A program made the translations under genes and the position numbers. Below, piece by piece: positions 1 through 34,784 of a stretch of 34,784 nt of DNA; the stretch's first letter is position 1; every line of letters begins with the position of its first letter. The DNA lies in assembly GCA_017510425.1 (NCBI GenBank), contig JAFWNJ010000004.1, forward strand, positions 1 to 34,784, in the 5' to 3' direction. The stretch comes from Candidatus Saccharimonadota bacterium (GTDB lineage: Bacteria; Patescibacteriota; Saccharimonadia; Saccharimonadales; Saccharimonadaceae). A model generated the notes under the pieces. It did not search any database. It was given only the letters and a program-made list of their open reading frames with translations, and was not told the DNA's origin.

Positions 1-51
1 GTTCATGTGCTATCTCCTTGTTGTATTAGTTTCAATTACAAGAATAGCACG

Positions 52-90
52 AAAAAGGACCACTTGTTTTTAGGAGCTGTGGTCCTTTTT
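52..90. terminator. Bidirectional intrinsic terminator
   Basis: A 12-bp perfect stem (52-63 with 79-90) has an A-run on its left side and a T-run on its right, so it can end transcription in both directions. The loop is 15 nt. It probably closes whatever gene lies left of the window, since no coding region precedes it here. Confidence 0.85.
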
Positions 91-140
91 CTTGTGGTTC
101 TATTTAAGCGTTAGCATACACACATTTTGTCTATTTAACC

Positions 141-146
141 TATAAT
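141..146 (+). promoter_or_regulatory. -10 box of the first small gene
   Basis: A perfect TATAAT lies 65 bp ahead of the ATG at 211. No convincing -35 box is seen at 16-18 bp. The predicted RNA would start near 153 and begin with a GU-containing hairpin (about 157-183) before the Shine-Dalgarno sequence. Confidence 0.5.
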
Positions 147-210
147 ACTAATTACAGGTTCGCCTTATGACGGAGGGCGAGCTGAGTATATTAAAAAGGA
201 GGGCAAAAAA

Positions 211-579
211 ATGCTCGGAATCCTTGTTTTCGTTTCCATTATCCTTTTCGTCGGATTTGTTATTGGTTCGGCGATTTCTATTAAGCCTCTTGCTACCAAA
301 GAGGTTGCAGGCACGTTTTGCGTGCTGGTGGGTGTTGTGGCATTGTTATTTATCATGCTGTATTGCACCTATATAGACAGCAGTTTGCTGGAGATAATTG
401 GGAATTTTGTCGCCTCTAGATTTCCCGTTTGGGCGGTCGATCTGGTGGCTGGCATGATGTTCATGGGCGCAATGGCTGCTTTTATATTTTTAAGTGGACT
501 ATTGTCTTATGGCGTCGTTATAGTATCTTGCGCGATACAGTTATACTGTTTGCGCGAATTGATCCGTCACACCCCCTGA
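211..579 (+). CDS. Small multi-pass membrane protein, unknown
   Basis: I do not recognise this 122-residue protein. It is almost entirely hydrophobic, with about four membrane segments (roughly residues 2-22, 32-55, 72-98 and 100-115) and very short loops. It ends with a short charged tail that includes Arg and His. The start is well supported: AAAGGAGG lies 7-8 nt ahead of the ATG. The stop codon TGA lies inside the left arm of the terminator that follows, so the gene is a single transcription unit between two terminators. An overlapping frame from 167 is a shadow with no Shine-Dalgarno support. The cell membrane is the likely location; no function can be given. Confidence 0.75.
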   Translation: MLGILVFVSIILFVGFVIGSAISIKPLATKEVAGTFCVLVGVVALLFIMLYCTYIDSSLLEIIGNFVASRFPVWAVDLVAGMMFMGAMAAFIFLSGLLSYGVVIVSCAIQLYCLRELIRHTP

Positions 580-602
580 CCTCGTCAGGGGGGGATTTTT
601 TG
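572..602 (+). terminator. Intrinsic terminator
   Basis: A 9-bp GC-rich stem (572-580 with 584-592) with a 3-nt loop is followed by a T-run at 596-602. The stop codon of the preceding gene (577-579) is part of the stem. Confidence 0.9.
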
Positions 603-621
603 TTGCAGAGAAATTTAGGGA

Positions 622-651
622 TTGATTTCCTTAATGGAATAATGGTAAAAT
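622..651 (+). promoter_or_regulatory. sbcB promoter
   Basis: TTGATT (622-627) and TAAAAT (646-651) are 18 bp apart, and TGG directly before the -10 makes it an extended -10. The RNA would start near 658, leaving a leader of about 28 nt with no clear Shine-Dalgarno sequence before the ATG at 686. Confidence 0.6.
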
Positions 652-685
652 GGCGGTAGTATGTTTAAAGTAGAGTATTGATGGT

Positions 686-2176
686 ATGAAGACATTTTTC
701 TTTTATGATTTAGAGACATCGGGATTAAGACCGAGAGATGATCGAATAATGCAATTTGCTGGGCAGCGGACGGATATGGAACTAAATCCGGTGGGTGAGC
801 CAGTGAATGTGCTGGTCAAGATGACGAACGATGCCTTGCCGAGTCCGGGCGCGATTAATGTGACTGGCATTACGCCTCAGCAAACCCTGATGGATGGAAT
901 TAGTGAGGCGGAGTTTTGCAAGTGTGTCACTGAAGAAATTTTTGTACCAGATACGATTGCGGTGGGATACAATACAGTGAGATTTGATGATGAATTTATG
1001 CGGGCGTGCCTGTGGCGGAATTTCTACGATCCATATGAATGGGAGTGGAAAGATGGACGGAGCCGCTGGGATATCCTGGATGTGGTACGGCTCACTAGGG
1101 CACTCAGGCCGGAGGGGATTAACTGGCCGTTTAGGGATGATGGCGCGCCGACGAATAGATTGGAACTAATTACTAAGCTGAATGGGGTTTCGCACGAGCA
1201 TGCGCACGATGCATTGTCGGATGTGTATGCGACGATTGCGGTGGCAAAATTGATTCGGGATAAACAGCCAGATTTGTTCAATTATCTATATAGTATACGT
1301 GGTAAGAATGACGTGAAAAAACTGGTGAATTTGGAAAATCCGAAGCCGTTTATATATGCAAGTGGGCGATACGCTAATGAATTTAATAAGACGACTGTGG
1401 TGTTTCCGATTGCGCCAGGACGAAATGGAAATGTACTAGTTTACGACCTTCGGCACAATTTGGAACGGGTCCTGACTGAACCTATTTTTTCGGATGCTGG
1501 ACTTGAAAAATCAGGAACGTCATACGCAGGACGGCCGGGAGAACCGCCTGCTTTGCAGGCGAACCTCTCGGCGTCGTCTGGAATATACGTCCCTGATTTT
1601 TCAAATCATCTTATGCATCCGAAAAAACAGGTTTCAGCCACCCGTTCCAATTTTTTCCCAATCGTGAAGGAGCTATGCTATAACAAGTGCCCTGCTGTGG
1701 CGCCGCTTGGGGTGCTCGATAAGAATGGCGGGTGGGAGAAAATTGGATTAGACAAGGAGACGGTGGAGAAAAACTTACAGTCATTGCTGGCGCACCCGGA
1801 GTTTGCGGAGCAAATGCGAGAAGAGTACGAGAACAGACCGGAATTTCCGCCCGCGGAAGAGCCGGAAGGGGCGATATATGATGGTTTTTTAAACGATGCA
1901 GATCGGGTAAAGGTCGCTGTGGTTAGGAATGCTGAGCCAAGTAAGCTAGTGGACTTAAATCTTGAATTTGACGACGAAAGATTGCCAGAATTATTGTTGC
2001 ACTATAAGGGGAGGAACTTTCCAGAAACATTGTCGGAATCGGAGATGGAACAATATGAAGATTATCGGAAGAATCGATTAAATAAGCAATTGCCTAAATT
2101 TATGGCTGAGATTGAGAAAGTTTCAGATGACTTCGTAAAACAAGAGTTGCTATTATACTTACAGTCGCTAACTTAG
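686..2176 (+). CDS. sbcB: Exodeoxyribonuclease I
   Basis: A 496-residue homologue of the 3'-to-5' single-strand DNA exonuclease ExoI, which works in recombination, mismatch repair and DNA end processing. The DnaQ-like domain opens with D8-L-E10 (exo I motif), continues with GYNTVRFDDE (exo II) and carries H174 and D179 in HAHDALSDV (exo III). Further stretches match E. coli ExoI closely: NFYDPYEW, SRWDILDV and ALRPEGINWP. The SH3-like middle and the helical C-terminal region (ending near KGRNFPETL) are present. The protein is about 20 residues longer than the E. coli enzyme overall. The stretch between the DLRHN and NKCP landmarks is about 38 residues longer, and most of this is explained by an in-frame palindrome at 1503-1604 (residues 273-307). 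It has its own promoter and converges on ldh. Confidence 0.95.
   Translation: MKTFFFYDLETSGLRPRDDRIMQFAGQRTDMELNPVGEPVNVLVKMTNDALPSPGAINVTGITPQQTLMDGISEAEFCKCVTEEIFVPDTIAVGYNTVRFDDEFMRACLWRNFYDPYEWEWKDGRSRWDILDVVRLTRALRPEGINWPFRDDGAPTNRLELITKLNGVSHEHAHDALSDVYATIAVAKLIRDKQPDLFNYLYSIRGKNDVKKLVNLENPKPFIYASGRYANEFNKTTVVFPIAPGRNGNVLVYDLRHNLERVLTEPIFSDAGLEKSGTSYAGRPGEPPALQANLSASSGIYVPDFSNHLMHPKKQVSATRSNFFPIVKELCYNKCPAVAPLGVLDKNGGWEKIGLDKETVEKNLQSLLAHPEFAEQMREEYENRPEFPPAEEPEGAIYDGFLNDADRVKVAVVRNAEPSKLVDLNLEFDDERLPELLLHYKGRNFPETLSESEMEQYEDYRKNRLNKQLPKFMAEIEKVSDDFVKQELLLYLQSLT
1503..1604 (+). repeat. In-frame palindromic element inside sbcB
   Basis: Arms 1503-1520 and 1587-1604 pair over 18 bp with one mismatch (A1516 opposite C). 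Inside lies a nested hairpin: GACG (1530-1533), CCGGGAG and CGCCTGC on the left pair with GCAGGCG, CTCTCGG and CGTC on the right, with an AAC/AAC internal loop and a TTT tip. The element is 102 bp, exactly 34 codons, so the reading frame is kept. It falls where the protein is about 38 residues longer than E. coli ExoI. It resembles in concept the Rickettsia palindromic elements found within genes. No second copy of this sequence was seen in the window. Confidence 0.7.
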
Positions 2177-2181
2177 AATGT

Positions 2182-2312
2182 CACTATATAATTCATCAAT
2201 ATCGAGGGACATAAAGGCAAAATCTTTGATTTTGCCGCCGTAGGGGCGGAGCGATGTGGTAAAATGTATTACCACATCGCGCAGCTCCCGAGATATGATG
2301 AATTATGTAGTG
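2182..2312 (+). repeat. Family A structured repeat, copy 1
   Basis: It fills the gap between the convergent ends of sbcB and ldh. Outer arms 2182-2197 and 2297-2312 pair over 16 bp with one G-U. After a bulged A comes ATATC/GATAT, then a GA/GA internal loop, then GGGA/TCCC. Two hairpins sit inside: a 9-bp stem with a TTT loop (GGCAAAATC, from 2216) and a 12-bp stem (GCGATGTGGTAA, from 2251). The core matches the copy at 18284-18418 with only four differences over about 98 nt. This could be a mobile palindromic repeat, a bidirectional terminator-like element or a structured RNA; no protein is encoded. Confidence 0.85.
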
Positions 2313-2318
2313 GTTTTA

Positions 2319-3233
2319 TTAGTATTTTACAGTACGGATGGCTTGTTTTAAGGCATTGATGGATTTTTGAAGTTCGATGCCTTCGTGTTCGGACAGTCTG
2401 AGATCGAGGCGGCGGATAATGCCGGCACGGCCAACTACGGATGGGAAGCCAAAGCTGGTATCGGAGAAGTAATCATAAGATGAGACGGGGAGAACACGCA
2501 TTTCGTCATTGAAAATACAATTAAGTATTTGTGCAACACAGGTGGCAATACCGTAGTAGGTGGCGCCTTTTTTGTCGATAATGTCGTAGGCTTCGTTACG
2601 GACGAATTCAGAGATGTCTCTGCGTACGTTGGCTGGTAATAGTGTGCTGATTTTTTGGCCACCAATGTCGGCGAGAGACCAGAGTGTAACTTCGGTGTCG
2701 CCGTGTTCGCCGATTTGATGAGCATGAACGGATTTCGGATTGACATTGAGGTAGTTTGCAATGCGGGCGCGGAGGCGAGCAGAGTCAAGTAAAGTACCGG
2801 AACCAATAACACGTTCGGCGGGAAGGCCAGAAAACTTCATGGTGTAGTATGTTAAAACATCCATTGGATTGGTGACGACGAGGAAGATGCCATTAAAGCC
2901 TGAAGCCATGATTTGCTCAATCATACCCTTCAAAATATTGGCGTTTTTAGCCAAGAGTTCCATGCGAGTCTCGCCGGGTTTCTGAGCAGCGCCGGCCGTG
3001 ATTACGACGATATCGCAATCCTTGGCATCCTTATAGGTGCCGTTTTTAATTTTGACAAAGCTTGGAGCAACGGCGAGGGCATCGCGTAAGTCCATCGCTT
3101 CGCCTTCGGCATCTCGTGCGATGATGTCGGTTAATATTATTTCGTTCACTGCGGTACGTTGGTTCACCAGCGCAAAAGCGATGGATGCGCCGACGTTGCC
3201 AGTACCGACTATCATGATTTTATTGTTATCCAT
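2319..3233 (-). CDS. ldh: L-lactate dehydrogenase
   Basis: A 304-residue NAD-dependent L-lactate dehydrogenase that reduces pyruvate to lactate in the cytoplasm, regenerating NAD+ in fermentation. It has the Rossmann GTGNVG motif at the N-terminus, the ITAGAAQKPGETR loop (Gln rather than Arg at the specificity position, so lactate rather than malate dehydrogenase), TNPMD, the substrate-binding LDSAR and the catalytic His in GEHGDTEV. Two in-frame ATGs exist, at 3239 and 3233. I chose 3233 because the -10 box TATAAT (3245 to 3240 on this strand) ends 7 nt before it, so the mRNA would start at that ATG; an mRNA covering 3239 would need an impossible start point. The 3' end abuts the family A repeat. 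Confidence 0.93.
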   Translation of the reverse strand: MDNNKIMIVGTGNVGASIAFALVNQRTAVNEIILTDIIARDAEGEAMDLRDALAVAPSFVKIKNGTYKDAKDCDIVVITAGAAQKPGETRMELLAKNANILKGMIEQIMASGFNGIFLVVTNPMDVLTYYTMKFSGLPAERVIGSGTLLDSARLRARIANYLNVNPKSVHAHQIGEHGDTEVTLWSLADIGGQKISTLLPANVRRDISEFVRNEAYDIIDKKGATYYGIATCVAQILNCIFNDEMRVLPVSSYDYFSDTSFGFPSVVGRAGIIRRLDLRLSEHEGIELQKSINALKQAIRTVKY

Positions 3234-3239
3234 AAGCAT

Positions 3240-3248
3240 ATTATAACA
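3240..3248 (-). promoter_or_regulatory. ldh extended -10 promoter, leaderless
   Basis: On the minus strand TGT-TATAAT reads from 3248 to 3240. The predicted start point is 3233, which is the A of the chosen ATG. No good -35 box is visible. Confidence 0.6.
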
Positions 3249-3274
3249 TGGTTCCAGTTTTTTATTTGAAAGAA

Positions 3275-3285
3275 TGATATATAAT
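3275..3285 (+). promoter_or_regulatory. Promoter of the DUF2207 gene, near-leaderless
   Basis: TATAAT at 3280-3285 (with an overlapping TGA-TATATA at 3275-3283) ends 8 nt before the ATG at 3293. The two divergent promoters of ldh and this gene lie within about 50 bp. Confidence 0.5.
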
Positions 3286-3292
3286 ATATGGT

Positions 3293-5176
3293 ATGAAAAG
3301 AGTAATGGCTATTATTATATTAACTTTAATTTGCCTTATTGGGACTCCAGTGGGTGCCGCGAGTACGGATAATTTTTATTTCAGTGATTTCACTGGAGAT
3401 TATTATCTTGGGAGTAATGAAGATGGAACTTCTTACCTAAAAGTTCGGGAGAACGTAACTGCGGTTTTTCCTGAATATAATCAGAATAAAGGAATTTGTC
3501 GGCAAATACCCTATACAAATCAAGACGGCAATAATCTGGTACTTCCAAGCTTAACCAGGAATGATATTGTTGTCACTAGGAATGGTTTAACTGAGCCGAT
3601 TTATAGTATTGACAAAATCGACAATTTTTATAATGTTTGTACTGGTAATGATGACTATGTGTTGGGAGCTCAGACTTATACTTTCGAGTATAAATATACT
3701 AATGTTGTGACGGAGTTTAATGAAAATGGCAGAATTTTCCAAGAGCTATATTGGGATACGAATGGCAATGGCGCACTACAACGATTTGACAAAGTGACGG
3801 CGAGGCTCCATTTTGATAATATGGATGTTTGGACTGGTGAAAGTTGGTGTTATGTTGGTAAATATGGTGAGAGTGGACGAAGTCGCTGCGAAATAACGAA
3901 GCTTGATGATGGTGTGCAATTTGTGTCAGTGGATTTGAGTTCGTTTGAAAACCTAACCTTTGATGTCGAGCTGAAGGCGAATAGTTTTAAGTTGCCGGCA
4001 CTTCGGGAAGATTATACTTATATATGGATTGCGCTTGGTGTCGGGGCGTTTTGCGCAGTGATGATTGGCCTTGCAGTGAAGAAATATCTGTCTACACGTA
4101 AGAAAATTTTAGCCTATAAAAACACTTTCGTGAAACCAGAATTTCAACCAAGTAAGGAATTTACCTTGCCGGAGATGACGGAGGTTTTTATAGGCAAGAA
4201 GAAGAATTATCGTGTACCGATGTTGCTGGATTTAATAGTGAGGCATAAAATTGAGTTACAGAAAGTCGGCGAGAAATCTTGGAGAAACAATCAGAAATGG
4301 AATATCATTGTAAAAAACCTAACCGATGTGACGGAAGAATATATAGATTTATTAACAATTATAAATGATGGTGAGCGCCCTGAGGTTGGAACTACAATTG
4401 CAGTAAGAAATCATACTGCTAATGGTGAGCTAATTGCTCTTAGCAAAGCGATAGAAAAGAAAATAACTGATGATTTAAAACATGATGGGCTAGTGGAGTC
4501 TAAGTATGTATTTGGACGTTCTAACAACAGTTCGATTGGTGATATTATTATTCAGGCGGTATTCTTTTCTGTAATTGCTTTATTTGCTGGCGCGTATATA
4601 ATGAGCTATTTGATTGATATGTTTAATTTAGATCATCCTCTTGGCAGGATACTAGTGTTTCGAGATGGTTTTATGTATGTGGTTATTCCGATGGTAGTTA
4701 TTACCGTGGTAGTTTGTACATATTTATATAAGACTGCCGGTAAGTATTCTGGCTATACCTTAAACGGCCTTAAGATGTCTAGGTATATGGATGGATTAAA
4801 ACTATACATCGGAATGGCGGAGGCCGAGAGGATAAGATTCTTACAAAGTGTAAATGGTGCCGACACCTCGTCGACTGGAATTGTGAAGCTATATGAGAAA
4901 TTATTACCGTATGCGGCCGTATTTGGACTGGAGGAAAGCTGGCTTAAGGAAATGAAGGAATACTGCGAAGTGAAGGAGATTGAAGAACCAGATTATTTAT
5001 TGATGGGATTAGCCATTTCGGATATTACGAGGGGATTAAACAACGTTGCTAGTGTTGCAGCTGCAAGTTCTACGATGTCTAGCTCCGGTGGAAGTTCGTC
5101 TTCTGGGTTTTCTGGTGGAGGCGGAGGCGGTTTCTCTGGCGGTGGGGGAGGCGGAGGTGGTTTTTCTGGGCGATAG
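3293..5176 (+). CDS. DUF2207-type membrane protein
   Basis: A 627-residue protein with the layout of the DUF2207 (YciQ-like) family, whose function is unknown. A signal peptide (residues 1-22, ending in a GAA-like cleavage site) leads into an extracellular beta-rich domain of about 220 residues containing the TFEYKYTN-type strand typical of the family. A membrane segment follows at about 243-264, then a cytoplasmic region, then two more membrane segments at about 418-445 and 455-480. The C-terminus (about 590-627) is Ser- then Gly-rich, with runs of up to eight Gly, as is common in this family. The start is set by the promoter directly in front of it. No terminator is seen before the next gene, which has its own promoter. 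Confidence 0.8.
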   Translation: MKRVMAIIILTLICLIGTPVGAASTDNFYFSDFTGDYYLGSNEDGTSYLKVRENVTAVFPEYNQNKGICRQIPYTNQDGNNLVLPSLTRNDIVVTRNGLTEPIYSIDKIDNFYNVCTGNDDYVLGAQTYTFEYKYTNVVTEFNENGRIFQELYWDTNGNGALQRFDKVTARLHFDNMDVWTGESWCYVGKYGESGRSRCEITKLDDGVQFVSVDLSSFENLTFDVELKANSFKLPALREDYTYIWIALGVGAFCAVMIGLAVKKYLSTRKKILAYKNTFVKPEFQPSKEFTLPEMTEVFIGKKKNYRVPMLLDLIVRHKIELQKVGEKSWRNNQKWNIIVKNLTDVTEEYIDLLTIINDGERPEVGTTIAVRNHTANGELIALSKAIEKKITDDLKHDGLVESKYVFGRSNNSSIGDIIIQAVFFSVIALFAGAYIMSYLIDMFNLDHPLGRILVFRDGFMYVVIPMVVITVVVCTYLYKTAGKYSGYTLNGLKMSRYMDGLKLYIGMAEAERIRFLQSVNGADTSSTGIVKLYEKLLPYAAVFGLEESWLKEMKEYCEVKEIEEPDYLLMGLAISDITRGLNNVASVAAASSTMSSSGGSSSSGFSGGGGGGFSGGGGGGGGFSGR

Positions 5177-5202
5177 CTTTAAGACGATATTTGCTGATTC
5201 TG

Positions 5203-5211
5203 TGGTATAAT
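5203..5211 (+). promoter_or_regulatory. Extended -10 promoter of the surface protein
   Basis: TGG-TATAAT at 5203-5211; the RNA would start near 5218. A second TATAAT lies at 5223-5228. The leader carries GAGGA at 5246-5250 ahead of the ATG at 5258. Confidence 0.5.
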
Positions 5212-5257
5212 GAGTTTATGATTATAATATATTAAAATAAATGATGAGGAAAATAAT

Positions 5258-6475
5258 ATGGATCCAACAAACAATTCAACACCAACACCTAATCCGTCGC
5301 CAACACCTGGACCGTCGCCTGTGCTAAACCCAGTGTCGCCAGTGAATCCCACTCAGCCGATTAATCCTAGTGTGTCTGCTTTTGAACCTGCTGCTCCAGC
5401 TCCGTCGAATACTCCAGTTAGTCCCGTTCAGCCAGCTGCTCCGGTTCAGCCAGCTGTTCCAGCGCAGTCGTCTGGTTCTTTTGGTCAACCAGTGGTGATG
5501 CCTACGCCTCAGCCTGTTAGCTCTACTAATCCTTCGTCTGTGGGCCATGTTTTCAAGCCTGCAGGTGTGGGTGTGGCGGCTACTGAGCCAATAATGATGC
5601 CAGAACAGCCAAAGGCACCGGATCCAATCGAAGAAGAGCTAAAAGCTCCGATGAAAGCTGCGGCTCCAGCTCCTGGCTCAATTGGTTCGGCCGTGTCTGG
5701 TCCTTCTGAAGGTTCGGCTGCGCAGGCCCCTGAACCTAATCCTGCCATTAATCCTTTTCAAACACCGCAGGTCTCAGCTAAGACTACAACACCTAACGTA
5801 TCGTTTACCGATCCCGCAATGCAACCCGATGCGACAAATCCGCAATCTAGTAATGTTAAGCCAGCAAAAAAGAAAACTAGCAAGAATACTTTGATAGCTT
5901 TAATTGTGGTTGCGGTGATGGTGATTATTGCGCTAGGAGCAGTGTTTGCAATGCAGTTTTTAAATTGGCCGGGTTCTGGTGACAACTCTGGTTCGGGTGG
6001 CTCTAGCTCTAATTCTTCTAGCAATAGTTCTAACAGCAATTCGAACAGTAGCTCCAATAGTAATTCTAATAGTAACTCTTCGCAGAATGGTTCAAGTAGC
6101 AATAGTTCGAGTAATAGTTCGAATAGCGGTTCGAGTACGAATGGTGGTAGTACTAGCAGCAATGCAAGTACAGTCGTTTGTGCCGGGAGCTATAATTCTG
6201 ACACATTGGGAACAGTTTCACGAAGTGTTACTTTCTTGATCGAGGATAATAAACTTTCTAGTGCGACAGTTGAGACAAGTACGACGGATGAAAATGGTGA
6301 GACTAAGACTGAGAAGAAAACCATGAGTTCTTCTGAAATCTTTACTGATTCAACTCAATCGGATGAGACATTTGAAGCAGATGGAACCCTCAAGGTTACA
6401 CTTAGTGAGTTTGTCAAAAAAGCACAAGAATCCTTAAGTAGTGACACTGTTACATTCACTTGTCTAAGTAAATAG
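5258..6475 (+). CDS. Pro/Ser/Asn-rich single-pass surface protein
   Basis: I do not recognise a named family for this 405-residue protein. Residues 1-200 are rich in Pro, Ala, Ser and Thr with PTPNPSPTPGP-like repeats. A Lys-rich stop-transfer segment precedes one membrane helix at about 211-232. Residues 236-300 are a low-complexity Ser/Asn/Gly linker. A small folded-looking domain of about 100 residues then follows, with one Cys near its start (VVCAGSY) and one near the end (FTCLSK) that could form a disulfide. With no N-terminal signal peptide and basic residues on the N-side of the helix, the Pro-rich part should be cytoplasmic and the Ser/Asn stalk plus C-terminal domain outside. The Shine-Dalgarno GAGGA and an own promoter support the start. 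Confidence 0.7.
   Translation: MDPTNNSTPTPNPSPTPGPSPVLNPVSPVNPTQPINPSVSAFEPAAPAPSNTPVSPVQPAAPVQPAVPAQSSGSFGQPVVMPTPQPVSSTNPSSVGHVFKPAGVGVAATEPIMMPEQPKAPDPIEEELKAPMKAAAPAPGSIGSAVSGPSEGSAAQAPEPNPAINPFQTPQVSAKTTTPNVSFTDPAMQPDATNPQSSNVKPAKKKTSKNTLIALIVVAVMVIIALGAVFAMQFLNWPGSGDNSGSGGSSSNSSSNSSNSNSNSSSNSNSNSNSSQNGSSSNSSSNSSNSGSSTNGGSTSSNASTVVCAGSYNSDTLGTVSRSVTFLIEDNKLSSATVETSTTDENGETKTEKKTMSSSEIFTDSTQSDETFEADGTLKVTLSEFVKKAQESLSSDTVTFTCLSK
5985..6170 (+). repeat. Ser/Asn codon low-complexity tract
   Basis: Within the surface protein gene, AGT/AGC/TCT/TCG and AAT/AAC codons alternate for about 60 codons. The codons are varied, so the tract is not a simple DNA repeat and looks selected at the protein level as a flexible stalk. 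Confidence 0.75.
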
Positions 6476-6491
6476 ATGTTTTAGTGATTTG

Positions 6492-6527
6492 AAACAAGCT
6501 GTCTATGAACTGGCAGCTTGTTTTGTT
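6492..6527 (+). terminator. Intrinsic terminator
   Basis: Arms 6492-6501 and 6514-6523 form a perfect 10-bp stem followed by a short T-rich tail. The right arm also contains the -35 box of metG. Confidence 0.8.
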
Positions 6528-6546
6528 TGAATAAATATTGTAAAAT
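6518..6546 (+). promoter_or_regulatory. metG promoter, leaderless
   Basis: TTGTTT (6518-6523) and TAAAAT (6541-6546) are 17 bp apart. The -10 ends 8 nt before the ATG at 6554, so the mRNA would begin at or one base before the start codon. The -35 lies within the right arm of the upstream terminator. Confidence 0.65.
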
Positions 6547-6553
6547 ATGTTTC

Positions 6554-7972
6554 ATGGAAAAGATATATATTACAACAGCTATACCTTATGTTAATGGAAA
6601 TCCGCATATTGGGCATGCGATGGATTATTGTTTGGCTGATTGTTATGCGAGGTATCAGAGAATAAAAGGTAATGAGGTAAGATTTCAGGCGGGGACTGAC
6701 GAACATGGTAACAAAATAGCCCAGAAAGCTAAAGAATTGAATGTGTCGGTTCAGGAATATGTGAATGAAAACTCTGAGAAATTCAAGAATTTTATTAAAA
6801 AGCTCAATGTTTCTTACACGGACTTTATTAGGACTACGGATGTAGAACACGAGAAACGCGTGCAGGAAATTTGGCGACGACTGAGCGACCATATTTATAA
6901 AGCTAAATATGAAGGTTGGTATTGTACTGGTTGTGAAAGATATATTACAAAAAAAGAATATGAGGAAACTGGTGGCGTGTGTCCCGATCATCAGAAGCCG
7001 TACGAGAGATTGGAAGAAGAAAACTATTATTATAGGATTAGCGATTTTAAGGATAGAATCCGTGAGGCGATTGAGTCTGATGAACTGAGAATTTTGCCAG
7101 AATTCCGAAAGAAAGAGGTTCTAAGATTACTTAATGAATCGCCTGATGTTTCGATTTCGAGGCCGGTTTCACAATTAAGCTGGGGTGTGCCGGTGCCGGA
7201 TGACCCTTCACAGGTCATGTATGTGTGGTTAGATGCGCTTTCGAATTACATAACTGTTTTAGGTTTTCCAGAATCATTAGATTTTGCTGAATGGTGGCCG
7301 GCGGATGCGCAGTTTGTGGGGAAAGATATATTGAGGTTTCATGCGATTATTTGGCCGGCAATGCTGCTTGGGTTGAATCTCCCTTTGCCACGGACTCTAG
7401 TTTCGCACGGTATGGTGCTTTGTGATGGTCAAAAGATGTCGAAATCCATTGGCAATGTGGTGGATCCGGTGGAAGTGCTAGATAAATATGGATTAGATGC
7501 TTTTAGATATTTCTTCTTAAGGCATATTGATACCTTCGCTGATTCGGATTTTACTTGGGAAAAATTCAGCGATGCCTATAATAACGAGTTGGCTAATGAT
7601 CTTGGTAATTTGGTGCAAAGGCTCTCGACTTTGGCGGAGAAAAACCAAATAACATATGACAAAAAGGAAAATAGTGGTCTTTCGGATGAATACATTGGCC
7701 TAATGGATAACTTTGAATTTTCAAAAGCTTTTGATTTGGTTTGGAATAGGATTCAGAGATTAAACAAACAAATTGATGAAGATAAACCCTGGAGCTTGGC
7801 GAAGAGTGGTGAGATAGAAAAGCTGAACAAATGTATGAATAGCTTGATTGAGGGTCTGCTTGATGCTACTTATGAATTGTCGCCGTTTTTACCCAATGCG
7901 GCGGAGAAAATAATTGAGGTGTTCGAGGGGCAGATTCGTGCACCGAAGGCACCGTTGTTCCCGAAGAGCTAA
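6554..7972 (+). CDS. metG: Methionyl-tRNA synthetase
   Basis: A class I aminoacyl-tRNA synthetase of 472 residues that charges tRNA-Met in the cytoplasm. HIGH is at residues 18-21 and KMSKS at 294-298. A zinc knuckle in the connective peptide is visible as CTGC and, further on, CPDH, with His replacing the usual fourth Cys. The WLDALSNY and [12 protein letters not shown] motifs are clear. It lacks the C-terminal EMAP-like tRNA-binding domain found in some MetRS. An upstream in-frame ATG at 6518 would overlap the terminator and promoter, so I start at 6554, where the promoter places the 5' end of the mRNA. It is followed by a bidirectional terminator. Confidence 0.95.
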
Positions 7973-8027
7973 TGTATTCATTGTTTTTTTTGAGTGTTAC
8001 TGTTACGCTGTGGTATGATTTAGCTAA

Positions 8028-8057
8028 AAAATAATCCCCTAGTTAGGGGATTATTTT
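8028..8057. terminator. Bidirectional terminator between metG and aquaporin
   Basis: A perfect 13-bp stem (8028-8040 with 8045-8057) with a 4-nt loop, A-rich on the left and T-rich on the right, separates two convergent genes. Confidence 0.9.
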
Positions 8058-8073
8058 GCGGCATTTACTTTAA

Positions 8074-9012
8074 TTACTCTTCGCCAGACAGTCTGGATGT
8101 GAACTCGGATAGGTAGAATCCTACGACGCCGCCAATCATTGGGAAGATGGCGTAGATTGATAATGCTTGGCAAATACCACCGATTATCTCGCCGAAGTTC
8201 TCACCTGAAGTAGGGAAAATTTTATACATCATTGCAAGAGCTGGATTGAAGATGAAATTGTTGTTTAATCCGAGGAATGCTGCGGAAACAACATACCCTA
8301 AGACTATAGCAAGAGCCATCCCGCCAGCTACGACTGCTGCGAATGTAAAGACACTGCGCTTGTATTTGAGTGCACGTGAGAAGAAGAATGAAATAATGAT
8401 TGCACCAAGTAATTCGACCATGGTGACAATCCACATCCCGTTCTCAGCAATTGCCGACATAGTCGGAACATCGTAAGCTGATTCGCCGCCAGTTAGATGG
8501 AAGGCATTGAAGATAAGCCAACCAAGCCAGGCGCCAATTACTTCAGCGATGATGTACATGATACCGCGAATGACAGACATTCTGCGAGTGGCCATCATGC
8601 CAACAGTGATTGCTGGATTAAGGCAGGCACCAGAAAAGGCATAGACAGCGATTAACACCGCAATGATTGCGAAAGAGTAGGTCGCCGCGCTATGGATTCC
8701 CATTAGTGAAAGGGAGAAGAACAATAATGCAAGTAGCATGGTCCCAATGACTTCTCCGAGCAGTGCGCCATAGAATTTAGGATTCTTGAAGACTGTCAAG
8801 ATACCCTCTTTTTCTTCGTATTTGCGAGCAAAGAATCCAGAAAGGAAGGATTTCTTAGCAGGAGAAATCACTTCGTGCTTAGGAGCTTGCTCTGTTTTAG
8901 TTTTAGGAGCCTCGAGTTCTGATTTTGTGACAGACTTTACGGCAGTTTTTGGTTTAGTCGACTTAGCCTTCTTGTTGGACTTGTTCGACACTTTCGACTT
9001 TTTGGTCGCCAT
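8074..9012 (-). CDS. Aquaporin-like MIP-family channel
   Basis: A 312-residue member of the major intrinsic protein family, a membrane channel for water or small neutral solutes. About six membrane helices follow an N-terminal extension of roughly 75 residues. Both pore-lining NPA motifs are present: N132-P-A in SGACLNPAITVG and N256-P-A in FIFNPALAM. The position after the second NPA, normally the Arg of the selectivity filter, is Leu259, so substrate choice may differ from classical aquaporins. The N-terminal extension is unusual: Lys, Ser and Thr make up most of residues 1-50. Start choice is firm because AAGGAGG lies just ahead of the ATG, after an extended -10 promoter. It is transcribed away from the small gene at 9097. 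Confidence 0.85.
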   Translation of the reverse strand: MATKKSKVSNKSNKKAKSTKPKTAVKSVTKSELEAPKTKTEQAPKHEVISPAKKSFLSGFFARKYEEKEGILTVFKNPKFYGALLGEVIGTMLLALLFFSLSLMGIHSAATYSFAIIAVLIAVYAFSGACLNPAITVGMMATRRMSVIRGIMYIIAEVIGAWLGWLIFNAFHLTGGESAYDVPTMSAIAENGMWIVTMVELLGAIIISFFFSRALKYKRSVFTFAAVVAGGMALAIVLGYVVSAAFLGLNNNFIFNPALAMMYKIFPTSGENFGEIIGGICQALSIYAIFPMIGGVVGFYLSEFTSRLSGEE

Positions 9013-9040
9013 TATTCCTCCTTAAATGATATTTGTCTAA

Positions 9041-9049
9041 ATTATAGCA
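9041..9049 (-). promoter_or_regulatory. Aquaporin extended -10 promoter
   Basis: On the minus strand TGC-TATAAT reads from 9049 to 9041. The RNA would start near 9034, giving a leader of about 20 nt with an AAGGAGG ribosome-binding site. Confidence 0.65.
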
Positions 9050-9057
9050 CATTATTA

Positions 9058-9066
9058 TGATATAAT
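9058..9066 (+). promoter_or_regulatory. Extended -10 promoter, small tail-anchored gene
   Basis: TGA-TATAAT at 9058-9066 is divergent from the aquaporin promoter, with only 8 bp between the two elements. No -35 at a good distance was found. RNA would start near 9073. Confidence 0.6.
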
Positions 9067-9096
9067 TAAAAAGTTATTAATTTATTTAGGAAAGAT

Positions 9097-9324
9097 ATGG
9101 GTGTAATTGTAAATAAACAAGACGATAAAGATAGTGAATTATCTAAGAGAATTAGTGCAGACCTCAGGACACGTGTTGTTAATAGTGCTGAGGATAAGGA
9201 TGTGGATCTAGCTGACGATGCTGAATATATGAAGGACTTAAAGAAGACTGGCAGGTTTGGCTGGATTTGGCCGGTACTTATAATACTGGCGCTGCTATCT
9301 TTGATTTCGATTATTTTGATATAA
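9097..9324 (+). CDS. Small tail-anchored membrane protein, unknown
   Basis: A 75-residue protein whose first 50 residues are strongly charged (many Asp, Lys and Arg). A single hydrophobic helix at about residues 55-74 runs to the C-terminus, the layout of a tail-anchored protein. AGGAAAG ahead of the ATG supports the start. It sits 23 bp upstream of pheS, which has its own -10 box overlapping the end of this gene, so co-transcription is possible. Its size and single helix recall SecE, but the conserved Trp-Pro-containing amphipathic segment of SecE is not seen, so I do not assign it. Confidence 0.65.
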   Translation: MGVIVNKQDDKDSELSKRISADLRTRVVNSAEDKDVDLADDAEYMKDLKKTGRFGWIWPVLIILALLSLISIILI

Positions 9325-9329
9325 ATGTA

Positions 9330-9338
9330 TGATATAAT
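9330..9338 (+). promoter_or_regulatory. pheS extended -10 promoter, near-leaderless
   Basis: TGA-TATAAT at 9330-9338 ends 10 nt before the ATG at 9348, so the leader would be about 2-3 nt. Confidence 0.55.
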
Positions 9339-9347
9339 ACGGGGTAT

Positions 9348-10304
9348 ATGTTAGACATTGATAATTTGAAGCAGGAATTAAAGAAAATTAATGGTGAGGC
9401 TGCGAAGATTCGTGATTTGCCAGTGGAGCAAAGAGCGGATTTTGGTAAGAAAATTAATGCTAAGAGACAGGAAGTCTTAACTAAGATTTCGGAAGCCGAG
9501 AAGGCTTTGCTGGATTCTGCGGTGGAACCACTTGATATTACGGCTTGGTCTGGAATCAATGAGCCTTTGCCGGAGTTTTATCCGACCGATATGGGTTCTC
9601 TGCATCCTTTGATGTCTGAGCTAGACCGTGTGGTTGACATTTATCAAATGATGGGATTTGATGTGGTAGAGGCCAGGCAATTAGATGACGAGTTCCATAT
9701 GTTTGATTCATTGAATTTTGTTAAAGAGCATCCGGCGAGAGATGGTTATGATACTTTCCGAACGGAGGAGGGTTTCATTCCGCCAGCACATACTTCTACT
9801 ATGCAGCATCGTGTTTTGAAGGCGTACCGTGACAATTTGAAGAAAGGTCAGGCGATTGCGGTAGTGGTGCCGGGTAGGGTTTTTCGTAATGAAGATGTCG
9901 ATGCTACACATGAGCACACCTTTTACCAGTGTGAAGGCGTGTATGTCTCTAAGACTTGTTCTCTTGGCAACATGTTGGGTATCTTAAGAGAATTCTTTGA
10001 GAAATATTACGAACAGAAATTAGAGATTAGGACACAGCCTGGGTATTTCCCATTTACGGAGCCATCTTTGGAATTTTTGATTGAAAAGCCGAAATCTCTT
10101 GGCGGTAAGAAAGGTGATTATCTGGAAATGCTTGGTTGTGGGATGATTCACCCAAATGTTTTAAAGATGGCCGGTATTGACCCAGAGGAATATCATGGTT
10201 TTGCTTGGGGTGGTGGAATTGATAGGTTGGTAATGTTAAGATATGGTTTAGACGATGTGCGCCATTTCGAGAGCGGTAATCTTAAGTTTTTGAGGGAGTT
10301 TTAA
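9348..10304 (+). CDS. pheS: Phenylalanyl-tRNA synthetase alpha subunit
   Basis: A 318-residue catalytic subunit of the alpha2-beta2 enzyme that charges tRNA-Phe. The class II core is complete: GRVFRNEDVDATHEHTFYQ (motif 2), YFPFTEPSLEF, and GGGIDRLVMLRYG (motif 3), closing with the SGNLKFLREF end typical of PheS. The N-terminal coiled-coil tRNA-binding arm (residues 1-60) is shorter than in E. coli, in line with the total length of 318 against 327. The gene abuts pheT exactly: its TAA is followed immediately by the pheT ATG, so the two are translated from one mRNA. Confidence 0.96.
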   Translation: MLDIDNLKQELKKINGEAAKIRDLPVEQRADFGKKINAKRQEVLTKISEAEKALLDSAVEPLDITAWSGINEPLPEFYPTDMGSLHPLMSELDRVVDIYQMMGFDVVEARQLDDEFHMFDSLNFVKEHPARDGYDTFRTEEGFIPPAHTSTMQHRVLKAYRDNLKKGQAIAVVVPGRVFRNEDVDATHEHTFYQCEGVYVSKTCSLGNMLGILREFFEKYYEQKLEIRTQPGYFPFTEPSLEFLIEKPKSLGGKKGDYLEMLGCGMIHPNVLKMAGIDPEEYHGFAWGGGIDRLVMLRYGLDDVRHFESGNLKFLREF

Positions 10305-12641
10305 ATGAAAATATCTTTAAACTGGTTAAAAAAGCTTGTGAGGATTCCGGAAGAGGTTTCCAGTGAGGAGTTGATTAGATTAATTGGCGCGAGATTAGTT
10401 GAAGTAGAGGGTGTAATAGATGAGACTCATAAATATGACAATATATATATAGTGGGAGTGGAATCTTGCGAAAAAATACCAGATACCCATTTGACTGTAT
10501 GTCAAATCGATGTTGGTAAGAAAGAACTTGTGCAAGTTGTCTGTGGAGCACCAAATGTCCGTGAAGGAATGTTGGCGGTTTGGATTGCGCCGGGCGCAAT
10601 TGTGCCGGCCTCGGCAAAAGAAGATGCTCCATTTAAGATCGGTAAGCGTAAAATGCAGGGATATGAGTCGTGTGGAATGTTGGCGGGAGCAGATGAGCTG
10701 GATTTTGGTGACGATCATAGTGGTATTGTGGAGATTGAGCCGGGGACTGCGAAACCTGGTGATTTACTAGCAGATGTTTTTGGGTTAAATGATCTGGTAC
10801 TTGAAATTGAGAACAAGTCACTAACCCATCGGCCGGATTGTTTTGGCATGATTGGATTTGCTAGAGAAGTTGCAGGAATTTTGGGGCAAGAGTTTACTAG
10901 GCCAGAATTATTGAATAGTTTGAATCACATGATCCACCTAAAGAAGGCCAGCTCAGCTTTTGGTGATGTCACTATTAATATAGAAGATTCAAATATTTGT
11001 CGGAGGTACTCCGCCGTGGTAATGGAAAAACACGGTGAGTTGAAGAAGAAATACTTGACATGGAATGATACGATTCTGTCGAAATCCGGCATGAAGCCTA
11101 TTAGCCCGATTGTGGATGCTACTAATTATTTGATGCTCCTAACTGGACAGCCTTTACATGCGTTTGATTATGACAAATTTGTGGCGGTATCGGGTAGCGA
11201 TAAAACAAAGATTAATGTACGTCTGGCACGTAAAGGTGAAAAGTTGGTGCTACTAGATGACGAAGAGATTGAGCTATGTGAGACCGATATTGTAGTTTGT
11301 AGTGGTGACATACCAGTTGCGTTAGCTGGAGCGATGGGTGGTAAATCTACAATGATTGATGAGAATACGCACAATATAATTATCGAAGGGGCGACATTTA
11401 GCTTATATAATTTACGCAAGACCCAGATGGTACACGGGATTTTTTCGGAAGCGATTACGAGATTCACGAAGGGCCAACCAGCTTTTCAGACTAAGACGGT
11501 GGCGGAACTGTGCGCCAATATGTTGTCGGATGGCTTCCAGGCTGTTAATGTAGTGGATAATTATCCTAAGCCTGAGCAGACGATTGTGGTAAAGATAGAA
11601 TTAGATGAGATTAATGGTCTGCTTGGTACGCATTATGATAAGGATTTGGTTATTTCTACGCTAAGGAATGTGGGGTTTGATGTTAGAAAGTCGCGAGACG
11701 TGTTCAGTGTTATTGTGCCAGAATGGCGGACGGATATTCATATTAAAGAAGATGTAATTGAGGAAGTGGGGAGGCTGCTTGGTTACGACAATATTGAGCC
11801 AGTGTTGCCGCTTCATTCTACAGCCGAGTATAATAATATGTTCGAGCTTAAGAGAAGAATTCAGGCTTTAATGTTAAGGCTGGGGGCGAATGAACTTTTG
11901 ACTTATAGTTTTGTGAGTGGAAGATTAATTGAAAAAGCGGGGCAGGATACCAGGAATTCCTATCGAATTATTAACTCGATTTCGCCGGAGCTTCAGTATG
12001 TAAGGCAATCGATTGTACCGAGTTTGCTCGATAAGGCTTACAAGAACGAGAAGTTGCCCGTTGATAGGTTTGCGATTTATGAGATGAATAAGATTTATCA
12101 GAAGATTTGGGGTCTGAATGAAGAAAACGTTCCGACCGAGAAATTATCATTAGGCTTCGTAGTGGCTGAGAGGAAGGGTTCTGGTACTGCCTTTTATAAA
12201 GCGAAGAAATACTTAGCAAGATTGCTAGAAGAGTTCAATATTAAGGCTGATTATTTGCCGCTTGATGGCACTATGGCGGCCGACGAGTTGCCGTTTGAGT
12301 CGAAGCGTTCGGCGCGAGTTTTTGTAAACGGTGAACGAATTGGTGTGGTAGGTGAATTTAAGAATTCGGTGCGAAATGAGTTCAAGTTGGCGCCTTATCT
12401 GGCTGGTTACGAGATAGATTTAGAAAGTATCCTGAAATATGCCACTCGTAAAAAGAAGATTACTTTTACTGATTACCTATCTCAGGATTTAACCGTTACG
12501 ACTTCAGATACATATGATGCTATCTTGAAGAAAGTGCAGGCTGATTATCCAAATGGTGTAATAACTCCTGGTACAATTTATCAGGCGGAAGGCCAGAAGG
12601 ATAAAAACATTACTTTTCATATTGAAACTCCAATTGAATAA
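10305..12641 (+). CDS. pheT: Phenylalanyl-tRNA synthetase beta subunit
   Basis: A 778-residue partner of PheS. In order: an N-terminal segment, an EMAP-like tRNA-binding domain (about 42-150, with VCGAPNVREG), the B3/B4 editing region (about 205-380, with HRPDCFGMIGFAREV before it), the B5 domain (WRTDIHIKEDVIEEVGRLLG), the catalytic-like core, and a C-terminal FDX-ACB anticodon-binding domain starting near DYLSQDLTV. The last domain seems cut short: the chain ends at HIETPIE and the usual RTLTDEEV helix and last strand are absent. The final codons and stop are repeated just downstream (12630-12660). GAGGGAG in the end of pheS can serve as ribosome-binding site. Confidence 0.95.
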   Translation: MKISLNWLKKLVRIPEEVSSEELIRLIGARLVEVEGVIDETHKYDNIYIVGVESCEKIPDTHLTVCQIDVGKKELVQVVCGAPNVREGMLAVWIAPGAIVPASAKEDAPFKIGKRKMQGYESCGMLAGADELDFGDDHSGIVEIEPGTAKPGDLLADVFGLNDLVLEIENKSLTHRPDCFGMIGFAREVAGILGQEFTRPELLNSLNHMIHLKKASSAFGDVTINIEDSNICRRYSAVVMEKHGELKKKYLTWNDTILSKSGMKPISPIVDATNYLMLLTGQPLHAFDYDKFVAVSGSDKTKINVRLARKGEKLVLLDDEEIELCETDIVVCSGDIPVALAGAMGGKSTMIDENTHNIIIEGATFSLYNLRKTQMVHGIFSEAITRFTKGQPAFQTKTVAELCANMLSDGFQAVNVVDNYPKPEQTIVVKIELDEINGLLGTHYDKDLVISTLRNVGFDVRKSRDVFSVIVPEWRTDIHIKEDVIEEVGRLLGYDNIEPVLPLHSTAEYNNMFELKRRIQALMLRLGANELLTYSFVSGRLIEKAGQDTRNSYRIINSISPELQYVRQSIVPSLLDKAYKNEKLPVDRFAIYEMNKIYQKIWGLNEENVPTEKLSLGFVVAERKGSGTAFYKAKKYLARLLEEFNIKADYLPLDGTMAADELPFESKRSARVFVNGERIGVVGEFKNSVRNEFKLAPYLAGYEIDLESILKYATRKKKITFTDYLSQDLTVTTSDTYDAILKKVQADYPNGVITPGTIYQAEGQKDKNITFHIETPIE

Positions 12642-12660
12642 CAACACACCAATTGAATAA
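12630..12660 (+). repeat. 12-bp direct repeat at the pheT stop
   Basis: CCAATTGAATAA occurs at 12630-12641, where it encodes the last codons and the stop of pheT, and again at 12649-12660. The spacing of 19 bp suggests a small tandem duplication. Confidence 0.8.
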
Positions 12661-12662
12661 AC

Positions 12663-12692
12663 TTGCCAAAAGCAAACCGTTTGTGCTAATAT
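12663..12692 (+). promoter_or_regulatory. ftsE promoter, leaderless
   Basis: TTGCCA (12663-12668) and TAATAT (12687-12692) are 18 bp apart, with TGC before the -10. The -10 ends 7 nt before the ATG at 12699, so the mRNA should start with the A of the start codon. Confidence 0.65.
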
Positions 12693-12698
12693 AGATTC

Positions 12699-13511
12699 AT
12701 GATATTGTTTGATTCGGTTACTAAGACGTATCCGGGCGATGAGAATCCGGCACTTGATTCGGTTTCATTACATATTGAACCAAATGAGTTTGTGTTTTTG
12801 GTGGGAAAGTCTGGTGCGGGTAAGTCTACTTTGATGAAAATGATTACAAAGGAAGAGAATCCGGATTCGGGCAAGATTATTATTGGTGGTATTGATCTAG
12901 ATTACGTGAAGAAGCGCCATATTCCTGGTTATCGTAGGCGGCTCGGGGTTGTGTTTCAGGATTTTAAACTATTACCGCGACGGACGGTATATGAAAATGT
13001 AGCTTTTGCTCTAGAAATTGCCGGTATGAGCGGTAAGGAGATTCGCCGAACTGTGCCAAAAGTGCTGGAATTAGTTGATTTATTAGATCAAGCAAAGAAA
13101 TTTCCCAATCAGCTTTCTGGCGGTCAACAGCAGAGAGTATCCATAGCGCGTTCGGTAGCAAGGCAGCCTAAGATATTAATTGCGGATGAGCCGACAGCAA
13201 ATCTGGACAAGCTTACCACTCAAGAGATTATACAGCTATTAAAGAAGATTAATGATTTTGGTACTACAATTTTAGTGACTACACACAATGAGAGCATAGT
13301 CAATAATTTGCAGAAGCGTGTTGTAACAATGAAGGACGGAAGGATAGTGAGTGATCAGAAGAACAATGGTGTTTATAAGCTTGACGAGTCTCCAGTTTCG
13401 AATATAGCAGCTAGGCCGATGCAGGTGCCAGGGCATGCTTTGAAACGTCAACCGATTGTGAATGATATAGTGACTACTCGTGCAAAAACTCAACGAAAGA
13501 AGGTAGCATAA
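12699..13511 (+). CDS. ftsE: Cell division ATP-binding protein FtsE
   Basis: A 270-residue ABC ATPase that pairs with FtsX to drive peptidoglycan hydrolases at the division site. Walker A is GKSGAGKST, the signature is LSGGQQQR, Walker B is ILIADEPTANLD, and the H-loop His is in VTTHNE. VVFQDFKLLPRRTVYENVAFAL is the FtsE-like Q-loop region. The nucleotide-binding domain ends near residue 220, and the remaining 50 residues are an extra, basic, Pro/Val-containing tail not found in most FtsE. The gene is followed after 1 bp by ftsX. Confidence 0.95.
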   Translation: MILFDSVTKTYPGDENPALDSVSLHIEPNEFVFLVGKSGAGKSTLMKMITKEENPDSGKIIIGGIDLDYVKKRHIPGYRRRLGVVFQDFKLLPRRTVYENVAFALEIAGMSGKEIRRTVPKVLELVDLLDQAKKFPNQLSGGQQQRVSIARSVARQPKILIADEPTANLDKLTTQEIIQLLKKINDFGTTILVTTHNESIVNNLQKRVVTMKDGRIVSDQKNNGVYKLDESPVSNIAARPMQVPGHALKRQPIVNDIVTTRAKTQRKKVA

Positions 13512-13512
13512 A

Positions 13513-14553
13513 ATGGTAGAGAAGGAAGAGTCTAAACCTTTAAAGGATAAGAAGCTGAAGCGGGTGACAAAGAAGAGCCTTCGTACTATGCAGCGTACGA
13601 AGCAACATCATCCGGTGCGAGATGAGGCTAGGATTATAAAGTATGGGGCGAAGGGCTTCGGGCGTAATATTTGGTTGTCAACGGCGGCTACTGTAGTGAT
13701 GGCAATAACATTAATTATTCTATTCGTGACGGTGGTCGCGAGTGTGATTTTGACAAGTACGGCTGAAATGATAAAAGATAAGATTGATATTACGATTTAT
13801 TTACAGCCTGGACTAAGCGAACAAACATTATCTGAACTAGAATCTGAGATTAAGAAAGATCCGAATGTTAAGACGGTGGAAATATCGAATTCGGAAGAAG
13901 AGTACGAAAAGTTCTTGGAAGAATATGAGGACAGCGATGAAATACTAAGCGTTCTTGACGAGGAGACGAAGACTCTGACAATTTCAAAGATGCAGGGAAC
14001 GATGAGGATTAAAGTTCATGACGTAGATGATTTATCTAGTATTAAGGCGATTGTGGAAGAAAAAGAGGGATTTAAGGAGTATGTAGATAAGAAAAGGCCG
14101 CCAACATATGATGTAAATCGGGCAGAAATTGCGACAATTACGTCGTGGGCTAGAATTGCTAGAACAGGTGGTATAATACTGGCTGCAGTATTCTTGGCGA
14201 TATCAATCCTAATCATTTTTTCAACCATTAGAATGGCAATTTTCTCACGACGTGAGGAAATCTATATGATGAAATTAGTGGGTGCCGAAAAGAGCTTCAT
14301 CCGCGGACCGTTTTTGATTGAGGCGGAGATTTGTGGGATAATTGCGGGCCTGATTGCGGCGACGGTGTCGTATTTTGGATTTGAATTCTTGGCACCGAAG
14401 CTTGCGAGCTACGGAATCGATGTTGCTTCGATTGTGGAAGTGTTAGAGTCGAATAAGTTGATAATTGTCTACTTGGTATTTATAGGGCTCGGTATCGTGA
14501 TTGGTAGAGTATCTGCCAGATTAGCTGTTTCAAAGTACTTGAATAAGGCTTAA
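13513..14553 (+). CDS. ftsX: Cell division permease-like protein FtsX
   Basis: A 346-residue four-helix membrane protein. A basic cytoplasmic N-terminal segment of about 50 residues is followed by helix 1 (about 54-80), an extracellular domain of about 135 residues (the part that contacts the hydrolase in other bacteria), then helices at about 218-240, 275-297 and 318-338. The SRREEIYMMKLVGA motif after helix 2 is diagnostic. AAGAAGGT ahead of the ATG, inside the end of ftsE, is a plausible ribosome-binding site. The acidic extracellular loop (EEEYEKFLEEYEDSDE) may bind the CHAP hydrolase encoded next. Confidence 0.94.
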   Translation: MVEKEESKPLKDKKLKRVTKKSLRTMQRTKQHHPVRDEARIIKYGAKGFGRNIWLSTAATVVMAITLIILFVTVVASVILTSTAEMIKDKIDITIYLQPGLSEQTLSELESEIKKDPNVKTVEISNSEEEYEKFLEEYEDSDEILSVLDEETKTLTISKMQGTMRIKVHDVDDLSSIKAIVEEKEGFKEYVDKKRPPTYDVNRAEIATITSWARIARTGGIILAAVFLAISILIIFSTIRMAIFSRREEIYMMKLVGAEKSFIRGPFLIEAEICGIIAGLIAATVSYFGFEFLAPKLASYGIDVASIVEVLESNKLIIVYLVFIGLGIVIGRVSARLAVSKYLNKA

Positions 14554-14566
14554 GGTGTGATACAAT
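14539..14566 (+). promoter_or_regulatory. Promoter of the CHAP hydrolase, leaderless
   Basis: TTGAAT (14539-14544) lies in the end of ftsX; TACAAT (14561-14566) follows at 16 bp with TGA before it. The -10 ends 7 nt before the ATG at 14573. Confidence 0.6.
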
Positions 14567-14572
14567 GAAGTT

Positions 14573-15739
14573 ATGGTAATACTGAAGAATCAAAAAACAA
14601 AAAGCATATGGTTAATTTTGGCGCTGGTGTTGGGGCTATTTCAAAGCCCAATTAGTGTCGGTGCGATTTCAAGGGCTTGCCAAAATTCAGCAGCCTGTCG
14701 TGAGGCCGTAGAGAAGGAAAAGGAAGCTACAAAGAATGCAGCGGCAGCAGCAAGTTCCGCCAATGCGTATCAGGCACGGGTAAATGAATTAACGGCAGAG
14801 ATTGCAGGTAAAGAAGCGGAAATTGTGCAAACAGAAGTTGATATTAAGGAGTTGATTAAACAAATTGAAATTAAGGAAGCTAAGCTGCTAGAAGAACAGG
14901 AAGCTTTAGCTGAGCTTTTTGTAAATATACATTTCGAATCTGATTCGGAGCCAATTCGGGTCTTGGCTGGAGCGAGTTCAATTTCCGACTTAGCTGAAAA
15001 AGCGGCGAGGAATGAAGTTGTGAAAGAGCAAATCAGTATTACAGCGGCAGCCGTGAAACAAGCCAAGGAGAAGCTTGAGCAGGATAAGGAGGAAGTGGAA
15101 GCCTTATTAGAACAGCAAAAGATAGCGCGCGAGACTTTACTTAGCAAAAGGACTGAGCAAGAACGATTGGTGGCAAAATATGAAAATGATGCTGAAGCCT
15201 ATGCCGAGGAAGCGAAGGCAGCACAACTAGCTCAGCGTGAGGCCGAAAAGGCAGAACAGGAAGCGCATCCGGAACTCTATCGGGGCTCAGCGTATTCAGG
15301 AGCGAATACTTATCCGTGGCAGGAGGATTGTCCGGGAAGGCAGGATGACTACCTAACTTATTGGGAAGATGCTTATGGTTGGCATAAGATAGGTGGATAT
15401 GTATGTGAATGTGTGAGCTATGCTGGGTGGAAGGCTTATGAATATGTTGGTATTTCGATTGGATGGGGAAATGCTTATTCGTGGGATGATGGAGCAAGAG
15501 CAGCTGGATATGTGGTTGATAAAAATCCTGAGCCGAATTCGATTGGTCAGGTTGATGGCTACCCATATGGGCATGTTTTCTGGGTAGAGAGCGTGAATGG
15601 GGATGGTTCGATTAACGTGACTGAATATAACAATGCATATGCTACTTATCTTTATTCTGGTAGCATGCATTATGGTGATTTCGGTGCGAGAACAATACCG
15701 GCGAATGAAATTTGGCAGTATAATTATATTCACTTGTAA
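14573..15739 (+). CDS. Secreted coiled-coil CHAP peptidoglycan hydrolase
   Basis: A 388-residue exported protein with the layout of PcsB: a signal peptide (about 1-31), a long Ala/Glu/Lys-rich coiled coil (about 45-225) and a C-terminal CHAP amidase/endopeptidase domain (about 250-388). The catalytic Cys is C280 in ECVSYAGW and the catalytic His is H334 in GHVFWVE; EYNN follows where the third polar residue is expected. In streptococci FtsEX binds the PcsB coiled coil and releases the CHAP domain to split daughter cells. The gene follows ftsEX directly, so the same role is inferred here. It has its own promoter, which would allow expression apart from ftsEX. Confidence 0.88.
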   Translation: MVILKNQKTKSIWLILALVLGLFQSPISVGAISRACQNSAACREAVEKEKEATKNAAAAASSANAYQARVNELTAEIAGKEAEIVQTEVDIKELIKQIEIKEAKLLEEQEALAELFVNIHFESDSEPIRVLAGASSISDLAEKAARNEVVKEQISITAAAVKQAKEKLEQDKEEVEALLEQQKIARETLLSKRTEQERLVAKYENDAEAYAEEAKAAQLAQREAEKAEQEAHPELYRGSAYSGANTYPWQEDCPGRQDDYLTYWEDAYGWHKIGGYVCECVSYAGWKAYEYVGISIGWGNAYSWDDGARAAGYVVDKNPEPNSIGQVDGYPYGHVFWVESVNGDGSINVTEYNNAYATYLYSGSMHYGDFGARTIPANEIWQYNYIHL

Positions 15740-15761
15740 TTTTAAAAGTGTGTCGTATAAT
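15734..15761 (+). promoter_or_regulatory. Promoter of the S41 protease, leaderless
   Basis: TTGTAA (15734-15739) and TATAAT (15756-15761) are 16 bp apart. The -10 ends 8 nt before the ATG at 15769. Confidence 0.6.
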
Positions 15762-15768
15762 GATAAAC

Positions 15769-16965
15769 ATGAGTGAAAAAGTTGAATGGAATGAGAAAAA
15801 AACAAGTCTTGGTAATGCCATAATAATATCGGCCGTAATGCTTGTGATCGGTTTAATTGTAGGATTTAACTGGGATAATATCTTTGGTGGTTTTGCTCCG
15901 TATTTAGGATTATCTAAGCGCCAGAACTCCAGTATTAATTGGTCGTCGCTTAATGAGGTGTATGACAAATTGACTGATTCATATAATGGCGAGATAGATG
16001 AGGACGCCGTGATTGAGGGAGCCAAAAAGGGTTTGGTGTCGGCGCTGGGAGATACCTATACGGTCTATATGGGTGCTGATGAAGCAGAAGAATTTTATGA
16101 TGACCTGCATGGTAATGTAGGTAGTGGAATTGGGGTTGAGATGGGGCTGCGTGATGGTTATGTTAGAGTCCTAAGGACTTTGCCTGATAATCCAGCACGT
16201 AAGGCCGGAATACTTGCAGGCGATATTATTTATAAAGTCGATGGTGAGGAAGTATATAATCTTTCAACAGAAGAAATATCCAAGAGAGTGCGAGGTGAGA
16301 CTGGTACGGAAGTAACTGTAACCGTAGTGCGTGATGGCAAAGAAAAATCATTTACTATGAAGAGGGAGGCGATCAATAATGTTTCTGCTTATGTGGATTA
16401 TGATGGTTCGACAGCCATTGTTACGGTGACAAGGTTTGATAATGATACTGGTTTAATTGTGCAGCAGTTTGCAAAAGAATTCACGGATAAAGGTATTAAA
16501 AAGGTGATTCTCGACTTGCGTGGAAATGGTGGTGGTTACGTATCGGCGGCACAGGATTTGCTGAGCCTGTGGCTGGACGGGAACGTTGTTCTTAAGACTA
16601 AGTCGAAGCATTATGGTGATACCGAGTCTTATGCCAGTAATGGTAAAGCGATTTTGAAGGATATGAAGACAATTGTACTTGTTAACGGCTCGACCGCTTC
16701 TGCTTCTGAGATTGTGGCTGGAGCTTTGCAAGATTATGGTAAGGCTACTGTAGTGGGTGAGACTACCTATGGAAAAGGAGTCGTACAACAATTATTTGAT
16801 TTGTCACAAGGGTCTGTAATTAAGATTACGACAGCGGAATGGCTGACACCAATGGATAGATCAATTAACCTTGAGGGTATCAAACCGGATTATGAAGTGG
16901 GGCGTTCCTATGAAGATATTAATGCAATGCGCGATCCGCAGCTCCAAAAGGCCAAAGAATTATAA
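15769..16965 (+). CDS. C-terminal processing protease (S41, CtpA/Prc type)
   Basis: A 398-residue membrane-anchored serine protease. One N-terminal helix (about 13-35) places the rest outside the cell. A PDZ domain (about 100-180, with GSGIGVEMG and AGILAGDIIYKVDGEEV) presents C-terminal tails to the catalytic domain. The Ser/Lys dyad is S311 in TASASEI and K336 in TYGKGVVQ, 25 residues apart as in Prc. In other bacteria such proteases trim or degrade cell-wall hydrolases, which fits its position next to the CHAP hydrolase. Two upstream in-frame ATGs, at 15748 and 15760, precede or overlap the -10 box, so the start at 15769 is preferred. Confidence 0.92.
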   Translation: MSEKVEWNEKKTSLGNAIIISAVMLVIGLIVGFNWDNIFGGFAPYLGLSKRQNSSINWSSLNEVYDKLTDSYNGEIDEDAVIEGAKKGLVSALGDTYTVYMGADEAEEFYDDLHGNVGSGIGVEMGLRDGYVRVLRTLPDNPARKAGILAGDIIYKVDGEEVYNLSTEEISKRVRGETGTEVTVTVVRDGKEKSFTMKREAINNVSAYVDYDGSTAIVTVTRFDNDTGLIVQQFAKEFTDKGIKKVILDLRGNGGGYVSAAQDLLSLWLDGNVVLKTKSKHYGDTESYASNGKAILKDMKTIVLVNGSTASASEIVAGALQDYGKATVVGETTYGKGVVQQLFDLSQGSVIKITTAEWLTPMDRSINLEGIKPDYEVGRSYEDINAMRDPQLQKAKEL

Positions 16966-16977
16966 TCCGTATTGTAC

Positions 16978-16983
16978 TATAAT
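16978..16983 (+). promoter_or_regulatory. -10 box of the glycosyltransferase gene
   Basis: TATAAT at 16978-16983, with a second TATAAT at 16961-16966 across the previous stop codon. No clear -35. RNA would start near 16990, and GGAG at 17003-17006 serves the ATG at 17016. Confidence 0.45.
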
Positions 16984-17015
16984 ATGTAGTAGCGTAGTAA
17001 GCGGAGTAAGATGAA

Positions 17016-18272
17016 ATGAAAATCGTAATTGCGACAGCCGTATACTATCCCCAGGTGAATGGAGTGGCGGTTTTTTCGTATAATTTGGCCGTAGGTCTTT
17101 CTAAAAGAGGTCATGATGTGATGGTGATTTGTCCATCGCAGACTGGTAAAAACTATGAAGAAATAATTGATGGGGTGAGGACTGTATATCTCAGATCCGT
17201 ACAGGCAAAGATATATCATGACCAAATTCATCCTTTGCCAGCAAGGAAGAGTTTTTTGGGGATAAAGGCACCAAGATTGCTATACAAGCATGGGTTTAGG
17301 GTTTCGGTTTTTCCATATCCCGAAATCAGAAAGGCTCTAGAGGATTTTAAGCCCGACGTAGTTCATGTTCAGGTGTCGGACCCGATTGGGCTTTCGGTAG
17401 TTTTTTATGCTAGAAAGCATAATATTCCAGTGGTAACTACTGAACATAATCAGCCTGAGGTTTTGACCGGATCCATGAAGCTACCGTATGCTATAAAAAA
17501 GCCCGTAGATATGTTGCTTTCTTCTTATTTTCGCGATAGGCAGAGCAAAAGCGACTTTGTCACAATGCCGACCGAGGAAGCAATTATACATTTACTTTCG
17601 AAACACCCTATCGATATCCCAGTGGCAGCAGTTTCAAACGGAGTTGATTTAAGTCATTTCAAGCCGGGTAAAGCTGACGGTGCTATTTATGAGAAGTATG
17701 GAATTCCGAAAGATAAGAAGATTTTGCTGTATGTTGGTAGGGTTGATCCAGAGAAGAATGTTGGCCTCGTAATAAAAGCATTCAAGAAAGCGCAGGTGAA
17801 ATTGCCGAAAACAGAGCTGGTAATTGTGGGGGATGGGGTGGATAAGGCGAGATTGGAAAGATTAGCTTCAGGCTATGATTTAGGTGATTCTGTGAAATTC
17901 CTTGGCAGAGTAATGCCGCCAGATCTATACGAGTTGTATAAGATAGGTGATGTTTTTGTGACGGCATCTGAGATTGAGACTCAGGGTATTGTGCTAATTG
18001 AGGCGGCTGCGACAGGACTACCGTTAATTGCTGTAAACAAGGGTGCCGTGAAGGAAGTCTGCCAAGATGGTCAAAATGGTGTTCTTTGTGAGCCGGGCAA
18101 TATTGAAGAGATAAGTAATGCCATGATCAAGGTATTATCTGATGATGAATTGTTTAAAAAATACAGTAAGAAATCCTTAGAAATTGCGCATGGGCATGAT
18201 TTTGAAAAAACCTTAGATTCGTTTATAAATATTTATAATAAAGTCGTAAAAGATAAACAAAATTATAAGTAG
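17016..18272 (+). CDS. GT4-family glycosyltransferase
   Basis: A 418-residue GT-B fold glycosyltransferase. The N-terminal acceptor domain begins with the AVYYPQVNGVAVFSYNLA motif seen in lipid and polysaccharide glycosyltransferases. The C-terminal donor domain has GRVDPEKNV, the ASEIETQGIVLIEAAATG E-x7-E motif and the VGDGVDK loop. The likely substrate is a membrane lipid or a cell-surface glycan, in the manner of diacylglycerol glucosyl- or mannosyltransferases, but the acceptor cannot be told from sequence. The enzyme should sit on the inner face of the membrane. It has its own -10 box and ends just ahead of the second family A repeat. Confidence 0.88.
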   Translation: MKIVIATAVYYPQVNGVAVFSYNLAVGLSKRGHDVMVICPSQTGKNYEEIIDGVRTVYLRSVQAKIYHDQIHPLPARKSFLGIKAPRLLYKHGFRVSVFPYPEIRKALEDFKPDVVHVQVSDPIGLSVVFYARKHNIPVVTTEHNQPEVLTGSMKLPYAIKKPVDMLLSSYFRDRQSKSDFVTMPTEEAIIHLLSKHPIDIPVAAVSNGVDLSHFKPGKADGAIYEKYGIPKDKKILLYVGRVDPEKNVGLVIKAFKKAQVKLPKTELVIVGDGVDKARLERLASGYDLGDSVKFLGRVMPPDLYELYKIGDVFVTASEIETQGIVLIEAAATGLPLIAVNKGAVKEVCQDGQNGVLCEPGNIEEISNAMIKVLSDDELFKKYSKKSLEIAHGHDFEKTLDSFINIYNKVVKDKQNYK

Positions 18273-18283
18273 CCTCAAGGGTT

Positions 18284-18418
18284 CTCATTAAGTAATTCAA
18301 TAATATCGAGGGACATAAAGGCAAAATCTTTGATTTTGCCGCCGTAGGGGCGAAGCGATGTGGTAAGATTTATTACCACATCGCGAAGCTCCCGAGATAT
18401 ATTGAATTGCTTAATGAG
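18284..18418 (+). repeat. Family A structured repeat, copy 2
   Basis: Arms 18284-18301 and 18401-18418 pair over 18 bp with one U-G. The bulged A, ATATC/GATAT pair, GA/GA loop and GGGA/TCCC pair are exactly as in copy 1. Inside, the 9-bp and 12-bp hairpins are conserved; in the second, the loop differs while both stem arms are identical. Outer-stem differences from copy 1 keep pairing: TC/GA became AT/AT, and A-T became G-C. It lies 12 bp after the glycosyltransferase stop. A further 6-bp pair (18274-18279 with 18429-18434) may extend the fold. Confidence 0.85.
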
Positions 18419-18455
18419 GCATAGGGGACTTGAGATTTTATTTATCTGAGATTTA

Positions 18456-18464
18456 TGGTATAAT
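18456..18464 (+). promoter_or_regulatory. leuS extended -10 promoter, leaderless
   Basis: TGG-TATAAT at 18456-18464 ends 7 nt before the ATG at 18471. Only T residues lie between, so there is no room for a ribosome-binding site. Confidence 0.65.
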
Positions 18465-18470
18465 TTTTTT

Positions 18471-20780
18471 ATGAAAAGATATAATCCTTTAGAAATTGAA
18501 GAAAAATGGCAAAAAAAATGGGAAAAAGAAAAACCATATAAGGCCGAGATCAAGCTTGGTGTCCCTAAGATGTTTCTTGCGGAGATGTTTCCTTATCCAT
18601 CTGGTGCTGGACTACATGTCGGGCATGTGCGGAATTTTACAATTGTTGATGTATTGACAAGGTTTTATGAGCAACAGAGGCTTAACGTCATGCGGCCGTT
18701 TGGTTATGATACCTTTGGCTTGCCAGCAGAGAATTATGCGATTAAGACCGGCACTGCGCCGCAGGATGTAACTGAGGCCAATATCGCGAATTTTCGTAAA
18801 CAAGCTAAGAGGCTGGGTTATGCGATTGATTGGGACCGTGAGATTAACACTTCTGATCCTGAGTATTATAAATGGACACAGTGGTGCTTCTTGCAGCTCT
18901 TCAAGAAGGGATTAGCTTATCAGAAGGAATCATATCAATGGTGGTGTCCGGTCGACCAGACGGTGCTTGCGAATGAACAAGTTGAGAACGGACATTGCTG
19001 GCGATGTGGTCATGAGGTTGAAAAGAAGAAGATGAAGCAATGGTTCTTTAAGATTACAGAGTATGCTGATGAATTACTTGAAGATATCGATGCTTTGGAT
19101 TGGCCAGACAAGATAAAAACGATGCAGAAGAACTGGATTGGGCGAAGTGTAGGCGCAGAAATTGATTTTAAGGTTAAGAATAGCGCATATAGTATTACAG
19201 TGTTTACGACGAGGCCGGATACGATAAAGGGTGCGACGTTCCTTGTAGTTGCGCCAGAATATGTGAACTTGGATTTCATCATTTCTGACGATGCGAGGGA
19301 AGCGGTGGCGAAGTATTGTGCCGATGCTCTGAAGAAATCTGAGATTGAGAGACAGGAGAATAAGGAAAAGACAGGTGTATTTACAGGAGCATATGCGATT
19401 AATCCTGCTACGAAGGAAGAAATACCGATTTGGGTGGCTGATTATGTGCTTTCTGGTTATGGGACTGGGGCGATTATGGCGGTGCCATTTAATGACGAGA
19501 GAGATCGTGAATTTGCGGAGAAATTTGATTTGCCTATAGTTGAAACTGAAATAGTGGAGCGTGATTTATATGGTACACCGAAGACAACTTATCGGATGCG
19601 CGATTGGCTGATTAGTCGTCAAAGATATTGGGGTTGTCCGATTCCGATTGCTTATGACAAGGAGGGTAATCCGCATGCTATTCCGGAGGACCAGTTGCCA
19701 GTCGTTTTGCCAAAAATTGACGATTATAAACCAGACAAATCTGGCCGTTCGGCACTTGCAAAGGCGAAAGATTGGCTCAAAGTAAAGATTCCGGTGAAGG
19801 ATCCAAAAACTGGCAAGACACACTTAGAAGAAATGACGAGGGAGACGGACACCCTTGATGGTTATGCTTGTTCGTCCTGGTACTTATGGCGCTATGCTTC
19901 ACCGCACGATACTGAACGTGCTTGGGATCCGGAAGCGATTTCTTACTGGGAGCCGGTAGATTATTATTGTGGTGGCGATCATGCTGTGGCGCATCTACTC
20001 TATATTAGATTTTGGTGTAAGTTCTTCGCGGATGAAGAATATTTGCCTTTCAGAGAGCCGATTAAGAAGCTACTTTATAACGGATATATCAATGCTCCGG
20101 ATGGCAAAAAGATGTCGAAATCGAAAGGTAACGTAATTGATCCGCTAGATGTTATTAATGATGGATATGGTGCAGATACTTTACGTGTTTATGAGATGTT
20201 TATCGGTCCATATGATTTGGATGCGGCGTGGGATACGCGGTCGGTGGGCGGTGTTTATAGATTTTTAAACAGATGTTATAATCTCTGTTTTGGCGATTCT
20301 ATCGTATCATCGGAAGATGATTCTGCGAGTGAGAAAAATGCTACCATTCGAAATAAAACCATCAAGAAGGTTACTGAGGATATTCATAAATATAACTTCA
20401 ATACTGCGGTGGCATCTTTGATGGAGTATGTCAATGAATTATATAAGGAAGGTGCCACTGCTTGCGATTTGATTACTTTGGCGAAACTGTTGAAGCCTTT
20501 TGCTCCACATCTTGCTTCTGAAATGTTGGAAAAATATGAAGCTGATGATGAATGGCCGAAGTGGGATGAGAAATATTTGACTATGGAAACGGTGGAATTG
20601 GTGGTTCAGATTAATGGTAAGCTACGGGCGAAGATAGTTATTGATAAGAGCGATCTGGAAGATGAAGCCAAAGTACTTGACTTAGTAAAATCAGACGAAA
20701 AAGTTGCCGGCTACATAAAGGATGGCATTAAGAAAACGATTTTCGTGAAAAAAGCAAATCTGGTAAATCTTGTTGTCTAA
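18471..20780 (+). CDS. leuS: Leucyl-tRNA synthetase
   Basis: A 769-residue class I synthetase that charges tRNA-Leu. HVGH (the HIGH motif) is at 49-52 and KMSKS at 547-551. The CP1 editing domain has TTRPDTIKGATF (the Thr-rich signature) and GTGAIMAVPFNDERD with the conserved Asp. A zinc site is visible as WWCPVD and GHCWRCG. RLRDW appears here as MRDWLISRQRYWG. The chain is about 90 residues shorter than E. coli LeuRS. Part of the gap is at the end of CP1, where only about 15 residues separate the editing core from the RMRDW motif. It begins with no leader and overlaps the next gene by 1 nt (TAATG). Confidence 0.96.
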   Translation: MKRYNPLEIEEKWQKKWEKEKPYKAEIKLGVPKMFLAEMFPYPSGAGLHVGHVRNFTIVDVLTRFYEQQRLNVMRPFGYDTFGLPAENYAIKTGTAPQDVTEANIANFRKQAKRLGYAIDWDREINTSDPEYYKWTQWCFLQLFKKGLAYQKESYQWWCPVDQTVLANEQVENGHCWRCGHEVEKKKMKQWFFKITEYADELLEDIDALDWPDKIKTMQKNWIGRSVGAEIDFKVKNSAYSITVFTTRPDTIKGATFLVVAPEYVNLDFIISDDAREAVAKYCADALKKSEIERQENKEKTGVFTGAYAINPATKEEIPIWVADYVLSGYGTGAIMAVPFNDERDREFAEKFDLPIVETEIVERDLYGTPKTTYRMRDWLISRQRYWGCPIPIAYDKEGNPHAIPEDQLPVVLPKIDDYKPDKSGRSALAKAKDWLKVKIPVKDPKTGKTHLEEMTRETDTLDGYACSSWYLWRYASPHDTERAWDPEAISYWEPVDYYCGGDHAVAHLLYIRFWCKFFADEEYLPFREPIKKLLYNGYINAPDGKKMSKSKGNVIDPLDVINDGYGADTLRVYEMFIGPYDLDAAWDTRSVGGVYRFLNRCYNLCFGDSIVSSEDDSASEKNATIRNKTIKKVTEDIHKYNFNTAVASLMEYVNELYKEGATACDLITLAKLLKPFAPHLASEMLEKYEADDEWPKWDEKYLTMETVELVVQINGKLRAKIVIDKSDLEDEAKVLDLVKSDEKVAGYIKDGIKKTIFVKKANLVNLVV

Positions 20781-21286
20781 TGAAATTAGTATTAGTACTT
20801 GATAATATTAGATCTTGTTATAATGTGGGGGCGATTTTAAGAACCGCCGAAGGTTTTGGTATTGATAAGGTAATCTTATCTGGATATACTCCCAGAATTC
20901 ACGACGAATCACTATTGCCACACTTAAGGGACAAGTTAGATCACGAAATACATAAGACGGCGCTCGGTGCAGAGGATTTGCTGACGATAGTTTCGTTGGA
21001 TAATATCAAGGTTGACTTAGTTAAATATAAAAAGACGGGCTGGCAGGTCATCGGCCTTGAGAACAATATTGCTACTAATAACCTTTTAAAACTAGGGACA
21101 GCGGACATAAGAAAGAGACTTTCCGACAAAATTGTTTTAATACTAGGAGAAGAAGTAAAAGGAATTGATCATTCGCTATATGATATCGTTGATTTGTTTC
21201 TTGAAATACCGATGAAGGGTAAGAAGGAGTCTTTCAATGTTTCCGTTGCGGCCGGCATAGCAATGTATGCTATAATGGAATCATGA
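20780..21286 (+). CDS. TrmH-like SPOUT RNA methyltransferase
   Basis: A 168-residue SAM-dependent RNA ribose methyltransferase of the SpoU/TrmH group. Motif 1 is NIRSCYNVGAILRTAEGFG, motif 2 is VLILGEEVKGID, and motif 3 is IPMKGKKESFNVSVAAGIA, which together form the trefoil-knot SAM site. There is no extra N-terminal RNA-binding domain, so it is of the compact TrmL-like size, but the target nucleotide cannot be told. It overlaps leuS by 1 nt at the start and the glutaredoxin gene by 4 nt at the end (ATGA), so translation is probably coupled. Confidence 0.9.
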   Translation: MKLVLVLDNIRSCYNVGAILRTAEGFGIDKVILSGYTPRIHDESLLPHLRDKLDHEIHKTALGAEDLLTIVSLDNIKVDLVKYKKTGWQVIGLENNIATNNLLKLGTADIRKRLSDKIVLILGEEVKGIDHSLYDIVDLFLEIPMKGKKESFNVSVAAGIAMYAIMES

Positions 21287-21489
21287 TAGAGATATATACA
21301 ACCCCAACTTGTGCATACTGTCACGCCTTAATGGATTGGTTTGATTCAAAAGGGATAGAGTATGTCGAAAAAGATGCTACTAAAGAGCCAGATATTGCCA
21401 CTGTGCCAGTGACGATTATTGGTGATGAAAGAATTGTAGGATTTGATAGGCCAGCTATCAAGAGAGCTCTTGCGAAATTGGAAAAATAG
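21283..21489 (+). CDS. Glutaredoxin-like protein (NrdH/Grx type)
   Basis: A 68-residue thioredoxin-fold protein with the redox pair C11-A-Y-C14, the cis-proline loop TVPVTI and the GFDRPAIKRAL end characteristic of small glutaredoxins and NrdH redoxins. It should reduce disulfides in the cytoplasm, perhaps of ribonucleotide reductase, although no nrd gene lies in this window. The ATG overlaps the stop of the methyltransferase gene (ATGA). Confidence 0.88.
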   Translation: MIEIYTTPTCAYCHALMDWFDSKGIEYVEKDATKEPDIATVPVTIIGDERIVGFDRPAIKRALAKLEK

Positions 21490-21498
21490 TGATAGAAT
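21470..21498 (+). promoter_or_regulatory. rpmF promoter
   Basis: TTGCGA (21470-21475) and TAGAAT (21493-21498) are 17 bp apart, with TGA before the -10. It overlaps the end of the glutaredoxin gene. RNA would start near 21505. Confidence 0.5.
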
Positions 21499-21530
21499 AA
21501 GTAAAATTATCTATTAAACTAAGGAGCAAA

Positions 21531-21704
21531 ATGCCTGAACCTAAAAAACAAAGTAGTCCACGCAAGACTGGGCTGCGGAGGAGTCATCTTAGATTGACTT
21601 TGGCTCGGAGAGTAAACAAGACTTCTCCAGTTAAAGCTTTTGAGACTAAGAAGAAGACCCCTAATTTGAAAGTTAAAACTATAAAGAAAAGGAAAGAAAA
21701 TTAA
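21531..21704 (+). CDS. rpmF: Probable 50S ribosomal protein L32
   Basis: A 57-residue, very basic protein (about a third Lys plus Arg). Its start, [20 protein letters not shown], fits the conserved L32 N-terminus (PKRRTSKSRRxxRRSHL). L32 usually carries four zinc-binding cysteines in its second half; this one has none, as in the Cys-free L32 variants known from several bacteria. AAGGAG lies 5 nt ahead of the ATG. The gene ends 4 bp before nusB, so the two should be co-transcribed. The second half is Lys/Thr-rich and carries no further recognisable motif. Confidence 0.75.
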
Positions 21705-21708
21705 AAAT

Positions 21709-22203
21709 ATGGCAAGTAATCGACATTTAGGTAGAGTGATTGTATTACAGAGTTTGTATGAATATGAACTGAGGACTCTTGCTAATGACCCGGACGTCGA
21801 TTTGGACATTATCATCGCTAAGAATATCGAGCCATACGAGAAGGCTCTTGGTGATACTGAATTCGTTTACAGTCTAGCTCGTAATGTTGCGAAGAACTTT
21901 GAAATGCTAGATAAAACGCTTCAGCCAATGGCACCAGAGTGGCCGATTAGTTCGATATCGGCAATTGATAGAAATGTCCTAAGGATGGGGCTATATGAAC
22001 TTTCGGAGTGTAGGGATAGTATTCCGCCGAAGGTTGCAATCAACGAAGCTGTAGAGCTTGCTAAAGCTTTTGGTAGTGATAATTCTTCTAAGTTTATCAA
22101 TGGAGTACTTGGCACTGCCTTTAAGAAGCTTGGTTTAACTGAAGAAACAAATGGAGCAAAGAGTAAATCCGTCGATAGAACCGACGGCAAGGAGAAAGCT
22201 TAA
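21709..22203 (+). CDS. nusB: Transcription antitermination factor NusB
   Basis: A 164-residue all-helical protein that joins NusE (S10) on boxA RNA during rRNA transcription. Family landmarks include the N-terminal [15 protein letters not shown], the [15 protein letters not shown] helix and the final [28 protein letters not shown] stretch in two pieces ([23 protein letters not shown]). The C-terminal 20 residues beyond GLTEE are polar and probably disordered; they arise where the gene overlaps the Nudix gene. No terminator is seen between rpmF, nusB and the Nudix gene. Confidence 0.93.
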
Positions 22204-22729
22204 GGTTCCTGAGGCTTTACCAGAGGAACGTATCAAAGAATCTCCCCTTGAGAAAATCAAATCAGCTGTTTTTAGGAAAAAAGCAGCGATTCAGTCGATT
22301 GTGCGTGAGCCAACTTCTGGTGGCATTGTTTTTCGGTTTACTAAGGATAAGAAAGATATTGAGATTTTGCTAATCCAGGATTCGAAGGAACGCTGGACTA
22401 TTCCGAAGGGTCATATTGAACCAGGTGAGACGGCCAAGATGACTGCAAGGCGCGAGATTGAAGAAGAGACGGGTCTTTCAAACATTTCAATTTTGGCTTG
22501 GCTTGGGAAGATTCATTTTAAATATCGTCGAATGGATAAGCTAGTATTAATGACTACGCAGATTTATTTGGTTCAGGCGCTAGACAGTCACGAAATGCCT
22601 ACGCCAGAGAAGTGGATGAAGGGAATTAAGTGGTTTTCTTTTACGGATGCTCTCGAGGCGATTGAATATGACGATATTGAGAAATTAATGTTGATAGCAA
22701 AGAGGAAGATTCGGGCGGGAGATTATTAA
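22151..22729 (+). CDS. Nudix hydrolase
   Basis: A 192-residue pyrophosphohydrolase. The Nudix box is complete: G-H-I-E-P-G-E-T followed by [10 protein letters not shown], matching GX5EX7REUXEEXGU. It is preceded by the TSGGIVFR strand and WTIPKGH. The substrate, usually a nucleoside diphosphate linked to another group, cannot be told. The box lies mid-protein, after a basic N-terminal segment of about 55 residues. The ATG at 22151 overlaps nusB by 53 nt in another frame and lacks a good Shine-Dalgarno sequence, so the start is uncertain; translation coupled to nusB is likely. A 6-bp hairpin (CCGTCG/CGACGG) lies in the overlap. Confidence 0.88.
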
Positions 22730-22734
22730 CAATT

Positions 22735-22740
22735 TATAAT
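22735..22740 (+). promoter_or_regulatory. Possible -10 box before rnc
   Basis: TATAAT at 22735-22740 in the 34-bp gap before rnc; the start would be near 22747. No -35 is visible and read-through from the Nudix gene is equally possible. Confidence 0.3.
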
Positions 22741-22763
22741 AGTTCGTAGGATAAAGGAGGACT

Positions 22764-23486
22764 ATGGATACATCAATGTACCAGGACTTTGCGAAGGAAA
22801 AGCTTGGCTTTGAGTTTAAAGATATCAATTTACTGGTAGTTGCGCTTACGCACCGGAGTTATGTAAATGAACATAAGTCGGCGCATGAACACAACGAGAG
22901 ATTAGAGTTCTTGGGCGATGCAGTGCTAGAACTAGTATCGTCAGATTTCTTGTACCGCAATTATGATTATCCCGAAGGGGTAATGACGGCGTTAAGGGCA
23001 GCTTTGGTGCGTACCGAATCGATTGGCGATGCGGGAAAAGAATTAGGATATGAACCACTAGTTAGATTATCTAAGGGTGAAAAACATGGCTCGGAGAGAG
23101 CTCATGATGTGATTCTAGCTGATTGTTTCGAAGCGGTAATTGGTGCAATATATTTGGATCAAGGTTATGAAGCGGCGAAAAACTTTATCAATAAACATAT
23201 CCTTGTGAAGATTGATACAATTCTGGAGGAAGGTTTGTGGCGCGATCCGAAATCTTACGTTCAAGAATTGGCTCAGAAGATTGATGGTTTGACACCAGTC
23301 TATCGTACTCTGAAGGAAGAGGGTCCAGACCATGATAAGACTTTCACTGTGGGAATTTACGTGGGCAACACTCTAAAAGGAACTGGTACTGGTCACTCTA
23401 AACAAGAAGCACAAACGGCGGCAGCGAGGGAAGGCGTAAAATGTTATCGTGCATTAGAGCGTGATGTGAAGGAAAAGACTGAGTAA
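22764..23486 (+). CDS. rnc: Ribonuclease III
   Basis: A 240-residue double-strand-specific endoribonuclease that cuts rRNA precursors and structured mRNAs. The signature NERLEFLGDAVLEL (residues 44-57) carries catalytic E48 and D52, and ADCFEAVIGAIYLD supplies the second acidic pair. The C-terminal double-stranded-RNA-binding domain runs from about DPKSYVQELAQ to TAAAREGVKCYRAL. AAAGGAGG lies 3 nt ahead of the ATG at 22764, somewhat close. An in-frame ATG four codons later would leave a gap of 15 nt, so the first is preferred. Its natural substrates could include the long hairpin repeats described here, but this is speculation. Confidence 0.95.
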   Translation: MDTSMYQDFAKEKLGFEFKDINLLVVALTHRSYVNEHKSAHEHNERLEFLGDAVLELVSSDFLYRNYDYPEGVMTALRAALVRTESIGDAGKELGYEPLVRLSKGEKHGSERAHDVILADCFEAVIGAIYLDQGYEAAKNFINKHILVKIDTILEEGLWRDPKSYVQELAQKIDGLTPVYRTLKEEGPDHDKTFTVGIYVGNTLKGTGTGHSKQEAQTAAAREGVKCYRALERDVKEKTE

Positions 23487-23539
23487 ATTGTTGATATATA
23501 GGGTTGAAAGGGGTCTGGTCTTTTATTATTTCAAAAATA

Positions 23540-23548
23540 TGATATAAT
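23540..23548 (+). promoter_or_regulatory. rpsP extended -10 promoter
   Basis: TGA-TATAAT at 23540-23548; weak -35 region. RNA would start near 23555 and AAAGGAG lies just ahead of the ATG at 23578. Confidence 0.6.
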
Positions 23549-23577
23549 GGGGGAATTAAAAGTAATAAAGGAGAACA

Positions 23578-23994
23578 ATGCTAGCGATTCGCATGCAACG
23601 TAATGGCCGGTCACATTATCCAATGTACCGGATAGTCGTCCAAGAATCACAGCGTCATCCGCTTTCGGGACGTGTGGTTGCTTTGGTCGGCAACTATAAC
23701 CCGACAACTAAAGCCCTAACTATGGACAAAAAGTTGGTGGAAAAATATTTATCTAATGGTGCACAGCCATCGTCTCGGGTTGCTTTAATTCTGAAAAAGA
23801 ACGGTGTGAAATTGCCAAAATGGTATAAAGAGGCAACTGTTAAGAAGGTGGCCGCAAAACACGCTGATAAGCTACGAAAGAATCAGCCAAAGGAAGCGGC
23901 ACCAGCTGAAGCTGCGGGTGAGGAGCCAGCTGAGACGGCAACTGAAGTTCCGGCTGAGACTGCCACTGAAACACCGGCTGAGTCTGCCGAATAA
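23578..23994 (+). CDS. rpsP: 30S ribosomal protein S16
   Basis: A 138-residue protein. The S16 domain occupies residues 1-80, with AIRMQRNGRSHYPMYRIVVQ, GRVVALVGNYNPTTK and the GAQPSSRVALILKKNGV region. A basic linker follows, then a C-terminal tail rich in Ala, Glu, Pro and Thr with a repeated PAETATE unit. Such tails are longer than in E. coli S16 (82 residues). The gene precedes the KH protein, the common rpsP-khpA order in bacteria. Confidence 0.95.
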   Translation: MLAIRMQRNGRSHYPMYRIVVQESQRHPLSGRVVALVGNYNPTTKALTMDKKLVEKYLSNGAQPSSRVALILKKNGVKLPKWYKEATVKKVAAKHADKLRKNQPKEAAPAEAAGEEPAETATEVPAETATETPAESAE

Positions 23995-24040
23995 TTTAAT
24001 CCAGCTATTATATGATTATGTTTTTAAATTATTATTTTTG

Positions 24041-24049
24041 TGCTATAAT
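24041..24049 (+). promoter_or_regulatory. khpA extended -10 promoter
   Basis: TGC-TATAAT at 24041-24049, with a T/A-rich weak -35 region 17 bp upstream. RNA would start near 24056, about 25 nt before the ATG at 24081. Confidence 0.55.
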
Positions 24050-24080
24050 TTGCATAACAATAATGTAAATGGAGAAAAAC

Positions 24081-24515
24081 ATGGCTACTATTGACCAACA
24101 ATTCGTAGAATATATCGTTAAAACTTTAGTCAACAATCCTGAAAAGGTAGCAGTAGAGCGCAAAATCGATGAAAAGGGTGTGCTTCTTTCGCTTACAGTT
24201 GATCCATCAGATGTGGGAAGGGTGATTGGTAAACGTGGTGTTACCGCTCAGGCAATTAGGGTATTACTCCGTGCGCTTGGTACAAAACAAGATGCTCGTT
24301 ACAATCTCAAGATCGTAAATACTGATGAGTTTGAAGGTGGTGAGAAGCCTGAGAAGCGAGAAGAAACAAAGAAGGAAGACGATTCGGTGGAGAACAATGC
24401 TGCTCCTGAAGATGAAAGTGATTTAGATGACGAGGAAGAGACGGATGAAGAAACTTCAGAACTAGCTGAGAAGACCAGAGCGGAATTGGCCGATCTTGAT
24501 GACCTAGATATTTAA
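24081..24515 (+). CDS. khpA: KH-domain RNA-binding protein (KhpA-like)
   Basis: A 144-residue protein with one KH domain in residues 1-75. The GxxG loop is GKRG within VGRVIGKRGVTAQAIRVLL, matching KhpA. Beyond it lies a tail of about 65 residues that is overwhelmingly Glu and Asp, which KhpA proteins of about 75-80 residues normally lack. An in-frame ATG at 24069 is possible, but its own bases overlap GGAG (24071-24074), which fits as the ribosome-binding site for the ATG at 24081; I therefore start there. In other bacteria KhpA binds RNA with KhpB and affects cell shape and division. Two terminators follow the gene. Confidence 0.88.
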   Translation: MATIDQQFVEYIVKTLVNNPEKVAVERKIDEKGVLLSLTVDPSDVGRVIGKRGVTAQAIRVLLRALGTKQDARYNLKIVNTDEFEGGEKPEKREETKKEDDSVENNAAPEDESDLDDEEETDEETSELAEKTRAELADLDDLDI

Positions 24516-24531
24516 CGGTTATAATGTATGT

Positions 24532-24563
24532 AAAAATCGCAACTTTTAAAGTTGCGATTTTTT
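24532..24563 (+). terminator. Intrinsic terminator after khpA
   Basis: A 13-14-bp stem from 24532 to 24562 with a tiny loop and a run of six T. The left side is A-rich, so it could act from either direction. Confidence 0.9.
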
Positions 24564-24615
24564 GTTGCGATAGTTATATACTTTCGTTCGGGCTTGCGGA
24601 TAAAGATTGTCGAAC

Positions 24616-24644
24616 AAAAAATCCCTCAACGGTGAGGATTTTTT
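24616..24644 (+). terminator. Second intrinsic terminator before rpoB
   Basis: Arms 24616-24628 and 24633-24644 pair over 12 bp with one bulged C and an ACGG loop, ending in six T. The stretch 24645-24730 between this and the rpoB promoter holds no gene; only a weak 7-bp inverted repeat (24652-24658 with 24701-24707) is visible. Confidence 0.85.
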
Positions 24645-24731
24645 GCCATAGATAAGCTCTCAACTTGATTCTTATGTTGTAAGCGAACTCGCAGTTAGTT
24701 AGCTTATGCTTTATTATACACATGTTTTAGG

Positions 24732-24760
24732 AAAATTCAAGTACTTTTTGCTTGATTTTT
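24732..24760. promoter_or_regulatory. Dyad over the rpoB -35 region
   Basis: AAAATTCAAG (24732-24741) and CTTGATTTTT (24751-24760) are complementary except for one pair and enclose the -35 box TTGCTT. It could be an operator, or a weak hairpin plus T-run. Confidence 0.35.
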
Positions 24761-24775
24761 AAAAAAGAATATAAT
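24748..24775 (+). promoter_or_regulatory. rpoB promoter
   Basis: TTGCTT (24748-24753) and TATAAT (24770-24775) are 16 bp apart; a second TATAAT overlaps at 24775-24780. RNA would start near 24782, leaving a leader of about 170 nt. Confidence 0.65.
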
Positions 24776-24781
24776 ATAATC

Positions 24782-24952
24782 AATGTTAAGAAGTAGTGTG
24801 TTTTGTTTTTGTAACTTTATAGAGGCAGCGACTCTTTAGGGGGAAACAAAACAGTAATCTTCGGCGCTGAGACAATTAATACTGACGAAAAGGGAGTTTG
24901 TTTTGTTGGATTTGTTGTCAAAAAGATACTAAACACTAATAAAAGAGGTAAA
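24782..24952 (+). promoter_or_regulatory. Long rpoB leader with competing pairings
   Basis: The segment 24844-24853 (AAACAAAACA) can pair with TGTTTTGTTT at 24799-24808 (10 bp) or with TGTTTTGTT at 24899-24907 (9 bp), but not with both. This is the logic of an attenuator or other switch. A short AGAG/CTCT hairpin (24821-24835) lies within the first pairing. No T-run follows the second hairpin, so control of translation or RNA stability is more likely than termination. AGAGG lies just before the ATG. Confidence 0.5.
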
Positions 24953-27900
24953 ATGGCTAAAAAACCAAAGTCGGGTGAGAGAGTTTTTTTCACCGAGGGG
25001 GACCAGGCACTGCCAATTCCTGATTTGACTGCACATCAAAAGGAATCGTGGGCAGACTTTGTCAAAAATGGACTGAGAGAGGTTTTTGAAGAATTGAACC
25101 CGATAGACGACTATACGGGACAAAAACTTTCACTCCGTTTTAAAGATTATTATTTTAAAGACCCGAAGGAGACGGAGCGAGAGGCTAAGTACAATCTTGC
25201 GACTTACGAGGCGCCGCTTCATGTCCTGGTCGAGCTTGAAAACAAGACCACTGGGCAGAAGAAGGAACAGGATATTTATTTCGGTGATTATCCGTGGATG
25301 ACTGAAAGGGCAACTTTCATCATTAATGGTACCGAGCGTGTGATTGTTTCGCAATTAATCCGTTCGGCAGGAGTCTTCTTTAATGCTGAGACGATTGGCT
25401 TGAGGCGTTATTATGGAGCTAAGGTGATCCCGGGGCGAGGTGCCTGGCTTGAGTTTGAAACGGCAGCTAACGGTGCGATTTTTGTCAAGATTGATCGTCG
25501 TCGTAAGATTCCGGTTACCACGTTCTTGAGAGCGCTCGGGATGACTAAATCTCAAATCATCGATGCCTTTAAAGATGTTGACACTGGTGAGCGTAAATAT
25601 ATCGAAGCGACCTTTGAGAAGGATACTACGTCTAATCAAGGTGAAGCTTTGCTTGAGGTGTATCGTAAGCTTCGTCCAGGCGACTTGGCTACCGTTGAAA
25701 ACGCTAGGTCAATGATTGAGAGAACCTTCTTTGACAAAAAGCGTTATGACTACTCCAGAGTAGGTAGATTCAAAATTAATCGTAGATTAGGTTTTGATAC
25801 ACCAAATGAGCCAGAGTTTAGAACTCTGCAAATGGATGACGTGAAGGCTATCGTGGCCGAGATTATTCGTCTTAATAACACTCAGGAAGCTCCAGACGAC
25901 ATCGATTCGCTGTCTAATCGTCGAGTGAAACTGGTGGGTGAATTGGTCCAGAGGCAGTTTAGGTTAGGTATGCTGCGTTTGCAACGTAATATATTTGACC
26001 GTATGTCAATGGCTAATCCAGAAGACGTAACGCCTTCGCAGCTACTTAACTCAAGGCCAGTAGTTGCAGCGGTGAAGGAATTCTTTGCGACTTCACAGCT
26101 TTCCCAATTAATGGATGAGGTAAACCCGTTCTCTGAGCTTGCACATAAGCGCCGTTTAAGCTCGATGGGTCCTGGTGGTTTGACTCGTGAGAGAGCAGGA
26201 TTTGATGTACGTGATGCTCATCCGACTCATTATGGCCGTATTTGTACGGTTGAGACTCCGGAAGGTGGTAACGTAGGCCTAGTGCTCAACTTTGCGACGT
26301 ATGCCAAGATTAATGAATACGGTTTTATTGAAGCTCCATATCTTGTAGTGAAAGATGGCAAGGCTACCAAAGAAGTAGTTTACATGGATGCTGATACGGA
26401 GAATGATAAAATTATCGCTGATGCTTCGGTGAAGCTTGATAAAGATGGAAGATTTGTAGAGGATTGGGTATCGGCAAGAGTACACGGTACGCCTGCACAA
26501 GTCGAGGCAAAGAGGGTGACTCATATTGATGCTGCACATAAGGAGATTCTTGGTGTGTCCGCATCGCTGATTCCATTTGTGGAAAAGAACCGGGTTGACC
26601 GTTCACTTATGGCCTGCGCCATGCAGAAACAGGCTGTGCCGCTACTGCGCCAAGATAATCCGATTGTCGGGACTGGTATTGAGCGTGAAGTCGCTAAGAA
26701 CACTTCACAGCTTGTGATGGCTACTGGCGATGGCGTAGTTAAGAAGGCGGATAGCCAGAGCGTAATCGTGACCTATGACAAGGGTGGTGATGTTGAGTAT
26801 AAATTGCAGCATTTCGAGAAGACTAATGATGACCGTTGTTATAACCAGCGATGCGTGGTAGCACGTGGCCAGAAGGTTAAGAAAGACGATGCTTTGATTG
26901 AGGGGGCTTCGATTAATGATGGCGAGCTAGCCTTGGGGCGAGATTTGTTAGTTGCATTTATGCCATGGCGTGGTTATAACATGGACGATGCGATTGTGAT
27001 TTCGAATCGCTTAGTAGAAGACGACACCTTGACTTCGATTAACATTAAAGATTTTGATGTTGAGGTGCGTGAGACTAAGCTTGGTCCAGAGCAAGTTACG
27101 CGTGATATTCCAAATGTGTCTGAACATTCATTAAGACATTTGGGTGAGGATGGTATCGTGACTATTGGTTCAGAGGTTAAGAACGGTGACATCTTAGTAG
27201 GTAAGATTACACCGAAAGGCGAGCAGGAGCTAAGCTCAGAAGAGCGACTGCTCCGCGCTATCTTTGGCGAGAAAGCTAAAGATGTTCGCGATACTTCAGT
27301 GAGAATGAACGGCTCATCTACTGGTAAAGTAGTTGACGTACGTGTTTACACGAGAGAGCAGGGGCACGATCTTAAAGCTGGCGTGATAATGCAAATTAAG
27401 ATTTTCGTGGCTGAAATGCGTAAAATTGGCGTAGGTGATAAGCTGGCAGGGCGACACGGTAATAAGGGTGTGGTTTCAAGAGTGTTGCCAGTCGAAGATA
27501 TGCCATTTATGGCTGACGGTACACCGATTGATATTGTTCTGTCGCCAATGGGTGTGCCTTCGCGTATGAATCTGGGACAGTTGTTTGAAACCCACCTTGG
27601 TATGGCGGCTAGAGCACTTGGATACAAGGTTGCTACCCCATCGTTTAACGGTGTGCCTGATGAAGTGATTTCGGATGAGCTCGAAAAAGCTGGCTTTGCG
27701 CGTGATGGTAGAGTGCAGCTTTACGATGGCTTGACTGGTGAACCGTTTAACGAGAGGACTTCGGTGGGTGTAATGCATATGCTGAAGCTTCATCACATGG
27801 TGGAGGATAAGATTCATGCTCGTTCGACTGGTCCTTACACGATGGTGACACAGCAGCCGCTTGGTGGTAAAGCACAAAATGGTGGTCAGCGTTTCGGGGA

Positions 27901-28333
27901 GATGGAAGTTTGGGCACTAGAAGCTTATGGTGCAGCTACTACTTTGCAGGAAATGCTCACGATTAAGTCAGATGATGTCTACGGGCGTGCTAAGGCTTAT
28001 GAGGCGATTATTAAGCACGAGCCGATCGAAGGGCCGAAGCTACCTGAAGGTTTCAACGTTCTCGTTAAGGAGCTTCAAGGTCTTGGTCTTAAGGTCGACC
28101 TACTAGACCATGGCGAAGTTGCCGATGCTGGAGATGTAATAGAAAAGACCTCGAAGGAAATTGAGAAGTCTAAAGATGATCAATCTATATATGATCAACA
28201 TAAAAAAGATACCGAGCCACAGATTCTGGATCTCGATGAGACCGAAGCTGAAGCGATGATGGCGGAAGAGGGTATCGAAATAACGGAGATTGACGAAAAT
28301 GACGGTACCGTCGATCTCGGAGAGGAGTTCTAA
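24953..28333 (+). CDS. rpoB: RNA polymerase beta subunit
   Basis: A 1126-residue subunit of the core RNA polymerase. The rifampicin-pocket region is conserved (SQLSQLMDEVNPFSELAHKRRLSSMGPGG), followed by the fork region RERAGFDVRDAHPTHYGRICTVETPEG. GRDLLVAFMPWRGYNMDDAIVIS and KLAGRHGNKGVVS line the active site, and the C-terminal clamp region ends with GGQRFGEMEVWALEAYGA. The residues usual in rifampicin-sensitive enzymes (Gln, Asp, His and Ser at the standard positions) are present. No rplJL genes precede it, unlike in many bacteria; a long leader and two terminators do. The start is set by AGAGG. rpoC follows after 1 bp. Confidence 0.98.
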   Translation: MAKKPKSGERVFFTEGDQALPIPDLTAHQKESWADFVKNGLREVFEELNPIDDYTGQKLSLRFKDYYFKDPKETEREAKYNLATYEAPLHVLVELENKTTGQKKEQDIYFGDYPWMTERATFIINGTERVIVSQLIRSAGVFFNAETIGLRRYYGAKVIPGRGAWLEFETAANGAIFVKIDRRRKIPVTTFLRALGMTKSQIIDAFKDVDTGERKYIEATFEKDTTSNQGEALLEVYRKLRPGDLATVENARSMIERTFFDKKRYDYSRVGRFKINRRLGFDTPNEPEFRTLQMDDVKAIVAEIIRLNNTQEAPDDIDSLSNRRVKLVGELVQRQFRLGMLRLQRNIFDRMSMANPEDVTPSQLLNSRPVVAAVKEFFATSQLSQLMDEVNPFSELAHKRRLSSMGPGGLTRERAGFDVRDAHPTHYGRICTVETPEGGNVGLVLNFATYAKINEYGFIEAPYLVVKDGKATKEVVYMDADTENDKIIADASVKLDKDGRFVEDWVSARVHGTPAQVEAKRVTHIDAAHKEILGVSASLIPFVEKNRVDRSLMACAMQKQAVPLLRQDNPIVGTGIEREVAKNTSQLVMATGDGVVKKADSQSVIVTYDKGGDVEYKLQHFEKTNDDRCYNQRCVVARGQKVKKDDALIEGASINDGELALGRDLLVAFMPWRGYNMDDAIVISNRLVEDDTLTSINIKDFDVEVRETKLGPEQVTRDIPNVSEHSLRHLGEDGIVTIGSEVKNGDILVGKITPKGEQELSSEERLLRAIFGEKAKDVRDTSVRMNGSSTGKVVDVRVYTREQGHDLKAGVIMQIKIFVAEMRKIGVGDKLAGRHGNKGVVSRVLPVEDMPFMADGTPIDIVLSPMGVPSRMNLGQLFETHLGMAARALGYKVATPSFNGVPDEVISDELEKAGFARDGRVQLYDGLTGEPFNERTSVGVMHMLKLHHMVEDKIHARSTGPYTMVTQQPLGGKAQNGGQRFGEMEVWALEAYGAATTLQEMLTIKSDDVYGRAKAYEAIIKHEPIEGPKLPEGFNVLVKELQGLGLKVDLLDHGEVADAGDVIEKTSKEIEKSKDDQSIYDQHKKDTEPQILDLDETEAEAMMAEEGIEITEIDENDGTVDLGEEF

Positions 28334-28334
28334 T

Positions 28335-31300
28335 ATGGCGTGGATGGATAATTTTATCAGCGCTTCGGACTTTGACTCAATTCGTTTGTCGGTTGCAAGT
28401 CGCGACGATATTCTGAATTGGAGTTATGGTGAAGTAACCAAGCCAGAGACAATCAACTACAGAACCCAAAAGCCTGAGCGTGATGGTTTGTTCTGTGAAA
28501 GGATTTTCGGTCCGACTAAGGACATCAATCCGCATGATGCGAAGCTGAAAGGGGTGAGGTCACGCGAAGCTGCAGTGGATAAGGAAGGCAATCTTGTTAC
28601 TAAGTCGATTACCCGTCGTGAACGGATGGGGCACATTGCACTTGCGGCGCCAGTGGCACACATTTGGTTCATGCGAGGTATTCCCTCGGCTTTGTCGCTT
28701 TTACTCGACATTACGGTAAAAAACATCGAGAAAGTGGTGTATTTTGCAACTTATCTAATTGTTGATGCGGATACGAAGAAGGTTGAGCAACTACTCGATA
28801 GATTGGATGAGCAAACGAATACGGCAAGAGATGCCATTAAGATTCGTTACGAAAAGGCAGCTAAGGAAAAAGGTGCAGATGTAAAAGCTTTAGCCGAAGA
28901 ACAAACTAAGGAGCTAAACGATTTGCAAGCAGATTATGCCTATCGTAAGTCGACCTTGGAGTCCTTCAAGAAGGGCGGTGTAATTACAGAAGTACAATAT
29001 CGTAATTTACCGGAAGAGTACGAAGATTTAATTACGGTAGAGATGGGTGCTACAGCGATTAAGAAATTACTCGACGAAATTGATCTTGATAAGCTGATTG
29101 AAGATTTGCATAAGGAAGAAGAGGAAGCCAAAGGCCAGAAGGAAAAGAAGATTCAGAAGCGCCTAAAGACACTAGAGGGAATGCAGTCTGCTGGTATTAA
29201 GCCGGAAGACTTAATTCTGACGGTTGTGCCGGTGATTCCACCTGATCTTCGCCCAATGATTGCTTTGCCTGGTGGTAGATTTGCGACATCCGACTTAAAC
29301 GATTTGTATCGTAGAGTTATTAACCGCAATAACCGTTTGAAGAAGCTGCTTGATTTGCATGCACCAGAGGTGATTTGCCGCAATGAGATGAGAATGCTGC
29401 AAGAGGCAGTCGATTCTTTGATCGACAATTCGGCTTCTCATGGTTCTAAGGGTGCTAATTCGACCAATGGTCGTCGCAAGTTGAAATCTCTGTCGGATCT
29501 ATTGAAGGGTAAGCAGGGTCGCTTCCGCCAGAATTTGCTGGGTAAGCGTGTGGATTACTCTGGACGTTCGGTGATTGTGGTGGGGCCGGAACTTAAATTA
29601 CACGAATGTGGTTTACCGAAGCAAATGGCGCTAGAACTCTTTAAACCGTTTGTAATTTCCTGGCTGATTGGTAATGAATATGCCAACAATATCCGAGCAG
29701 CTTCGAGACTGCTTGAGGCTAAGGAAGCTGTAGTCTGGGATGCTCTGGATGAGGTGATTAAGGGTAAGTATGTGCTCTTGAACCGTGCTCCGTCGCTTCA
29801 CCGCTTATCGGTGCAGGCTTTCCAGCCGAGATTGATTGATGGTAAGGCGATTAAGCTTCATCCTTTGGTGGCATCTGGCTTTAACGCCGACTATGATGGT
29901 GACCAGATGGCAGTACATCTACCACTATCAGATGCTGCTCAGGATGAGGCTCGAGAATTAATGTCAGCTTCGAAGAACCTTTTGAAGCCGGCGGATGGTT
30001 CTCCGGTGCTCGCTATTTATCAGGATGTGGTGCTCGGTGCTTATTATCTAACTTATGATAAGCCTGGTACCGATACCGATAAGCCAAAGGCATTCTCGTC
30101 AGTCTATGAGGCTGAAATGGCCTATGATCAGGGCGTGATTAGTTTGCAAACACCAATTCGAGTCTTTGCAAAGAAAGAAATCCGGAACACTACGCTTGGT
30201 AGAGTAATCTTTAACGAAATCTTGCCGGCTGATTACCCGTATGATAATTCGGTGCAGAATAAGAAGCACCTTTCTAAGGTGATGGCGGACATTTTCGACC
30301 TTTATGGTTCGGAGACGATGGTGAAGACGGCTGATGATTTGAAGGACCTAGCTTTTGAATATGAAACCGTGGCTTCGATTTCCACTGCTAAGGATGATTA
30401 TCCTACTTATAGTGAAATCGATGACTTTATCGCGGAGGGCGATGCGAAGACGGCTCTGATTCAGCAAGATTACAATGATGGTCTGACGACTGACGAAGAG
30501 CGCTATAAGTTAACGATTGCTAACTGGCGTGACATTGATAAGAAGATATCCGATTTCTTAGCTGGTAAGCTAAACGAAATGGATACTGATATTGCAGTGA
30601 TGGTGAACTCTGGTGCTCGTGGTAATATTTCGAACATTAAGCTCGCTTCGGCAGAGATTGGTATCATGGTGGATATTAACAACAATGAAATCGAGCTTCC
30701 AGTGAAGTCGTCATACAAGAAGGGTCTAAACACCCTAGAATCATTCATTGCGACTCGAGGTGCACGTCAGGGCCAGGTATCTACGGCGCTTCGTACGGCA
30801 GACTCTGGGTATTTGACACGTCGTCTTGTGGATGTTTCTCAAGATGTCTTTACCACAGACGAAGAGGCTGAGGATCCTGGATTCATGGTTTACCGCAATG
30901 AAACTGAAGCTTCTGGGATTGAATTCAGCGCACGAATTGCTGGTCGTTATACGGCAGATGTGGTGCCTGGATATCTGGAAGCAGACGAACTGATTACTAA
31001 GGAGATGGCCAAGCAAATTGAGGCCGACGAAAAGATTGATGGTGTCAAGATTCAGTCTGTGCTTTCGACCAAGGCTGTCAATGGTATTCCACGCAAGGCT
31101 TATGGTGTGGATATGGCAACCAGGGAACTAGTAGCGGCGAATGAGCCGGTTGGCGTGATTGCTGCACAGTCGCTTGGTGAGCCGGGTACGCAGCTAACGC
31201 TTGATACTAAACACGGTTCTGGTGTGGCAGGTTCTGGTGCAATCGCAAGAGGTCTTCCACGTGTAGAGGAGCTGCTTGAAGCTCGTACACCAAAAGGTCA

Positions 31301-32168
31301 AGCTTACGTATCGCCAATTGAGGGTATCGTAGAAGTTTATGAAGATAATAATCACTATGTCGTACAAATTTCACCGCAATCTGGCGCGATTGAGAGAATA
31401 GAGTTAAATGGTAGAAAGCCTTCAGTAAAAGATGGCGAGAGTGTAAAAGCTGGTGCTATCTTGGTGAGAAAGAGTGGCTCTAACCCTGCCATTAAGGCGC
31501 CAAATGATGGTGTAGTAGAGCTAGTAAAAGATGCAATCATCCTTGTATCTGCGGCGGGTGCTCCAGTTAAAATGGAGATTCCAGGCGATGCTGAGCTCGT
31601 AGTAAAGTCTAATGACCTAGTGAAGGCTGGTGATAGACTAACGACTGGTTCTTTGAACCTACAAGATCTGTTGAAGTATAAGGGAATTGAAGCGACTGAG
31701 CGCTACATTATGAACGATGTTCTTAATGTGTATGCGGCGCAGGGTCATGAGATTTCACCGAAGCACTTGGAGATTCTGGTTCGCCAAATGTTCTCTAGGG
31801 TACAAGTGGTTGATCCGGGCGATTCTGAGTTTGTTTCTGGTGATATCATCTCTAAGACGGCGGCAAGCCTCACCAATAAGGAACTAGAGGCTGCGGGTAA
31901 AGCGCCAATGACCTATAATAACTTGCTGCTTGGTATTACGAAGGTTTCAATTTTCTCGGATTCGTTCTTGTCGGCGGCATCATTCCAGGATACGACTAGG
32001 GTCCTGATTAATGCGGCGATTAATGGACGGGTGGATCATCTACGTGGTCTCAAGGAGAATGTAATTATCGGTCGTAAGATTCCGGTAGGTACTGGTGTAG
32101 CGCCTTTGTCGGATTTTGAAGTACCAGATTCGAAAATACCGACTGAGGAAGATCTAGAGAATCTATAA
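28335..32168 (+). CDS. rpoC: RNA polymerase beta-prime subunit
   Basis: A 1277-residue catalytic subunit. The metal-binding NADFDGD motif is present as N517-A-D-Y-D-G-D (Tyr for Phe), and the bridge helix/trigger loop area has GARQGQVSTALRTADSGYLTRRLVDV and EPGTQLTLDTKH. Both zinc sites are lost: the four Cys of the N-terminal zinc domain are absent (residues 61-90), and the second site reads A845, T912, P919 and A922 where Cys are usual. The trigger loop reads L-D-T-K-H where M-R-T-F-H is usual. A reading frame open from 28290 overlaps rpoB; I start at 28335, where GGAGAGGAG precedes the ATG and the protein aligns with the family. A family B repeat begins at the stop codon. Confidence 0.97.
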   Translation: MAWMDNFISASDFDSIRLSVASRDDILNWSYGEVTKPETINYRTQKPERDGLFCERIFGPTKDINPHDAKLKGVRSREAAVDKEGNLVTKSITRRERMGHIALAAPVAHIWFMRGIPSALSLLLDITVKNIEKVVYFATYLIVDADTKKVEQLLDRLDEQTNTARDAIKIRYEKAAKEKGADVKALAEEQTKELNDLQADYAYRKSTLESFKKGGVITEVQYRNLPEEYEDLITVEMGATAIKKLLDEIDLDKLIEDLHKEEEEAKGQKEKKIQKRLKTLEGMQSAGIKPEDLILTVVPVIPPDLRPMIALPGGRFATSDLNDLYRRVINRNNRLKKLLDLHAPEVICRNEMRMLQEAVDSLIDNSASHGSKGANSTNGRRKLKSLSDLLKGKQGRFRQNLLGKRVDYSGRSVIVVGPELKLHECGLPKQMALELFKPFVISWLIGNEYANNIRAASRLLEAKEAVVWDALDEVIKGKYVLLNRAPSLHRLSVQAFQPRLIDGKAIKLHPLVASGFNADYDGDQMAVHLPLSDAAQDEARELMSASKNLLKPADGSPVLAIYQDVVLGAYYLTYDKPGTDTDKPKAFSSVYEAEMAYDQGVISLQTPIRVFAKKEIRNTTLGRVIFNEILPADYPYDNSVQNKKHLSKVMADIFDLYGSETMVKTADDLKDLAFEYETVASISTAKDDYPTYSEIDDFIAEGDAKTALIQQDYNDGLTTDEERYKLTIANWRDIDKKISDFLAGKLNEMDTDIAVMVNSGARGNISNIKLASAEIGIMVDINNNEIELPVKSSYKKGLNTLESFIATRGARQGQVSTALRTADSGYLTRRLVDVSQDVFTTDEEAEDPGFMVYRNETEASGIEFSARIAGRYTADVVPGYLEADELITKEMAKQIEADEKIDGVKIQSVLSTKAVNGIPRKAYGVDMATRELVAANEPVGVIAAQSLGEPGTQLTLDTKHGSGVAGSGAIARGLPRVEELLEARTPKGQAYVSPIEGIVEVYEDNNHYVVQISPQSGAIERIELNGRKPSVKDGESVKAGAILVRKSGSNPAIKAPNDGVVELVKDAIILVSAAGAPVKMEIPGDAELVVKSNDLVKAGDRLTTGSLNLQDLLKYKGIEATERYIMNDVLNVYAAQGHEISPKHLEILVRQMFSRVQVVDPGDSEFVSGDIISKTAASLTNKELEAAGKAPMTYNNLLLGITKVSIFSDSFLSAASFQDTTRVLINAAINGRVDHLRGLKENVIIGRKIPVGTGVAPLSDFEVPDSKIPTEEDLENL

Positions 32169-32290
32169 AAATATCCGAATGGCATCTTTCGGACACGGAG
32201 TCGCCGCCGCCCGTCGTTACGGGGGCGGCGCTCCTTCTGTCTCGGTCGTAACCTCCGACAGATTCCTCAATATGCCATTTCGGATATTTT
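32168..32290 (+). repeat. Family B structured repeat, copy 1
   Basis: Arms 32168-32185 and 32272-32290 pair over 18 bp with one bulged T; the left arm begins with the last base of the rpoC stop. Inside is a GC-rich hairpin: GGAG, CGCCGCC and CCCGT (32197-32214) pair with ACGGG, GGCGGCG and CTCC (32219-32234) around a CGTT loop. A second hairpin, TCTGTC/GACAGA (32236-32241 with 32257-32262), follows. The fold is a closing stem with two hairpins, as in family A. The right arm ends in a T-run, so it may terminate the rpoBC transcript. Confidence 0.8.
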
Positions 32291-32326
32291 CTTGTTCTTC
32301 CAGACTGTTCGCGTAAGGTTTTTTGG

Positions 32327-32355
32327 TTGTATTTTACTAGTTTATGTGCTATATT
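32327..32355 (+). promoter_or_regulatory. secY promoter
   Basis: TTGTAT (32327-32332) and TATATT (32350-32355) are 17 bp apart, with TGC before the -10. RNA would start near 32362. Confidence 0.7.
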
Positions 32356-32382
32356 TTATATAGTACAAATTCAGAGGTTATT

Positions 32383-33816
32383 ATGCATTTCAAGACTATT
32401 TTCAAATCGCTAAAAAATAAAGACATGCTGAAACGAGTAATGATTATACTTGGGATAATTGTTGCTTATCGACTTTTGGCACAGATTCCGGTACCGATGG
32501 GCGATGCATCGACATTTAAGGAAGCAGTTTCAAATTTGATGGAGAAATCTGATTTTTCGAGCTTTCTTAACTTAATCTCAGGTGGTGGTCTGGCTTCATT
32601 TAGCATTATTCTGGTCGGGCTTTCGCCTTATATTACTGGCTCGATTGTGATTCAGCTTCTGACTAAGGCCATCCCTTCACTCGAAGAATTATCTAATGAT
32701 GGCGAAACGGGTCGTCGCAAGATTAATCAGTGGACGAGAATGCTGACTGTGCCGCTAGCTATTGTGCAATCTATTGCTTATATATTTATATTGTATCAGT
32801 CGACTTTGTCGGCAAATATTGCGAGTGAGTTTACTCCGACTTTCGGTGATTGGGCTTTGTCGGTGACGGCAATGACGGCTGGTTCGGTGATATTGATGTG
32901 GATGGGCGAACTGATTACTGAGCAAGGGATTGGAAATGGTATTTCTACTTTAATTTTCGCTTCAATTATTTCTCAGCTACCCACCACTATGGCTTCACTT
33001 GGGGCGGCATTATTTGATACAGCTCAAGGGAGCTTGAGTTTATTTGGTTGGTTCGAATTACCAGTTAATCCGACGACATTCTGGATTGTGTTAGGATTTG
33101 CTATCGCTATGTTAGTGGTGATATATTTCCTGGTGAAGTTGAACGAAGCTCAGAGAATTATAACCGTGAATTATGCGAAGCGGGTGCACGGTAATTCGTC
33201 ATATGGCGGAATTAAGTCGATTTTGCCAATTAAGCTGATTGCAGCTGGTGTGATTCCGGTGATTTTCGCTACGGCTTTCCTGTCGCTGCCCGCGCTGGTG
33301 GGTCAGGTGATTATGACTTTCGATGCGGGGAATGAATTCGGAGCAGGATTAGTTTCAATTTTTTCGGCGCCTTCGGCTAATAATTTCGCGACGATGTATC
33401 CAGATGGTATTACTGGGCAATGGTTTGTTTATCCGGCGATGTATTTCCTACTAGTCTTCATGTTTACTTATTTCTATACTTCAATTATCTTCAATACGAA
33501 GGAAATCGCAGATAATTTGCAGAAACAAGGTGGATTCATTGAGGGCGTGAGACCTGGTATTACTACTTCTAAATACTTGTCCAAGGTTGTAAATCACCTA
33601 GATCTATTTGGTGCTTTGGCGCTGGGGCTAATTGCGATGTTACCATTTATTACTGATTACATTTTCATCGTGATTACTGGTGCGCCGATTGGCTTATCAA
33701 TTTCTGGTACTGGGCTTTTGATTGTGGTAACGGTGGCGTTAGAGAATCTGAGGTCGGTGGATTCTAGAGCTCTAATGATAACTTACGACGATTTTGGTGA
33801 TGAGCTTAAAGATTGA
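32383..33816 (+). CDS. secY: Preprotein translocase subunit SecY
   Basis: A 477-residue channel subunit of the Sec translocon with about ten membrane helices. Landmarks are RLLAQIPVPMGD near the start, the LISGGGLASFSIILVGLSPYITGSIV region with the plug in two pieces (SGGGLASFSIILVG, SPYITGSIVIQLL), the long cytoplasmic loop NEAQRIITVNYAKRV, and LPIKLIAAGVIPVIFATAFL. The frame is open from 32344, but GAGG at 32374-32377 and family alignment favour the ATG at 32383. In most bacteria secY lies in the spc ribosomal-protein operon; here it has its own promoter after rpoC and is followed by a sortase gene. Confidence 0.95.
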   Translation: MHFKTIFKSLKNKDMLKRVMIILGIIVAYRLLAQIPVPMGDASTFKEAVSNLMEKSDFSSFLNLISGGGLASFSIILVGLSPYITGSIVIQLLTKAIPSLEELSNDGETGRRKINQWTRMLTVPLAIVQSIAYIFILYQSTLSANIASEFTPTFGDWALSVTAMTAGSVILMWMGELITEQGIGNGISTLIFASIISQLPTTMASLGAALFDTAQGSLSLFGWFELPVNPTTFWIVLGFAIAMLVVIYFLVKLNEAQRIITVNYAKRVHGNSSYGGIKSILPIKLIAAGVIPVIFATAFLSLPALVGQVIMTFDAGNEFGAGLVSIFSAPSANNFATMYPDGITGQWFVYPAMYFLLVFMFTYFYTSIIFNTKEIADNLQKQGGFIEGVRPGITTSKYLSKVVNHLDLFGALALGLIAMLPFITDYIFIVITGAPIGLSISGTGLLIVVTVALENLRSVDSRALMITYDDFGDELKD

Positions 33817-34495
33817 TCTTAGCTGGCGTAGAGTAGCGAAATGGGTCGGGCTAGCCGTCCTGGCTGTGTTGTTTGCGGTTTTTATTATAAGGGTGATAGC
33901 ATTTGAAAACTATTATTATAATGAAAAAGAAGGTAGCGAAAGGGCGACTACAAGTAATGTTGGAGCAATTCAGCCTGAGGAAGAGTTGATTGAGGAAAAA
34001 CCAACTGAAGAAGAGGTTTATGAATATGTGGTGGCGGCAGATAGGCCGAGATACATGACGATTGAGGCGCTAGGCATTTATAATGCGAGAGTTTTGCCGA
34101 TGGGATTGACGGATAATAATGCGCTTGATACGCCACGTAATATTTTCGATGTGGGTTGGTATCAGGAGTCTGGGAAACCAGGTCAGGGAGGAACGATGAT
34201 TATTGATGGGCACAATGGTGGGCCGCACGTGCACGGTGTTTTTAAGGATTTGCCGGAACTTAGTGAGGGGGATATTATTGTGATTGAGCGGGGCGATGGC
34301 CTGAAATATTCTTATAAAGTATATGAGAATAAAGAAGTCTTGCTATCTGATGCTGATCAATATATGTCTACGGCGGCTAAATCGCCAATTTCAGGCAAGG
34401 AATCCGTTACTTTAATTACTTGTTCAGGCGAATGGTCGCAACAGAGGGGGACATATCTTTCACGTCAGTTTGTACGCGCGGCAATAATAGAATAA
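33800..34495 (+). CDS. Sortase
   Basis: A 231-residue membrane-anchored cysteine transpeptidase. One N-terminal helix (about 12-34) is followed by an acidic stalk (PEEELIEEKPTEEE) and the sortase barrel. The catalytic triad is H138 in IDGHNG, C208 in LITCSG and R222 in YLSRQF. It should link proteins carrying a C-terminal sorting signal to the cell wall or to each other; no such substrate was recognised in this window. The gene overlaps secY by 17 nt. TTG and GTG codons at 33794 and 33797 are alternative starts, but the ATG at 33800 is preferred. Its class was not assigned. Pairing with secY suggests co-expression of export and surface anchoring. Confidence 0.9.
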   Translation: MSLKIDLSWRRVAKWVGLAVLAVLFAVFIIRVIAFENYYYNEKEGSERATTSNVGAIQPEEELIEEKPTEEEVYEYVVAADRPRYMTIEALGIYNARVLPMGLTDNNALDTPRNIFDVGWYQESGKPGQGGTMIIDGHNGGPHVHGVFKDLPELSEGDIIVIERGDGLKYSYKVYENKEVLLSDADQYMSTAAKSPISGKESVTLITCSGEWSQQRGTYLSRQFVRAAIIE

Positions 34496-34501
34496 TGACT
34501 C

Positions 34502-34615
34502 GATTTAGAATTATAGATTTTCTCGATCCGCTTCGCTCACGCCCGTCGTTACGGGGTTCGCTTGCTAGTTGCTCCCGTTGTTGCAAATGATCTCGAAAAT
34601 CCATAATTCTAAATC
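34502..34615 (+). repeat. Family B structured repeat, copy 2
   Basis: Arms 34502-34521 and 34596-34615 pair over 20 positions with one A-C mismatch. The arms have no similarity to those of copy 1. The core shares the 17-mer CGCCCGTCGTTACGGGG with copy 1, forming a CCCGT/ACGGG hairpin with a CGTT loop. A weaker second hairpin (TTGC/GCAA, around 34569-34584) follows. It lies 6 bp after the sortase stop. Confidence 0.75.
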
Positions 34616-34635
34616 AAAAATCTACAATTTTAATG

Positions 34636-34641
34636 TATAAT
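34636..34641 (+). promoter_or_regulatory. -10 box of the last gene
   Basis: TATAAT at 34636-34641 with no clear -35. RNA would start near 34648, giving a leader of about 62 nt. Confidence 0.45.
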
Positions 34642-34664
34642 CCTGCATAAGTTCAAACACATAT

Positions 34665-34705
34665 TAGACTCTCCAACTAATATCAAATGATAATGGAGTA
34701 GTCTA
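34665..34705 (+). promoter_or_regulatory. Hairpin covering the ribosome-binding site
   Basis: TAGACT and CTCCA (34665-34675) pair with TGGAG and AGTCTA (34694-34705, one bulged T), an 11-bp stem with an 18-nt loop. The only Shine-Dalgarno sequence for the next ATG, GGAG at 34695-34698, lies inside the stem, so folding should block translation. Confidence 0.6.
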
Positions 34706-34709
34706 AATA

Positions 34710-34784
34710 ATGATTACAAAAAGCCAACAAAAAGGGTATATTAGTGCTATGAAATACTACAATAATATACCCAAATCTATTAAA
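34710..34784 (+). CDS. Start of an unidentified gene, cut by window end
   Basis: An open frame of 25 codons runs from the ATG at 34710 to the end of the window without a stop. The visible N-terminus is polar and Lys-rich and gives no family match by eye. A -10 box, a leader and GGAG 11 nt upstream support a real start, with the hairpin over GGAG suggesting translational control. Confidence 0.5.
   Translation, partial: MITKSQQKGYISAMKYYNNIPKSIK

Follow-up and report, generated by a model that had tools for sequence, protein, structure and literature searches.

Do the paired arms of a repeat that occurs twice in this Saccharibacteria contig reflect selection on a folded RNA, or the behavior of a piece of DNA? 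The window, that is, the whole stretch of 34,784 nucleotides analyzed here, carries two plus-strand copies of the repeat. Copy 1 (2182..2312) lies between convergent exonuclease-like and lactate dehydrogenase-like genes, and copy 2 (18284..18418) between glycosyltransferase-like and leuS-like genes. An earlier note on this DNA had taken the compensatory differences between the two copies as direct evidence that the fold matters, as RNA or as DNA hairpin.

Anatomy and fold of the element

A repeat search of the window aligned 2181-2304 with 18285-18408 at 91% identity. Direct reading agrees with the earlier description on most points: the cores are near-identical (4 differences in about 98 nt), the outer stems are unlike yet paired (TC/GA becomes AT/AT, A-T becomes G-C), and the bulged A, the tandem GA/GA and both long hairpins are present in either copy. 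The core had been described as two-hairpin, which is right for the long hairpins but overlooks a small third one at 2237-2247.

The element is about 131-145 bp long and, read-through frames aside, has no open reading frame of its own. The core, about 90 nt comprising the junction and hairpins P2, P3 and P4, is enclosed by a long outer inverted repeat; the order of parts is outer stem P1 (16-25 bp), tandem GA/GA, four inner pairs, CAUAAA, P2, P3 with a GNAR loop, GNA, P4, GNAGC and then back. For copy 1, folding and pair counts place the left arm of P1 (the terminal inverted repeat region) at 2182..2203, its right arm at 2292..2312, P2 at 2216..2236, P3 (GCC GUAGG GGC, marked additionally by conservation) at 2237..2247 and P4, which also emerges from repeat comparison, at 2251..2280. 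Conservation in 108 copies marks the tandem GA on its left side (2204..2205; G 95%, A 97%) and right side (2290..2291; 92-99%), the unpaired CAUAAA junction (2210..2215; T and the last two A 99-100%) and the GNAGC junction (2281..2285; G 96%, A 100%, GC 98%). The corresponding parts of copy 2, read from its sequence, are the P1 arms at 18284..18307 and 18396..18418, P2 at 18320..18340 and P4 at 18355..18384, the last again with repeat comparison.

Folded as RNA, 2182-2312 reaches -67.5 kcal/mol (z -11.5) and, folded as DNA, -38.6 (z -9.0), with 0 of 200 shuffles equal in either case. In the 108 copies, conservation reaches 92-100% at most unpaired junction bases, against means of 77 to 89% for stem columns; because the junction is kept as the stems vary, some fold probably matters. 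The invariant junction bases suggest a fold that is recognized.

The GNA junctions at 2246-2252 and 2279-2285 of the window each lie inside a GCGNAGC heptamer, a motif known as an unusually stable DNA mini-hairpin. Some variant copies (L121, L123, L124, L111, L148, L130) have an additional nested hairpin within the loop of P2 or P4. Repeat comparison and sequence also revealed a second palindromic family of like architecture on the minus strand at 34502..34615, with inner hairpins, a 23-bp outer stem and a tandem GA/GA loop as in the first family.

Dispersal and insertion as DNA

The source genome (840 kb) holds six copies, four beyond the window pair. A covariance model built from 25 copies was run against related genomes, mostly metagenome assemblies. 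Of 174 species in this Saccharibacteria genus, 39 have copies; in 155 other sampled genera of the order the model had no match. Copy number varies among congeners from 0 to about 24, with 23-24 in four species. A pattern scan of named genomes matched five records of Candidatus Saccharibacteria; the names of four of these give a ruminant gut as the source. A sequence search for phage or plasmid matches to the element returned none and such an origin was dropped; six viral contigs carrying an 18-mer end pattern are about the number expected by chance according to our own estimate. Six loci (L134-L137, L022 and L038, from G116 and G055) have long left flanks that are alike (65-86% over 600-900 bp) and may therefore belong to a gene family or to a larger unit that is itself repeated.

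Comparison with related genomes shows insertion. At the site of copy 1, seven congeners have the two convergent genes close together and neither arm; the site of copy 2 is empty in one congener, and an empty site is known for a copy in G145 as well. Both arms belong to the insert in intergenic copies with known empty sites. In G159, near-identical recent copies have GGYCTTGTTGC inverted repeats at their ends. Over all copies, an exact 8-bp direct repeat at a single constant offset occurs nine times, against 0.05 expected; the nine cases span G159 and G116, and eight of them lie in G159 beside the GGYCTTGTTGC ends. No target duplication is visible at either window copy or at the G145 copy with known empty sites. 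Orientation relative to flanking genes is without bias (24/24/21/21 across four classes). The element thus has the features of a MITE, being short and free of a transposase gene, with terminal inverted repeats, direct target duplications, dispersed copies and empty sites. Two further arrangements were seen: 48-bp mini-hairpins consisting of P1 arms only (L156, about 637-690; G159:C5:10437-10485), one with the 8-bp duplication CTTTCGAA, and a composite of about 400 bp with a palindrome at each boundary (L163).

Copies also lie inside genes, namely truB (in G000, G116 and G144), dus, ychF and a methyltransferase gene, all in one shared sense frame with a conserved encoded peptide (the IEEHKGKI.DFAAEGAK frame), and insert-free versions of these genes are present in relatives. 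Inserts have lengths that leave the host reading frame intact, apart from rare exceptions that look like alignment ends. Translational bypassing was considered and judged unlikely, given these lengths and an open frame. The ychF copy has a right arm, CAAGCCTGCT, that belongs to the host and occurs in the insert-free gene of G103, and its left arm is the inverse of that sequence; the methyltransferase copy likewise has one arm of host sequence and its inverted copy opposite, as does the dus copy less clearly, so that host-derived arms are seen in three genes only, one of them weak. The truB, dus and ychF loops (L184-L213, L236-L277, L219-L228) are insertion hotspots throughout the genus, where several unrelated palindromic families sit in frame. 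One of these resembles the window element at 34502-34615, and similar in-frame inserts occur in dus and ychF of congeners.

How the arms change

The statistical test of covariation that the earlier note called for gave a clear result: over 25 copies, 93.7% of cells pair against 35-47% in slid controls, 32 of 46 pairs are doubly changed and 0 of 500 shuffles match. Conservation of the fold far beyond chance is therefore upheld, but the compensatory changes are no direct demonstration that the fold matters, and least so for an RNA fold. In P2-P4, 20 mismatches are G-U and 21 A-C, and in P1 46 are G-U and 23 A-C, a mild G-U excess (p 0.008), all counted on an alignment fitted to the model and over cells that are not independent events. 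That A-C is about as common as G-U in P2-P4 speaks against RNA selection, which should favor G-U. Seven within-genome pairs with near-identical cores differ at 8 of 622 core sites (1.3%) and at 70 of 182 arm sites (38%), and in 31 of their 39 altered arm pairs both bases have changed. The copies in G145 have 0 differences in 88-90 core sites, yet their arms differ and self-match. Change in the arms is blockwise and does not follow the core. Template switching during replication can make perfect stems, double changes and restored pairing in one event (PMC8794818), and it both creates and corrects hairpin arms (PMC8794818, PMC8604942). Covariation here is real but is not clean evidence for RNA selection, and the stem compensations seem for the most part to come from DNA copied between the arms and do not prove a working RNA.

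How far can other explanations account for these data? If each copy gave a four-way-junction RNA selected for pairing (a small RNA, a UTR element or part of a host mRNA), the strong pair conservation, the junction bases that stay invariant while stems vary, the G-U excess in P1 and the GNAR loop on P3 would all be expected. We consider this unlikely: neither Rfam threshold gave a match to a curated family, and a known RNA family was accordingly rejected; the consistent gene orientation and G-U tolerance of a cis-regulatory RNA were not found, apart from the P1 excess; and the random orientation, the parity of A-C and G-U in P2-P4, the copies within coding sequence, the blockwise alteration of arms and a copy number so variable among congeners all weigh against it. 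Bidirectional transcription terminators between genes are highly improbable, despite the convergent genes around copy 1, a P2 that is followed by TTTATG on the minus strand and a terminator-like score in both window copies, since the genes on either side of many copies are divergent or codirectional, some copies lie within genes, and a constant T run is missing from the outer stem.

The contrast between arms and core could also arise at the DNA level in other ways. Gene conversion among old copies would homogenize the cores and make arms seem fast and cores slow, as the G145 copies might suggest; however, about 90 bp of homology set in non-homologous flanks gives recombination little length to work with, and host-derived arms would be left unexplained, which makes this account quite improbable. 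Alternatively, the core might enter beside host DNA and snap-back-like synthesis make the second arm, an inverted target duplication. The host arms with inverted copies in ychF, the methyltransferase gene and probably dus fit such a process, as do the G145 copies, whose cores are identical and whose arms differ but self-match. Nevertheless, empty intergenic sites contain neither arm, the G159 copies bring identical arms to every site together with direct duplications, and template switching at a later stage accounts for these data too, so we regard it as rather unlikely. Also doubtful is a broader version, in which the outer stem is built from the target at insertion, each insert is the loop of a host-specific hairpin, and several unrelated tandem-GA families with common gene hotspots share machinery.

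We therefore favor as probable a non-autonomous, MITE-like mobile DNA palindrome that behaves like the Rickettsia palindromic elements (RPE) and whose arms are rewritten by template switching. Dispersal, insertion relative to empty sites, the terminal inverted repeats with 8-bp duplications of recent copies, random orientation and in-frame gene insertions are directly observed. The element would move as DNA into intergenic gaps and tolerant gene loops, and in genes it would be read through in frame. Insertion is most likely carried out by a transposase acting in trans, with the fold (tandem GA, GNA and AUAAA junctions) perhaps recognized by the mobility machinery as a DNA hairpin. Later template switching at the palindrome would most likely copy one arm, or neighboring host sequence, onto the opposite arm, and in this way arms and hairpins would remain paired despite sequence change. 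Several observations sit less easily with the mobile palindrome: the transposase searches yielded no autonomous partner, the window and G145 copies are without target duplications, host-derived arms are confined to three genes while intergenic copies bring both arms, P1 has its G-U excess, and junction conservation would fit an RNA fold too. Some fold probably matters, most likely to the element's own spread; the best explanation is a selfish palindrome whose cellular function is putative at most.

Mobilization, known systems and significance

Candidate transposases were searched for in carrier genomes. DDE_Tnp_1 was found in 0 of 11 genomes searched, IS240-type matches were weak and rare, and the Y1 transposase (PF01797) was present in 6 of 174 genomes; all three were rejected as partners. 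PF01797 of the RAYT type is absent from the source genome and from nearly all carriers, which speaks against a REP/RAYT assignment. Searches with PF01609, PF13610 and PF01797 showed no linked element with the ends expected of an autonomous parent, and a pair of end-like sites 2 kb apart in G159 was ruled out because they are located in ordinary genes. An autonomous parent, if it exists, would be an insertion sequence with ends GGYCTTGTTGCATAATTC and 8-bp duplications. One G159 copy (L116, about 6250-6500; G159:C28) lies immediately downstream of the apparent end of an IS30-type transposase. The GGYCTTGTTGC ends resemble those of IS5/IS903-type and IS6-type insertion sequences (GGCTTTGTTG / GGnnCTGTTGCA, with 8-9 bp duplications); carriers, however, have no matching transposase in the DDE_Tnp_1 and IS240 searches beyond the weak, rare IS240 matches.

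One close likeness is to the RPE (Ogata 2000, 2002), as far as the summary in PMC10969869 describes them: palindromes of about 130-150 bp, in several families within one genus of reduced-genome bacteria, inserted between genes and in frame in unrelated conserved genes with a conserved encoded peptide, as in truB, dus, ychF and the methyltransferase gene here. The comparison rests on architecture and behavior; model matches are confined to one Saccharibacteria genus in its order. RPE reportedly lose their repeat identity with age (PMC6649704), whereas the arms here change but stay paired; the host is unrelated to Rickettsia, and there are 8-bp target duplications. MITEs such as ERIC and Coxiella QMITE2, which has direct repeats of 7-11 nt (PMC5896051), are similarly short, mostly intergenic and without transposase, with terminal inverted repeats and direct repeats; in contrast, the present element has a branched core, an invariant junction and arms that differ between copies of one genome, and its parent insertion sequence is putative. 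Template-switch hairpins (PMC8794818, PMC8604942) share the double changes, the arm homogenization and the new arms from adjoining sequence; here the hairpin is a dispersed mobile repeat, and switching is read from comparison of copies, not from phylogenetic reconstruction of events.

The searched library yielded no paper on comparable elements in Saccharibacteria. The element appears to be an RPE-like coding-palindrome system outside the groups so far reported, in bacteria with very small genomes, and its inserts reach truB, dus and ychF. Dispersed copies can show textbook covariation that originates at the DNA level, and therefore covariation alone is no proof of a functional RNA. With many copies in related species, template switching and the insertion mechanism are directly testable.
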